From the NCBI GenBank assembly GCA_037481875.1, contig JBBFKY010000003.1, forward strand, positions 1-55,134: 55,134 nucleotides of DNA. The letters run 5' to 3'. Made by a program: the position numbers and the translations under genes. Each line of letters opens with the position of its first letter. Within the stretch, counting starts at the first letter, position 1. Source of the stretch: Desulfosoma sp. Its GTDB lineage: Bacteria > Desulfobacterota > Syntrophobacteria > Syntrophobacterales > DSM-9756. The notes under the pieces are model-generated. The model searched no databases. It worked only from the letters and a program-made list of their open reading frames with translations, and was not told the DNA's origin. Shown here in pieces: positions 1 to 55,134 of the stretch.

Positions 1-299
1 TACGATACATGCGACATGATACTTTTATGTACAGACACAATCTCACGGATTAAGGATATTTTTATTCGACGTCGTCAGCTTTGGGATGCGCCTCTTGATT
101 CCGGTGAAAGCGCTTCTGTCCCTGTTTGAATGGGGATGATTAAGACGAACAAAAGAATGGTTCTGTGTTTGCGTTCAGGCAACAAAGAATCGGCGTCGAC
201 GTTGAAGAAGTTACCTCAGAAGACGGGGCCTGCACCCACCAAAGGTGCCACTGGAAATCATGGATGGGTTTCTTGCTCATCAGAAGGTTTTTATTGAGG

Positions 300-779
300 A
301 GTCTGCCAGAGTCAAGGTGGAGCAATGCTAGATGCATGAGGCAAGTAACATCCTGGCCAAAATGGCATCGAAACACAAGTAGGCTCCGGCTGCCCCCATG
401 CAATCCATCTAGTACGCCTTTTCGAAAGGCAAGGCCGGTGAGTTTTTCCTGGAATTCAAAACAAAATGGGAAAAAGATCTACCGTCCGGCTTCGTCTGTT
501 TGGAACAGGGTCTGGAAGCTTGCCTGACGTTCTCCAACTTTTCTGAAGAAGAATGGATTTCGCTGAGAACGACTAACATCATCGAAAAGCTTATCAAGGA
601 ATTTAGACAGAGAACAAGCCCCATGGGGATCCTGGTAGGAGAACGGTCCAGCTACACTCTGCTTGCCTTCATTGCCTTTAAAACGCTAGCCCTTTTGAAG
701 TCTAACCTTCTGGGAAGGATGCGATAAAACTCGACAGTATGGCCACGGCTCGAAGCCAGAAGTTTACACAAAATGGTTA
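300..779 (+). pseudogene. IS256-family (mutator-type) transposase remnant
   Basis: The C-terminal half of an IS256-type DDE transposase can be read only by joining frames. One frame gives EASNILAKMASKHK, a stop, a short segment, a second stop, and then YAFSKGKAGEFFLEFKTKWE running into the family hallmark W-I-S-L-R-T-T-N-I-I-E-K-L and the conserved GERSSYTLLAFIAFK block. It ends with KFTQNG just before 780. Upstream, the expected RC motif near 335 lies in another frame, so there is at least one frameshift besides the two in-frame stops. The N-terminal catalytic part is not recognisable and no terminal inverted repeats were found. This is a dead, degraded insertion sequence. Confidence 0.8.
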
Positions 780-1002
780 ACACTACCCAAAAAAGGATTT
801 CTCGCCGATTTCTTGGGTTGTATGTCCCGTGACGCAGTCCCCGATTTGGAATGGTTGACCTCGTCGGCCAATTTTCGTATCGAGGCTAACAAACTCGAAT
901 TCCTCACCCTCGCCGCTCTGCGGGACGTGCGCTGCTCCCCAACATGATTTCACGGGGGATGCGGGTCTGGAACGTGGAAAGATCTTTGAGGAAACGCAGG
1001 CT
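780..1002. other. Unassigned spacer between IS remnant and RAYT gene
   Basis: I recognise no gene here. A 41-codon open frame (822-947, plus) beginning MSRDAVPDLEW has no evident ribosome-binding site and no family I know. It may be another gene fragment left by insertion-sequence activity. Confidence 0.4.
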
Positions 1003-1608
1003 GTGAAATACGATCCGCAAAAACACCACCGCCGCAGTATCCGTCTGAAAGGGTATGATTACACCCAGCCGGGGGCGTATTTCGTAACCATATGCACCCA
1101 GGACCGGACCTGCCTGTTTGGCGAAGTGGTGAATGGGCAAATGCAGTTAAACGAAGCCGGACGCCGGGTCGTTACCGAATGGGAAACATTGCCCGAACGG
1201 TTTCCCTGTATCCAATTGGATGCATTTGTGGTTATGCCCAATCATGTTCACGGCATCGTATGGATACAACCCGTAGGGGCGCAATTTATTGCGCCCCATG
1301 GGGGCGTGATGAATCACGCCCCTACGGCGTCCCCCCATGGGGGCGTGATGAATCACGCCCCTACGGCGCCCCATGGGGGCGTGATGAATCACGCCCCTAC
1401 GTTGGGGCAAATCATTCGGGTGTTTAAGGCGGTGACAACCCGCGCCATTAGGCAGATGATCTTTCCGCAATTCGCCTGGCAACGCAACTATTACGAACAC
1501 ATCATTCGCAATGAGGATTCGTTGAATCGCATCCGGCGATACATCGCAAACAACCCAGCACAGTGGACATTCGATCGGGAGAACCCCAACCGGGCAACCC
1601 TGACTTAA
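1003..1608 (+). CDS. REP-associated Y1 (HUH) transposase, RAYT, with REP repeats in frame
   Basis: IS200/IS605-like Y1 single-strand transposase of the RAYT group, which mobilises or maintains REP palindromes. The 201-residue product opens with the usual RRSIRLKGYDYTQPGAYFVT region. The HUH metal-binding motif is at residues 81-83 in MPNHVHGIVW, and the candidate nucleophile tyrosine is Y163 or Y164 in WQRNYYEHII. Start is GTG with GAGGAA upstream. Residues 91-133 are an insertion between the HUH motif and the following helix: peptide PHGGVMNHAPT occurs three times (98-108, 111-121, 123-133), encoded by palindromic DNA. Without it the length would be normal for the family. The catalytic motifs are intact, so it may be active. 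Confidence 0.88.
   Translation: MKYDPQKHHRRSIRLKGYDYTQPGAYFVTICTQDRTCLFGEVVNGQMQLNEAGRRVVTEWETLPERFPCIQLDAFVVMPNHVHGIVWIQPVGAQFIAPHGGVMNHAPTASPHGGVMNHAPTAPHGGVMNHAPTLGQIIRVFKAVTTRAIRQMIFPQFAWQRNYYEHIIRNEDSLNRIRRYIANNPAQWTFDRENPNRATLT
1276..1397. repeat. Four REP-like palindromes inside the RAYT coding region
   Basis: Four perfect 10-bp-stem, 2-nt-loop palindromes: 1276-1297 (GGGGCGCAAT, loop TT), then three identical copies of GGGGCGTGAT with loop GA at 1301-1322, 1340-1361 and 1376-1397. The identical copies begin 39 and 36 bp apart, so the reading frame is kept. Flanks CCATG on the left and CTACGGCG on the right are also repeated. The outer stem GTAGGGGCG is shared with the dispersed intergenic repeats in this window. 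Confidence 0.9.
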
Positions 1609-1620
1609 CTCGCAAGAGGG

Positions 1621-1684
1621 AGTCATTAAGTCATTGAGTCGTTGTGTCATTAGGTCGTTGGGGTGTTGGGGGGTGGGGTTGGTG
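1621..1684. repeat. Decaying 8-bp tandem repeat
   Basis: Eight consecutive octamers can be read: agtcatta, agtcattg, agtcgttg, tgtcatta, ggtcgttg, gggtgttg, gggggtgg, ggttggtg. The first five stay close to agtcattg and the last three become progressively G-rich. The array starts 12 bp after the RAYT stop and ends 24 bp before the tRNA-Glu 3' end. Confidence 0.75.
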
Positions 1685-1708
1685 AGCGGTGGGGTTTTAG
1701 ATTTTATT

Positions 1709-1786
1709 TGGCGTCCCCAGCCGGATTTGAACCGGCGTTGCCGGCGTGAAAGGCCGGTGTCCTGGACCTGGCTAGACGATGGGGAC
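1709..1786 (-). tRNA. tRNA-Glu (UUC), CCA encoded
   Basis: The minus strand folds into a full cloverleaf. The acceptor pairs GTCCCC with GGGGAC, followed by G and CCA. The anticodon loop is CTTTCAC (anticodon TTC) in a CCGGC/GCCGG stem. The T-arm has GGTTCAAATCC. The sequence closely resembles Escherichia coli tRNA-Glu. Confidence 0.97.
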
Positions 1787-1799
1787 GCAACGTTCGCGC

Positions 1800-1829
1800 T
1801 CTATAGCAACCAGCGGCGTTTCCTGTCAA
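1800..1829 (-). promoter_or_regulatory. Sigma70-type promoter of tRNA-Glu
   Basis: On the minus strand TTGACA (1824-1829) is followed after 18 nt by TATAGA (1800-1805), placing initiation a few bases upstream of the tRNA 5' end at 1786. Confidence 0.7.
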
Positions 1830-1858
1830 GCCCGAAATCTCTTAACGCCGCTTTCCTT

Positions 1859-1956
1859 TCAAAGAACCTCTAAAACGCCAAAACGGCCGTGGTGACCTTT
1901 GAGCCGGCTCAAAGAACCTCTGAAACGCCAAAAAGGCCGTGGGGCTCTCAGAGCCC
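1859..1956. repeat. Direct repeats and palindromes between the two tRNA genes
   Basis: Two copies of a 34-35 bp unit (1859-1893 and 1909-1943, period 50) begin TCAAAGAACCTCT and end in GGCCGTGG. Between them is a perfect 18-bp palindrome (1897-1914, CTTTGAGCC plus its complement), and directly after the second copy comes GGGCTCT-C-AGAGCCC (1942-1956). The remaining sequence between the tRNA genes holds no gene I can support. The structures might terminate or process the tRNA-Lys transcript, but no clear terminator T-run follows. Confidence 0.7.
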
Positions 1957-2129
1957 GCGCAGTTACATACAGCCGATGCTTTTTTCGAAAACACGAATCT
2001 TCCGCTCTTGTCTCGTGCAGGCGATCCACCCACGCTCCCAAAAAGCCCTAGAGGGCTTCACTCTCGAGCAATCTATCTAGGGCTTCTTCCGGGACACAGC
2101 CGCCGATTCTTCGGAAACATGCTCTACGA

Positions 2130-2205
2130 TGGTGGGCCGTGCAGGATTCGAACCTGCGACTCTCTGCTTAAAAGGCAGATACTCTACCGACTGAGTTAAC
2201 GGCCC
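2130..2205 (-). tRNA. tRNA-Lys (UUU), CCA encoded
   Basis: The acceptor pairs GGGCCGT with ACGGCCC, then A and CCA. The D-arm is CTCAGTCGGTAGAG, the anticodon loop CTTTTAA (anticodon TTT) and the T-loop GGTTCGAATCC. Very like bacterial tRNA-Lys. Confidence 0.97.
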
Positions 2206-2244
2206 CCCGAAATCCCGGTGGTTCGCCCGCCCGAAGACCGCGCT

Positions 2245-2273
2245 TTCCTAACACGAACCCCCTGGAGTGTCAA
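2245..2273 (-). promoter_or_regulatory. Promoter of tRNA-Lys overlapping the preceding stop codon
   Basis: Minus-strand TTGACA (2268-2273), 17 nt, then TAGGAA (2245-2250). The -35 box overlaps the TGA stop codon (2270-2272) of the upstream protein gene, so the promoter is built into the end of that gene. Predicted start is about 33 nt before the mature tRNA. Confidence 0.65.
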
Positions 2274-3607
2274 GGCGCAATGTGGCGGCCCCGCACATGT
2301 TCAACTCTTTGGGATCCTTGGGAAAGCGGCTCAAAAGAATCGTCTTTCCAACGAGCGAGCACCATGCGGCGTTCCACTCGACCCTGCGCCCCCACCGTAA
2401 ACGACCCTGTAAGCCCATGAAAGGAGACACTTGGTAAGGTCCCGGACAAAGCCTTTCGGCAAAGGCTTTGGGCCGATTCTTCCCCCGTTTGCTGAAAGAT
2501 CAGGCTCATCATGCGCACGGCATCATAGCCGACACGCGCCAACCAATCAGGATTTTTCCAAAATTTACGCCGAAATGCGTCCTCGAAAGCCTCGCCCTCG
2601 GTTTCCGCTTCCGCCACACCGCCCATGGGCACAGTAAAATGGACCTTGTCCACAAGAGGTCCCAGAGATTCCAGAAGGGTCGGTCTCGCCAACGTAAAAG
2701 GCACCACATAGAGGGCGCCGGCACCGGCCAATTCCAAAAGCCGAACGCTTTCCGCCACCCAGTGAGGGGCTCCGACCAAAAAAACCGTGGAAAATTTTTC
2801 CGTCATATCCAAAGGTGAGGCGGTGTCTCCGTCCGCCCACACTTCATGTCGAAGCTTCCATTTCAATCGCGCCGCTTCTGCCGTAAAGGATTCCGCCCAG
2901 CGCTTGGCATAAGAGCTTCCATCCGTCAAAAGGAGCACGGAATTGGAAGAAGCAGAAGGTTTCGATGCAAGAAGCCGCACACTGTTTCTAGCGGCATCTT
3001 CTTCCAAGCCGAAGAAAGAAAGAACCGGGGAACCCGTTGGAAAAGCTTCGTCCCCTTGCGCCAGGGAAAGGATAAGCGTTTCCTTTTTGGTCGCCGGCCC
3101 TAAAACGGCCTGCCACTTGGAAAGAGGAAGAGATACCAGGATCGCTCCTACCGATGCACGCTCTAAAGCCTTCACAAGCGCTTCTCGAACGGCATGTTCC
3201 GAAAGCCAACCATCCACGAACCGAACAGTGATCCTTTCATCGTCGGGAGCCGTCGCACCGGCGGTTTTCATGCCGCGTTGCAAGGCTTTGCCTTCCGCCG
3301 CAAAGGGTCCGGAAAGAGGCAGCACAGCCACCACTTCATGAAGCTTCCTGACATCACCCGCATTCTCCTGCGCCGGCTCGTTTGTTTCCTCTCTTTCAGT
3401 ATCCCCCGGAGGTGTCGAGGCGTCCTGTTCAGCCGCCCCATTCCGAACCACTTCTTTTACGAAAGAGGCTTCGTCTTGAACGGGCTTTCGGTCCCTATCC
3501 AAAGCCCACCATAAACCCACAGCCGCCAGCACCATCACGGCAAGAAAACGACGCCTTCGTCGCCGGCGGCGACTTTTTTCCCAATCGTTCCAGCTAAAAT
3601 CCGTCAT
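2270..3607 (-). CDS. Membrane-anchored periplasmic-binding-fold protein (type I PBP-like)
   Basis: This 445-residue protein starts with a cytoplasmic stub holding eight consecutive arginines (13-20), then one transmembrane segment (about 21-37), a low-complexity acidic linker (about 41-88) and a domain from about residue 91 that opens EVVAVLPLSGPFAAEGKALQ. That opening is typical of the leucine-binding/amide-sensor type I periplasmic fold also seen in LpoA. No ABC transporter genes adjoin it and there is no lipobox, so a tethered sensor or envelope-assembly role is as likely as transport. It overlaps der by 4 bp (ATGA) and ends the minus-strand operon. The exact function is unknown to me. Confidence 0.7.
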   Translation of the reverse strand: MTDFSWNDWEKSRRRRRRRRFLAVMVLAAVGLWWALDRDRKPVQDEASFVKEVVRNGAAEQDASTPPGDTEREETNEPAQENAGDVRKLHEVVAVLPLSGPFAAEGKALQRGMKTAGATAPDDERITVRFVDGWLSEHAVREALVKALERASVGAILVSLPLSKWQAVLGPATKKETLILSLAQGDEAFPTGSPVLSFFGLEEDAARNSVRLLASKPSASSNSVLLLTDGSSYAKRWAESFTAEAARLKWKLRHEVWADGDTASPLDMTEKFSTVFLVGAPHWVAESVRLLELAGAGALYVVPFTLARPTLLESLGPLVDKVHFTVPMGGVAEAETEGEAFEDAFRRKFWKNPDWLARVGYDAVRMMSLIFQQTGEESAQSLCRKALSGTLPSVSFHGLTGSFTVGAQGRVERRMVLARWKDDSFEPLSQGSQRVEHVRGRHIAP

Positions 3608-4938
3608 CGGCTCTCGTCGTTTCGACGGGAGCGTTCCCGAAAAATCAAACGCACGGGAGTCTTATCCATGCCGAACGCTTCCCGAAACTGGTTGGTGAGA
3701 TATCTTTCGTAGGAAAAGTGAATCTTTTCCGGTTCGTTACAAAAGATAACGAACGTAGGGGGTCTGGTGGACGCCTGGGTAGCGTAGAAGAATTTGAGCC
3801 GTCGGCCTGAGACCGTCGGAGGTTCATGCTTGGCGGTGATACCGGACAGGACGCGATTGACCATCCCCGTGGTTACCCTTTTGTTGAACTGATCAAAGAT
3901 TTCCGTCACCAGGGGCAACACGCGGGAGACTCTTTTCTTTTCCAGGGCGCTCAGGGTCAAAATGGGCGCGAAGGGAAGAAACCGAAACCGATCCCTCACA
4001 TCTTCCAGAAACCTTCGTATCCACTTGGGATCCTTGGGTGCCGCATCCCATTTATTGAGGGCGATCAAGCATCCTCGTCCCCTTTCCTGCACATAGCCTC
4101 CCACATGGAGATCCTGGTCCGTCACTCCTTCGACGGCATCCACCATGAGCACCACCACGTGACATCGATCGATACTTTCTAAGGCCTTTACGACACTGAG
4201 CTTTTCCAGCTTTTCGCGTGTGCGTCCTTTACGACGAATCCCCGCCGTGTCGATCAGAAGAAACCTTCGGCCCTGGGTTTCCAGTGGTGTGTCCACGGCA
4301 TCACGGGTCGTTCCCGGCACGGGACTGACAATAACCCGTTCTTCCCCTAGCAACGCATTGACCAAAGTGGACTTTCCCGTATTGGGACGACCCACGACGG
4401 CCACTCGAATTTCCGGATTTTCATCCTGCGCATCGTCTTCCCAAGCGGGCGGAAGGCACGCGGTCACATCGTCCATGAGGTCGGAAACCCCCAGCCCATG
4501 GGCGGCGCTTAAGGGATAGATTTTTTCCACGCCGAGCGCATAGAATTCCGCAACATGCGGTTCCTGTTCCCGGCCGTCCACCTTATTGACCGCATAAAAC
4601 ACGGGCTTTGATGATTTTCGCAGAAGATCCACCAAGGCTCGGTCATCGGGATGCAGGCCTGTTCGCGCATCGGCAAGAAAAATGACGGCATCGGCTTCTT
4701 CAAGAGCCAAAAACACCTGGCGACGCATGGCTTCGGCAAAGGTGCCGGTATCGGGATCCGTAAATCCTCCGGTATCCATCAGAAGGAATCTTCGACCCGC
4801 ATATTCTACAGGGGCGGACAACCGATCCCGAGTCACTCCCGGCAGGTCATCCACGAGAGCCTGCCGTTTTCGACACAGGCGGTTAAACAGCGTAGATTTT
4901 CCTACGTTGGGACGTCCTACAATGGCCACGACGGCCAT
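3604..4938 (-). CDS. der: Ribosome-assembly GTPase Der (EngA)
   Basis: Der is the double-G-domain GTPase needed for 50S ribosomal subunit maturation. The 444-residue protein has P-loop 1 GRPNVGKST (residues 8-16), DTGGF (55-59) and NKVD (118-121). The second G domain has P-loop GRPNTGKST (183-191), DTAGIRRKG (230-238) and NKWD (295-298), followed by the C-terminal KH-like domain (about 345-435). The length is normal. It sits 6 bp after the Cys-cluster gene and is coupled by ATGA overlap to the membrane-anchored protein gene downstream, which suggests these are co-expressed with the rpsB-to-rseP block. Confidence 0.98.
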   Translation of the reverse strand: MAVVAIVGRPNVGKSTLFNRLCRKRQALVDDLPGVTRDRLSAPVEYAGRRFLLMDTGGFTDPDTGTFAEAMRRQVFLALEEADAVIFLADARTGLHPDDRALVDLLRKSSKPVFYAVNKVDGREQEPHVAEFYALGVEKIYPLSAAHGLGVSDLMDDVTACLPPAWEDDAQDENPEIRVAVVGRPNTGKSTLVNALLGEERVIVSPVPGTTRDAVDTPLETQGRRFLLIDTAGIRRKGRTREKLEKLSVVKALESIDRCHVVVLMVDAVEGVTDQDLHVGGYVQERGRGCLIALNKWDAAPKDPKWIRRFLEDVRDRFRFLPFAPILTLSALEKKRVSRVLPLVTEIFDQFNKRVTTGMVNRVLSGITAKHEPPTVSGRRLKFFYATQASTRPPTFVIFCNEPEKIHFSYERYLTNQFREAFGMDKTPVRLIFRERSRRNDESR

Positions 4939-4944
4939 AAGCCC

Positions 4945-5643
4945 TCACTCCTCATGCGGCAACAAACGATAGGTTCGACCGTTTTTCAGAACACGTCCTA
5001 TCAAGCGCCCGATCTTGACGCTGGAGCGAGGCGGTCGGCCGTGTGTGCGTGCCAATTCGCGTTTGAGTTCGTTTTTGACAGTCTGGCACTCGTCTTCCTC
5101 AAAAATACGGCACGGGTTCGGCCGATACCGATGAATGGCGCAAAAGCTGTGGCCACCTCGACGATCATGCATAAGAAACGGACAGAACCGATGTCCGTAT
5201 CCCAAACCCTGACCAAAAACGAACTGCCAGATATGCGGCGGGTTTTCAGGATCGGGAAAATCAGGAAATCCGCTGCAAATTTCGCAACATAACCCGCAAT
5301 GGTTGCAATAGGTTTCAATGCGGGATCGGTCTGGACCATTGTCCAGACGGCTTCGGGATGCAGAGGCACCTAAAGCAGGGGAAACAGACTTTTGGGCCCG
5401 AAGCAGTTCATCCACCCATTGAATCCGTTCGCAAATCACCGTCATCCACTGAGCGGCACGACGTGTGGAGGTCCCGGCAACACCGTTTTCACTCTTGAGC
5501 ATGCCGAGATTACGTTCCAGAAAATAGAGCGGGAACAAGGGATTCCGAAGCTTTCGAAGAAGCCCTCGCGCTCGGCGAGGGGTCAAGGCGTGGAAGCATC
5601 GTGGAATCCCAGCGTTTAAGGAAGACGAAGCCTTCTGGCACAT
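4945..5643 (-). CDS. YkgJ-family cysteine-cluster protein
   Basis: The start is taken at MCQKASSS, downstream of the tsaB stop and preceded by GGAGGG about 15 nt upstream; an in-frame ATG at 5730 would overlap tsaB. The 232-residue product has a basic N-terminal half and a metal-binding C-terminal domain: CNHCGLCCEIC (113-123), then C154, C168, C178 and C186 in FCPFL, FCAIH, PNPC and DEC. This is the YkgJ/UPF0153-type Zn/Fe-binding cluster. Substrate and reaction are not known. Position between tsaB and der fits a housekeeping translation-related operon but gives no firm function. Confidence 0.85.
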   Translation of the reverse strand: MCQKASSSLNAGIPRCFHALTPRRARGLLRKLRNPLFPLYFLERNLGMLKSENGVAGTSTRRAAQWMTVICERIQWVDELLRAQKSVSPALGASASRSRLDNGPDRSRIETYCNHCGLCCEICSGFPDFPDPENPPHIWQFVFGQGLGYGHRFCPFLMHDRRGGHSFCAIHRYRPNPCRIFEEDECQTVKNELKRELARTHGRPPRSSVKIGRLIGRVLKNGRTYRLLPHEE

Positions 5644-5680
5644 GTTTTTGCCTGTTTCCCTCCATTTTATGGCCGGAGTA

Positions 5681-6376
5681 TTAAGATTCCTGAATGCCGG
5701 CATGGATTTCCGCTTCCGAAGGACGCACATAAAGCGGCATCAGATGCATGGGATCGGTATCCAGCCCGATGCGAAGACGACGCTGGGCGCATCGGCCAAC
5801 GAACCCGGCGCGAATGGTATGAAATCCCGGGCCCGCATCCAGGGCCAAGCCCTTGGAGACACGCTCAAAAACATCCCGATACAAAAGCCAGCCGTCTCCA
5901 CAGCACCAGGTTTTTTCCTGGATCCATGCCGCAGCCTTTTCGGGACTAAGAACCGACGGGGGTTTATCTTGCTGCAACACACCATCGGCATCGCTTCGAT
6001 ACAGAGCCGCGTAGACTTCGTTTTTTCGTGCATCGATCAGGGCACACACAGGGCATGAAGCCCAAGCCAAAGGTTCCGCCAAAGCTTCCAGGGACGGCAC
6101 TCCGACAAGGGGTTTTTCTAATGCCCAGGCCATAGCTTTCATGGTGCTCATGCCGATCCTTATTCCTGTGAAGCTTCCCGGCCCCACAGTCACGGCAAAA
6201 GCATCCACATCTTCCAGAACCCAGTCGGCATCGGCAAGAAGACGATCCACGCCGAGCAAAAGGCGTCGGTTATGGGTGCGCCCCGAAAGGAGGGTCCATT
6301 CGGCCACCAGCCCATCACCCTCCAGCAACGCCACACTACCGGACGCCGTCGATGTATCCACAGCAAGGATCTTCAT
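5681..6376 (-). CDS. tsaB: tRNA t6A biosynthesis protein TsaB
   Basis: TsaB is the inactive ASKHA partner of TsaD in making N6-threonylcarbamoyladenosine at position 37 of ANN-decoding tRNAs. MKILAVDTSTASGSVAL at the N-terminus is the expected start, so an in-frame upstream ATG at 6406 is rejected. The hallmark GPGSFTGIRIGMS is at residues 65-77. Length (231) is normal. It is separated from rseP by a 636-bp repeat-rich spacer, so it may have its own promoter, and is followed by the Cys-cluster gene after 37 bp. Confidence 0.96.
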   Translation of the reverse strand: MKILAVDTSTASGSVALLEGDGLVAEWTLLSGRTHNRRLLLGVDRLLADADWVLEDVDAFAVTVGPGSFTGIRIGMSTMKAMAWALEKPLVGVPSLEALAEPLAWASCPVCALIDARKNEVYAALYRSDADGVLQQDKPPSVLSPEKAAAWIQEKTWCCGDGWLLYRDVFERVSKGLALDAGPGFHTIRAGFVGRCAQRRLRIGLDTDPMHLMPLYVRPSEAEIHAGIQES

Positions 6377-7012
6377 CTTCAACCTTAGAACCACAAAAGC
6401 CTGCAACGGCTCTTTATCACAGGCTCATCATCCGTCCCCAGGGTCCCCAAGGGGCCATCCATCACCAACCAACCCGTCTCCCCGGCTCAAAAACATCCCA
6501 CCTGCAGACTCCATCTGTCGGGGCCTGGCAACAGTCGGTCCACACCTTTCCTACCAATTTCAAAAGATCCTGCCCGCGGGCGCCATCTGTCGGGCGGACC
6601 CATGTGTTCGTCCCATTTTTCTCACCGGTCCAACATGCACACCGTTAACCCCAAAGGTTCGCACGAGCCGCCGCCTTACCCTGACAACCCTCAAACCGTG
6701 CCCTTTCCTGGGAACTCAGGTCTTCCAATCCCTATTGACGCAGCCAGGACACCCGGGCTCTCAGGGACGAATTCATTGTCGAACACAGTCCCAAAGGTTC
6801 GCACGAGCCGCCGCCTCTCCTCGACACACATCAATCGGTTCTTTGCCCCGGGACTGCATAGGACCACGGCGGCACCTCGCGCCTTCGCCCATGGAACGGA
6901 GCCTTTTCCCCGCAGCGCGAGCCTTGGCGCTCCATCGTGGCGCGTCAGGAGACCCGCGCTCCTAGGGCGAAGATCGATTTCCAGCGAGGCCCAGGCTTTC
7001 AATTTGGCGCGG
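6377..7012. other. Repeat-rich spacer between rseP and tsaB
   Basis: No convincing gene. It contains a 27-bp exact direct repeat (6650-6676 and 6790-6816, cccaaaggttcgcacgagcc and onward), a REP-like half palindrome around 6592-6616 (gggcggacccatgtgttcgt) and a small inverted repeat near 6948-6964 (aggag...ctcct). Open frames crossing it on either strand look like chance products of GC-rich DNA. Confidence 0.6.
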
Positions 7013-8101
7013 CTAGGGAGCGGGTGCACCTCGCCCTGTAGGAATCAGGCGCATGATGTCATTGTAAAAAACGAACACCATGAGAGCGATCAGCACCGCC
7101 ATGCCCACTTTTTGGGCCATTTCCAACTGGCGCAGGCTCAAAGGTTTTCGTCTTACGGCTTCCAAGGTCAGGAAAAACACGTGCCCTCCGTCGAGCACGG
7201 GAATGGGCAACAAATTCAGCACCGCCAAATTGATGCTGATCAGCCCCATAAAGTGCAGGAAATTCATCAGGCCTTCCTGAGCCTGCTGACCTGCCATTTG
7301 GGCGATGAGAATGGGGCCACCCAAGGTTTCCATGGGCAAAACCCTTTGAATGAGCTTCACGATGGTCATGAAAAACAGCTTGGTCAGGGTCCAGGTTTGC
7401 TTGAGGCTGTAGAATACGGCCATGAACGGGTGGACCTTTTCCACTTCAAAGGATCCGGACGCCGTAATGCCGATGACAGGTCTTTGAATGTTTTCCCCGA
7501 AAATGTTTTTCACTTCACGAATTTCAGGGGTAACGATAAAGGTGAGCCGTCGTCCTTCTCGTTCCACCACGATTTCTAAAGGTTGCCGCCCTTCCCGTTG
7601 AATCGTTTGGGACAGATCGTCCCAAGCTTTAAGCTTACGGCCGTTGATTTCCAGCACTCTGTCTTTGGGTAAAAGGCCCGCCTGAGCGGCCGGAGAATCC
7701 GCCGTTACGGTGCCCACTTCCGGAATCAGGTGAGGAAGCCCGTAAACGGCGAACACCACCGTAAAGAGGACAATGCCCAGCATGACGTTGGCGAACGGGC
7801 CCGCCAAGACGATGGCCAACCTTTTTCTAACGGATTGATGGGAAAAACTGCGCGCTCTTTCGAGGTCCGAAACCACATCTTCGGGATCTTCTCCAAGCAT
7901 CTTCACATAGCCGCCCAAAGGCACCATGGACAGGCAATAGTCGGTTTCTCCGCGCTGAATCCCAATCATTCGAGGGCCGAAACCCAAAGAAAACCGAAGC
8001 ACGGTGACGCCGAGTTTACGAGCGGCCAGAAAATGTCCCAATTCGTGAATGAAGATGAGAACTCCCAACACGATGACCGTTGAGACGATGGTTGTCACCA
8101 C
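7013..8101 (-). CDS. rseP: Site-2 intramembrane zinc protease RseP
   Basis: RseP cleaves transmembrane substrates such as anti-sigma factors during envelope stress. The 362-residue protein has the HExxH zinc motif H19-E-L-G-H23 in the first membrane segment. A central PDZ domain lies near 120-190 (LPKDRVLEINGRKLKAWDDL), and the second conserved motif LNLLPIPVLDGGH is near the C-terminus, with further membrane helices. Start is GTG (a GTG-GTG pair) behind AAGGAGG at 8 nt. It lies 120 bp downstream of dxr in the classic cdsA-dxr-rseP order. Single PDZ domain, unlike the double-PDZ E. coli protein. Confidence 0.97.
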   Translation of the reverse strand: MVTTIVSTVIVLGVLIFIHELGHFLAARKLGVTVLRFSLGFGPRMIGIQRGETDYCLSMVPLGGYVKMLGEDPEDVVSDLERARSFSHQSVRKRLAIVLAGPFANVMLGIVLFTVVFAVYGLPHLIPEVGTVTADSPAAQAGLLPKDRVLEINGRKLKAWDDLSQTIQREGRQPLEIVVEREGRRLTFIVTPEIREVKNIFGENIQRPVIGITASGSFEVEKVHPFMAVFYSLKQTWTLTKLFFMTIVKLIQRVLPMETLGGPILIAQMAGQQAQEGLMNFLHFMGLISINLAVLNLLPIPVLDGGHVFFLTLEAVRRKPLSLRQLEMAQKVGMAVLIALMVFVFYNDIMRLIPTGRGAPAP

Positions 8102-8221
8102 AACAAATTCCTCCTTGAATTCTTCAATCGCGTCCCGTCGAATCCACGTTTTTCCCTTGCAAAGTCTAAGGCGCTAAGGACGCTATGGCCGCGGGTCGGG
8201 GCCTGCCGACACCGTAAAAGC

Positions 8222-9427
8222 TCAACGCATTTCCGCCGACGCTTTCTGAACTTTTGGAGTTCCGTTCAAAAACGATCGTGCCGTGTCACGTGCCCATCGA
8301 TCGGCTTCCTGAATCCGCTGCACCGAATCGGCCGGCATGACGGTGTGGGCGTCCATGACCCGAGCGATCAGCCCTGGAATGTCCGTAAATCCCAGCTGTC
8401 CCGAAAGGAAAGCTTCGACAGCGGTTTCATTGGCGGCATTGAGCACCGCGGGCATGGTACCGCCTGTTCGAGCCGCTTGATAGGCAAGATTCAAACAAGG
8501 AAAAGCTTCCATATCCGGGGGATAAAAAGTGAGAGAGCCCAAGGCAAAGAGATCCAGCCTCGGGGCTTTTACCGGTAAGCGTTCCGGGTACGACAGCGCG
8601 TAGGCGATGGGAATTTTCATGTCGGGCATGCCCAACTGTGCGATGACCGATCCGTCCACGTACTCCACCATGGAATGAACGATACTTTCCGGATGAATAT
8701 GCACCACCACAGCGTCCACAGGCACACCAAAGAGCCAATGGGCTTCGATGACTTCCAAACCCTTATTCATGAGAGTGGCGGAATCGATGCTGATCTTGGG
8801 ACCCATAGACCAATTGGGATGCCGCAATGCCGCCTGCGGTGTCACCGACTTCAGATCTTGCAAACTCTTTCCGAAAAACGGTCCCCCTGAAGCCGTAAGG
8901 AGCAGCCTTTGAACCGCGGTCCGGGAATGCCCTTGAAGCGCTTGAAAGATGGCGCTGTGTTCACTGTCCACGGGAATCAGTCGGCTTCCGCTGGACTGCA
9001 CCATTCGAGTTACCACTTCGCCGGCGATGACCAAAGTTTCCTTGTTGGCCAAAGCCACATCTTTTCCCGAAGCTACGGCAGCCACGGTGGGCAGAAGCCC
9101 GGCAGCTCCCACAATGGCCGAAACCACCATGTCCACATCGTCCAGAGACGCCAAACGGCAGTAGCCTTGCTCACCCCAAAAAATTTCCAAGGACCCCGAA
9201 CGGGATGGAAGAAGTTTTTCTAGAGCTTCAGCCGCGTCCTGGTCCTGCACGGCCACACACCGAGGTTTGACCTGGAGAATTTGATCCCGAAGACGTTCCA
9301 CGTTGCGGCCGGCCGCAAGGCCCACAATTTCAAAGCGATCGGGAAACCCGCACACCACTTCTATGGTGTTGACACCAATGGATCCCGTACTGCCGAGAAT
9401 GCTTAACCTTTTACGTCGTCGAACCAT
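8222..9427 (-). CDS. dxr: 1-deoxy-D-xylulose 5-phosphate reductoisomerase
   Basis: Dxr converts DXP to 2-C-methyl-D-erythritol 4-phosphate with NADPH, the second step of the MEP isoprenoid pathway. The nucleotide-binding motif GSTGSIGVNTIEV begins at about residue 10. Further conserved blocks are ALANKETLVIAGEVV, VDSEHSAIFQALQG, TASGGPFFG, SMGPKISIDSATLMNKGLEVIEAHWLF and HPESIVHSMVEYVDGS. The start at MVRRRKRLSILG leaves 8 bp after the cdsA stop; an upstream in-frame start at 9463 would overlap cdsA by 28 bp. No strong ribosome-binding site is seen, so coupling to cdsA is likely. 401 residues, normal. Confidence 0.97.
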   Translation of the reverse strand: MVRRRKRLSILGSTGSIGVNTIEVVCGFPDRFEIVGLAAGRNVERLRDQILQVKPRCVAVQDQDAAEALEKLLPSRSGSLEIFWGEQGYCRLASLDDVDMVVSAIVGAAGLLPTVAAVASGKDVALANKETLVIAGEVVTRMVQSSGSRLIPVDSEHSAIFQALQGHSRTAVQRLLLTASGGPFFGKSLQDLKSVTPQAALRHPNWSMGPKISIDSATLMNKGLEVIEAHWLFGVPVDAVVVHIHPESIVHSMVEYVDGSVIAQLGMPDMKIPIAYALSYPERLPVKAPRLDLFALGSLTFYPPDMEAFPCLNLAYQAARTGGTMPAVLNAANETAVEAFLSGQLGFTDIPGLIARVMDAHTVMPADSVQRIQEADRWARDTARSFLNGTPKVQKASAEMR

Positions 9428-9435
9428 GGAAAACT

Positions 9436-10263
9436 TCAAGCCAACCCTTGCGCGTACATCCACACGGTGGGAAACGCAAAAAGCAAGCTGTCCAAGCGAT
9501 CCAGCAATCCGCCGTGTCCCGGCAAAAGGGCGCTGGAATCTTTACAGCCGGCCATGCGTTTAAGCAGGGATTCCATAAGATCCCCAGCCTGCGCCACCAG
9601 TTCCGTCACAATCGAGACCATGAAAAGCGCCGGTACGCTTGCTCCTGTGTCTCGAAGAAACAGAAGACCAAACCCCGTGCCCATCACCGCTGAAGCGATA
9701 AGTCCACCCACAGCCCCTTCCACCGTTTTCTTGGGGCTGACCGCTTCGTAGAGCTTTCGACGCCCGATGGTCTTGCCTGTATAATAAGCTCCCACATCAC
9801 CAAAAACGATGACAAAAAGCACAAAAAACATCCAGGATCGACCATTGGGCAAGGCCCCTAAAAGCATGACAAAACCTAAGGGCATCGCCACATAAAACCA
9901 GCCGCCGAGGCTGATAAGGGCTCTGTGCAGGGCTTCCCGCGTAAGTGGGGCTAAGGCCAGTTGTTTCGCCCACATGGCAAAGACGGCAGCGACCGCCCAT
10001 ACCAAAATTCCTGCCGTGCCGAAAAGCCAGGCCGCCAAGGGAAACACGCCGCCAACGGTCATGGAAAACGTGAGTTCACGCGGGGTCAAAGCTGGAGACT
10101 GGATCATGGTTTCGTATTCCCAAAGACCCACCAAGGCTGCGGCGGTCACCACCACGGCCCAAAGCCATAGAGGCCCATAAGCCAACAAGGCCACCAGAGG
10201 AATAGCCAAGCCCAGGCCCGTGACCCATCGTTTGGCGTGGGAACTCCATGTTGAGGTGGTCAT
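9436..10263 (-). CDS. cdsA: Phosphatidate cytidylyltransferase CdsA
   Basis: CdsA makes CDP-diacylglycerol from phosphatidate and CTP, the precursor of all phospholipids. This multi-span inner-membrane protein has the family block GDVGAYYTGKTIGRRKLYEAVSPKKTVEGAVGG and the C-terminal signature region LVAQAGDLMESLLKRMAGCKDSSALLPGHGGLLDRLDSLLFA. Its 275 residues are normal. It lies in the uppS-cdsA-dxr order, although about 200 bp and a REP-like element separate it from uppS. Confidence 0.96.
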   Translation of the reverse strand: MTTSTWSSHAKRWVTGLGLAIPLVALLAYGPLWLWAVVVTAAALVGLWEYETMIQSPALTPRELTFSMTVGGVFPLAAWLFGTAGILVWAVAAVFAMWAKQLALAPLTREALHRALISLGGWFYVAMPLGFVMLLGALPNGRSWMFFVLFVIVFGDVGAYYTGKTIGRRKLYEAVSPKKTVEGAVGGLIASAVMGTGFGLLFLRDTGASVPALFMVSIVTELVAQAGDLMESLLKRMAGCKDSSALLPGHGGLLDRLDSLLFAFPTVWMYAQGLA

Positions 10264-10440
10264 TGGGGGTCTTTTCTCCAGTATAAGATGGCTGGCATCT
10301 TGTCCTCAAAGGGATGTGTCCTTGGCAGCGAAGGCATCCCGCAGACCGTCATGAAATGAGCGAGCCCAAACGCTCGAGACCCCGGGAAAAACGCGCCTTA
10401 TCTCATTTTCGGGCAGCCTCGTAAGGGCAAAGGCCCGATT

Positions 10441-10470
10441 GAGGGCGGATTCATGGGGCCGCCTCTACAC
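10441..10470. repeat. REP-like palindrome overlapping the uppS stop
   Basis: GGGCGGATTCATGGGGCCGCC followed by TCTACA is an imperfect copy of the dispersed repeat (consensus GGGGCGGAC, 6-nt loop, GTCCGCCCC, CTACA). Its right end supplies the TAG stop codon of uppS (10465-10467). The rest of the uppS-cdsA spacer holds nothing else I can identify. Confidence 0.7.
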
Positions 10471-11247
10471 AAGACAATCGGCTTGGGCACATGGTTCGGT
10501 CCGTGGACAACCTTCTTCACTCAATTGTTCACTTGTTTTGCCGAAACGCCGTTCACGCCTTTGGTATTCTCGAAGGGCCGCCACAAATTCCTGTTCTCGA
10601 AAATCCGGCCATAAAGTGTCCGTAATGTAAAGCTCCGCATAGGCGATCTGCCAGAGAAGAAAGTTGCTGACGCGACACTCACCGCTGGTGCGAATAACCA
10701 GATCCGGATCCGGTGTGTCCGCCGTCAAAAGATACGCCCCGAAAAGCTCGGGGCTCATCTCTTCCGGTTGGCGTCGTCCCTCCCGCACATCCTCGGCAAA
10801 AAGGCGCGCAGCTCGAGCGATTTCATGCCGGCCTCCGTAGTTCAGAGCCAGGTTCACGGTAAGTTTGTCAAAATGGGCCGTATCGCGAATGAGGGCCTGA
10901 AATTCGGCGTAGACGTCTTCGGGAATTCCGTCGGAATCGCCCACATGACGCACACGAATTTCGTTTTCAATCATGCGGGGTCGTTCCGATTTCAGAAACC
11001 GGCGAAATAATTGCCACAGAGCCTGAATTTCCGCCTGGGGCCTTTGCCAGTTTTCCTTGGAAAAGGCATAAAGGGTCAGGTAGGGAATACCGATTTTTCG
11101 AGCAGTTTCAATGACAGCCCGAACGGATTCCGCTCCCGCCTCGTGGCCCGCCACTCGGTTGAGCCATCTCTTTTTGGCCCATCGGCCGTTGCCGTCCATG
11201 ATGATGGCCACATGCCGAGGCAATCGTTCGGGATCGAGTCCTTCCAT
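10465..11247 (-). CDS. uppS: Undecaprenyl diphosphate synthase UppS
   Basis: Cis-prenyltransferase making the C55 carrier for peptidoglycan and LPS from farnesyl diphosphate and isopentenyl diphosphate. The catalytic region HVAIIMDGNGRWAKKR has D18. Later blocks include TLYAFSKENWQRP, NLALNYGGRHEI and TPDPDLVIRTSGECRVSNFLLWQIAYAELYIT. Its 260 residues are normal, with a Cys-rich tail (EEGCPRTEPCAQADCLV) that is not part of the core fold and reaches into a REP element. The gene starts 9 bp after the frr stop. Confidence 0.97.
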   Translation of the reverse strand: MEGLDPERLPRHVAIIMDGNGRWAKKRWLNRVAGHEAGAESVRAVIETARKIGIPYLTLYAFSKENWQRPQAEIQALWQLFRRFLKSERPRMIENEIRVRHVGDSDGIPEDVYAEFQALIRDTAHFDKLTVNLALNYGGRHEIARAARLFAEDVREGRRQPEEMSPELFGAYLLTADTPDPDLVIRTSGECRVSNFLLWQIAYAELYITDTLWPDFREQEFVAALREYQRRERRFGKTSEQLSEEGCPRTEPCAQADCLV

Positions 11248-11256
11248 GACATTTTC

Positions 11257-11814
11257 TTAGATCTCGAGGATTTCTTTTTCCTTGGCGGCGCTCAGTTCAT
11301 CGATCTTTTTGATGAAATCGTCCGTAATTTTCTGGACTTCTTCCTGGCCCTTGAACTGTTCGTCCTCGGAGATCTCTTTTTCCTTTTTCAAGTCTTTGAT
11401 CATTTCATTGGCGTCGCGCCGAATGTTGCGCACGGCGACCTTGGCTTCTTCCGCCATCTTTCGAACCAGCTTGACCAAATCCCGGCGCCGTTCTTCGGTC
11501 AAGGGCGGCACATGGATACGGATCACCTTGCCGTCGTTCATGGGAGTCAAGCCCAGTTCGGATTTCATGATGGCCTTTTCCACTTCACCGAGACAGCTTT
11601 GATCCCACGGTTGAATCATGATGGTTCGAGGTTCCGGAACCGTCAGGGTGGCCAACTGGTTCAGCGGAGTCGGTGTGCCGTAATATTCCACGCGAATGCC
11701 GTCCACCAAGGACACCGACGCTCTCCCCGTTCGAAGCCTTTTGAATTCCTTTTCCAGGGTCCCAACGGCTTTCTGCATGCGGTCTTTGGCATCTTCAAAG
11801 ACTTCACTGAGCAT
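11257..11814 (-). CDS. frr: Ribosome recycling factor
   Basis: RRF splits post-termination ribosomes together with EF-G. The start at [13 protein letters not shown] gives 185 residues, the standard length; an in-frame start at 11859 would add an unconserved 15-residue extension inside pyrH. Conserved regions are [67 protein letters not shown] and the C-terminal helix. The start overlaps the 3' end of pyrH by 11 bp, as expected for this operon. Confidence 0.98.
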
Positions 11815-12547
11815 TCGAGCCTCCCTCCACCAGGGTTCCCACGGGCTCCCCTGTGACAACCTTCAAAATGTTGCCGCTCTTTCTCAGGTTAAAGACAATC
11901 ACGGGAAGATTGTTGTCTCGAGCCATGGAAATAGCCGTAGCGTCCATGACCTTCAGATCCTTTTGCAGGACTTCATCAAAGGTCACACGATCAAATTTGC
12001 GGGCGTTGGGGACCTTGACGGGGTCGGCATCGTAGACCCCGTCCACCTTCGTGGCCTTGAGAAGCACCGAGGCTCCGATTTCCACAGCCCGCAACGCCGC
12101 CGCCGTGTCCGTCGTAAAGAAAGGCAGGCCGGTGCCCGCCGCAAAAATGACGATTCGCCCCTTTTCCAGGTGGCGAATGGCCCGGCGCCGAATGAAGGGT
12201 TCCGCCACTTCCTTCATGTCAATAGCCGACTGCACCCGCGTGGCCACACCTTGCTTTTCCAAAGCCTGCTGCAGGGCCAGAGCGTTCATCACGGTGGCAA
12301 GCATACCCACATAGTCGGCTGTAGCTCGGTCCATGCCCTGGGATGCGGCCGAGACACCTCGAAAGATGTTTCCCCCGCCGATCACCAAAGCCATTTCCAC
12401 TCCCAACCGATGGACCTGCACGATCTCTTGGGCAAATTCTTCCATCAACCTGGGGTCGATGCCGTAGGCGTTGTCACCCATGAGAGCTTCGCCGCTCAGT
12501 TTCAGCAGCACCCGACGGTAAATGGGACGCGCAGCGTCGGCCGTCAT
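11804..12547 (-). CDS. pyrH: UMP kinase PyrH
   Basis: Hexameric bacterial UMP kinase (amino-acid-kinase fold) phosphorylating UMP to UDP. Key blocks are [14 protein letters not shown] near the N-terminus, [59 protein letters not shown] and [15 protein letters not shown]. 247 residues is slightly longer than E. coli PyrH owing to a C-terminal tail. It begins 1 bp after the tsf stop codon, with AGGGG 7 nt upstream of the ATG. Confidence 0.98.
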
Positions 12548-12548
12548 C

Positions 12549-13142
12549 TTAGGCCCCTAGCTGGTAGCGCACAAAACGACGAATCAAAATCCGTTCGCCT
12601 GTTTTGGCGATAAGTTCGTTAAGATAATCGGCGATGGTCTTGTCCGGATCCTTTACAAAGGCCTGTTCCATGAGAACGTTTTCTTCATAGAACTTGCGCA
12701 TCTTGCCTTCCACCATCTTTTCCACGATGTTCGCGGGTTTTCCCGATTCCTTTGCCTGTTCCATGAAAATGGCCCGTTCCCGTTCCACCACGTCCTGAGG
12801 CACATCTTCCCGCTGAATCCCCAGAGGATTCGTGGCCGCAATATGCATGGCCAGATCCTTGATAAAGGTCTGAAAATCTTCACTGCGGGCCGCAAAATCC
12901 GTCTCGCAGTTCACTTCCACCAGCACTCCGATTTTGCCTCCGGCATGAATGTAGGCATGGACCGCCCCTTCCGTGGCTTCCCGGCCTGCTCGTTTCATGG
13001 CCACCGCCAGGCCTTTTTTGCGAAGCAAATCCACAGCCTTTTCCATATCTCCACCGGTTTCCTGCAGAGCCTTTTTGCAGTCCATCATGCCGGCATTGGT
13101 CTTTTCCCTCAGTTCCCGCACCATACTGGATGTAATTTCCAC
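12549..13142 (-). CDS. tsf: Translation elongation factor Ts
   Basis: EF-Ts exchanges nucleotide on EF-Tu. GTG start behind AGGAGG at 8 nt. The N-terminal UBA-like domain [24 protein letters not shown] is classic, followed by [29 protein letters not shown] and a single core subdomain. At 197 residues it is the short form without the second long dimerisation module of E. coli EF-Ts. It lies 107 bp downstream of rpsB. That gap contains a small hairpin (TGTCCA and TGGACA arms around 13212-13238) without a T-run. Confidence 0.98.
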
Positions 13143-13249
13143 GGAATCTTCCTCCTCAGTCTTTCCTTCCGAGCAACGAACTCAATCTTCGCCGCCGCCA
13201 TGAACCCTTGACGTGTCCAGGCACATTTCACGTGGACAAAAACAAGCTG

Positions 13250-14083
13250 TTAATCGAGATCGTCTTCGTCGTGCATGGCCGAAATGGGATTGATGATTTC
13301 CACTTCCGGACCGCCTTCTTCTTCCTGAAGCAGCATGCCCGCCGGCACCTCTTCCAGTCGTTCCATGTCCTTGTCACCCATGGCCTGGCGGGATTCTTCG
13401 TAACGGGCTCGACCCTCCACACACGCATCGGCGATGCGACCCGTGATCAGCTTGATGGAACGAATGGCATCGTCGTTTCCCGGAATGGGATAGTCGATCA
13501 CGTCCGGATCACAGTTGGTATCAATGATGGCCACCACGGGAATCCCCAAACGATTGGCTTCCTGAACCGCGATGCGTTCTTTTTGAGGATCCACCACATA
13601 GACGGCGCCGGGTAACCGAGTCATGCTTTTGATACCACCCAGGTTACGTTCCAGTTTTTCACGTTCTCGAGCCAGCTTCAGAACTTCCTTTTTGGGAAAG
13701 CGGTTCACGCTGCCGTCCTCAAACATGGCGTCCAATTCTTTGAGGCGGTCGATTCTCAACTTGATGGTCTTGAAATTGGTGAGCATGCCGCCAAGCCATC
13801 GATGATTGACGTAGAACATGCCACAGCGTTCCGCCTCTTCTCGAATGGTGTCCTGCGCCTGCCGCTTGGTGCCCACAAAGAGCACATTTTCGCCCGCCGA
13901 AGTGACATCGACCACGAATTGGTAGGCCGTGCGGAAAAGCTTGACCGTACGTTGCAGGTCGATAATGTAGATGCCGTTTCGAGCCCCAAAGATGTAAGGT
14001 TTCATCTTGGGGTTCCAACGTCGGGTCTGGTGCCCGAAATGGACACCGGCTTCCAAGAGTTGCTTCATAGAAATGGTGGACAT
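13250..14083 (-). CDS. rpsB: 30S ribosomal protein S2
   Basis: S2 joins the small subunit late and helps S1 bind. Family blocks are [118 protein letters not shown] and [14 protein letters not shown]. At 277 residues it has an acidic C-terminal extension ([20 protein letters not shown] and onward) compared with E. coli. It is the first gene of the minus-strand operon. Its leader carries unusual RNA structure, annotated separately. Confidence 0.99.
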
Positions 14084-14125
14084 ACGTTATCTCCTCTCCT
14101 TTTGGTTTGGCCTCCACCCCGCGTA

Positions 14126-14151
14126 AAAACCCCGGACCACAAGAGTCCGGG
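14126..14151 (-). terminator. Terminator-like hairpin inside the rpsB leader
   Basis: On the minus strand CCCGGAC-TCTTGTG-GTCCGGG is followed by GTTTTTA, a textbook intrinsic terminator shape with a perfect 7-bp GC-rich stem. It lies 43-68 nt upstream of the rpsB start and downstream of its promoter. No minus-strand gene precedes it, so it can only act on the rpsB transcript itself. Flanking complementary segments (14098-14106 with 14153-14161; 14115-14121 with 14164-14170) could form competing or pseudoknotted helices. Confidence 0.6.
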
Positions 14152-14195
14152 CACCAAAAGGGACGGGGTGTGTGGGCTGAGCTGAACCGAGGTTC

Positions 14196-14223
14196 TTTAT
14201 CACAAGCATTTTTGATGGCGCAA
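14196..14223 (-). promoter_or_regulatory. rpsB: Promoter of the rpsB operon
   Basis: Minus-strand TTGCGC (14218-14223), 16 nt, GATAAA (14196-14201) preceded by TGT. Initiation near 14189 would give a leader of about 105 nt containing the hairpin described above. Its -35 box abuts the divergent cysQ promoter. Confidence 0.55.
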
Positions 14224-14240
14224 CCAAAATCCTTTATCCT
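14212..14240 (+). promoter_or_regulatory. cysQ: Promoter of cysQ, overlapping the divergent rpsB promoter
   Basis: TTGATG (14212-14217), 17 nt, TATCCT (14235-14240), 21 bp before the cysQ start. The two divergent promoters share the 14212-14223 segment, so RNA polymerase probably cannot occupy both at once. Confidence 0.45.
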
Positions 14241-14261
14241 TTCAAGAAAGGGGCTTGCCTC

Positions 14262-15089
14262 ATGCATGCGTGGCTTTCGGACCTGGAAGATCTGGTGCGC
14301 TCCGCCGGGGATGCCGTCCTGGACGTGTATCATTCTGAATTTGCCGTGACCACTAAAGAAGACCGCACCCCTTTGACCCTTGCGGACCAAAGATCCCATG
14401 CGATTCTCGTTGAAGGGTTACGCCGAATCGACCCGACAATTCCGGTGCTTTCTGAAGAGGGGGCTGAGATTCCCTATGAGGAACGAAAACACTGGACTAG
14501 GTTTTGGCTCGTGGACCCTCTGGACGGGACCAAGGAATTCATTCGAAGAAACGGAGAATTTACCATCAATGTGGCTTTGATCGAAAACGGGCGGCCGGTG
14601 CTGGGATTGGTTCTGGTACCCGATCAGCAACGCTTGCTTCTGGGCGACGTGTTGAACGGATGCCTGGAAAAACATGAAGGATTCACTCGAAAGGTGGTGC
14701 TTAAGGAACCCGAGGCGGCCCAGCCTCTGGTGGTGGTGGCCACCCGTTCCCACCCCACACCGGAAATGGAAGTTTTCTTTCGGCACCTACCGCCTCATGA
14801 AAGGCTGTCGCGCGGAAGCGCCTTAAAGTTTTGCGCTGTGGCCGCCGGTGAAGCCCATTGTTATCCTCGGTTCGGACCCACCTGGGAATGGGATACAGCC
14901 GCCGGTCATGCCGTGGTGGAAGCCGCCGGTGGTGTGGTGGTGGATCCTCAGGGAAAGCCTCTGCGATACAACAAACCCGCTTTGATCAATGGGTATTTTT
15001 TGGTAGGGCCAAGCCTTGCCTGGATGGAAACCGTCGGCATTTTGGCCGCCGCACGCGCCGCCTGCCCGATTGGGAATCACCAATCGTGA
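14262..15089 (+). CDS. cysQ: 3'(2'),5'-bisphosphate nucleotidase CysQ
   Basis: Mg-dependent inositol-monophosphatase-fold phosphatase that hydrolyses PAP (from sulfate assimilation and acyl-carrier-protein maturation) to AMP. Metal-site motifs are LSEEGAEIPYEER (residues 63-75) and WLVDPLDGTKEFIRRNGEFTINVALI (from 82, with D85, D88 and T90). The C-terminal block GPTWEWDTAAGHAVVEAAGG provides the third metal aspartate. 275 residues, normal. AAAGGGG lies 9-10 nt before the ATG. It is a single-gene unit divergent from rpsB. Confidence 0.95.
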   Translation: MHAWLSDLEDLVRSAGDAVLDVYHSEFAVTTKEDRTPLTLADQRSHAILVEGLRRIDPTIPVLSEEGAEIPYEERKHWTRFWLVDPLDGTKEFIRRNGEFTINVALIENGRPVLGLVLVPDQQRLLLGDVLNGCLEKHEGFTRKVVLKEPEAAQPLVVVATRSHPTPEMEVFFRHLPPHERLSRGSALKFCAVAAGEAHCYPRFGPTWEWDTAAGHAVVEAAGGVVVDPQGKPLRYNKPALINGYFLVGPSLAWMETVGILAAARAACPIGNHQS

Positions 15090-15296
15090 ATCGTGAAAGG
15101 GAGAAGGGCTGTCGATTTCGGTTCGCCAGAACACGCCGACGCCTGAATGCCGTTTAACAAATCCGTGGAATCTCGGCTTGACAAAGGTGACGAAACCATG
15201 CTAGCAGGCTTTTGACGCGTTTCGGTAACGGTCCCGCTTTCGTGCAAGGGCTGTGCGGAGGGAAACGAGGGATATATGCAAGCAGGACGAGCCATA
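15090..15296. other. Spacer and putative promoter region upstream of the trp leader peptide
   Basis: No protein gene seen. A possible promoter is TTGACA (15178-15183), 18 nt, TAGCAG (15202-15207), which would start transcription about 80 nt before the leader peptide ATG. The -10 match is poor, so this promoter is tentative. Confidence 0.35.
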
Positions 15297-15335
15297 ATGC
15301 GCGTATGGTCATGGTGGTGGCAGGCCTGGACGTGA
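15297..15335 (+). CDS. trpL: trp leader peptide (five Trp codons)
   Basis: ATG CGC GTA TGG TCA TGG TGG TGG CAG GCC TGG ACG TGA encodes MRVWSWWWQAWT: five tryptophans in twelve residues, with three in a row. AGGA lies 9 nt upstream of the ATG. Trp is encoded by a single rare codon, so this density is far beyond chance. Together with the alternative hairpins downstream and the trpB-type gene, it marks a ribosome-mediated transcription attenuator. The peptide itself probably has no function beyond sensing charged tRNA-Trp. Confidence 0.88.
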   Translation: MRVWSWWWQAWT

Positions 15336-15447
15336 GCCTGCCCACCGAAGATCTTTGACGTTGCCTAAGATCGCGAGCCGTGGGTGAGGCTCTCTCCCCA
15401 TGGCTCTTTTTGTGCAGCAAAACGGCCGTGGGGTGAACCTCATGGCC
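15314..15447 (+). promoter_or_regulatory. Tryptophan attenuator: mutually exclusive RNA helices
   Basis: Six segments pair with their neighbours. A 15316-15325 (in the Trp codons) pairs with B 15336-15346 (10 bp, one bulge). B also pairs with C 15380-15390 (4+5 bp). C (15375-15384, GAGCCGTGGG) pairs with D 15397-15406 (10 bp). D (15396-15404, CCCCATGGC) pairs with E 15425-15433 (9 bp) plus an inner TTTTG/CAAAA stem. E pairs with F as the terminator. A ribosome stalled on Trp codons masks A, frees B to take C, lets D take E and so prevents termination. Completed or absent translation leads to C:D and E:F, giving termination. The sequence shows the pairings; the switching is inferred from known trp operons. 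Confidence 0.82.
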
Positions 15448-15453
15448 TTTTTT
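15424..15453 (+). terminator. Intrinsic terminator of the trp attenuator
   Basis: GGCCGTGGGG (15424-15433), TGAA tetraloop, CCTCATGGCC (15438-15447), then six T residues (15448-15453). The 10-bp stem has only two G-U wobbles. It ends 40 bp before the trpB start, so it must be bypassed for expression. Confidence 0.85.
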
Positions 15454-15493
15454 GTTGCCGGTGTTTTCAGAAAACTCTCATCAAGGAGGCGCT

Positions 15494-16855
15494 ATGGAAC
15501 AGATCAAGGTGTTTTTGGATGAAAGTGAGATGCCTCGGCAATGGTACAACATTCAGGCGGATCTCCCCACACCCCTTCGCCCGCCGTTGCATCCCGCCAC
15601 GGGACAGCCTATCAAGCCGGAAGATTTGGCACCCGTTTTTCCCATGAACCTCATTGAACAGGAAGTATCCACGGAGCGTTGGATTCCCATTCCGGAACCG
15701 GTTCTGGAAAAGTACGCTCTGTGGCGTCCCACGCCTCTGTACCGCGCTCGAGGTTTGGAAAAGGCTTTGGGAACGCCGGCCAAAATCTACTACAAGAACG
15801 AAGGAGTGAGCCCGCCCGGTTCCCACAAGCCCAACACGGCTGTGGCCCAAGCCTATTACAACAAAGTTTTTGGTATCAAAAGACTGTCCACGGAAACCGG
15901 AGCCGGCCAATGGGGCAGTGCTCTGAGCATGGCATGCCAGATGTTCGGGTTGCAATGCCGTGTGTTCATGGTCAAGGTGAGCTACAATCAGAAACCGTAT
16001 CGGCGTAGCATGATGGAAACCTGGGGTGCCGAATGCATTCCCAGCCCCAGTGACCGCACTCAAGCCGGGCGAAAAATTTTAGCCCAAAACCCCGATTCTC
16101 CAGGAAGCCTCGGCATCGCCATCAGTGAAGCGATCGAAGATGCCGTGGGAGACCCCGAAGCTCGTTACTCTTTGGGCAGCGTGCTGAACCATGTGCTTCT
16201 GCATCAGACCATCATTGGTTTGGAGGCCCAAAAGCAACTGGAAAAACTCGGTGTGTATCCCGACGTTGTTATGGGATGCGCCGGCGGCGGCAGCAACTTT
16301 GCAGGACTGTGCCTGCCTTTTGTACGGGATAAAATTCACGGCAAGAACGTGACCATCGTGGCCGCCGAACCCACCAGTTGCCCGACCCTCACCAAAGGCC
16401 CCTTCCGATACGATTTCGGTGATACCGCCATGACAACCCCCCTTCTGGCCATGCACACGCTGGGACACGATTTTGTGCCGGCTCCAATTCATGCCGGAGG
16501 GCTGCGGTATCACGGCATGGCTCCTATCGTGAGCCATCTGTTGGAAGAAAAACTTATTGAAGCGCGAGCCTTTGACCAACTGGAAACCTTCACCGCAGGT
16601 GTGCAGTGGGCTCGCGCCGAAGGGTTCATACCGGCTCCGGAAACCAATCATGCCATCGCCGCCGTGGTGCAGGAAGCTTTGCGCGCCAAGGAAGAAGGCA
16701 AAGAAAAGGTCATCCTTTTTAACTGGAGCGGCCACGGATACGTGGACATGGCCGCCTACGATGCTTTCCTCTCGGGGAAACTCACGCGCTACGAACTTCC
16801 GGAAGAAGAGATTCGGAGAGCTTTGGCATCCACCGAGGCTTTTCCCAAACCGTGA
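15494..16855 (+). CDS. trpB: Tryptophan synthase beta chain, TrpB2 type
   Basis: PLP enzyme of the TrpB2/TrpB-like group, joining indole and L-serine to tryptophan, often without a TrpA partner. The start [10 protein letters not shown] follows AAGGAGG. PLP lysine K112 lies in [20 protein letters not shown]. Other motifs are [15 protein letters not shown], the phosphate-binding [12 protein letters not shown] and a C-terminal [12 protein letters not shown]. The extended N-terminus with [33 protein letters not shown] and the 453-residue length separate it from TrpB1 (about 400). No trpA is nearby. The Trp-codon attenuator upstream supports a true tryptophan-biosynthetic role rather than another PLP reaction. 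Confidence 0.94.
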
Positions 16856-16880
16856 TCTGCAAAAAGACAGGATCCTTTCG

Positions 16881-17189
16881 ATGAACGCTCAGGACATCCT
16901 GGCACGAATGGACGCGTTGGAAACCCGGTGCCCCAAGCTGGGGCACCAAGTCACCTTTGAGTACTGCCGACAGGAATCCTTGAAAAGGCCTTGTTCCAGA
17001 GCCCTTGTGTGCTGGAACCATCGGCTTCCAGTGGAAATGATTTTGAAAAAACTTGTTGGAGAAGAAACCTACGAAGCGGTTTTTGGAGGACCACCCAAGA
17101 GCCGCGTGGAGAGCCTCATGGAAGCCATTGAATCCGCCAAGCAAAGGTGCAACGCCGGCGGTTCGGGGCCTCGTGAGGCCCCGTCATGA
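16881..17189 (+). CDS. Small cysteine-motif protein, function unknown
   Basis: A 102-residue protein starting 25 bp after trpB with AGGA about 9 nt before its ATG. It contains C17-PKLGHQVTFEY-C29, eight residues, C38, five residues, C44-W. This C-x11-C-x8-C-x5-C pattern could bind zinc or an iron-sulfur centre. A helical C-terminal half follows (PVEMILKKLVGEETYEAVFG). I recall similar short Cys proteins in sulfate-reducing bacteria but cannot name a function. Placement suggests co-transcription with trpB and the downstream outer-membrane protein gene. Confidence 0.65.
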   Translation: MNAQDILARMDALETRCPKLGHQVTFEYCRQESLKRPCSRALVCWNHRLPVEMILKKLVGEETYEAVFGGPPKSRVESLMEAIESAKQRCNAGGSGPREAPS

Positions 17190-17220
17190 AAGGCATCTGA
17201 ACCCCGAAGAGGAGCCTTGT

Positions 17221-18201
17221 ATGCGCAGAAAACACTTTCTGACCAAAAAGGCACTAACCGTGTCGATCTGTTTCATGTGCTGGATCGGCACTATGGCACC
17301 CGCTTCCTCTTTTGCTTACGATCTTCCTCCCGTCAACCTGGGTTTCACCAGTTTTCTGGACGGCGGCCCTCCTGCCGGCCCTGGCTTTTATTTCACGCAA
17401 TACCTGCAATATTGGAGGTCTGAGACCTTTCGCGACAAGAACGGCGATCGCCTGTTTCCCAGCATGGTTAATGAAGACTTGAGTGTGTGGATCAGCCTCA
17501 CACAGTTCATCTATCAGAGCAATCAGCCCATTCTTTTAGGCGGCAAATGGGGTGTCGATGTCATTCTTCCCTACGTGTCCCCCGACCTGGATTATGCCAT
17601 CAGCGCTCCACTACCCCAGGCCAACAGCTCGGGCTTTGGAGACCTGCTTATCGGCCCTTTTCTGCAATGGGATCCCATTATGGGCCAGGCAGGACCACGA
17701 TTTATGCATCGTGTTGAATTTCAAATGATTTTTCCCACGGGAAAATACGATGCCAACCGGGAAATCAATCCGGGAAGTAATTTCTTTAGTTTCAATCCCT
17801 ACTGGGCCGGCACCTTGTTTCTAACGCCGCGCTGGACGGTCAGCACCAGGATTCATTATTTGTGGAACGCCAAAAACACCGATCCGAATCGAGCCTTTGG
17901 CGACGCCGACGATACGCAGGCTGGGCAGGCCGTGCACCTGAATTTCGCTTCCGCCTACGAGATCCTTGCTCAAAAGATGCGCCTGGGCCTTAACGGCTAT
18001 TACCTTAAACAAATCACGGACACTCAGGTGGACGGTAGGGACCTGAAGGGCCGCAAAGAACAAGTTTTTGCTTTAGGACCAGGGTTTGTGCTGCATTTTT
18101 CCAAAGACACACATTTTTTCTTTAACCTGTATTTTGAAACGGCTGCGGAGAATCGACCCGAAGGGGAAAGGCTCAATTTCCGTATCGTCCATCATTTTTA
18201 A
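17221..18201 (+). CDS. Outer-membrane beta-barrel protein, phenol-degradation MetA-like family
   Basis: 326 residues with a signal peptide (basic MRRKHFLTKK, hydrophobic core, cleavage probably near residue 32 after SSFA). Alternating beta-strand segments rich in aromatic residues end in the F-R-I-V-H-H-F C-terminus, with the terminal Phe typical of outer-membrane barrels. The pattern GGKWGVDVILPYVSPDL, HRVEFQMIFPTGKYDANREINPGSNFFSFNPYWAGTLFLTPRWTVSTRIHYLWN matches the transporter-like family annotated as MetA pathway of phenol degradation. The substrate is unknown. GAGGAG precedes the start. Confidence 0.85.
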   Translation: MRRKHFLTKKALTVSICFMCWIGTMAPASSFAYDLPPVNLGFTSFLDGGPPAGPGFYFTQYLQYWRSETFRDKNGDRLFPSMVNEDLSVWISLTQFIYQSNQPILLGGKWGVDVILPYVSPDLDYAISAPLPQANSSGFGDLLIGPFLQWDPIMGQAGPRFMHRVEFQMIFPTGKYDANREINPGSNFFSFNPYWAGTLFLTPRWTVSTRIHYLWNAKNTDPNRAFGDADDTQAGQAVHLNFASAYEILAQKMRLGLNGYYLKQITDTQVDGRDLKGRKEQVFALGPGFVLHFSKDTHFFFNLYFETAAENRPEGERLNFRIVHHF

Positions 18202-18757
18202 AAAGCTTTTGAAGGAGGCGTGCGCAAGACGGCCCGGAAAGGTGTGCCGCCATTCCCTTGAGGGCCGTCGCCTCAGGGTGCTCCACGTCTCCTTTCCGGT
18301 TGAGCCGACATCCGCCGCAACCACGACCCTCGAAAGGCGAACCTACGTACGCTGTTGGGAAAAACCCTGTAGGGGCGGACCCACGTGGCCGCTTCAAAAA
18401 CATTTAGGCATGGCGGACCTTCGGGGCGGACTCATCGGTCCGCCCTTTCAAATAAACAGATCGGCCCCCTAAAGCATTCAGGCATGGCGATCTTTTGGGA
18501 ACGCCCATATGTCCGATCCAGCACAAAACCCTGGAAAGGCGGACCCACCTGGGCGCCCCATATGCGGACACCCCATTCCTCCACTAGAGGCACATCCATC
18601 GCTATGGCCTTACAGACCCAACGGCCTGTCGCGAGAGGCAGGCCCGCCGATTCCAACTTCCGGACCCTTAGAAACTGAAACGATGGCCCCAGCCCAGTCA
18701 GTCGGAAAAGGTCTTCTTTCAAACGGATGTCACATCCCTGTCGATCATGCCCGGCTT
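18202..18757. other. REP-rich spacer between convergent genes
   Basis: No gene supported. At least three copies of the dispersed palindrome occur: 18369-18392 (aggggcggacccacgtggcc), 18423-18448 with perfect arms GGGCGGAC (18424-18431) and GTCCGCCC (18438-18445), and 18535-18560. Degraded pieces lie around 18500-18520. The spacer separates the convergent outer-membrane protein and citrate synthase genes. Confidence 0.75.
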
Positions 18758-19966
18758 TTAGCTCTGCGAGGCTGCGGCCTGGCGTTTTTCCGGAGGTATG
18801 TATTCGCAATCCAGCTTGCCGCAATAGTCGCCTATATATTCGGCCTGAGGCCGGTACAGGGCGGGTTTTCCTTGAGCGTCCCCGTACTTTTCTTCGATAA
18901 TGTGAGCACACCAACCCGCGATACGTGATGCTGCAAAAATGCATGTCATGAGATCCCCAGGAAAGCCCAGGATGTGGTAGACGGAGGCACTGTAAAAATC
19001 CACGTTGGGCTGAATTTCCGTTTTCCCTCGAGCACTTAATTCCGCCATGGCCGCCTTTTCAATGGCTTCCGTGAGTTCAGGCCAGAGGCGCTGTCCCGTT
19101 TTTTCTCCCAATTGAAAAGCCAATCGCTTCAGGATTTTGGCTCGAGGATCCATGGTCTTGTAGACGGCGTGGCCCATGCCCATGATTCTTTCCTTGCGAT
19201 CCAGGCGATCCCGCACCCAGCCATGAATGTCGCTAACATTATCTTGGACGATCTTCTGCAACATTTCCATAACTCGAGCATTGGCGCCTCCATGCAACTC
19301 TCCGGAAAGAGCCCCCACACCCGCAGCCACCCCGGCGTACATATGAGCCCGTGTGGAGACCACTTCTCGACAGGCAAAGGTGGAGGCATTAAACGTGTGG
19401 TCGGCATGCAGGATCAGGCAAATGTCCATGACACGGGCTGTTTCCTCATCCGGCTTGACACCGAAGGTCTGCCACAGGAAATTGCCTGCGTGGCTCAAGG
19501 TGTCATCGGGCGGCACCACTTCCAGTCCCTGACGAATACGGTGCCAAGCCGCCACCACGGCCGGAATTCGTGCCGTAAGGCGGACCGCTTTTCTAAGATT
19601 GGCTTGGCGGCTTTCGTCAAAGAGATCCGGATCCGCCATGGCCAGGAGAGGTACGGAGGCTTGAAGAGCGTCCATGGGATGAGCGTTTTTGGGCCATTGT
19701 TTCATGCTTTCCAGAATGAAGGGGGGAAGATCGCGCGCCGACCGCAGATCGTTTTCAAACCCGGCCAATTGTTCCGGCGTAGGCAGGGTTTCATAGAAAA
19801 GCAAAAAAGCCGTTTCGGGAAAGGTGGAGTTTTCCGCCAGATCTTCGATGCGGTACCCTCGATAGATCAGCACACCACGTTCACCGTCGATGTAACTGAT
19901 CTTGGTGTCGGCCACGGCGATGCCGCGCAGCCCGATGTTTTTGGTGCGCACAGTCCTTTCGGCCAT
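18758..19966 (-). CDS. gltA: Citrate synthase
   Basis: Condenses acetyl-CoA and oxaloacetate to citrate. The start MAERTVRTKNIGLRGIAVADTKISYIDGE follows AGGAGG at 5 nt. 402 residues of the si-type family: GVLIYRGYRIEDLAE, LHADHTFNASTFACREVVSTRAHMYAGVAAGVGALSGELHGGANARVMEML (catalytic His region), GMGHAVYKTMDPRAKIL and the C-terminal NVDFYSASVYHILGFPGDLMTCIFAASRIAGWCAHI with the catalytic aspartate region. The alpha/beta hydrolase gene lies 105 bp upstream. With icd in the same neighbourhood it covers the first half of the TCA cycle. Confidence 0.97.
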   Translation of the reverse strand: MAERTVRTKNIGLRGIAVADTKISYIDGERGVLIYRGYRIEDLAENSTFPETAFLLFYETLPTPEQLAGFENDLRSARDLPPFILESMKQWPKNAHPMDALQASVPLLAMADPDLFDESRQANLRKAVRLTARIPAVVAAWHRIRQGLEVVPPDDTLSHAGNFLWQTFGVKPDEETARVMDICLILHADHTFNASTFACREVVSTRAHMYAGVAAGVGALSGELHGGANARVMEMLQKIVQDNVSDIHGWVRDRLDRKERIMGMGHAVYKTMDPRAKILKRLAFQLGEKTGQRLWPELTEAIEKAAMAELSARGKTEIQPNVDFYSASVYHILGFPGDLMTCIFAASRIAGWCAHIIEEKYGDAQGKPALYRPQAEYIGDYCGKLDCEYIPPEKRQAAASQS

Positions 19967-20071
19967 GGGAATCCTCCTGTGAACTTCGATGCAAGGGTTC
20001 TTGTCTTCGGAATGGGCCACGGCCTTTTGTGTCGGTAGCCGTGCTTTTCGCCGCCATGTCTCCATTCAGGT

Positions 20072-20839
20072 TTATGACGTCAAAATAAAACGTTTTGCCC
20101 ATACGGCAAGGACTTCCCCCACGTATTGGGCATCCTTTTTGTCCGAAAGCAGATGATCCGCTCCGGACAAAGCGACAAAACTCTTTGGGTGCCGTGCCGC
20201 ACGAAAAAGCCGTTCCCCGTTTTCCACAGAAACCACCGTGTCTTCTGGAGCGTGCAAGACAAGGAGAGGTTGCCGAATACCGGCCAAACGCCGTTCGATT
20301 TCCTCATCGGGAATTTCTTCCAGGAACCCTCGGCCTATTCGAACCGTCTTTCCACCGAGAACAATTTCCACAGCGCCGTCACGCTGCAGGGTTTTTCGAT
20401 GAGGGTGAAGGAGTCGAGAGACATGGGTAGGATTGAAAGGAGCTCCGATGACCGCCACCGCGCGGCACGAATGAACCGAAGGTGCTGCGTGCAAAACGGC
20501 GGTTCCACCCAGCGAATGACCCACAAGGACACCGGGCGCCAACCCCTGTTGCGCAAGATAATGGGCTGCCGCTTCCACATCATCGACATGAGAAACGAAA
20601 CTGCTTTTGGCGAAATCCCCTTCGCTTTCTCCAAGCCCTGTGAAATCAAAACGAAACACGGCATACCCGGCGTTGGTCAGAGCCCGGGAGATGTGCACCA
20701 CGGCCGTAAGATTTTTGGAACATGTGAAGCAATGGGCGAAAAGCACAAGGGCTTCAGGAGTTGCCTCAGAAGGGGTGTCCAAGCGACCGGAAAGTTTTTG
20801 ACCATGAAGGTTTTCAAAAGTCAGGGATTCCACGCGCAT
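20072..20839 (-). CDS. Alpha/beta hydrolase
   Basis: 255-residue cytoplasmic serine hydrolase. The oxyanion-loop region LVLFAHCFTCSKNLTAV (from residue 31) and FDFTGLGESEGDF precede the nucleophile elbow GHSLGG (S109). The acid is probably D200 in VLHAPEDTVVS and the base H229 in SGADHLLSDKKDA. The FAHCFTCSKN start resembles the hydrolase half of proteins in which it is fused to an OsmC domain; here the OsmC part is absent and the gene ends normally. The substrate is unknown. It may share a transcript with citrate synthase. Confidence 0.88.
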   Translation of the reverse strand: MRVESLTFENLHGQKLSGRLDTPSEATPEALVLFAHCFTCSKNLTAVVHISRALTNAGYAVFRFDFTGLGESEGDFAKSSFVSHVDDVEAAAHYLAQQGLAPGVLVGHSLGGTAVLHAAPSVHSCRAVAVIGAPFNPTHVSRLLHPHRKTLQRDGAVEIVLGGKTVRIGRGFLEEIPDEEIERRLAGIRQPLLVLHAPEDTVVSVENGERLFRAARHPKSFVALSGADHLLSDKKDAQYVGEVLAVWAKRFILTS

Positions 20840-21211
20840 GCTTGCTCCTTTGTGTGGTTGACGGCGGACCTGCCCTGAAGCCTCTAAGACGATGAAGGTT
20901 TATCCATTGTCTAAATGACCCGCTGACGATCCAAACTCGGACCTGGCGGCCTGTGCGAGAACTCAGCATGAGTCATTCCAGGCCGATACGTAGGGGCCCA
21001 GCTCACCGTGCCTCTACGTGTCTCACCCCTTCTTTTCTTGGGCGCGCGGGCGTCCCGCCTGCACACACAGAGGGCCGGAAGTCCTTTTCCCCAAGAAAAG
21101 ACACAGTTACAGGCTTGAAGGCGCAAGGCGGCGCCTCCTCTCTGCCTTAGTATGCCGTTGGATGTGCCATGGTCTTGCCGGTTCTCGGGCACGCTCCTAC
21201 GAAAAATTCTT
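20840..21211. other. Spacer with nested inverted repeat
   Basis: No gene found. An 11-bp inverted repeat, CTTTTCTTGGG (21032-21042) and CCCAAGAAAAG (21090-21100), encloses a GCGGGCGTCCCGC hairpin whose relative occurs near 26044-26060. A REP-like element (gtaggggcccagctcaccgt) starts near 20991. Confidence 0.6.
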
Positions 21212-21703
21212 TCATGGACAAGCTCTTAACAACCTGCGCATGACGGCGGTGACAGCCGACTGGATTCCAGGTTTTTCGCTTTCACGCGGGCCGGCTACAT
21301 TGAGCACTCGAATGCCATGGGTTTTTCCCCAATGACGAATGTGGCGTATCATTTCCTCGGTGTCGGTGGTGCCGTCCAGGGACACCACAAGGCATGGTTT
21401 CTTGTGGCGAGAGGCAAGGCGAATGGTCAAGGCTGTGCCTCCGGTAGGTTTGCCTCGACAAAAGACCAGAGTCCCGTCCGAATCCAAAACATTGGCTTCC
21501 GTCCGAGCCTGGTAAGCGCTGGATACGTGTTCTTGAAGAGGGTATTGATCAGGAATGCGCCCGTCTTCGGCTCGACGTCCCTTCGGACACCAGCCGCCGC
21601 AGGGTTTCCCGAGAGAAAGGGCCGCGTCCAAGGCGCCGCGGTCCACTCCCGTTTGTCCGCCGGAAATGATTTTTTCAAAAACAGCGTCTTCTTGCCAATT
21701 CAT
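21212..21703 (-). CDS. SLOG-fold putative molybdenum-carrier-like protein
   Basis: 163 residues of the Rossmann-like LOG/SLOG superfamily, closest to the group annotated as putative molybdenum carrier. Signature EKIISGGQTGVDRGALDAALSLGKPCGGWCPKGRRAEDGRIP spans residues 10-51, and the second nucleotide-binding loop GTLVFCRGKPTGGTALTIRLA follows. Members bind nucleotides or derivatives; a molybdenum role comes only from distant structural similarity. The gene overlaps the comF stop by 4 bp (ATGA) and should be co-translated with it. Confidence 0.82.
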   Translation of the reverse strand: MNWQEDAVFEKIISGGQTGVDRGALDAALSLGKPCGGWCPKGRRAEDGRIPDQYPLQEHVSSAYQARTEANVLDSDGTLVFCRGKPTGGTALTIRLASRHKKPCLVVSLDGTTDTEEMIRHIRHWGKTHGIRVLNVAGPRESEKPGIQSAVTAVMRRLLRACP

Positions 21704-22515
21704 AAACGTTCTTGTTGTTGACCTGCTCTGCTCCGCCCTCGGACCACGCGACCCACCGTCACGGCACCAACCCAGGCGGCTTCAGCATCCTTGAGCGCGT
21801 CGGCGCATTCGCTGAGCGTGGTCCCCGTGGTGAAGACATCGTCCACAATCACCACTTTCCGACCACAAACCGCCTTTTCATCAACGACCCTAAACGCGCC
21901 GCGCACATTGCGCAGTCGGTCTTGACGAGAAAGACGCGTCTGCGGTCTTGTGCATCGCGTTCGCCAAAGAAGGTTCACCTTTATTGGGCGGGAACACACG
22001 CGTGCGGCGAACCTGGCCAAAAGAGCCGCCTGATTGAAGCCGCGGCGCTGCACACGCCGCAGATGCATGGGAACTGGAAGAATCAGATCACATTGATCCA
22101 ACAGGGCCCGTGTGGGAGCGTGCTGAGCCAGAAGACGCCCCAGAGCCGGGGCCCAATGGAGCCGCGCACCGAACTTGAGCTGAAGGATGCCGCGACGCAC
22201 AGGACCTTCGTAAAGTGCCACGGACCGGGCTGCATCAAATCGATAATGACCTTGCAGGCATTCCCCGCACAGGTGATCCGGCATCTCTGCCGACGGCGTG
22301 TAAGGTAGACCGCAGAGCGGGCATAGAGGAGATGCAAGAAAAGTCACCTGATGCAGGCAGGAGCGGCACCAGAATGGGTGCGTGTCTTCAGAAATCTTAC
22401 CGCAGGCCGCACAGCGGGGTGGAAATACCACATCGGCACACCATTGAAAAATGGACCCCAGCGCCTGGAGGCCATGGCGAAAATTTCCAAGCGAACCCAT
22501 AAGGCGAAGATTCAT
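21700..22515 (-). CDS. comF: ComF-family phosphoribosyltransferase-like protein
   Basis: 271 residues from MNLRLMGSLGNF, chosen because AAGGG lies just upstream and the longer in-frame extension (to 22695) is REP-derived. The N-terminal zinc module has CAACGKISEDTHPFWCRSC and CPLCGLP plus HLCGECL. The PRTase domain has LILPVPMHLRRVQRRGFNQAALLAR and the PRPP loop VVIVDDVFTTGTTLSECADAL. ComF acts in DNA uptake and recombination in competent bacteria. dprA is also in this window, but whether this organism is competent is unknown. Confidence 0.92.
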   Translation of the reverse strand: MNLRLMGSLGNFRHGLQALGSIFQWCADVVFPPRCAACGKISEDTHPFWCRSCLHQVTFLASPLCPLCGLPYTPSAEMPDHLCGECLQGHYRFDAARSVALYEGPVRRGILQLKFGARLHWAPALGRLLAQHAPTRALLDQCDLILPVPMHLRRVQRRGFNQAALLARFAARVCSRPIKVNLLWRTRCTRPQTRLSRQDRLRNVRGAFRVVDEKAVCGRKVVIVDDVFTTGTTLSECADALKDAEAAWVGAVTVGRVVRGRSRAGQQQERL

Positions 22516-22934
22516 GGGAACCCTTGACGATTGAAGCCGCCTAAGTGTGTGCCCTGATCCGATCCGACAGCCTAAGAATAGCCCGACGCTAGGCCATGAA
22601 GAAAATCCATCGCAAGACAACAAACCCTTGTCAAGGCGCACCGATGGGTGTGCCCTCAAACCCATTCCAGGTCGGGGCTTTGGGGGCGGACACATCGGTC
22701 CGCCCCTACAAGGACCGGCCCGGCATGGCCAAGACCTCGATCCAACAACGAAAACCCACCCTTGATTTTAAAGTCGCGGAAGGCTAGGCCCAGACCTAGA
22801 ACGCACAGTGCGCCGTCAACAATAGATCAAGCCCTCATCGACAAAAAACCACGCCCCAATCAACAAACCTCTGTAGGGGCCCATCGACGCGTGCGTCCTC
22901 AAACCCATCCCAGGCCGGCTGTTTGCCTGCGACC
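22516..22934. other. Spacer with an intact REP palindrome
   Basis: No gene. The best copy of the dispersed repeat is at 22683-22706: perfect 9-bp arms GGGGCGGAC and GTCCGCCCC around loop ACATCG, with CTACA after the right arm. A shorter relative starts near 22872 (tgtaggggcccatcgacgcg). The phrase tcaaacccat-ccaggncgg flanks both on one side. Confidence 0.75.
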
Positions 22935-24176
22935 TCATGACCCCAAGCGCTCTATGACGGCATCCGCAAATTGGGAACACTTCACTTCCAGGGCTCCATC
23001 CATCAAACGCGCCAAATCATAGGTGACAATTTTCTCAGACACCGTGCGTTCCAGGGCCTGTTCCACCAAGCGCGCAGCTTCGTTCCAACCCAAATGATCC
23101 AGCATCATGGCTCCGGACAAAATCAGGGAACCGGGATTCACCTTGTCCAAACCCGCATATTTGGGAGCTGTCCCATGGGTCGCTTCAAACAAGGCACACT
23201 GATCCCCGATGTTGGCTCCAGGAGCCATTCCCAGACCACCCACCTGAGCCGCCAGAGCATCCGAGAGGTAGTCGCCGTTCAGATTGGGCGTAGCCAGCAC
23301 ATGATACTCTTCGGGGCGAAGCAGAGCCTGCTGGAACATGGCATCGGCGATACGGTCCTTGATAACGATTTTTCCCGAAGGTCGGCGACCGTCCCATCGA
23401 TTGAAAAGCTCGTCTTCCGTGATCGTCTCATTGGCAAATTCTCGGGCCGCCAATTCATAGCCCCACTGTCGAAAAGCCCCTTCGGTATATTTCATGATGT
23501 TTCCCTTGTGGACCAAAGTCACCGAGGGTAAGCCATGCTGCAAAGCATAACGGATGGCTCGACGCACCAGTCGTTCCGTGCCGAATCGAGAGATGGGTTT
23601 GACGCCAAGCCCCGCCTGCTCCCGCACGCACACCCCCATTTCTTCACACAAAAAGGCGCGCAGTTTTTCCGCTTCCCGACTTCCGGCCGGCCATTCAATA
23701 CCCGCGTAAACATCTTCCGTGTTTTCTCTAAAAACCACCATGTGCACACGTTCCGGGTATTTCACGGGAGAGGGAACGCCACGAACCCATCGCACGGGTC
23801 GAACACAAGCATAAAGATCCAGAACCTGCCGAAGGGTCACATTGAGGCTGCGCAGGCCTCCCCCGACCGGTGTGGTGAGAGGCCCTTTGATGGCCACGAC
23901 ACACCGACGAATATCTTCGATGGTCTGTTCCGGAAGCCATTGTCCGGTTTGGGCGAAAGCCTTTTCTCCGGCCAATAACTCTTTCCAGACGATTTCGCGA
24001 GACCCTCGGTACGCCGCTCTCACCGCTTCATCCAACACGCGCTGCGCTGCCGCCCAAATCTCCGGGCCCGTGCCGTCTCCTTCAATGTATCCGATAACAG
24101 GCCGAGAGGGCACAATCAGGTGCCCTTGGTCATCGATAGTGATCCATTGTCCCCCATTGGTCGTCGTTTGTCCCAT
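22935..24176 (-). CDS. icd: Isocitrate dehydrogenase (NADP-type)
   Basis: Oxidative decarboxylation of isocitrate to 2-oxoglutarate. 413 residues of the E. coli Icd type: [48 protein letters not shown] with the substrate serine and arginines, [69 protein letters not shown] and [11 protein letters not shown]. The ATG at 24176 is preferred because AAAGG precedes it by 5-6 nt; ATG at 24182 is too close to that site. It lies 30 bp downstream of prmA. Confidence 0.96.
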
Positions 24177-24206
24177 TTGCATCCTTTCTCTGTTCGTGCC
24201 GAATCC

Positions 24207-25094
24207 TTACAAGCCGGATCGCAAGGACACCAAAACCCATGGTCCCGCCTGCCATTGCCTTTGCACGCAAAAACCCACAGCCTCGTAGCGCGCTGTCACT
24301 TCTGGGGCTTGATCTTCCAGAAGACCACAAAGGCCGAGCTGTCCGCCGGAAGCCACCCTACGGGCAAGGGTTTCCGCCATGTCGGCTAAGGGTCCCGCCT
24401 GAATGTTGGCCACCACCACGGCAAAACGGCCTGGAACTTGTTCGGCCGTCCCGGTCATGAATTGCACTGAAGAGGCTCGTGGATTTAAAGCCCGGTTTTC
24501 CTCGGCGATTTGCACGGCTTCCGGATCGTTGTCCACTCCAACCACCGGCTGAAATCCCAGAAGCGCTCCAGCCATAGCCAAAATCCCGGAACCTGTTCCC
24601 ACGTCCAGAAGTGATGGGGGGATTGATCCTCGCCACGCAGCGATGACTTCTTCCAACCATTCCAGACAAAGGCGCGTGGTTTCATGATGTCCGGTGCCGA
24701 AAGCCATGCCGGGATCCAAGGTCAACACCAGGTCGTTCGGTAGCGCTACGTAGCATTCCCAGGTGGGAGCGATCACCAGACGTTTCCCCACTCGAAGCGG
24801 TTTAAAGCCTTCCTTCCATCGAGCGTTCCAGTCCGTGTCTTCGCAAAATCCATAGACGATCGAATCGGTTGCGGGCAAGTCTAAGGATTCATGAAATTTT
24901 TTCACCGTTTTTTCAAGAGTGTCCTTCCAGTTTGAAGCCGCTTTTTCAACGGAAAGATAAAGCCTGACGGCATTGTCATGCACCTGGACACCGACTCCAA
25001 ACGTTTCCGCCAAGACCGCCGCCAGATCGTCGCACGCGGAGTCTCGGCACGGCACATCCGCCGTCCACCATCCCTTGCGCCCATTGACCTCCAT
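24207..25094 (-). CDS. prmA: Ribosomal protein L11 methyltransferase PrmA
   Basis: SAM-dependent trimethylation of L11. The start is ATG at 25094 with GGAGGG 12 nt upstream; an in-frame TTG farther up contains that ribosome-binding site and is rejected. The 295-residue protein has an N-terminal L11-recognition domain and the conserved LVLTLDPGMAFGTGHHETTRLCLEWLE, SAM motif LLDVGTGSGILAMAGALLGFQPVVGVDNDPEAV and VVVANIQAGPL, where the usual NIL/NPP-like catalytic loop reads NIQ. Co-directional with icd. Confidence 0.93.
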   Translation of the reverse strand: MEVNGRKGWWTADVPCRDSACDDLAAVLAETFGVGVQVHDNAVRLYLSVEKAASNWKDTLEKTVKKFHESLDLPATDSIVYGFCEDTDWNARWKEGFKPLRVGKRLVIAPTWECYVALPNDLVLTLDPGMAFGTGHHETTRLCLEWLEEVIAAWRGSIPPSLLDVGTGSGILAMAGALLGFQPVVGVDNDPEAVQIAEENRALNPRASSVQFMTGTAEQVPGRFAVVVANIQAGPLADMAETLARRVASGGQLGLCGLLEDQAPEVTARYEAVGFCVQRQWQAGPWVLVSLRSGL

Positions 25095-25266
25095 GAAAAA
25101 AACATTCCCTCCTTTTCTCAAGAGCTCTTCAGTGTTAAGGGTGCAAGCCGCACGGCCTCATGGAAAACACGGGGCGTTTCAAAGACGGCGTCTATTGGTT
25201 CCGTGAGGCTGTCAAGAAATTTCGAAAGCCAGCATAGCAAAAGAGATACGAATGTGGGAGGGTTTC

Positions 25267-26010
25267 ATGGCCGTCACGGCGATCGTTCCGGCTCGTTACG
25301 CATCCAGTCGATTTCCCGGAAAACCCCTGGCCCTTATCCTGGGTAAGCCCATGATTCAGTGGGTGGTGGAAGGGCTCATGCAGTGCTCGGTTCTGGACCG
25401 TATTGCGGTAGCTTCAGACGATGAGCGCATTCTGAGCCTGGTGCGTTCCCTTGGAGTGGAAGCCGTACCGACGCGATCGGACCATCCCAGCGGAACGGAT
25501 CGGCTGGCCGAGGCGTCTCAAAAGCTCGCTCTTCCACCTACCGATTGGATCGTCAATGTGCAAGGGGACGAACCTGAAGTAGAGGCATCCATGGTGGAAA
25601 CTCTGGTGCGCACAGCCCTGGAAAACCCCGAGGCTTCCATGGCCACGTTAGCCTATGCCAGTGAAGACCCGCAAGCCTATCAGGATCCCAATGTGGTCAA
25701 GGTGGTGATGGATCGAAACGGTCGAGCCCTTTATTTTTCTCGAGCCCCTCTGCCTCATCGACGCGATGCCGGAGCGGCGCCCGTTCGATTTCACAAGCAC
25801 CTGGGTTTTTATGTCTATCGAGCCGACTTTCTGCGAATTTTCGCCGCCTTGCCCCCTACCCCTTTGGAAATGACAGAAAAGCTGGAACAACTGCGGGCTT
25901 TGGAACATGGGTATACCATTCACGTGGGCCTTTCGCCCAAGGACTCATGCGGCATCGATACACCGAACGATTTGCTTCGGCTCGAAACCCTGTGGCGGCA
26001 ACATGTATAG
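25267..26010 (+). CDS. kdsB: CMP-Kdo synthetase KdsB
   Basis: Activates Kdo with CTP for lipid A-core assembly. Start MAVTAIVPARYASSRFPGKPLALI follows GGGAGGG; the ATG 15 nt earlier contains that site. 247 residues with VASDDERIL, PTRSDHPSGTDRLAEA, WIVNVQGDEPEVEASMV, YFSRAPLPHRRDAG and LEMTEKLEQLRALEHGYTIHV, all family signatures. Kdo pathway partner kdsD is 6 kb downstream on the same strand, interrupted by carAB and purF. Confidence 0.97.
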   Translation: MAVTAIVPARYASSRFPGKPLALILGKPMIQWVVEGLMQCSVLDRIAVASDDERILSLVRSLGVEAVPTRSDHPSGTDRLAEASQKLALPPTDWIVNVQGDEPEVEASMVETLVRTALENPEASMATLAYASEDPQAYQDPNVVKVVMDRNGRALYFSRAPLPHRRDAGAAPVRFHKHLGFYVYRADFLRIFAALPPTPLEMTEKLEQLRALEHGYTIHVGLSPKDSCGIDTPNDLLRLETLWRQHV

Positions 26011-26449
26011 GAACTTGTCCGAGAATGGATTGTCTCCTGGAAGCACGGGCATCCCGCCCGCATAGGAAGCGGACCGGAAAGCATGGCCTGCGGTGCTGTT
26101 GCATGGGGCCGAATCCTGGAAAGACACGGCGGCGTGTGCACCCCGAAAACGTGTCCGCGGTGGCGTGGGGCGGACACATCGGTCCGCTTCTGCAGGGTTT
26201 TGTTGCCCTTTGAAGACGAAGATTCGGCATCGAGTGTCCAGCCGCCCGTTTGTCCCGAATGTATGCCTTGTCAGAGGAAATTTTCTCGATAGAATGACTC
26301 GATTTGGATAAGATGCGCCGTTTCTTGCGCTATTGCGTTATGAAATGTGACAGCCATGTCTCGGGCTTCACAGCAGGCTCGAAAAGCCGCTCAGCTTGGG
26401 GAGACCTATCCGGCCTCTTAGTTTTGCAAAACAGAAAGAGAAAAAATCC
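26011..26449. other. Spacer with REP palindrome before carA
   Basis: No gene. It contains a REP copy at 26167-26188 (GGGGCGGAC, loop, GTCCGC) and a second-family hairpin, CGGGCATCCCGCCCG (26044-26058). No clear promoter or terminator-type attenuator was found before carA. Confidence 0.65.
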
Positions 26450-27628
26450 ATGACCAAACCATGGCGAAGACCTTCAGCCCTTCTCGTTTTGGAAGACGGT
26501 ACCGTTTTTCGAGGCCGGGTGTTTGCTTGCGCACATCAAAAAAGGGTCCTCGGCGAGGTGGTTTTCAACACGGCCATGACCGGTTACCAGGAAGTCCTCA
26601 CCGATCCTTCTTACAAGGGCCAGATCGTCACCATGACCTACCCCTTGACCGGCACGTACGGCATCAATGACGAGGACATGGAATCGGCCCGCATTCAGGT
26701 GGAAGCTTTTCTGGTGAAGGAATACCAAGATTTTCCCAGCAACTGGCGAAGCCGACGATCCCTGGCCGAATTCCTGGAATCCCAGGGGGTTCTGGGCCTG
26801 GAAGGTATCGACACACGCCGACTCACCCGCCATATTCGTGTGGTGGGAGCCTTGCGCGGTATTATCGCCACAGATACAGACAATGTTCGTGAACTCCTGG
26901 ATGAGGTGCGGGCGTTCCCCGGTCTCGTAGGCGTGGACATGGTGCACAAGGTGAGCTGCTGCGCACCCTATCGCTGGGAAAAAGGCCCTCAACCCGACAC
27001 CGCCTGGAATGACCATCATCCTGGACTTCGAGTGGCGGCGCTGGATTTCGGTGTCAAATACAATATCTTGAGAAATCTCGAACGGTGCGGTTGCCAGGTG
27101 CTGGTTTTTCCGGCATCAACCCCTGCCGAGGAAATTCTGGCCATCGATCCTGACGGTATTTTTCTTTCCAACGGGCCTGGAGACCCCGCGGCCGTGACTT
27201 ATGGTATCGAAACCGTTCGAAGGCTTCTCGGACACAAACCCATCTTCGGTATCTGTCTGGGCCATCAGCTTCTGGGGTTGGCTCTGGGAGGGCGCACCTA
27301 CAAGCTCAAATTCGGCCATCGCGGTGCTAATCAGCCGGTCAAAGACCTGCGTACGGGTCGAGTGGAAGTGACAAGCCAAAACCACGGTTTCTGTGTGGAT
27401 TTGGAATCCATGAAACATGTGCCTGTGCGCCCCACTCACATCAATCTGAACGACAACACTCTGGAAGGCATGGAACATCTGGAAATCCCCGCTTACAGCG
27501 TTCAGTATCATCCGGAAGCCGCACCCGGTCCCCATGACGCCACCTATCTCTTTGACCGCTTCGTGGAGCTCATGCGCCGCTACAAAGGGGTTCCCTCGTC
27601 CAAGAATGCTCAACGTTCCCGTTCCTAA
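26450..27628 (+). CDS. carA: Carbamoyl-phosphate synthase small (glutaminase) chain
   Basis: Supplies ammonia from glutamine to CarB for pyrimidine and arginine synthesis. 392 residues from MTKPWRRPSALLVLEDG. N-terminal CPSase domain has NTAMTGYQEVLTDPSYKGQIVTMTYPLTGTYG. The class I amidotransferase has LSNGPGDP, nucleophile GICLGHQLLGLALGG and VQYHPEAAPGPHD for the His-Glu pair. It is followed after 30 bp by carB and then purF, so pyrimidine and purine entry steps are probably co-transcribed. Confidence 0.98.
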   Translation: MTKPWRRPSALLVLEDGTVFRGRVFACAHQKRVLGEVVFNTAMTGYQEVLTDPSYKGQIVTMTYPLTGTYGINDEDMESARIQVEAFLVKEYQDFPSNWRSRRSLAEFLESQGVLGLEGIDTRRLTRHIRVVGALRGIIATDTDNVRELLDEVRAFPGLVGVDMVHKVSCCAPYRWEKGPQPDTAWNDHHPGLRVAALDFGVKYNILRNLERCGCQVLVFPASTPAEEILAIDPDGIFLSNGPGDPAAVTYGIETVRRLLGHKPIFGICLGHQLLGLALGGRTYKLKFGHRGANQPVKDLRTGRVEVTSQNHGFCVDLESMKHVPVRPTHINLNDNTLEGMEHLEIPAYSVQYHPEAAPGPHDATYLFDRFVELMRRYKGVPSSKNAQRSRS

Positions 27629-27658
27629 ACCCAGCCCGTGTGACGGAGCTTCTCAGCC

Positions 27659-30600
27659 ATGCCCAAAAGGACCGACATTCATAAGGTTCTCATCATAGGA
27701 TCAGGCCCCATCATCATCAGCCAAGCCTGCGAATTCGATTATTCAGGCACCCAGGCCTGCAAGGCCTTGCGTGAAGAGGGCTACCAGGTGGTGTTGGTCA
27801 ACAGTAATCCCGCCACCATCATGACCGATCCCGATATGGCGGACCGCACCTACATTGAACCCATCACGCCGGAAGCCGTAGCCAAGATCATCGCCAAAGA
27901 ACGTCCCGACGCTCTGCTGCCTACCCTGGGGGGTCAGACGGCACTCAACACCGCGGTACGTGTGGCGGAAATGGGTGTTTTGGAACGTTTTGGTGTGGAA
28001 ATGCTCGGTGCTCGTGTGGATGTGATCAAAAAAGCCGAAGACCGCCAACTTTTTCGGGATGCCATGACCCGCATCGGGTTGCGTGTTCCCCGTAGCGGCA
28101 TTGCTTATTCGGAAAAGGATGTGCTGGAAATCGCCGATATGGTCGGTTTTCCCGTCATCGTGCGACCGGCTTTTACTTTGGGGGGAACCGGAGGCGGCGT
28201 CGCATACAACCGAGAAGAACTCATGGAACTGGCTCGAGCGGGCCTGGATGCCAGCCTCATTCACCAGGTGATGCTGGAAGAATCGGTGCTCGGATGGAAG
28301 GAATTTGAGCTGGAAGTCATGCGCGATCCCATGGACAACGTGGTGGTGATCTGTTCCATAGAAAACATGGACCCCATGGGCGTCCACACGGGGGATTCCA
28401 TCACGGTGGCTCCGGCTCAAACCCTTACCGACCGCGAATACCAAAAGATGCGCGATGCGGCCGTTGCCATTCTTCGAGAAATCGGTGTGGAAACCGGGGG
28501 ATCCAATGTTCAATTCGCCATCAATCCCAAAGACGGGGACATGGTGGTCATTGAAATGAACCCTCGAGTGTCCCGATCTTCCGCTTTGGCTTCCAAAGCC
28601 ACGGGGTTTCCCATTGCCAAGATCGCCGCCAAACTTGCCGTAGGCTATTCCCTGGACGAATTGGCCAACGATATCACTCGAGAAACCAGAGCTTCCTTTG
28701 AACCCACCATCGACTATGTGGTGGTGAAAATTCCTCGGTTCACCTTTGAAAAATTTCCAGAAACCGAAGACATTCTCACCACGTCCATGAAATCCGTGGG
28801 AGAAACCATGGCCATTGGACGAACGTTCAAGGAAGCTTTGCAAAAGGCCGTACGATCCTTGGAAATCGGCCGATACGGCTTTGGAAAGCCGTCGGCTGAA
28901 AACGATTCGCAACGTGGCGACGCGTTGCGTCAGTTGCTCAGACGTCCCAATTCCCAGAGGCTTTTTCAAATTGCGGAAGCCTTTCACCTGGGTTTTTCCG
29001 TGGATGAAGTGTCCGCACTGACGGCCATCGACCCTTGGTTTCTGGAACACATTCGAGAGATCGTGGACATGGAAGGTGTTCTCAGGTCGGAAAACCTCAC
29101 GGCCGATGCGGAAGGTCTGCGGCTGGTCAAGAGCTGGGGCTTTTCCGATTGCCGAATCGCGGAATTGCTGGGAACGGATGAAGAAACCGTCTGGAAGCAG
29201 CGCCATAACCTTGGGGTCCGCCCCGTTTACAAGCTTGTGGATACCTGTGCCGCCGAATTTGAAGCCTACACGCCCTATTTTTATTCTACGTACGAGGAAG
29301 AAGACGAATCACGACCTTCGCCGCACCGAAAGGTCATGATTCTCGGAGGCGGCCCCAACCGTATCGGTCAAGGCATTGAATTCGACTACTGTTGCGTGCA
29401 TGCCGCCTTTGCGGTCAAGGAATTGGGAATGGAATCCATCATGGTCAATTCCAACCCGGAAACCGTTTCCACGGACTATGACACGTCGGACAAGCTCTAT
29501 TTTGAACCTCTGACTCGAGAAGATGTGCTGCACATTGTGGAAACGGAAAAGCCTCACGGTCTCATCGTCCAGTTCGGCGGTCAAACCCCTCTCAACTTGG
29601 CGGTGCCTTTGGAAAAGGCCGGAGCCCCCATTATTGGAACATCACCGAACGCCATTGATCTTGCGGAAGATCGCAAGCGCTTTCAACACCTGCTTCACAG
29701 CCTGGGTTTAAAACAGCCGGACAATGCGACGGCGCTCACGGTCCATGAGGCGGTGGAGGCGGCTCGGCGCATCGGTTACCCCGTGGTGGTTCGGCCTTCC
29801 TATGTGCTGGGCGGACGAGCTATGGAAATCGTTTACAATGAAGCCTCTTTACGCCGTTTTGTGGAAGTGGCGGCGGCGGTGTCTCCGGGACATCCCATAC
29901 TGATCGACAGGTTTTTGGAAGATGCTGTGGAATTGGATGTGGATGCCGTCTGTGACGGCGACATTACCCTAATCGGCGGGATCATGGAACATATCGAAGC
30001 GGCCGGTATTCACTCGGGAGACAGCGCCTGTGTGCTGCCCCCCGTGAACCTCTCTCGAGAACTTCAGGAAGAAGTCAAGCGTCAGACTCGACTTCTGGCC
30101 CACGGGCTCGGAGTGATCGGGCTGATGAATGTGCAATTCGCGGTACAGCATGACACCGTTTACGTGCTGGAAGTGAACCCTCGAGCTTCGCGAACCGTGC
30201 CGTTTGTCAGCAAAGCCACCGGTGTGCCTTTGGCCAAGATCGCCACCAAGGTCATGCTAGGGCATAAACTCCGGGACTTAGGCTTTGACCGAGAAAGAGA
30301 GCCGCGTCATGTGTCGGTAAAAGAATCCGTTTTCCCCTTTTCTCGGTTTCCCGGGGTAGATATCCTTTTAGGCCCCGAGATGAAATCCACGGGAGAAGTC
30401 ATGGGAATCGACAGCAACTTCGGGCTGGCTTTTGCCAAGGCTCAGATGGCGGCCGGCTACACCCTTCCTCTTTCCGGAACCGTTTTTGTCAGTGTCCACG
30501 ATAAGGACAAAGAGGCCTTCCTGCCCATCGCTCGCAGCTTTCACGACATGGGCTTTTCGCTGATCGCCACCTCGGGCACGCAGGCCTTTCTCACGGCACA

Positions 30601-30889
30601 CGGCGTCCCCGCCAAGAAAGTGCATAAGCTTACTGAAGGGCGTCCTCATGTGCTGGACTATATCAAGAACAAAGAGGTGCACCTTGTGATCAATACAAGT
30701 TTCGGCCCCAAAACTTATTCCGATGCGTACCATATTCGACGTGCCACTATTTTTTACAACCTTCCCTACGCGACGACCCTGGCAGGAGCCAAGGCTATGG
30801 CACAGGCGGTTGCCGCATTGCGTCAGGGTGACTGGAACGTGCAATCCCTTCAGGATTACCTGGAAGCCATGAAGGCCAACGGTGCATGA
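27659..30889 (+). CDS. carB: Carbamoyl-phosphate synthase large chain
   Basis: 1076-residue synthetase with two homologous ATP-grasp halves. The first runs from [22 protein letters not shown] through [16 protein letters not shown] and [34 protein letters not shown]. The second runs from [22 protein letters not shown] through [20 protein letters not shown] and [33 protein letters not shown]. The C-terminal methylglyoxal-synthase-like allosteric domain follows. The start codon is ATG and the length is standard. Confidence 0.99.
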
Positions 30890-30931
30890 AAGATCATGCG
30901 GGCGTCACGGGAACCCCAAGGACAAAAACAC

Positions 30932-32362
30932 ATGAACGCGGAAAGAATGCATTTACTCAGAAGGCCCTATGACCCTAGCCGCCGTGAAGAATGCGGCGTT
31001 TTCGGTGTGTTCGGCCATGAGGAAGCGGCCAAGTTGACCTACTTCGGCCTGTACGCTTTGCAGCACCGAGGTCAGGAAAGCGCCGGAATCACCTCATCCG
31101 ATGGCTGTCACATTTACGAATCCAAACATATGGGCTTGGTGTCCGAAGTTTTTAAAGAAGACACCCTCAAAAGCCTCAAGGGTCACCTGGCCATCGGCCA
31201 TGTGCGCTATTCCACCACGGGATCTTCTCGGCTGGCCAACGCACAACCTTTTGTGGTCCTGCATAAAAATGAATATTACGGTATCGCGCATAACGGGAAC
31301 CTGGTCAACGCAGCGCAACTTCGGCGTGAATTGGAACGGGAAGGGACTATCTTTCAGTCCACCATGGATACGGAAGTGATTGTCCATCTGATGGCTCGAA
31401 AGCTTCAAGACGGATTGGAAGAAGCCTTATCCCAGGCATTGGCCAAAGTGCTAGGGGCTTACTCCTTGGTGCTGTGCACGCGAAACACTCTGATCGGAGC
31501 GCGGGATCCTCGAGGGTTTCGGCCTTTGTGTTTGGGACAGTTGAACGGAAGCTATGTGTTGTCTTCGGAAACCTGCGCCTTGGACCTCATTGAAGCCACC
31601 TACATTCGTGATGTGGAACCTGGAGAAATCGTTATTATTGATCGAAACGGTCTGCGATCCTTCAAACCCTTTCCAGCGGCTCGAAGCGCCTACTGCATCT
31701 TTGAATTCATCTATTTCGCACGACCCGACAGCACCATTTTCGGCCAAAACGTCTACACCTGCCGCAAACGGCTGGGACATCTCATGGCCCAGGAAAACCG
31801 TATCGAAGCGGATTTCGTCATGCCGTTTCCCGACTCAGGCACCTACGCGGCTTTGGGATACTCCGAGGAATCCGGAATTCCTTTGGAAATGGGGGTCATT
31901 CGCAACCATTACGTGGGCCGCACCTTTATTCAACCTTCCCAGACCATGCGCGATTTCGGCGTCCGTGTCAAACTCAACCCGGTCCGCGAAATCCTTAAAG
32001 GCAAACGGGTCATTATCGTTGAAGATTCCATCATTCGAGGCACCACCACGCGTACCCGGATCAAGACTCTTCGAGAAGCCGGAGCCCGCGAGGTGCACAT
32101 GGTGGTCAGTTGCCCTCCGCATCGACACCCATGCCCGTACGGTATTGATTTCTCCACCAAAGGAGAGCTGATCGCCGCGCAACACAGCCTTGAAGATATT
32201 CGAACCTTCATTGGCTTGGATTCCCTGGCCTACCTTTCCCTCGAAGGGCTTCTCAAAGGGGCAGGAGCCTCCCTAGACGATCACCCATACTGTCTGGCGT
32301 GTTTCACAGGAAATTATCCCGTGGCATTTCAGGAAGAGGTGCGAAAGGACTGCTTTGAGTAG
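30932..32362 (+). CDS. purF: Amidophosphoribosyltransferase
   Basis: First committed step of purine synthesis: PRPP and glutamine to phosphoribosylamine. From MNAERMHLLRRPYDPSRREE a propeptide of about 21-23 residues precedes the catalytic cysteine in CGVFGVFGHEEAAKLTYFGLYALQHRGQESAGI, so self-processing is expected. The PRPP loop is VIIVEDSIIRGTTTRTRI, and cysteines in VSCPPH, HPYCLACF resemble the Fe-S-bearing B. subtilis-type enzyme. The ATG at 30932 has AAGGA 8-9 nt upstream; an in-frame ATG at 30896 is possible. 476 residues. Confidence 0.97.
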   Translation: MNAERMHLLRRPYDPSRREECGVFGVFGHEEAAKLTYFGLYALQHRGQESAGITSSDGCHIYESKHMGLVSEVFKEDTLKSLKGHLAIGHVRYSTTGSSRLANAQPFVVLHKNEYYGIAHNGNLVNAAQLRRELEREGTIFQSTMDTEVIVHLMARKLQDGLEEALSQALAKVLGAYSLVLCTRNTLIGARDPRGFRPLCLGQLNGSYVLSSETCALDLIEATYIRDVEPGEIVIIDRNGLRSFKPFPAARSAYCIFEFIYFARPDSTIFGQNVYTCRKRLGHLMAQENRIEADFVMPFPDSGTYAALGYSEESGIPLEMGVIRNHYVGRTFIQPSQTMRDFGVRVKLNPVREILKGKRVIIVEDSIIRGTTTRTRIKTLREAGAREVHMVVSCPPHRHPCPYGIDFSTKGELIAAQHSLEDIRTFIGLDSLAYLSLEGLLKGAGASLDDHPYCLACFTGNYPVAFQEEVRKDCFE

Positions 32363-33410
32363 AAGATCATCCCGCACAGTGTTATCGGCTTCTGAAACCA
32401 AGACCTTGAGGGATGCCCCAAGAGCCTTGAGTGCTCGAGATCTGGTGCGAATCGCCAAAGAGGTTTTGCACATTGAGGCTCAAGGGCTTTTGACCCTCAT
32501 GGAACATGTGGATGAAACCTTCGCGCAAGCCGTGGAATGGATCTACAACTCTTCCGGGCGTGTGATCGTGACCGGCGTCGGCAAATCGGGCATCGTGGGT
32601 CGAAAGATCGTGGCCACTTTGAGCAGCACCGGTACCCCGGCCCTTTTTTTGCACCCCGTAGAGGCCATGCATGGGGATTTGGGCATGGTCCGTTCCGAAG
32701 ACATTGTGCTGGCTCTATCCAACAGCGGCGAGACCGACGAAATTAACTTCATTCTGCCGAGTCTGCGGGCCATCGGCACCAAGATCGTGGCTTTTACGGG
32801 AAATCTGCAATCCACCCTGGCTCGTCACAGTGATTTGGCCATCTTTACGGGAGTGCCTCGAGAAGCCTGCCCGTTCGGGTTGGCTCCCACGGCCAGTTCC
32901 ACGGCCATGCTGGCCATGGGGGACGCTCTGGCGGTGGCTTTGATCAAAAAGCGGGATTTTACGGTGGTGGATTTTCGTCGCTATCATCCTGGAGGGCAGT
33001 TGGGGCAACGACTCCAAAGTCACGTGATGGAAGTTATGCGCCGTGGGGAGGCCATTCCCATGGTTTCCCCGGATTGCCCTCTGGTGGAAGCCGTTCGCGT
33101 GATGTCGCAAAAGGGCCTGGGGGCTACCCTGGTGGTAAGCCCGGACCAGAAACTCATGGGGATCGTCACAGACGGTGATCTTCGTAGAGCCTTGGAACGT
33201 TATTCTCTGATTACGGATTTGCGGGTTGATCAGGTCATGACGATCAATCCCAAGACTGTTGAACCGGACCGGAAAGTGGGAGAAGCCATCGAGATCATGG
33301 AGAAACATTTGGTCACGGTTCTTCCCGTGATCGATGCCGCCCACAGAATCGTCGGTATTTTGCACCTGCATGACCTTTTGGGAAAAGGGCAAGTCCGCTT
33401 TTCGCTTTAG
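32355..33410 (+). CDS. kdsD: Arabinose-5-phosphate isomerase KdsD
   Basis: Interconverts ribulose 5-phosphate and arabinose 5-phosphate for Kdo synthesis. 351 residues: SIS domain with GRVIVTGVGKSGIVGRKIVATLSSTGTPALFLHPVEAMHGDLGMV and LALSNSGETDEI, the family RRYHPGGQLGQRL segment, then two CBS domains (about 215-345). It begins with TTG, 8 bp inside the purF end; AAAGGA lies 5 nt before it, and no ATG/GTG fits better. The TTG start and overlap suggest low, purF-coupled translation. Confidence 0.95.
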   Translation: MSRRSSRTVLSASETKTLRDAPRALSARDLVRIAKEVLHIEAQGLLTLMEHVDETFAQAVEWIYNSSGRVIVTGVGKSGIVGRKIVATLSSTGTPALFLHPVEAMHGDLGMVRSEDIVLALSNSGETDEINFILPSLRAIGTKIVAFTGNLQSTLARHSDLAIFTGVPREACPFGLAPTASSTAMLAMGDALAVALIKKRDFTVVDFRRYHPGGQLGQRLQSHVMEVMRRGEAIPMVSPDCPLVEAVRVMSQKGLGATLVVSPDQKLMGIVTDGDLRRALERYSLITDLRVDQVMTINPKTVEPDRKVGEAIEIMEKHLVTVLPVIDAAHRIVGILHLHDLLGKGQVRFSL

Positions 33411-33419
33411 GAACTGAAG

Positions 33420-34325
33420 ATGAATAGTCTTTTAAGGGGTCTCTGGTGCCGCCTTTATATTCCCGAGGATCTGGATGCTATGGATTGGCGGGGTTTCATC
33501 GGGGCGACAGCCCCGTTTGTGGACGGCTGGGTGATCGATCCTCCTTTTTGGATCTTGCCCGAAGGCAGGGCGCATCTGCAACCCGAGGACCTGGAATCTA
33601 TCCCTGAAGTGGTCGCTCGACTTCCCGATTATCAGCCGGTTGCAATCCGCATCACGGGTCGAGACCGAGCGGAAACTTTCGACAATGTTCATCAGTTGGA
33701 ACAGAGACTGGAAAAAGATACCCGCTTTGCTCGCCTGCTTTGGCTGGACACGCCTTTGGTCTACCACGGCAATCGAGGTCTTCCGGCCCTTTACCAACAA
33801 TTGGGCGTCCTTTCTCATGGATCCTTTGTTTTGGAAAACGATCCCCATCATGTACGGCCTCTGAAGACCTGGGGAAGGCACGTGAACCTGCGCACCAGTG
33901 TGTTGAAACTTCTGGCCGCAAACCCTCGAATCCGAGGTCTCATTCATCACGGATCCCTTCAGCGGATGTTTAATTACGCCAGGGCTGTGGTGAAACGCCA
34001 GGACTTCGGCCTTATGGACGGGGAAGAACGTCCCTTTTTAGAATATCCCAGTACCACAGGTCTGGTGTCCGTCACAGCCAACGTGGTACCGCGGCTCTGG
34101 AAAAACCTTCTGAACCGTAAGACCCTGAGCCCTCGCCTGCAGGACACCCATGGGTACATAGCCCTGATGAAAGGGCTTTTGGAATTATTGGACGTTATGG
34201 AACCGGACATGCGGCGCACTGTGCCTTGGGCGCTGCATCACCTGGGGTTCCTTCATGAGGGTCCGAGCCTTTCCGAAGATCGTCAGCGACGACTCTCCGG
34301 ATTTCTTAAGCATGCAGGGGATTGA
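33420..34325 (+). CDS. DapA/NanA-like TIM-barrel protein lacking the Schiff-base lysine
   Basis: 301 residues with weak but consistent similarity to the dihydrodipicolinate synthase/N-acetylneuraminate lyase family. TPLVYHGNRGLPALYQQLG (residues 111-129) aligns with the YYN-KPTQEGLY region, LLAANPRIRGLIHHGSLQRM (164-183) with the strand that normally carries GIKE, and STTGLVSVTANVVPRLW (211-227) with GVISVTANVAP. At the position of the essential lysine the sequence reads LIHHG, so the classic Schiff-base chemistry is unavailable. The stop codon overlaps the ATG of the M48-TPR gene (TGATG). Probably a pseudoenzyme or a changed activity. Confidence 0.7.
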   Translation: MNSLLRGLWCRLYIPEDLDAMDWRGFIGATAPFVDGWVIDPPFWILPEGRAHLQPEDLESIPEVVARLPDYQPVAIRITGRDRAETFDNVHQLEQRLEKDTRFARLLWLDTPLVYHGNRGLPALYQQLGVLSHGSFVLENDPHHVRPLKTWGRHVNLRTSVLKLLAANPRIRGLIHHGSLQRMFNYARAVVKRQDFGLMDGEERPFLEYPSTTGLVSVTANVVPRLWKNLLNRKTLSPRLQDTHGYIALMKGLLELLDVMEPDMRRTVPWALHHLGFLHEGPSLSEDRQRRLSGFLKHAGD

Positions 34326-36151
34326 TGTACGGCCAAATTCTTACCTTCATTGTCGCCCTCGCTCTCTTTTCCATTCACGAACCGGGCAACGAAACCCTTC
34401 GTCCACCTGTGAAAACCCTATCTATGATCTTTGCCGTCTTTGGCATGTTTTTTCTCCTGTGCGCATGGCTTTTCAGCCGTCTGCATGCGAGCTTAAAGAG
34501 AGGGGCATCCCCGGAATGGGTTTCGGCTCGCTTTCATAAGCTCCAAAGTCACTTGACCATTTTGGCTTTGGGGTTTCTTGCCGTTCATGTTTTTGTGTTC
34601 AACATCAAAGACTTTTTTCAATGGATTCCAGGCTTCACCCGTTCTTCCACCCTTTCCGGTCTGGTAGGCCTGGCCGTGTATTTCCTGCATTTGGCCGCCA
34701 TCTGGTTTTGGGCGCATCCTCTGTATCGTCGTCTTACCGGTTCCATGTCCGGCCGGTGGCTTTATATACGAGGTCACTTCGGCTTCTATACGGCTCTTTT
34801 GTTTCCATGGTTCTTTATCGCTCTTATGCTGGATACGCTCCAGTGGGTGCCCCTTCCGGGCTTTCTTCGTTCGGAACCGGGGCATATCGTCCTCTTCGGG
34901 AGTGTTTTTACGCTGTTCCTGTGCCTCGCTCCACCTGTCATCGTAAAGTTTTGGCGCTGCCAACCCATACCTGCGTCTCCTCTACGAGATCGTCTGGAAG
35001 CCTTTTGTCGATCCCGGAATTTTCGGCTGGGTGATTTTCTTCTCTGGCCTTTGTACGGAGGAGATCATCTTTCCGCGGCGGTGCTCGGCATTTTACCCCG
35101 ATTTCGATACATCCTCGTGACGCGAAGCCTTTTGAACCTGCTCAACGAACGGGAACTTCAAGCCGTTGTGGCCCATGAAATGGGTCATGTGAAAAGATTT
35201 CACGCCCTTTTCTATCTGAGCTTGTTTCTCGCCTACGCCGTCGTCTCCTACGCCTTTCATGACATTGTGCTTCTCATGATCCTTCGAGAAAAATGGGCTC
35301 TTCACTGGGCGCTTTCCACCGAGACTTTTCATCGAAACCTTTTCAGTGTGGTCTACAGTATTCCGGTCTTGGCCCTGCTTGTGGTCTATTTTCGGTATCT
35401 GTTCGGCTATTTCATGCGCAACTGTGAACGCCAGGCCGATCTGTTTGCCTTGAAAACCCTTGGGGATCCGTATCCTTTGGTTTCATCCCTTCAAAAAATC
35501 GCCCTCCACAGCGGCCATATCGAAGACGTTCCCAGCTGGCATCATTACAGCATTCGTCAACGGATGCTTATGCTGCTGGCAGCCGCCAAGAATCCGGAAC
35601 TGATTGCAGCCCATGACCGTAAGCTGCTGCGTTCCGCCGCCATTTTCTTTCTAGCTCTGGCCTTCCTGATCCATGGAGCGTTGCAGTTTCGCGATTCCAA
35701 CAAGGCACAGGCTTGGCGTCAGGAAATTCAGCTTCATATTCTAGAATCCCAACTCCAACTGGATGAAAAAAAGCCGGAACTTTACATGGCTTACAGCGGC
35801 ATCCTCATCCAACGTCAGCGGTACCACGAAGCTCAACTGATTCTGGAAAAGGGTCTCAAGCTGGCTCCTTCTCACCCCGGCCTTCAAAACAATTTGGCAT
35901 GGCTGTACGCCACAGCCCCTCCACCCTTGCGCCATCCCCAAAGGGCTCTGGAATTGGCCTTGAAAGCCGCCGCGCAGCATCCGGACCCTTCGGTGTTGGA
36001 CACTTTGGCCGAAGCCTATTACGTCAACGGGCGCTATGAAGAGGCTTTGGCAGCCATTCGAAAAGCCATTAGACAGAAACCGGAAAATTTGCCTTATTTT
36101 CTGAGCCAGGAAAAAAAGTTTCGGGAAGCTTTGGAAAAGAACTCGCCGTGA
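34325..36151 (+). CDS. Integral-membrane M48 zinc peptidase with TPR domain
   Basis: 608 residues. Several N-terminal membrane helices (about 3-20, 32-51, 76-95, 108-131, 153-170, 187-206) precede the M48 catalytic core. The core has H284-E-M-G-H288 in LQAVVAHEMGHVKRFHALFY, further helices and the third zinc ligand E368 in NCERQADLFALK, as in HtpX/Ste24-type proteases. Another helix (about 432-448) leads to a C-terminal region with three TPR-like units (about 485-600: ILIQRQRYHEAQLILEKGLKLAPSHPGLQNNLAWLY, AEAYYVNGRYEEALAAIRKAI). The TPRs probably recruit substrates. Translationally coupled to the DapA-like gene. Confidence 0.86.
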   Translation: MYGQILTFIVALALFSIHEPGNETLRPPVKTLSMIFAVFGMFFLLCAWLFSRLHASLKRGASPEWVSARFHKLQSHLTILALGFLAVHVFVFNIKDFFQWIPGFTRSSTLSGLVGLAVYFLHLAAIWFWAHPLYRRLTGSMSGRWLYIRGHFGFYTALLFPWFFIALMLDTLQWVPLPGFLRSEPGHIVLFGSVFTLFLCLAPPVIVKFWRCQPIPASPLRDRLEAFCRSRNFRLGDFLLWPLYGGDHLSAAVLGILPRFRYILVTRSLLNLLNERELQAVVAHEMGHVKRFHALFYLSLFLAYAVVSYAFHDIVLLMILREKWALHWALSTETFHRNLFSVVYSIPVLALLVVYFRYLFGYFMRNCERQADLFALKTLGDPYPLVSSLQKIALHSGHIEDVPSWHHYSIRQRMLMLLAAAKNPELIAAHDRKLLRSAAIFFLALAFLIHGALQFRDSNKAQAWRQEIQLHILESQLQLDEKKPELYMAYSGILIQRQRYHEAQLILEKGLKLAPSHPGLQNNLAWLYATAPPPLRHPQRALELALKAAAQHPDPSVLDTLAEAYYVNGRYEEALAAIRKAIRQKPENLPYFLSQEKKFREALEKNSP

Positions 36152-36218
36152 CCTATTGAGCGTTCATGGCGCTGAGGATGGCGGGCCATGAGGGAATACG
36201 GAAAAAGATTATCGGTTT

Positions 36219-36247
36219 AGGGGCGGACACGTGGGTCCGCCTCTATG
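36219..36247. repeat. REP palindrome in the convergent spacer
   Basis: AGGGGCGGAC, loop ACGTGG, GTCCGCCTCTA: a near-perfect copy of the dispersed repeat, between the convergent M48-TPR and DUF2333 genes. The 143-bp spacer holds nothing else identifiable. Confidence 0.8.
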
Positions 36248-36294
36248 GGGTTCTTTGGGATACGAAGAAATAATGAGGGTGGCCCTGAACCCTG

Positions 36295-37479
36295 CTAGAA
36301 TCGGCTCACAATCGCAATAAGGTGCGCGACTTCGGACAAGGGAGCGTTAAGATTCGCCCGATGGTTGGCGAAAAAACCGTCCAGATCCGCGTTCAGGACT
36401 ATCCATGGATCCATTTGTTCCGCCCGATGAAGTTCATGGAGGATTTCATCCATGATATCCACGGCGTCAATGGTTACCAGCTGCTCGTAGAAACCTACTC
36501 GGCACACCTTGAGGATTTCGTACATCACATGGGCAACCCCTTTGGCATAGTAAAAATAGTCATCCACATCAAACCAGCTCACAGTGCGCCCATCGGGATA
36601 CCGGTCGATAATGAGGCTTTTGTTCACATTGCCTAAGAGATCCCCATAGGTTTTCAGGAGCGACAGCAAATTATCCGTCCGATAATAAAAGTTGCGTCGA
36701 CCGGTTTTAAGCTTTTCCAAGAATTTTTTCAGGTGGTCCACGGCCTCGCCGTAGGAAGTTTCCGCTGAAGGAAACCAAAAGAGTGTGGCTTTGTTCATGA
36801 AAAGGTTAAGGGCGTCTTCCAAGTCTCGATCATAGGTGTCGGCTTCGCCCATGCGGGTGAGGCTGTCTTTGAGGCGCAGTGTCGTAAACCGCATGGCTTC
36901 CAGGACACCCAATTGGTAGTTGTTGATGTTGTCGGTGAAACGTCCCAGGATCAAGTCATTGGGGCGCCATCCCAGAAAACGCCCTTTCAGTTCGTATTCC
37001 ATAAGCTTGATCATGGTTTCCACGAAAGTCACGCCGGGTGTGGGCGAAATTTGGGGAAGTACCACTCCGTGCTCTTCATGTTTTTCCTCTTCGGCATGAC
37101 CGGGCAAAGCCGGAGCATGAAGCTCCACTTTTGGGGCGTGAGCCGCTTCTTTGGCTTGCGGCTGAACAGTCGGAACTCGGGGAACACCGGGTTGAGCCGG
37201 TGCCGGTTTCGTTTCCGGGACAGGACCCGCAGATGGTGCCTGGGAAGCAGGTGTTTCGGCCATAGGAGCCTGAGAAGGACTGGTTGGAGCCTTGGCATCG
37301 GTCATGGCTTGCGACGGTGTCGAACCAGTCCCTTCCAAGGTGTGTTTTTGCAAGGCCCAAGAACTTTCGGTGAAAAAAACGAGGGCGCTCAGCAAGAAAA
37401 ATCCAAAAAAAAGACATCCGAGTCCTCGTGTCCCGACACAGGACAAGGAGGCAGAAGACTTGCGCACGCATCGGCTCAT
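36295..37479 (-). CDS. DUF2333 family envelope protein
   Basis: 394 residues from MSRCVRKSS, with AAAGGAG before the ATG. A signal/anchor segment lies at about 20-42 (GCLFFGFFLLSALVFFTESSWALQ), followed by a Pro/Ala-rich linker (about 50-115) and a helical domain from about 128. The block ELKGRFLGWRPNDLILGRFTDNINNYQLGVLEAMRFTTLRLKDSL is the hallmark of DUF2333 as I know it. The role is unknown; an anchored periplasmic location is likely. queD lies 28 bp upstream in the same direction. Confidence 0.85.
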   Translation of the reverse strand: MSRCVRKSSASLSCVGTRGLGCLFFGFFLLSALVFFTESSWALQKHTLEGTGSTPSQAMTDAKAPTSPSQAPMAETPASQAPSAGPVPETKPAPAQPGVPRVPTVQPQAKEAAHAPKVELHAPALPGHAEEEKHEEHGVVLPQISPTPGVTFVETMIKLMEYELKGRFLGWRPNDLILGRFTDNINNYQLGVLEAMRFTTLRLKDSLTRMGEADTYDRDLEDALNLFMNKATLFWFPSAETSYGEAVDHLKKFLEKLKTGRRNFYYRTDNLLSLLKTYGDLLGNVNKSLIIDRYPDGRTVSWFDVDDYFYYAKGVAHVMYEILKVCRVGFYEQLVTIDAVDIMDEILHELHRAEQMDPWIVLNADLDGFFANHRANLNAPLSEVAHLIAIVSRF

Positions 37480-37507
37480 GGTCTGCTCCTTTTCTTCCAA
37501 AGGGCGA

Positions 37508-37882
37508 TTAGCGTTCCCCGTAGTATGTGGCACATGAATCCTTGGACTCCCATGCGGACACACTGTGCACTCGCCGGTGCGGCCCGTCCACGACGGGCGA
37601 AAGGGTCTCGAACAAAAACCTGGCGATTAGTTCCGAGGAGGGGTTCTTGTCCTGAAAATAAGGAAGATCATTGAGGTACTGATGGTCCAACTGATCCAAA
37701 GCCTTTCTGAGTGCTTCTTTCACCTCGCCGAAATCCATAAGCACACCGCTTTCATCCAAGCGGTCTCCACGGACCGTCACCTCCACTTTCCAGTTGTGGC
37801 CGTGAAGGTTCTCGCAACGCCCTCGAAAATTGCGCAGGTTATGCGCTGCGGCAAAATCCGCTCTCACTTTCACCTCATACAT
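37508..37882 (-). CDS. queD: 6-carboxy-5,6,7,8-tetrahydropterin synthase QueD
   Basis: Second step of queuosine/7-deazaguanine synthesis from dihydroneopterin triphosphate. 124 residues from MYEVKVRADFAAAHNLRNF, with AAAGGG and GGGAGG upstream. Zinc ligands are H14, H27 and H29, and the catalytic Cys is C23 in GRCENLHGHNW. VLMDFGEVKEALRKALDQLDHQYLNDLP and the C-terminal SVSAWESKDSCATYY complete the fold. No other que genes are in this window. Confidence 0.95.
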   Translation of the reverse strand: MYEVKVRADFAAAHNLRNFRGRCENLHGHNWKVEVTVRGDRLDESGVLMDFGEVKEALRKALDQLDHQYLNDLPYFQDKNPSSELIARFLFETLSPVVDGPHRRVHSVSAWESKDSCATYYGER

Positions 37883-38061
37883 GAACCCTTTGCACCTCCC
37901 GATTCTTTGCAAGCCGCTTCGCACACCTTTCGCCCGGCTCTGTCAAATTCGATTTCCCTTCAAGATCTTAGCCATTAAACTCAAGACCCCAAGGTTTGTC
38001 AATCGCCAGAACAGGCGTAAGGGCTTCGTGGGATGGTTGGTCTCGGCGTCCTTTTTGACTA

Positions 38062-38090
38062 TTGACAGGCATCGACGAATTCTTTAGAAA
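38062..38090 (+). promoter_or_regulatory. Promoter of tRNA-Met
   Basis: TTGACA (38062-38067), exactly 17 nt, TAGAAA (38085-38090), giving initiation about 6 nt before the mature tRNA. The rest of the queD-tRNA spacer (37883-38061) shows no gene. Confidence 0.8.
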
Positions 38091-38102
38091 GGGCCGGAAA
38101 AT

Positions 38103-38179
38103 GGCGGTGTAGCTCAGTCGGTCAGAGCATGCGGCTCATATCCGCAGTGTCCGGGGTTCGAAGCCCTGCACCGCCACCA
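38103..38179 (+). tRNA. tRNA-Met (CAU), elongator type, CCA encoded
   Basis: The acceptor pairs GGCGGTG with CACCGCC, then A and CCA. The anticodon loop is CTCATAT (anticodon CAT) on a GCGG/CCGC stem. The paired first base of the acceptor excludes the initiator. tRNA-Ile2 with a modified CAU cannot be excluded from sequence alone, but the body resembles elongator tRNA-Met of this bacterial group. Confidence 0.92.
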
Positions 38180-38190
38180 TTCCCTGGAAA

Positions 38191-38229
38191 AAAATGGGAC
38201 CGCCTGGATGAAGTCGGTCCCATTTTTTG
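38191..38229 (+). terminator. Intrinsic terminator after tRNA-Met
   Basis: AAAATGGGACCG (38191-38202), 12-nt loop, CGGTCCCATTTTTT. The perfect arms followed by T residues end the tRNA transcript before the ihf gene. Confidence 0.88.
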
Positions 38230-38231
38230 TA

Positions 38232-38258
38232 TTGAAATCCGATGGATGATCTTATAAA
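38232..38258 (+). promoter_or_regulatory. Candidate promoter of the IHF/HU gene
   Basis: TTGAAA (38232-38237), 15 nt, TATAAA (38253-38258). The spacing is short, but it lies directly after the tRNA terminator and about 95 bp before the start codon. Confidence 0.45.
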
Positions 38259-38352
38259 GGAACGAGAACGCAAGAAGAGATCGGGTCTTTGGTCCACGTG
38301 CACTCAGAAAACCCTGAGCGCTCATGAATCACGGAGAAGGAAAGGACAGAAA

Positions 38353-38640
38353 ATGACCTTGACCAAAGCACAGATCGTCGACAACCTCTTTGCCGAAAAC
38401 GTTTTCACCAAAGCGGAATCCGCTCAAATTGTGGAAACCCTCTTTGAAATCATCAAGCAAACCCTCGAAGACGGCGAAGATGTGCTTATCAGTGGATTCG
38501 GCAAATTCAGTGTGAAGCAAAAGAACCAGCGCCGAGGGCGGAATCCGCAAACCGGGGAACCCATTCAGCTGCCTCCGCGCCGTGTGGTGACTTTCAAATG
38601 TTCCGGGGTGCTGCGGGATCGCATCAACCACGGTAGGTGA
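38353..38640 (+). CDS. ihfA: Integration host factor / HU-like DNA-bending protein (IHF alpha type)
   Basis: 95 residues from MTLTKAQIVDNLFAENVFTKAESAQIVETLFEIIKQTLEDGEDVLISGFGKFSVKQK. The DNA-clamp arm RRGRNPQTGEPIQLPPRRVVTFKCSGVLRDRIN carries the intercalating proline context typical of IHF alpha. AAAGGA lies 7 nt before the ATG. Assignment to alpha rather than beta or HU rests on the arm sequence and the C-terminal helix. It is closely followed by the mla genes, which is unusual company. Confidence 0.9.
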   Translation: MTLTKAQIVDNLFAENVFTKAESAQIVETLFEIIKQTLEDGEDVLISGFGKFSVKQKNQRRGRNPQTGEPIQLPPRRVVTFKCSGVLRDRINHGR

Positions 38641-38645
38641 ATTTC

Positions 38646-38669
38646 ATGAGTGGCATCGTCCTTCCATGA
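38646..38669 (+). promoter_or_regulatory. Seven-codon mini-ORF coupled to mlaE
   Basis: ATG at 38646 has AGGTGA 5 nt upstream (overlapping the ihf stop) and reads MSGIVLP then TGA, whose first two bases are the TG of the mlaE ATG (ATGA overlap at 38666-38669). mlaE itself has no visible ribosome-binding site, so termination-reinitiation may load its ribosomes. Confidence 0.4.
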
Positions 38670-39796
38670 GGACCTCTCAAACACAGACGGACGTCGGGGA
38701 GCCCGGTTCTAGCGTATGGGCTCCCGTGGGTCCCCTCACCCTGAAGACCGTCACCGAGCACTGGATAACCCTACAAAACCTTTTGACGCAGCCATCCATG
38801 AGGCATCTGGTGGTGGATCTGTCCCAGGTGAACGCCGTGGACAGTTCCGGTTTGGTGCTGTTAAAGACTGCACGGGACCGCTGTGCTCGAGCTTCCATAG
38901 GGTTTGAACTGAGAGCTGTTCCCGAATCGTTTCAGGCTTTTTTTGCCTTTGGCGGCTTGGATCGTGCCAAGTCTGAAAAGGCACCTGTTCCGAGAATTTC
39001 TAAAGGATTCGTGACCCGGCTGGGGGAAACCGTCCTTGAAACATGGGACGAGCTGCGCCTCATGGTCTCTTTTGTGGGAAACGTCACCGTTGCATTTGTC
39101 CATTGTTGTTTTGACCCCAGGCGCTTTCGCCTTCGAGAAGTTTTCTACTATGTGCAACGATCCGGGTCGGAAGCCATGCCCATTGTGTTCCTGGTAAGCT
39201 TTCTCATGGGCCTTATCATGGCTTTTCAAGCCGCGGTGCAACTCAGGCAATTCGGCGCCAACATCTTTGTGGCGGACCTGGTCAGCTTGGCCCTGACTCG
39301 AGAACTAGGCCCTCTCATGACAGCCATTATCCTCGCAGGTCGGTCCGCCGCAGCTTTCGCGGCGGAAATCGGCACCATGAAAGTCAATGAGGAAGTGGAC
39401 GCCCTCACGGTCATGGGTTTCAACGTCACAGAGTTCCTCATTATGCCCAAGGTGACCGCCTTGGCCGTCTCGGGGCCTTTGCTCACCGTCTTTGCCAACG
39501 CCTCAGGAATCTTTGGCGGCCTGGTGGTGGGAATGCTCGGGTTGGACCTGACCCCGGCAAGTTTCCTGTTGGAAGTGGGGCAGATTCTCACAGCGGCCGA
39601 TGTGCTGTCGGGTCTTGCCAAGAGTTTGGTCTTTGCGGTTTTGGTGGCCCTGGTGGGATGTCTTCGCGGTTTGCAGACCGAAAAATCGGCGGACAGCGTG
39701 GGCCGTATGACCACATCGGCCGTGGTCACATCCATTTTCATGATCATTTTGGCCGATGCGGTCTTTACCGTGCTTTTTCATGTGTTTGACATCTAG
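38666..39796 (+). CDS. mlaE: STAS-MlaE lipid ABC transporter permease
   Basis: Permease of the phospholipid transporter that maintains outer-membrane asymmetry. 376 residues: an N-terminal STAS domain (about 20-105: MRHLVVDLSQVNAVDSSGLVLLKTARDRC) fused to MlaE (about 130-376), with FVHCCFDPRRFRLREVFYYVQRSGSEAMPIVFLVSFLMGLIMAFQ, RELGPLMTAIILAGRSAAAFAAEIGTMKVNEEVDAL and several membrane helices. In E. coli the STAS protein MlaB is separate; here it is fused, as in many proteobacteria. mlaF follows after 14 bp. Confidence 0.94.
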   Translation: MRTSQTQTDVGEPGSSVWAPVGPLTLKTVTEHWITLQNLLTQPSMRHLVVDLSQVNAVDSSGLVLLKTARDRCARASIGFELRAVPESFQAFFAFGGLDRAKSEKAPVPRISKGFVTRLGETVLETWDELRLMVSFVGNVTVAFVHCCFDPRRFRLREVFYYVQRSGSEAMPIVFLVSFLMGLIMAFQAAVQLRQFGANIFVADLVSLALTRELGPLMTAIILAGRSAAAFAAEIGTMKVNEEVDALTVMGFNVTEFLIMPKVTALAVSGPLLTVFANASGIFGGLVVGMLGLDLTPASFLLEVGQILTAADVLSGLAKSLVFAVLVALVGCLRGLQTEKSADSVGRMTTSAVVTSIFMIILADAVFTVLFHVFDI

Positions 39797-39810
39797 AAGG
39801 CTCTTCGACG

Positions 39811-40614
39811 ATGGAGAATGGCACGGATGATGTTTTGATCCGCACCGACGGACTGACTCTGGGCTACGGGGACCGTGTGATCTTGGAAGATGTGACTTTT
39901 TCCGTCCATGCCGGCGAAATCGTCACTGTTTTGGGCGGCAGCGGTTGCGGCAAGAGCACGCTCCTCAAGGCCCTGATCGGGCTTCTTCGTCCGATTCGAG
40001 GATCCGCATGGATTCGAGGCCATTGTATCACGGGCGAGGACCGGGATACGGTGCTGCATACGGTTCGTCGCCATATCGGCGTTCTTTTTCAATACGGCGC
40101 GCTGCTGGGATCCCTTTCCATTGCGGACAACGTGGCGATGCCGCTTGAAGAATTCACTCAACTGCCCCGACGACTTATTGAAGAAATCGTGAGGTTCAAA
40201 TTGGAACTCGTGGGTCTGGAAGACTTCGCTCATTTTATGCCGTCTGAACTGAGCGGCGGCATGCGCAAGCGGGCGGCTTTGGCGCGAGCCATGGCGTTGG
40301 ACCCGGAGATTCTTTTTTGTGACGAACCTTCCGCAGGCCTGGATCCTATCACCGCCGCCGAATTGGACGAACTGCTTCTGGAATGCAACCGTGCTCTTGG
40401 GATAACCATGCTGGTCATTACCCACGAACTTGCCAGTATAGAAACCATTTCCACTCGGTGCATCATGCTGGACAAATCAGCTCGAGGCGTCATCGCCGTC
40501 GGAACTCCGGAACAATTGAAAAAGGAAAACACGGATCCAAGAGTTCGCGCTTTCTTTCACCGCGAACCGGCTTGGCTGCGTTCGGCCGGCTTGGATACGG
40601 ATGTGCCTCGCTGA
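39811..40614 (+). CDS. mlaF: Lipid ABC transporter ATPase MlaF
   Basis: ATP-binding subunit paired with MlaE. 267 residues: Walker A GGSGCGKST (42-50), signature LSGGMRKRAALARAMALDPEILFCDEPSAGLDPITAAELDELL with Walker B, and an H-loop in MLVITHELASI. The Q-loop context is VLFQYGALLGSLS, typical of Mla/Ttg2A ATPases. GAAGG precedes the ATG. Confidence 0.96.
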   Translation: MENGTDDVLIRTDGLTLGYGDRVILEDVTFSVHAGEIVTVLGGSGCGKSTLLKALIGLLRPIRGSAWIRGHCITGEDRDTVLHTVRRHIGVLFQYGALLGSLSIADNVAMPLEEFTQLPRRLIEEIVRFKLELVGLEDFAHFMPSELSGGMRKRAALARAMALDPEILFCDEPSAGLDPITAAELDELLLECNRALGITMLVITHELASIETISTRCIMLDKSARGVIAVGTPEQLKKENTDPRVRAFFHREPAWLRSAGLDTDVPR

Positions 40615-40625
40615 GGAGGATTGCT

Positions 40626-41627
40626 GTGGGTCGTCCTTTAAGCCCTTTTCGTATCGGCCTTTTTGTGCTCTCTTGCGGCCTTTTGGGTATCGTCGCCGTT
40701 ATCTGGCTTGGCGCTTCCCATCTTTTGGAAAGCACGCAAGCCTACGTGACTTATTTTGACGAGTCGGTCAAAGGCCTTCAAAAGGATGCCATCGTCAATT
40801 ACCGAGGAATCGCTGTGGGTCGTGTGGTGTCCATAGGACTTGGGCCCGATGGGCGTCTCATTGAAGTGGTCATGCATCTTCGTTCGGATTTTCCCATCGA
40901 CGACACTCTAGCCATTCGATTACGTGAACAAGGCATCACAGGATTGAGGTTTCTGGAAATTGACACCGCGCCCCCAAATACCGCTGATCTTACGCCCAAG
41001 GTGGATTTTCAACCTCCGTACCCCGTGATCCGTTCCTATCCTTCCGAAATCGAGGAACTGAAAATGGCCTTGGAAAGCCTTTATGCAAAAATTTCGGCCA
41101 TAGACTTAGAAGGTCTCACGGAACAATGGAAAAAGCTTGGGGCTTCCGTCGCCGGTGTGGTCGAAGGAGAAGATCTTTCCGCAACCCTCAAGAACCTTCG
41201 ACTAGGGACGGAAGCTCTCGCTCGCTTGGGCGAAAACCTGGAAACCACCTGGAACCGCAACGACTTGGAATCTCTCAAAAACGATCTGCGTCATGGCGTG
41301 GAAAACTTTTCCAAGACAGCCTCCTACCTGGAAAAGGTCACCGGATCTCAGGATTTTCGTAAAAGTATTAAGAATCTTGAAGAGGGGTTAGCCTCAGCCA
41401 AGGAAACCGCTCAAACCCTGGCGGCCATGTCCCAAGAAACCCACGAAACCATGACCCGATGGAAAGGTCAAACCCAGGAAAGCCTGGTCCTGCTGAACCA
41501 AAACCTCTATGCCCTCAAAAACCTTTTGGATCAATTGACCGCCACCGTGCGTGCCTTGCATGAAGAGCCCCAAAAGATCTTCTTTCCTGGACGATCCCAA
41601 GATCCCTTGGAGAGGCAAAAACGATGA
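40626..41627 (+). CDS. mlaD: MCE-domain lipid-binding protein MlaD
   Basis: Inner-membrane-anchored substrate carrier of the Mla system. GTG start with GAGGAGG about 6 nt upstream; it reads VGRPLSPFRIGLFVLSCGLLGIVAVIWLGASHLL, one membrane helix. The MCE domain follows at about 45-125 (YVTYFDESVKGLQKDAIVNYRGIAVGRVVSIGL, DDTLAIRLREQGITGLRFLEID). A long helical C-terminal region (about 150-325) fits the multi-helix periplasmic assembly of longer MCE proteins. 333 residues, longer than E. coli MlaD (about 180). It overlaps the lipoprotein gene by ATGA. Confidence 0.93.
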   Translation: MGRPLSPFRIGLFVLSCGLLGIVAVIWLGASHLLESTQAYVTYFDESVKGLQKDAIVNYRGIAVGRVVSIGLGPDGRLIEVVMHLRSDFPIDDTLAIRLREQGITGLRFLEIDTAPPNTADLTPKVDFQPPYPVIRSYPSEIEELKMALESLYAKISAIDLEGLTEQWKKLGASVAGVVEGEDLSATLKNLRLGTEALARLGENLETTWNRNDLESLKNDLRHGVENFSKTASYLEKVTGSQDFRKSIKNLEEGLASAKETAQTLAAMSQETHETMTRWKGQTQESLVLLNQNLYALKNLLDQLTATVRALHEEPQKIFFPGRSQDPLERQKR

Positions 41628-42253
41628 AAATGAAGGTTTTCTTCGCTATGGCGTGCCTTATGGCTATAACGGCTGGAGGATGCTCCGCCCTGTTTCCCAC
41701 TTCGGCTCCTCCTATGTACTACCAAATCCAGGTCCCGCTCAAATCGCTCCAAGTCTGCAATAGCCCGAAGAAGGAACCTCTGCGTATATGGCCCTTGGAC
41801 GGCCCGGCTCCTTACGATCGCAACGCCTTGGTGCTCATGACCTCTTCCCATACTGTGCAGGTTTCATCCCGGCACCGTTGGATCACCAATCCCGGAGAAA
41901 TGCTCGCTCAGGCGGTCACGGAAGCGGCTCTTCAGGCCCAGATCTTTTCCGTGGTTAATGTGCCTGGAAGTCCGGGATCTGTGCCGGAACTGCAGCTGGC
42001 AGGCCGTATCCGTGAATTTGCTTTTCACGTGGATCAAGAAAAGACGCAAGCGGTGCTGGATGTGCGAATCATCCTATGGCGGGAAGCAAAACCCCAAATA
42101 ATCGTCTTTCAAAAAAGCTATCGTGTCACCGAACCCGCCTTCAAAGACGCCTCACCGGAAGAACTCACCGAAACCATGAGCCGGGCGGTGGCACGATGGA
42201 TTCAGGAACTGATGAACGATCTTTGTCAAGCTTCCCTGAACAAAGTTTCGTAA
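41624..42253 (+). CDS. ABC-type transport auxiliary lipoprotein (PqiC-like)
   Basis: 209 residues. Signal peptide MKMKVFFAMACLMAITAGGC with the lipidated cysteine at about residue 20 (lipobox AGGC, weak). The mature part, APPMYYQIQVPLK through LRIWPLDGPAPYDRNALVLMTSSHTVQVSSRHRWITNPGEMLAQAVTEAAL, matches the family of auxiliary lipoproteins accompanying MCE transporters (PqiC/ABC_trans_aux). It probably reaches from the outer membrane to the MlaD assembly. Translationally coupled to mlaD; no mlaC-like gene follows. Confidence 0.87.
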   Translation: MKMKVFFAMACLMAITAGGCSALFPTSAPPMYYQIQVPLKSLQVCNSPKKEPLRIWPLDGPAPYDRNALVLMTSSHTVQVSSRHRWITNPGEMLAQAVTEAALQAQIFSVVNVPGSPGSVPELQLAGRIREFAFHVDQEKTQAVLDVRIILWREAKPQIIVFQKSYRVTEPAFKDASPEELTETMSRAVARWIQELMNDLCQASLNKVS

Positions 42254-42763
42254 ACCGCCGAGAAGAGGCGTCACCCCAGCATAAGGGTGCGGGCTTTGCT
42301 CCTATGAGCCTTTCAAGAATGCCTGCATATTCCCCCATTGGGAAAACGCGAAGCTGTTTTCATAAGGAACTGCGTTTCATACGGATCCGTCTGGCCTAGG
42401 AATTTTCATGAAAATGGACTGTGGACCATAGATCCTAGATCGTAGGGGCGGTCACATCGGTCCACCCCTACAGAATTCGCCGCGAAAAGTGGCGATCGGT
42501 TCGACCTTTCGCGACTTTGGCCATCGGCTGGACTCATGGCGTGGTCCCGGGGGCGGTCACATGGGTCCGCCCCCTACAGACTATTATCAGAACAATGCCA
42601 GGTCTCGCGTTTAAAGTGAAGGACCAGGCCCACATCAATTGAACCCTGTAAAGGCGGACCTGCGTGTCCGCCCCCACAAAATGTGCTGGGACAAGGGGAA
42701 CCGGTGCGATCCTACAGAAGGTGGTGCGACAGGGGGACAATCGGTCCGCCTGCGCAGGCTTTT
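42254..42763. other. REP cluster between mla operon and dnaA-like gene
   Basis: Four copies of the dispersed palindrome in about 320 bp: 42442-42472 (GTAGGGGCGGTC, loop, GGTCCACCCCTAC), 42549-42575 (GGGGCGGTC, loop, GGTCCGCCCCC), 42648-42679 (AGGCGGACC, loop, GTCCGCCCCC) and a half copy 42731-42759 that runs into the 3' end of the dnaA-like gene. No gene is present. A compact GCCTGCGCAGGC followed by six T (42748-42765) could weakly terminate plus-strand read-through from mla. Confidence 0.75.
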
Positions 42764-44128
42764 TTACTCGTCGAGGCACCGGGTTTCAATTCTTCGAGAA
42801 ACATGTTCCAGGTGCTTTCTCAACGCGCTGTTCTTGCGATTCAGTTCTTGCTCCACTTTTTTGATGGCGTAGATCACCGTGCTGTGGCTGCGACCAAAGG
42901 CCTGCGCAATGGTGTTCAGGGATTCCTTCGTGTACTGGCGGCACAAGTACATGGCCAGCTGACGGGCTTCCGAGATGCGCCGGCTGCGCCCCTTGGCCCG
43001 AAGGTCTTGTTCCTGAAGACCGAAGCTTTTGCACACGGCACTGGTCACATGGGACACATCCAAGGTGGGTAGATATTCCAGAATGGTTTGCGTCACGTCT
43101 CGAGCCAAATTCAAGGAGATGGGAATGCCAAGAATACTGCTCTTGGCTATCAGGCCCACAAGACAACTTTCCAGCTGACGCACGTCGGAGGTCACTCGAT
43201 CCGCCAGGAATTCCACCACCTCCATGGGAAGCTGCACATTGTCGCAGGCCGCTTTGCGAAGAATGATTTCCTTCCGGGTGTGAAAGTCCGGCCGATCAAT
43301 GGGTGCCACCAGAAGCCCTCCCAGGCGGGATCGCAGTTCACGATTGAGCTTAGGGATGTCCTTTGGAGAGGTTTTTCCTGTGCAGATGATTCGGCGTCCT
43401 CGGTCCAAGATTTCATCCAGCGTGTAGATCAGTTCGTCCTGTATCTTGCGCTTGCCGCTAAAAAATTCCACCTTTTCCAAGAGAAGAATGTCGCATTCAT
43501 CCCGGTAGATTCTCTTGAATTCTTCAATTCGATCCCTTTTGAGGGCGGCTACCATCTCGTTGGTGAACTGTTCCGCCGTCACATACCGCACACGCACATT
43601 GGGGGCTTGGTGGGCCAGGAAGTTCCCGACGGCATGGGTAAGATGGCTTTTTCCCAAACCTGGATCAGCCATGAGATACACGGACTGGTGATGAAAGCCT
43701 CTTTGCGCCGTCATGGCCATGCAGGTGGCATAAGCAAAGTGATTGGATTGACCGACCACAAATTGATCAAAGGTGAACCTGGGATTGAACGGGGACCGTG
43801 TCGGCTGTCCAATATCTAAAAAGGTAAGCTGTCCCGAAGGACGTTCCCGAATGAATTCCTCCTCGTCTTTGGCTTCCTCCTGAGCCCTCTGCGTAAGGAT
43901 TTCAAACCGGCATTCCTTCAATTGAGGAAAACGCTCTCGGGCCGCTTCTAAAATGCGACGAGCCAAATGGCCGCGCACCCAATCGGCATGGAACTTGTTT
44001 TGACATCCAAGGGTAAGGCGGTGTCCGTCAAAGCTGATAAAGGAAAGGGTGGCCACATAGAAGTCGTACTGTCCCCTGGAAAGGCCCTGCTGAAGCTTTT
44101 CACAGACGGCATTCCATTCATGCTGCAT
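42764..44128 (-). CDS. dnaA: DnaA-family replication initiator-like protein with degenerate ATPase motifs
   Basis: 454 residues from MQHEWNAVCEKLQQG, chosen because GGGAGG lies 8 nt upstream; ATG at 44155 has no spacing for a ribosome-binding site. Domain I (1-75), a short linker and the AAA+ core (about 115-330) are followed by the DNA-binding domain (RSRRISEARQLAMYLCRQYTKESLNTIAQAFGRSHSTVIYAIKKVEQEL). Walker A is ADPGLGKS (154-161) rather than G-G-V-G-L-G-K-T, Walker B LLLEKVEFF has E218-K219 instead of D-D, and sensor I reads ICTGKTSPKD instead of LTSD-type. It is not near dnaN, recF or rpmH. It may be a second, regulatory DnaA paralogue rather than the initiator itself. Confidence 0.88.
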   Translation of the reverse strand: MQHEWNAVCEKLQQGLSRGQYDFYVATLSFISFDGHRLTLGCQNKFHADWVRGHLARRILEAARERFPQLKECRFEILTQRAQEEAKDEEEFIRERPSGQLTFLDIGQPTRSPFNPRFTFDQFVVGQSNHFAYATCMAMTAQRGFHHQSVYLMADPGLGKSHLTHAVGNFLAHQAPNVRVRYVTAEQFTNEMVAALKRDRIEEFKRIYRDECDILLLEKVEFFSGKRKIQDELIYTLDEILDRGRRIICTGKTSPKDIPKLNRELRSRLGGLLVAPIDRPDFHTRKEIILRKAACDNVQLPMEVVEFLADRVTSDVRQLESCLVGLIAKSSILGIPISLNLARDVTQTILEYLPTLDVSHVTSAVCKSFGLQEQDLRAKGRSRRISEARQLAMYLCRQYTKESLNTIAQAFGRSHSTVIYAIKKVEQELNRKNSALRKHLEHVSRRIETRCLDE

Positions 44129-44682
44129 GACTTCAGCCTCCCTGAAACGACTCATCTCCCACGCTCCTCCACAAAGGCACACTTCCTCGCCAACAAAACC
44201 AAGGGGGGAAATCCCGCGCACTCAGAGGGGGAACGAGGAAGGATTCTTCGCGAATGGAACTATCCGGGATCGTTGCAGAAACCTCGCGATCAGCCCATTA
44301 AGCTTTGTGCTTTGCCGCGGGTCGTGTTTATCGTTTTTCAGGATGCCGGTCAAAGTCCGTCTTCACGAACTTGGCCTCGGCCCCGGGTGTCCGTTTCAAT
44401 CAAAAACTTTTTGCAATGCACAGATGTTACGGAGACACTTCACGCAACTTTGCGATTCGCCGATTCTTTACTCATGCACGCTTTTCCATTGCGATATCAT
44501 TTTCTTGGAAACGAACCCTTTGGAAGGTGTCACCCACCCCTTTGAGGGAACTTTACCGTTCTTCTCTTTTCGCACAATTTCTTAGATTTTCACCTTCTGA
44601 CGATGTTGGTGCCCGCACGTCTTGAATCTTTTGGAGGTTATGGTAGGCTGCGTTCGATTCGGTCCATGGAAAGGGGGTCTCG
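44129..44682. other. Divergent spacer between dnaA-like and HD-domain genes
   Basis: No gene supported. I looked for DnaA boxes (TTATCCACA and close variants) and found none, so it does not look like an origin. Locally T-rich stretches occur (44540-44610). A weak plus-strand promoter may be TTGAAT, 16 nt, TAGGCT near 44620-44647. Confidence 0.5.
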
Positions 44683-45264
44683 TTGAAAATTCCAACAATG
44701 ATTGAATGCTTGGAGCTTTTGCGAAGGGTGAATCTGCCCGATCACATTGTGGGTCACAGCCTTCAAGTGGCTCGATGTGCCGTAGCTTTGGCTCAGCACC
44801 TTAACGCCGACGGTCATCGGCTCAATCTGGATTTGGTCTGCGCCGGCGGACTGCTCCATGACATCGCCAAGGACATTTCATTAAAAACCGGCGAAAATCA
44901 CGCCCAATTGGGTGCCTCCATGCTGGAAGAAATGGGCCTGAGTCTGGTGGCTCCCATTGTGCGCGACCATGTTTATTTGGACGAAGGCATGCTTGAGGCT
45001 CCTTTTTCCGAATCCCTCCTGGTGAATTATGCCGACAAGCGCGTCAAGCATCTGAACATCGTGGCTCTTGACGAAAGATTTTCCGATCTTGTGACCCGCT
45101 ACGGCAAAACTCCGGAAAGAAAAGCTCTGCTGGAACACCGCCACCGACTCTACAAGATTCTGGAACGACGGCTTTTTGCTCACACCTCACTTGAACCCGA
45201 ACATTTGGCCGGTGAAGCTTTGAAGATTCCCTGGCTTCAAAGCTGCTCCCTTTCGTCCGGGTGA
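44683..45264 (+). CDS. HD-domain phosphohydrolase (YqeK-like)
   Basis: 193 residues from a TTG start with AAGGGGG 5 nt upstream (ATG at 44698 is the alternative). HD metal-site residues are H25 in HIVGHSLQVA, H59-D60 in AGGLLHDIAKD, H96 in VRDHVYLD and D118 in NYADKRV. The LPDHIVGHSLQVARCAVALAQHL opening resembles HDIG/YqeK proteins that hydrolyse nucleotides such as Ap4A. The substrate is not certain. ddl follows after 78 bp. Confidence 0.85.
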   Translation: MKIPTMIECLELLRRVNLPDHIVGHSLQVARCAVALAQHLNADGHRLNLDLVCAGGLLHDIAKDISLKTGENHAQLGASMLEEMGLSLVAPIVRDHVYLDEGMLEAPFSESLLVNYADKRVKHLNIVALDERFSDLVTRYGKTPERKALLEHRHRLYKILERRLFAHTSLEPEHLAGEALKIPWLQSCSLSSG

Positions 45265-45342
45265 GTCACGGGCGGAACCGCTTTTCGGCGATCCAAAGAG
45301 AAAGCCGCTTAGAATGCAACGGCAGCAGGAAGGAGGCGAAAA

Positions 45343-46290
45343 ATGGCAGGGACCAAGCTGAGGGTTGCGCTGTTAGCCGGGGGGGTATCGGCGGAAAGGG
45401 AAGTGTCCCTCAAAAGTGCGCAGCAGGTGTTTAACGCTTTGGATAAGGACAAGTACGAAATCTTTCGCTACGATCCGCGCGATGATCTTCCCCGCCTGGT
45501 TCAGGACGCCTCTCAAATCGATGTGGCTTTAATCATCCTGCACGGTCGTCTCGGCGAAGACGGCACCATTCAGGGGTTTTTGGAATCGCTGGGTATTCCC
45601 TACCAGGGAAGCGGTGTTTTAGGAAGTGCCGTGGCCATGAACAAGATCGTGAGCAAACAGCTATACCAACAGGCCGGTATTCCGGTTGCCCCCTATCTCG
45701 TCGTCGATCGAACCAACCCTACGCCGTTTCAAAAAATTGTCGAACAATTAGGCCTGCCCATGGTGATCAAGCCGGAACATGAGGGCTCAAGCATCGGGCT
45801 GAGCATTGTGCGCCGGGAAAAGGATTTGCCTCAAGCCTTGGAAAAAGCCTGGGCTTATGATCGACGGTGCCTGGTGGAAAAGTATATCGCCGGAATCGAA
45901 GTGACAGGCGGGGTTTTGGGGAATGACGATCTCCAGGCGCTTCCCCTTGTGGAAATCATACCGAGCGATGCTTATGAATTTTTCGACTATGAAGCCAAGT
46001 ACACTCCTGGAGCCACCAAGGAAATCTGTCCGGCACGCCTTTCCCCCGAACTCACGCAAAAAGGGCAGGAACTCGCCCTCGCGGCCCATCGCGCTTTGTG
46101 CTGCCGAGGCTACAGCCGAACCGACATGATTGTGGACACCCAATCAAGCCAAATCTACGTTTTGGAAACCAACACGATTCCGGGCATGACACAAACAAGC
46201 CTCTTCCCTCAAGCCGCCGCCGTTGCCGGTCTCTCCTTTTCTCAACTGTTGGACCGACTCATAGCCCTGGCTCTGGAAGACAAAAGATAA
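45343..46290 (+). CDS. ddl: D-alanine--D-alanine ligase
   Basis: ATP-grasp ligase supplying D-Ala-D-Ala for peptidoglycan. 315 residues with VALLAGGVSAEREVSLKSAQQVFNAL, LHGRLGEDGTIQGFLESLGIPYQGSGVLGSAVAMNK, VIKPEHEGSSIGLSIV, EKYIAGIEVTGGVLG and YVLETNTIPGMTQTSLFPQAAAVAGLSFSQLLDRLI. AAGGAGG precedes the ATG. The last 49 bp overlap the 3' end of the convergent membrane-protein gene. Confidence 0.97.
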   Translation: MAGTKLRVALLAGGVSAEREVSLKSAQQVFNALDKDKYEIFRYDPRDDLPRLVQDASQIDVALIILHGRLGEDGTIQGFLESLGIPYQGSGVLGSAVAMNKIVSKQLYQQAGIPVAPYLVVDRTNPTPFQKIVEQLGLPMVIKPEHEGSSIGLSIVRREKDLPQALEKAWAYDRRCLVEKYIAGIEVTGGVLGNDDLQALPLVEIIPSDAYEFFDYEAKYTPGATKEICPARLSPELTQKGQELALAAHRALCCRGYSRTDMIVDTQSSQIYVLETNTIPGMTQTSLFPQAAAVAGLSFSQLLDRLIALALEDKR

Positions 46291-47189
46291 GCGCCCAAAG
46301 ACAAGCACCAGGTGATACAGATGGCCGTGACAAGTCGAGGCACCCACAACCAAAAAGCGGGCAACCCCAAAGGTAAAAACAGCATGGGATCTTCCACCAT
46401 GGAGTGATTGACACCCACGGACAAATGAAGCATTTCCAAATCTCTAGGGGTCAGTGAGGCATTCTTGGCTTCTTCCACGATGACTGCACCTCCGTAGGCC
46501 AACCCGAAAACCACTGCAGTCATCCATAAGACCCCAACACGCTGAGAAAGGCCCATCACCCTCAGCAAAGGGCTGAGCGCCTTGACGATCCAATGAATCC
46601 AATGACGTGCCTTGGCCACTTCCAGCACAATCATGATTCCCATGATGATGCCGAAAATCTTCAAGCACAGCTTTGCCGTCGCCAAGGCCCAAGCCAGGTT
46701 CATGTCGACAAAGGTCTGAGAAACCGAACTGGGGAATGCCACTCCGGGCACATCCTGAGGGTTGGTGCCGATAAAAAATTGGAGAACATAGACCGTAGCC
46801 ACAGCCGCCGAAACCCTTACCAGGACGGCTTTCCAGGCTCGAATCCCCGATTGCGCCTGAATAATGGTTTCTTGAATCATGTTGTGGCATATGAGAATGA
46901 AATTGGCCAAAAGGATCATTTCCCCCGTGGTGAAAGGCAGAACCGACATGGAAGCAATGCCGCCGTAGACACTGGTCAGCCCGCCGACAATCAAAGGCAC
47001 GGCCCCGATGGCCGGAAGGCCCAAATGATGCATGAGGGGCTTAAGCAACACGGTGATGGTGTCCAGGACGCCGGTCCAGGCCAGAAGCGCCGTGCCGTAG
47101 GAAACGGGCACAACGATTTTGGCCATCCATAGAAATCCCGAGAGGCCCTTTCGAATACCCTGCTTCAAAACTTCCCGCATGGTCTTCAT
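46242..47189 (-). CDS. Nucleoside-recognition (Gate) domain membrane protein
   Basis: 315 residues with about eight hydrophobic segments and two Gate-type repeats: MAKIVVPVSYGTALLAWTGVLDTITVLLKPLMHHLGLPAIGAVPLIVGGLTSVYGGIASM, and IFGIIMGIMIVLEVAKARHWIHWIVKALSPLLRVMGLSQRVGVLWMTAVVFGLAYGGAVIVEE. The family includes spore maturation proteins SpmA/SpmB and FeoB/CNT-like gates; the transported solute is unknown. Conserved Gly-rich GGLTSVYGGIA and GLAYGGAVI motifs are intact. It lies 26 bp downstream of the ParB-like orphan gene, suggesting a two-gene unit. Confidence 0.85.
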   Translation of the reverse strand: MKTMREVLKQGIRKGLSGFLWMAKIVVPVSYGTALLAWTGVLDTITVLLKPLMHHLGLPAIGAVPLIVGGLTSVYGGIASMSVLPFTTGEMILLANFILICHNMIQETIIQAQSGIRAWKAVLVRVSAAVATVYVLQFFIGTNPQDVPGVAFPSSVSQTFVDMNLAWALATAKLCLKIFGIIMGIMIVLEVAKARHWIHWIVKALSPLLRVMGLSQRVGVLWMTAVVFGLAYGGAVIVEEAKNASLTPRDLEMLHLSVGVNHSMVEDPMLFLPLGLPAFWLWVPRLVTAICITWCLSLGAYLLSSRARAMSRSNS

Positions 47190-47215
47190 GTCTGCCTATT
47201 CCTTTGGGGTTGGAT

Positions 47216-47830
47216 CTAGGTGTGGGTGAAATAGCCTCGAGGGGCTCCCACATTGTCAAAGGCTGAATTGAAATTGCGGTACAGGGAATGGTGGTCCCGA
47301 ATGCGGTGCCATTTCTTGATGAATCCTGGAGGAAGATCTTTGACCATCTGCACACCGTGCCATTTCTCCGGCAGAGGAAAGGCATAGTAGGGAAGATCCC
47401 CGGGCACACCCCGCACCATAACCACCTGAGGGACAACCCATTCCATATAGGCCAAATAGAGGCGGTGCATGCCGTCATTGATAAGGTTCACGGTTCGGCC
47501 GTTGCGTTCCACCGATTCTTCCACCACTGGCGGCAATAAATCAATGGCCTCTTCTTCACCTTTCAGCCATATTTTCAGATAGCCGTTAAGATGAAACAGG
47601 TCGAAACCGAATTTTTCCAGTTCCCATTTCAGGTGACGGACCTTTTGCAATTCCTGCACAAGAACATAGCGCTGGGCCGGGTAAAGCTTTTCTGTGGGAA
47701 TCTCCTCCAGACTGATGGCTGCGTCCCGATACACATACACATCAGGCCGTTTGAGCAAAGTCACACGCCGTAATCGCTCCAGTAACTCTTCCTGACTTCG
47801 ATATTCGACTCTTTCAACATATATTTCCAT
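47216..47830 (-). CDS. Uncharacterised protein with ParB-like DGMHR motif
   Basis: 204 residues from the ATG at 47830 (AGGGA 9 nt upstream; an in-frame TTG six bases earlier is weaker). I do not recognise the family. EAIDLLPPVVEESVERNGRTVNLINDGMHRLYLAYMEW (95-131) resembles the ParB/sulfiredoxin nuclease-fold core, where a DGxHR motif binds nucleotide phosphate (here D119-G-M-H-R123). A C-terminal part follows with conserved-looking PYYAFPLPEKWHGVQMVKDLPPGFIKKWHR. Soluble, with no signal peptide. Paired with the Gate-domain membrane protein downstream. Confidence 0.6.
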   Translation of the reverse strand: MEIYVERVEYRSQEELLERLRRVTLLKRPDVYVYRDAAISLEEIPTEKLYPAQRYVLVQELQKVRHLKWELEKFGFDLFHLNGYLKIWLKGEEEAIDLLPPVVEESVERNGRTVNLINDGMHRLYLAYMEWVVPQVVMVRGVPGDLPYYAFPLPEKWHGVQMVKDLPPGFIKKWHRIRDHHSLYRNFNSAFDNVGAPRGYFTHT

Positions 47831-47854
47831 AGGCAAGTCCCTGCTTAAAAGAGG

Positions 47855-47880
47855 AAAGCCCGCTGGTGGCGGGCTTTTTT
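47855..47880 (-). terminator. Terminator hairpin between tRNA-Phe and the next gene
   Basis: Perfect 9-bp stem AAAGCCCGC / GCGGGCTTT with a 5-nt loop (47855-47877). For the minus-strand tRNA-Phe transcript the tail reads TTTCCTCTTTT. On the plus strand it is followed by an even better run of six T, so it may work in both directions. Confidence 0.65.
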
Positions 47881-47918
47881 ATGGTTGGGGCGGTAACCCC
47901 GGAATGAATGAGGGCTTG

Positions 47919-47994
47919 TGGTGGCGAGGCCCAGAATCGAACTGGGGACACGAGGATTTTCAGTCCACTGCTCTACCGACTGAGCTACCTCGCC
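47919..47994 (-). tRNA. tRNA-Phe (GAA), CCA encoded
   Basis: Minus-strand cloverleaf: acceptor GGCGAGG/CCTCGCC plus A and CCA, D-arm GCTCAGTCGGTAGAGC, anticodon loop CTGAAAA (anticodon GAA), T-loop AGTTCGATTCT. Confidence 0.97.
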
Positions 47995-48007
47995 AAAACC
48001 GTGCGCG

Positions 48008-48037
48008 AACTTACAGGATCGTTCTCACCCTTGTCAA
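48008..48037 (-). promoter_or_regulatory. Promoter of tRNA-Phe
   Basis: Minus-strand TTGACA (48032-48037), 18 nt, TAAGTT (48008-48013), starting transcription just before the tRNA and just after the stop codon of the acidic zinc-ribbon gene. Confidence 0.65.
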
Positions 48038-48042
48038 GCACT

Positions 48043-49092
48043 TTATGATTCCTCTTCTTCCTCATCCGGCTCGATATAAAAGCCGTCTTCCAACTCCAAA
48101 ACCAAACCGTCTTCGGCCGGCTGCCCTGGCTCCGGTGTCTCTCGAGAAGCCGCTTTCGGTTCGAGTTCTTTCTCCAAAGCTTCTAGGTCCAAAGCAAGGT
48201 CTTCTTCGAAATTCCCTGCAGATTTTTCTTCTTTGGACGTCCCTTCCTCTAGACTGAATTCCTGGACGGCAAGGCCACCGTCGCGCTCTTCCATGAGGAT
48301 GAACACATCTTCTTCCGTATCATCTTCGGTATCTACTTCCGCCGATTCCACGACGGCCACAAGCTCCTCTTCGGTGGCAGTGCCATCCTCCGCAGGCAGC
48401 CTCTGCACCACAGGCTCCGCGGCTTCCAATTGCGAAAAATCAACTTCTAGCACCGCCTCGCCCTCGGACCCCGATTCCACGCCCTGGATCAGTCCGTCGA
48501 CCGTTTCCAGTTCGCGACGTAACCGTTCCAACGCCTCATCGCTTAGACCCTCCTCATCCAGAGGCTCTACGTACTCGGCTACATCTTCGACATCAGACAA
48601 ATCGAACATTCCGGGCTCTTGAGCCGGATCATCGAACCCTTCGATTTTGAGGTCCAACCCCTGCGGTTCTTCTTCCAGGCTCAAAGGCTTTTCTTCAAAG
48701 GAAATCCCATCTGTCGGCGTCACTTGCATGCTGGAAGCCGGTGCAGGTTTTTCCGAGAGCGGCTCCGGCACAACCAGAGGTTCTTCGCCCTCGTCCAAAA
48801 ATTCCAAGGTGATTTCCTCGGGTTTTTCGTCCAAATCCACTTTCAGATCGATCTCACCCAAAAGATCCACATTCCCTTCCACTCCCCGGGCTGAAGCCTC
48901 CATGGCGGCCGTCGATCTTAACGTCTCTGCCTTTCGGCACATGGAAAGAATGGTTTCCACAAGGAAAGAAGGGATAGCTGGCGCAAAGTCCCATAGATTG
49001 AGTTCATGGCGCGCCTCATCCAGATCCTTGCCGCATTTGGCGCAGGTGCTCACATGGTCAAACCCGATATAACCACATTTTGTGCATTTCAT
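48043..49092 (-). CDS. Acidic zinc-ribbon protein, function unknown
   Basis: 349 residues from MKCTKCGYIGF; ATG overlaps the rsmE stop (ATGA). The first 20 residues form a zinc ribbon, C3-x2-C6 and C17-x2-C20. A short segment follows (LNLWDFAPAIPSFLVETILSM), and then nearly 280 residues dominated by Glu and Asp with repeated short motifs such as EEKPLSLEEEP, GFDDPAQEPGMFDLSDVEDVAEYVEPLDEE and LELEDGFYIEPDEEEEES. Most of the chain is probably disordered. Such ribbon-plus-acidic proteins are common in delta-proteobacteria without known function; coupling to rsmE may be only positional. Confidence 0.75.
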   Translation of the reverse strand: MKCTKCGYIGFDHVSTCAKCGKDLDEARHELNLWDFAPAIPSFLVETILSMCRKAETLRSTAAMEASARGVEGNVDLLGEIDLKVDLDEKPEEITLEFLDEGEEPLVVPEPLSEKPAPASSMQVTPTDGISFEEKPLSLEEEPQGLDLKIEGFDDPAQEPGMFDLSDVEDVAEYVEPLDEEGLSDEALERLRRELETVDGLIQGVESGSEGEAVLEVDFSQLEAAEPVVQRLPAEDGTATEEELVAVVESAEVDTEDDTEEDVFILMEERDGGLAVQEFSLEEGTSKEEKSAGNFEEDLALDLEALEKELEPKAASRETPEPGQPAEDGLVLELEDGFYIEPDEEEEES

Positions 49093-49898
49093 GGCGTCTC
49101 CATCCTTGCCATACACTGGGTCTGTTCATGAAACGCCTGTTTCCAAAGAACCTCCACGGCGGCAAGCAGAACCGTACAGGCGGTTTCAAAACGTAAGACA
49201 TTCTTGCCCAGACTTACGGGCACAAAACCATGAGTTTGAAACGCATGACGTTCTTGATCCGTCCAGCCTCCTTCAGGTCCCACCGCCGCCACAATGCGTG
49301 AAACCACCGGGTGCTGTTCTCGAAGGGCCCAAAGGGTTTCTCGAGGTTCCGTCTCGCAGGCAAGTAGCCTCAATTCGTTGCTCCCCTCTGATTCCATATC
49401 GCTCAGATGAACCAAGACATCCTTTACGGATTCTTCAAAGCGCATGGCGGGTAACCAGGCTCCGCCGCACTGACACAGTGCGTCTCGAGCAATCTTTTGG
49501 TACCGCCAAAGCCTTTTTTCCTTTTGATCCCCCTTGACGGTGTACTGGCTGCGCACTGCCTCAAAAAACCACAGTTCGCAGACATCCAGTTCCACGGCTT
49601 GGCGCACCACGAGATCCATGCGTTCCGATCGTACCCAGGGGATGAGGAGCACCGTGAAGACCCTACCCATCCTTTCCTGGGCCACATGGAGAATGTCCAG
49701 CTCCACTCGGCCTTGTTGGTACCCGAGAATACGTGCTTTTGCCGTTCGTCCTTTTCCGTCACAGAGTTCCACCATGTCCTTCTGCCGATACCGAAGCACC
49801 CGCCACAGGTGATGAGACACTTCCGAATCCAGGACGGCTTTTGACCCGCAAGCATTCAAGGATTCGCAAAAGAAACGACGGCGCGTCATGACATCCAC
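49089..49898 (-). CDS. rsmE: 16S rRNA m3U1498 methyltransferase RsmE
   Basis: SPOUT-class methyltransferase for U1498 of 16S rRNA. GTG at 49898 with AAAGG 5 nt upstream is preferred to ATG at 49889. 269 residues: an N-terminal PUA-like domain (HHLWRVLRYRQKDMVELCDGKGRTAKARI) and the trefoil-knot SAM site AAVGPEGGWTDQERHAF with VSLGKNVLRFETACTVLL. In most homologues the last motif reads LGxRILRxETA, so the Lys-Asn-Val variant is mild divergence. It is the upstream partner of the acidic zinc-ribbon gene. Confidence 0.94.
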   Translation of the reverse strand: MDVMTRRRFFCESLNACGSKAVLDSEVSHHLWRVLRYRQKDMVELCDGKGRTAKARILGYQQGRVELDILHVAQERMGRVFTVLLIPWVRSERMDLVVRQAVELDVCELWFFEAVRSQYTVKGDQKEKRLWRYQKIARDALCQCGGAWLPAMRFEESVKDVLVHLSDMESEGSNELRLLACETEPRETLWALREQHPVVSRIVAAVGPEGGWTDQERHAFQTHGFVPVSLGKNVLRFETACTVLLAAVEVLWKQAFHEQTQCMARMETP

Positions 49899-49959
49899 AC
49901 ATGCCTTTCAAGGTATCCGAAATCCTTGAGGCTGAAGTCTTCTTGTCGTCCTTCCATTG

Positions 49960-50751
49960 TTAAAGAGCCAAACTTTCAAAGTACCATCTCGTGAATCGTT
50001 CTCCCCAGAACACATAGCTCATGGCACCCAGAGACAGAAAGGGGCCGAAAGGAAGGCGTGTGACCAACCCTTGTCGGGACCGGGCCATAACCGCAAGTCC
50101 CACGGCCGCACCGATCACTGACGATACAAACACCGTAAACAACACTCCCTTCCACCCAATAAAGGCTCCGATCATGGCCAGGAGCTTAATATCTCCGCCT
50201 CCCAAACCGTCCTGGTTCCGAAGCCGTTGATAACCCCAGGCGACGGCGAAAAAGAAACCACCACCCAGCAGAGCGCCGATCCAGGCATCGACCCAGCTCA
50301 TGTGCGGAAAAACGGCCGCTGCCGTCAGCCCGAGGGCTAGACCTCCAAGAGACAACATGTCGGGTATGAGGAAGGTATCCAGGTCGATGAAGGCGATGAG
50401 CACTAAAAGACTTCCAAAAACGAAAAACACGAAAAACGGTGCACTCCAACCGAACATGCGGAACAGGCCGGCGGCCATGAGACCCGTGAGCAGCTCCACG
50501 GCGGGATAACGCCAGGAGATGCTTTTGCGACATTGACGGCATCGGCCTCGAAGCAGGACGAAGCTGACCACAGGAATATTGTCGTACCAGCGGATCAGGG
50601 TGCCGCAGGCTGGGCATCGAGACGGCGGGGACACGATGGACTCACCCTTGGGCCAACGGTAGATGATCACATTATAGAAACTTCCCAGGCAGCATCCGAT
50701 GAAGAACACTGCGACACGGCCGATCCAGGAAACCAAAGGTGCCGAATCCAT
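49960..50751 (-). CDS. pilD: Type IV prepilin leader peptidase / N-methyltransferase
   Basis: Inner-membrane aspartic protease that cleaves and methylates type IV pilins and pseudopilins. 263 residues from MDSAPLVSWI with AAGGAAG upstream. The methyltransferase-associated cysteines are C46-x2-C49 and C71-x2-C74. The catalytic aspartates are D125 in AFIDLDTFLIPD and D187 in GLGGGDIKLLAMIGAFIGWKG (GxGD motif). Eight or so membrane helices. No pilin genes are in the window. topA is 20 bp upstream. Confidence 0.95.
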   Translation of the reverse strand: MDSAPLVSWIGRVAVFFIGCCLGSFYNVIIYRWPKGESIVSPPSRCPACGTLIRWYDNIPVVSFVLLRGRCRQCRKSISWRYPAVELLTGLMAAGLFRMFGWSAPFFVFFVFGSLLVLIAFIDLDTFLIPDMLSLGGLALGLTAAAVFPHMSWVDAWIGALLGGGFFFAVAWGYQRLRNQDGLGGGDIKLLAMIGAFIGWKGVLFTVFVSSVIGAAVGLAVMARSRQGLVTRLPFGPFLSLGAMSYVFWGERFTRWYFESLAL

Positions 50752-50771
50752 AAACCGCTTCCTTTCGTCTC

Positions 50772-53114
50772 CTAGGTTTCCACAGGGGCTTTGTAAGTGC
50801 AGCCGGTGCGAGCGCATACCATGGATTTATCACCCTTTTTACTAACCTTTTCCAACAGTGCCGGAGAACCACACTGAGGACAGGTGCCGGCTATGGGACG
50901 ATAGTGCAGTACCACATGGCATTCCGGATACCGCGTGCATCCGTAGAATTTCCTTCCAGTCTTACTGAAACGTTCCACAATCTGTCCATCACAGTCTTCT
51001 CGAGGACATGGGACTCCCAGACTCACCGGTCTTGTAGACTTGCACTGAGGGTAAGCACTGCAGGCAAGAAATTCTCCAAACCGGCCTTTTTTCAACACCA
51101 TGGGACTACCGCACTTGTCACAGATTTCCCCGGAGCTTTCCTCACGTTCCAGGAGCTGAATCTGACCCTTCTCGTCCCTGCGGTAGTTGGACGTGAATCG
51201 GCATTGAGGGTAACGGCTGCAGGAAAGGAAGGGGCCGTTTCGACTGAAGCGAATATGCAAAGGCCCTCCGCACTGCGGACACGTCATTCCCGTGGGAAGA
51301 CCTGCCACTTTCAGGTTGAGCATGTTTTTCTCAGCTTCGGTGAGTGTGGTGCGAAAACGTTCATAAAACTCTTCCAGGACCTTGAGGTAGGGACATGTGC
51401 CCTTTTCCACTTCGTCCAGGCTCTGCTCCATTCTGGCCGTAAATTCCACATCCACGATTTCGGGAAAATGGGCTGTGAGAAGATCGTTGATGAGCAGACC
51501 CAGTTCCGTAGGAGCCAGCTGCCTTCGGTTTTCCTGAACGTATTCGCGGTCCACGATGGTGCTGACAATGGTGGCGTACGTGCTGGGGCGACCGATGCCA
51601 CGCTCTTCCAGTTCCTTGATGAGGCTCGCTTCAGAATAACGAGGAGGCGGCTCGGTGAAGTGCTGCTTAGGCACAAGTTTGTGGAGCTCCAAAGGTTGTC
51701 CCTCTACAAGTGCCGGAAGATGTCCTTGACCGGTCCCGTTTTTCTCTTCGGATTCTTCTTCTTCGCTCTCCGTGTAGAGCACCATAAAGCCGGGAAAATC
51801 CACGACCGATCCGGAAGCACGGAACAAGTGCACAGGCCCTGTTTTCTTTTCCAGGGCTTCCGAAGCCTCTGAACCTTTCAAGGTCGCATCTTTCGCGACA
51901 GCTTCAATGGTCACAGTTGTTTGAGCGATCTGCGCCGGGCTCATTTGACAGGCCACAAAACGCTTCCAGATCAATCCGTACAAAGCCAGTTCATCTCGTG
52001 ACAGAAACCGTTCCAGGGATTCCGGGGTTCGTGTCACATCCGTGGGACGGATAGCTTCATGCGCATCCTGAGCTCCAGCTTTCGTCTTATAAAGAACAGG
52101 CTTGGAAGGCAGGTAAGCGGATCCGAAACGATCGGCGATGTAGTCTCGAGCCGCCTTGACGGCGTCTTCGGAAAGGCGCGTGGAATCCGTGCGCATATAG
52201 GTGATGAGTCCCACGGAACCCTCATCTCCGATTTCTACGCCTTCGTACAGTCTTTGAGCCACCCGCATGGTCTTTTTAGCCGGAAAGCGCAACTTTCGCG
52301 CCGCATCCTGCTGCAAGGTGCTGGTGATGAATGGAGGGGGGGCGTTTTTTCGGCGTTGTTTCTTTTCAACCTTGAGCACCCGAAAGATCTTTCCTTTCAG
52401 GGCCTTAAGCACCGCCTCCGTCTGCTCTTGGTTTTTCAGCTCACATTTTTGGGATCCGATACGCCAAAGCTTGGCTTCAAAAAGATCCGTCTTGTCCGGC
52501 ACATCTCCTTGTGGCTTTGAAAAGAGCTGGGCCGTTATGCTCCAGTATTCCTTGGGAACAAACTGCTGAATTTCCCGTTCCCGTTCGCAGATCAGCCTCA
52601 GAGCCACCGACTGGACCCTTCCCGCACTGAGACCTCGTTTTACTTTTTCCCACAGGAGGGGGGAGATGAGATAGCCCACAAGGCGATCCAGGATACGGCG
52701 TGCTTGCTGGGCATCGTAGAGGTTTTGGTTGAGGTGTCCCGGATTCTGCAAAGCTTCCCGAATGGCCTTTGGGGTCAATTCGTAGAAGAGCACTCGATAG
52801 AGAGGTTTCCCGTTGAGCTTGAGTTCTTCGGCAATGTGCCAGGCGATGGCTTCCCCTTCCCGGTCCGGGTCCGGTCCCAGGTAAACGGCTTGAGCCTTGG
52901 CGGCCGCTTCGCTCAGTTCCTTGAGTACCTTTTTCTTGGTGCGCAGAACTTGGTACTCGGGTTTGAAGTGATTTTCCACGTCAATGCCCAGTTTGGTCTT
53001 GGGCAAATCCTTAACGTGGCCCACCGAGGCTTTCACGATGAAATCCCTTCCCAGGTACCGGTTGAGTGTTTTAGCTTTCGTGGGACTTTCTACAATCAGC
53101 AGCGATTGAGCCAT
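50772..53114 (-). CDS. topA: DNA topoisomerase I
   Basis: Type IA enzyme relaxing negative supercoils. 780 residues: Toprim domain from SLLIVESPTKAKTLNRYLG with E9 and PDPDREGEAIAWH (81-93), catalytic tyrosine Y306 in VGLITYMRTDSTRL, and the RPSTYATIVSTI region. The C-terminus holds three clear topoisomerase C4 fingers (CPQCGGPLHIRFSRNGPFLSC, CDKCGSPMVLKKGRFGEFLAC, CPREDCDGQIVERFSKTGRKFYGC) and a fourth C4 motif (CPQCG...CARTGC) ending the protein. The dprA-topA order is common in bacteria. Confidence 0.98.
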   Translation of the reverse strand: MAQSLLIVESPTKAKTLNRYLGRDFIVKASVGHVKDLPKTKLGIDVENHFKPEYQVLRTKKKVLKELSEAAAKAQAVYLGPDPDREGEAIAWHIAEELKLNGKPLYRVLFYELTPKAIREALQNPGHLNQNLYDAQQARRILDRLVGYLISPLLWEKVKRGLSAGRVQSVALRLICEREREIQQFVPKEYWSITAQLFSKPQGDVPDKTDLFEAKLWRIGSQKCELKNQEQTEAVLKALKGKIFRVLKVEKKQRRKNAPPPFITSTLQQDAARKLRFPAKKTMRVAQRLYEGVEIGDEGSVGLITYMRTDSTRLSEDAVKAARDYIADRFGSAYLPSKPVLYKTKAGAQDAHEAIRPTDVTRTPESLERFLSRDELALYGLIWKRFVACQMSPAQIAQTTVTIEAVAKDATLKGSEASEALEKKTGPVHLFRASGSVVDFPGFMVLYTESEEEESEEKNGTGQGHLPALVEGQPLELHKLVPKQHFTEPPPRYSEASLIKELEERGIGRPSTYATIVSTIVDREYVQENRRQLAPTELGLLINDLLTAHFPEIVDVEFTARMEQSLDEVEKGTCPYLKVLEEFYERFRTTLTEAEKNMLNLKVAGLPTGMTCPQCGGPLHIRFSRNGPFLSCSRYPQCRFTSNYRRDEKGQIQLLEREESSGEICDKCGSPMVLKKGRFGEFLACSAYPQCKSTRPVSLGVPCPREDCDGQIVERFSKTGRKFYGCTRYPECHVVLHYRPIAGTCPQCGSPALLEKVSKKGDKSMVCARTGCTYKAPVET

Positions 53115-53199
53115 GCTTCCCTCGTTGATTCTCGATCATTTCTTCATTCGGCATTTTCGATGAAGTTCTGAAGTAAATTCATCCATTGAGCTGCCTTTT

Positions 53200-54324
53200 T
53201 CAAGAAAGCCGCATAAAATACTTGCCCGGCATCTGGCGCACAAGCCCTTTGATTTCTAAGGCAAGAAGGGTCGCCGTGACGATGGAGGCATTCAGGCCGC
53301 TTTCACGGCAGATCTGGTCCACATGCTTGGGTTCAGCCCCCAAGCGTTTCAAAAGAGACGCTTCGGCATCGGACAATTCTGTAGAACTCGAGCTCAAGGG
53401 TGCCTCCTCGGTCAGGACCTCAGATGTGCTGGGTCGAATCATGGGTTGGATTTGTTCCAATATATCGTCAGCGCTTTCCACGAGGATCGCTCCTTGGCGC
53501 AGCAAAAGATGAGGCCCCAGGCTTCGAAGGTTTCGTGCTATCCCGGGAACAGCAAACACTTCTCGACCTTGCTCCAAGGCAAACCGTGCCGTAATGAGCG
53601 ACCCACTTTTTGCCGTCGCCTCCACAACCACGACCCCGAGAGCCAACCCACTAATGATTCGGTTCCTTTGGGGAAAATGGCCTGCCAAGGGCGGTGTGCC
53701 AAGAGGAAACTCCGTCAAGAAAGCCCCATGAGTCATGACCTGATCTCGAAGGTCTGCATTGGGTCTCGGATAAATCACATCCAATCCACAACCCAAGACG
53801 GCCAACGTACGCCCTCCTCCCTTGATGGCCCCTCGATGTGCCGCACTGTCAATTCCTAAAGCAAAACCGCTGACCACCGTTACACCCCGCCTTGCCAAAT
53901 CCGCACATAACCTTTCTGTGAAGACGAGTCCCATGGGTGACGCGGATCGGGATCCGACAACGGCGATGGCCACCAGGTCCCGAGGTTCCGGAGATCTTGT
54001 GGCGTAAAGGATGGCTGGGGGATCGGGAATGTTCTTGAGGTTTTCGGGATAATCCGGGTCGCCCAGGCAGATGAGGCCCCAGCCACGGGCTCTCAGAGCT
54101 TGCCATTCCTCTTCTACGGCACGGATGGTGCGTCCGGAAAGAAGGGATGCTTTAGCCTCCTCCCGCAGCCCAATCAGGGAACGCAGATCTTCCCATCCCG
54201 CCGCACAGGCCGCCTCGGGAGATCCAAAGCGCTCCAGAAGCTTTAAGACGGAAATATTTCCCAATGCCGGGGTCAGTTTAAGCGAGAGCCACGCTCGTGT
54301 ATTACTGTCCAGCTCGGTTCGCAC
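53200..54324 (-). CDS. dprA: DNA processing protein DprA
   Basis: Loads RecA onto incoming single-stranded DNA in transformation; widely conserved also in non-competent bacteria. GTG start with GAGG about 10 nt upstream. 374 residues: an N-terminal helix-hairpin-helix/SAM-like region (1-75) and the Rossmann-type DprA core (about 110-290). The core contains AVVGSRSASPMG, VSGFALGIDSAAHRGAIKGGGRTLAVLGCGLDVIYPRPN, PPLAGHFPQRNRIISGLALGVVVVEATAKSGSLITARFALEQGREVFAVPG. A C-terminal winged helix lies at about 315-370. Upstream of topA by 85 bp. Confidence 0.97.
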   Translation of the reverse strand: MRTELDSNTRAWLSLKLTPALGNISVLKLLERFGSPEAACAAGWEDLRSLIGLREEAKASLLSGRTIRAVEEEWQALRARGWGLICLGDPDYPENLKNIPDPPAILYATRSPEPRDLVAIAVVGSRSASPMGLVFTERLCADLARRGVTVVSGFALGIDSAAHRGAIKGGGRTLAVLGCGLDVIYPRPNADLRDQVMTHGAFLTEFPLGTPPLAGHFPQRNRIISGLALGVVVVEATAKSGSLITARFALEQGREVFAVPGIARNLRSLGPHLLLRQGAILVESADDILEQIQPMIRPSTSEVLTEEAPLSSSSTELSDAEASLLKRLGAEPKHVDQICRESGLNASIVTATLLALEIKGLVRQMPGKYFMRLS

Positions 54325-54513
54325 GGCAGAGGTACCTCAGTCCTTTTCGTGAGGATTGCTCCATAGTGCACCCCAGCTCTTTTGTCAAACCCCCCATTCT
54401 TGTTGATGAACCCTGTAGTCTCGCCCTGAATCGGTCGCCTAAGAAGTTGTAGAGGAATTCTGAGTGCGATTTTTTTTGCAGCGAGGAACTTTGAAACATG
54501 CGCATTAAATGTT

Positions 54514-55134
54514 TTAGGCTACCTTGCGTTTGAGAAGCTCCACGTCTCGTTCCACAACAACGAGACGCTCTTCCAAAAGTCGGTACTCGTCACGACCTAC
54601 AGCGGAGGTGGACAATCGGTCGATACGGTTGATAACGGTGTTGAGATTTTGGGCCAATCCAAGCATCCATTCTTCAAAGCGTCGGGAAAGCTCTTCACGA
54701 ACCTTATCGATTCGGTCGTTCATAGCATCCAAGCGCATGCTCATATGATCCATACGAACACTGAGATCATGGCGAACTGTATCAATGTGCCGGTTTGTCT
54801 CGTCCAGTCGTTGGCCGGTATCATCGATACGCTTGTTGGTTTCATCCAGGCGAACACTCAATTGATCCAGCCGCACCGTGACCTCTTCACGAACCTTGTC
54901 AACCCGGTTATTGGTCTCATCAATCCGCCGATTTGTCTCATCCAATCGTAAGGTCAGATCTTCACGAACCTTATCAACCCGGTTGTTACTCTCATCAATC
55001 CGTCGATTCGTTTCGTCCAATCGAAAGGTCAACTCTTCACGAACCTTGTCAACCCGGTTGTTGGTCTCATCAATCCGCCGATTCGTCTCATCCAATCGTA
55101 AGGTCAACTCTTCACGAACCTTGTCAACCCGGTT
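54514..55134 (-). CDS. Coiled-coil protein of 25-residue tandem repeats (5' end outside window)
   Basis: The frame is open to the window edge, so the start is missing; 206 residues are visible. The N-terminal part consists of nearly identical 25-residue repeats (LTLRLDETNRRIDETNNRVD plus KVREE), about three and a half copies ending near 54880. More divergent repeats follow (VTVRLDQLSVRLDETNKRIDDTGQRLDETNRHIDTVRHDL, MDHMSMRLDAMNDRIDKVREEL), then a non-repeat tail with FEEWMLGLAQNLNTVINRIDRL and EERLVVVERDVELLKRKVA. A 25-residue period fits a 7+7+11 coiled coil. Function unknown. Confidence 0.8.
   Translation of the reverse strand, partial: NRVDKVREELTLRLDETNRRIDETNNRVDKVREELTFRLDETNRRIDESNNRVDKVREDLTLRLDETNRRIDETNNRVDKVREEVTVRLDQLSVRLDETNKRIDDTGQRLDETNRHIDTVRHDLSVRMDHMSMRLDAMNDRIDKVREELSRRFEEWMLGLAQNLNTVINRIDRLSTSAVGRDEYRLLEERLVVVERDVELLKRKVA
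54889..55134. repeat. 75-bp tandem repeats inside the coiled-coil gene
   Basis: The marker cacgaacc recurs at 75-bp steps (its gaacc at 54891, 54966, 55041 and 55116). Copies differ by only a few, mostly silent, bases, so the array is recent or kept uniform by recombination. It continues beyond the window. Confidence 0.9.

Follow-up and report, generated by a model that had tools for sequence, protein, structure and literature searches.

A tryptophan-codon leader with competing RNA hairpins, probably a six-segment attenuator, precedes a stand-alone trpB2 gene in Desulfosoma

The window, a stretch of 55,134 nucleotides from a Desulfosoma sp. contig to which all positions below refer unless another contig is named, carries a trpB2 gene in the following setting.

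ends 15089, + strand: cysQ, upstream of trpB2
15494..16855, + strand: trpB2, encoding a TrpB-like PLP enzyme of 453 aa (TIGR01415, NF009057; best PDB match 6hul)
16881..17189, + strand: gene for a 102-aa Cys-containing protein, a conserved trpB2 neighbor
17221..18201, + strand: gene for a PF13557 (Phenol_MetA_deg) outer-membrane-type protein, possibly cotranscribed with trpB2

The trpB2 product scores 665.9 bits with TIGR01415 (cutoff 518.85) and 758 bits with NF009057 (cutoff 366), and reaches 149.6 bits with the classical trpB model, below its cutoff of 392. One classical trpB1 (627.8 bits) is found in the genome (assembly 99.6% complete), where it sits on another contig in aroF-trpEGDCFB1A, trpA included, the members of which were identified by NCBIfam with some falling slightly under the curated cutoffs. 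The preliminary description of this DNA had presented trpB2 as a gene without trpA, and this holds locally, with trpB1 and trpA present elsewhere in the genome in a full trp operon. Throughout the order, 39 of 39 genomes have a TrpB-family match and most have both TrpB types. The 102-aa protein, for which no Pfam match was found, occurs in one copy in nearly all matching genomes and adjoins trpB2 in most listed cases; with its Cys pattern it is a candidate for an uncharacterized TrpB2 partner. The PF13557 protein is encoded 3′ of trpB2 in many relatives and may import indole or aromatics, and a reasonable guess for the neighborhood is uptake of indole or aromatics followed by tryptophan synthesis. 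A search with PF01212 for tryptophanase returned weak matches only (best 33.9 bits). We infer that TrpB2 makes tryptophan in this organism, through indole use or as extra capacity.

Between cysQ and trpB2 lie a leader ORF and a series of complementary segments, listed here with the evidence for each.

15178..15183, + strand: TTGACA, a possible promoter −35 element, from the sequence
15276..15335, + strand: leader ORF in its likely full form, MQAGRAIMRVWSWWWQAWT, 19 residues, from the in-frame ATG 15276
15297-15335, + strand: leader ORF as first described (ATG 15297, TGA 15335), encoding MRVWSWWWQAWT
15312..15320, + strand: run of three TGG codons that probably act as control codons (WWW kept in relatives; constrained folding)
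15313..15325, + strand: segment A, GGTGGTGGCAGGC, overlapping the control codons (A:B covariation)
15336..15346, + strand: segment B, GCCTGCCCACC, starting right behind the leader stop codon (folding, covariation)
15375..15390, + strand: segment C, GAGCCGTGGGTGAGGC (folding, covariation)
15396..15406, + strand: segment D, CCCCATGGCTC (folding, covariation)
15407..15411, + strand: TTTTT 3′ of hairpin C:D, a possible first terminator (sequence; T-runs compared in relatives)
15424..15433, + strand: segment E, GGCCGTGGGG (folding, covariation)
15438..15447, + strand: segment F, CCTCATGGCC (folding, covariation)
15424..15453, + strand: intrinsic terminator E:F, 10 bp, followed by TTTTTT (15448-15453)

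The short ORF with five TGG codons that had been reported is present (codons 4, 6, 7, 8 and 11, the peptide ending ...VWSWWWQAWT), and can be extended to the upstream ATG. GAGGG stands immediately 5′ of ATG 15276, and the leaders of two same-genus genomes are about 23 residues long with a C-terminal WSWWWQAW; on both counts 15276 is a plausible true start, and translation may thus begin 21 nt upstream of the ATG first proposed. Dinucleotide shuffling of the intergenic region produced a short ORF with at least five Trp codons in 6 of 1500 cases and a WWW run in 1 of 1500. No good −10 partner was found for the TTGACA element and a consensus scan yielded no full sigma-70 site, and the promoter of the leader is here presumed.

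Downstream of the control codons the segments can be combined into two sets of helices, namely A:B, C:D and E:F, the last of which is the terminator, and B:C and D:E, which would form the antiterminator. The leader region has a folding z-score of −3.49, with none of 200 shuffles equally stable. The terminator is as had been reported, a 10-bp hairpin with six T residues, the last of them 40 nt ahead of the trpB2 ATG at 15494. The T-run behind C:D had been overlooked, and judged from the sequence the leader may comprise two terminators in series, C:D with its own TTTTT and E:F.

Trp leaders with a WWW run occur 5′ of trpB2 in all of the family's 7 other genomes and, beyond it, in many Desulfobacterota, among them other families of the order, Syntrophales and unclassified Deltaproteobacteria MAGs, examples being YWWWQVEFEPAH (L102), NWWWQILTVCP (L012), VWWWRTKTVCLL (L006) and CWWWRVHRDLST (L009). 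The leader is not universal: of the 30 regions 5′ of trpB2 that were inspected in the order, 13 have a WWW run, a count that may be low or high given the strand reorientation of loci. For covariation, 20 relatives with two hairpins were aligned as ungapped A-F blocks, the choice of which was guided by structure and so favors pairing. Across these divergent sequences all five helices hold, with compensatory changes, and WWW runs are kept in relatives, as would be expected if the preliminary description were right. The helices A:B, C:D and E:F are paired in 93.3% of cells, with 13 pairs double-changed against a shuffle mean of 7.6 and 36 double-change cells against 13.5 in shuffles, whereas shuffles of the alternative set, B:C and D:E (90.0% paired), give 6.5 double-change cells against the 17 observed; shifting the partner by one base in this set lowers pairing to below 47%. 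The matched D:E duplex has an energy of −15.5 against −8.0 for shuffled sequences. At column 26-34 of B:C, 14 sequences have C-G and 4 have U-A, and column 51-73 of D:E is UA in 8, CG in 7, UG in 4 and another combination in 1, the U-A pair belonging to Syntrophales and L041, C-G to the family of the window, and U-G to L102-L104 and L009. As these changes follow clades, they represent few events and not twenty.

These data also bear on the view that the hairpins are ordinary terminators of cysQ, as its position upstream on the same strand would allow, and that the Trp-rich ORF arose by chance. The leader and its hairpins persist in relatives that have no cysQ upstream, which is the case for most beyond the closest ones, the rarity of a WWW leader among shuffles and the covariation of B:C and D:E argue against coincidence, and the same element is also found 5′ of trp operons. 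We regard this explanation as extremely improbable.

The region combines what is looked for in an attenuator: from the sequence alone, a short, presumably translated leader ORF in which codons for the regulated amino acid stand in a row; control codons in segment A, with which the TGG run at 15312-15320 overlaps, and a stop codon (15333-15335) that borders segment B at 15336, so that a ribosome there covers B; an intrinsic terminator ahead of the structural gene, found in the 20 aligned relatives as well; and a mutually exclusive antiterminator with compensatory changes. At a probability of about 0.9, we read the leader as a ribosome-mediated transcription attenuator that would sense charged tRNA-Trp and control trpB2, probably together with the genes for the 102-aa and PF13557 proteins. 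Trp-codon-dependent attenuation by way of competing helices A:B to E:F, the core of the initial proposal, is thereby supported from three sides, conservation, covariation and constrained folding. In the switch that we infer, ribosome stalling and transcriptional read-through would be coupled as follows. When tryptophan is scarce, the ribosome would stall on the TGG triplet at 15312-15320 and cover A, upon which B:C would form, D would be left free and D:E would form in turn, blocking E:F (and C:D with its T5) and allowing transcription of trpB2. When tryptophan is plentiful, the ribosome would reach the stop codon beside B and cover B, and C:D would form; C:D possibly terminates by itself, and with E left for F transcription would stop ahead of trpB2.

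Constrained folding, in which ribosome-covered bases were masked (an assumed 11 nt past the A-site codon) and either helix set was penalized, gave a difference between stalled and completed translation of the expected sign. With the ribosome stalled on WWW, the B:C path is favored by 10.3 kcal/mol before D emerges, C:D is slightly favored over B:C (0.5-4.7) with D out but not E, and after E has emerged the preference goes to the antiterminator, by 9-11 kcal/mol, with little difference left between the two states in the finished RNA. When the ribosome sits on the stop codon, there is a preference of 14.5 for C:D before E emerges, the D:E antiterminator is briefly favored by 3-5 kcal/mol before F emerges, and the terminator is favored by 7.9 in the finished RNA. 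It follows from the transient preference for D:E that C:D must persist, or terminate first, for the proposed switch to work. A stall at the last TGG (15327) behaves like finished translation, whereas a WWW stall leads to the antiterminator. For the full-length RNA, the equilibrium fold is C:D plus E:F in every case, even with a stalled ribosome. Since the terminator fold always wins at equilibrium, and since C:D is slightly favored in the stalled state before E appears, the switch would have to be a kinetic one.

The part played by C:D is the point at which another arrangement has to be weighed, in which two attenuators stand in series, C:D being the true terminator of a four-segment A-D unit, E:F a duplicated backup, and D:E a mere byproduct of hairpin likeness. 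The TTTTT that follows C:D in the window fits this arrangement, as do L093, L106, L107 and L109, in which termination is left to a single C:D-like hairpin bearing a T-run and the attenuator has four segments. The arms of C:D and E:F are, moreover, alike, D:E energies computed across loci come close to the matched ones in strength, and D:E complementarity could, on this sequence comparison, partly be a byproduct of the likeness of C:D and E:F. Speaking against it, Syntrophales and L102-L104 keep C:D, D:E and E:F although their C:D has no useful T-run and E:F is the sole terminator, and the D:E pair 51-73 changes in a compensatory manner although its 5′ base, column 51, has no standard partner in C:D. 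We hold the serial arrangement to be a serious contender, if somewhat the less probable one. The relay function initially assigned to C:D is accordingly not clearly its only one, relatives ranging from C:D as sole terminator to C:D as a relay with no T-run; with T-runs behind both hairpins in the window, C:D may, judged from the sequence, be either a relay or a first terminator here.

A covariance model trained on trpB2 leaders only was then searched against the same genome, in which it picked out the leaders listed below.

C7:68739-68891 (L084/L188): Trp leader (WWCWWW; ...FWWCWWWCVVHG...) with tandem hairpins, 5′ of aroF-trpEGDCFBA, 53.7 bits
C3:359636-359755, − strand (L179/L189): Tyr-rich leader ...RRYDYYGYGYLRRSARR with two hairpins, 5′ of a Peripla_BP_6/LivH-like ABC transporter operon
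C1:555936-556077 (L180/L190): Phe-codon leader MKRFFRFGFIGGDGGFFFRKSAHGRAG with two hairpins, 5′ of paaK (phenylacetate-CoA ligase)
C2:85182-85304, − strand (L192): mixed aromatic leader ...GFYFYYGWYQG... with two hairpins, 5′ of a second DAHP synthase gene
C3:92527 (L191): Leu-rich leader with a single terminator hairpin, 5′ of leuA
C3:227998 (L194): Phe/Tyr-codon leader with a single terminator hairpin, 5′ of the gene for 3-dehydroquinate synthase II

The matches of the paaK and DAHP synthase leaders are weak (28-31 bits), and their assignment is based mainly on leader peptides and target genes. The paaK leader suggests that phenylalanine supply from phenylacetate is under Phe attenuation. 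Among the relatives, G017 has a similar Tyr leader, YSYYYYAY (L186), G003 has a leader similar to that of the DAHP synthase gene (L185), and G034 has a Trp leader, FWWCWWWQ, 5′ of the indolepyruvate ferredoxin oxidoreductase gene iorA (C9:64409-64512, L183). Matches of the pattern TGGTGGTGGCRGG at C3:280598 and C6:199154 were set aside as, by their look, parts of coding sequence and not leaders; model matches scoring less than about 25 bits, which frequently occurred on both strands, resemble generic palindromic terminators. Throughout the phylum, aromatic leaders show two hairpins whose D and E arms are complementary, the 14 scored averaging −17.8 against −7.8 for shuffled sequences, and much of this complementarity reflects shared core sequence, as the cross-locus mean is −15.9.

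With these leaders at hand, a terminator controlled by a protein or small molecule in the manner of a riboswitch, with the leader ORF incidental, can be considered. Such control would suit a leader as highly structured as this one, and a "trpB motif" of Firmicutes and Fusobacteria has been proposed as a riboswitch candidate (PMC11109978). The in-frame Trp run is nevertheless kept in divergent lineages, where it overlaps A with the stop codon at B, and leaders of other target genes have Phe or Tyr codons in the control position. A search of the window against Rfam found no match for the leader, with tRNAs only at gathering score and three subthreshold matches, none of them to a leader family (Trp_leader, His_leader, others). 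Riboswitch-like control is, in our estimation, highly improbable here. Starting from the attenuator reading, we lean toward the wider proposal that in Desulfobacterota one tandem-hairpin, six-segment platform, recoded with codons for Trp, Phe or Tyr or with a mixture of aromatic ones, runs the whole supply of aromatic amino acids, covering both their synthesis (aroF-trp, DAHP synthase) and their acquisition or salvage (trpB2 together with the outer-membrane-type protein, paaK/ior, the Liv-type transporter), the first hairpin switching between terminator and relay in the course of evolution.

As to TrpB2 itself, work on Thermotoga and Sulfolobus has discussed and assayed this enzyme as a beta chain of tryptophan synthase, and found the alternative activity, that of a serine deaminase, to be poor (PMC1854888). 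The link between TrpB2 and tryptophan synthesis claimed at the outset is therefore reinforced here and not made for the first time. The leader suggests, as far as sequence can, that the spare enzyme TrpB2 serves tryptophan supply, and would provide comparative-genomic evidence that a stand-alone TrpB2, whose role as serine deaminase or tryptophan synthase has been debated, comes into use under a shortage of Trp-tRNA.

No earlier trpB2 attenuator in Desulfobacterota was found in the literature, for the most part freely accessible papers. The closest described elements differ from the present one in several respects. In Corynebacterium diphtheriae a trpB2A attenuator has been predicted (PMC1262725), in an operon with trpA, unlike the stand-alone trpB2 here. 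The accessible text on Geobacter (PMC2700814) lists, under tryptophan, a conserved sequence 5′ of iorAB-paaK, which resembles the present leader in being deltaproteobacterial, upstream and connected to Trp metabolism (compare the Trp leader 5′ of iorA in G034); it differs in that trpB2 lies within the trp operon and in that this text describes no leader peptide or alternative hairpins for the element. The trpB motif (SRC-39-1) likewise has two hairpins, of which the second is the terminator, and occasionally lies 5′ of trpB; as far as the accessible text goes it is a riboswitch candidate of other phyla, with no Trp-codon leader reported. With the classical trp attenuators (E. coli trpL, Corynebacterium/Streptomyces) the trpB2 leader shares a Trp-codon leader, a terminator before a Trp gene and the stalling logic, and their four-segment form also occurs among its relatives (L093, L106, L107, L109). 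It differs from them by two added segments and a second hairpin, and by having trpB2 alone as its target, not trpE.

The mechanism is already known, and so is the six-segment principle, from the his operon attenuator of Salmonella and E. coli, in which A:B, C:D and E:F terminate and B:C and D:E antiterminate (PMC4046918; PMC10989985). The two extra segments, first presented as a departure from the classical design, are one among the trp leaders compared, where the six-segment form is a novelty so far as the search reached, and are not one in general. Both leaders have a run of control codons in the leader peptide and the same A-F layout; the trpB2 leader differs in its Trp instead of His codons, its target and the T-run after C:D, and the Rfam search recognized no sequence relation between the two. 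It works like a his-type six-segment attenuator without belonging to the his leader family. The his-type layout is found again among the trp leaders of a different phylum, and the homologous leader set lets the evolution of four- versus six-segment switches be followed and tested.
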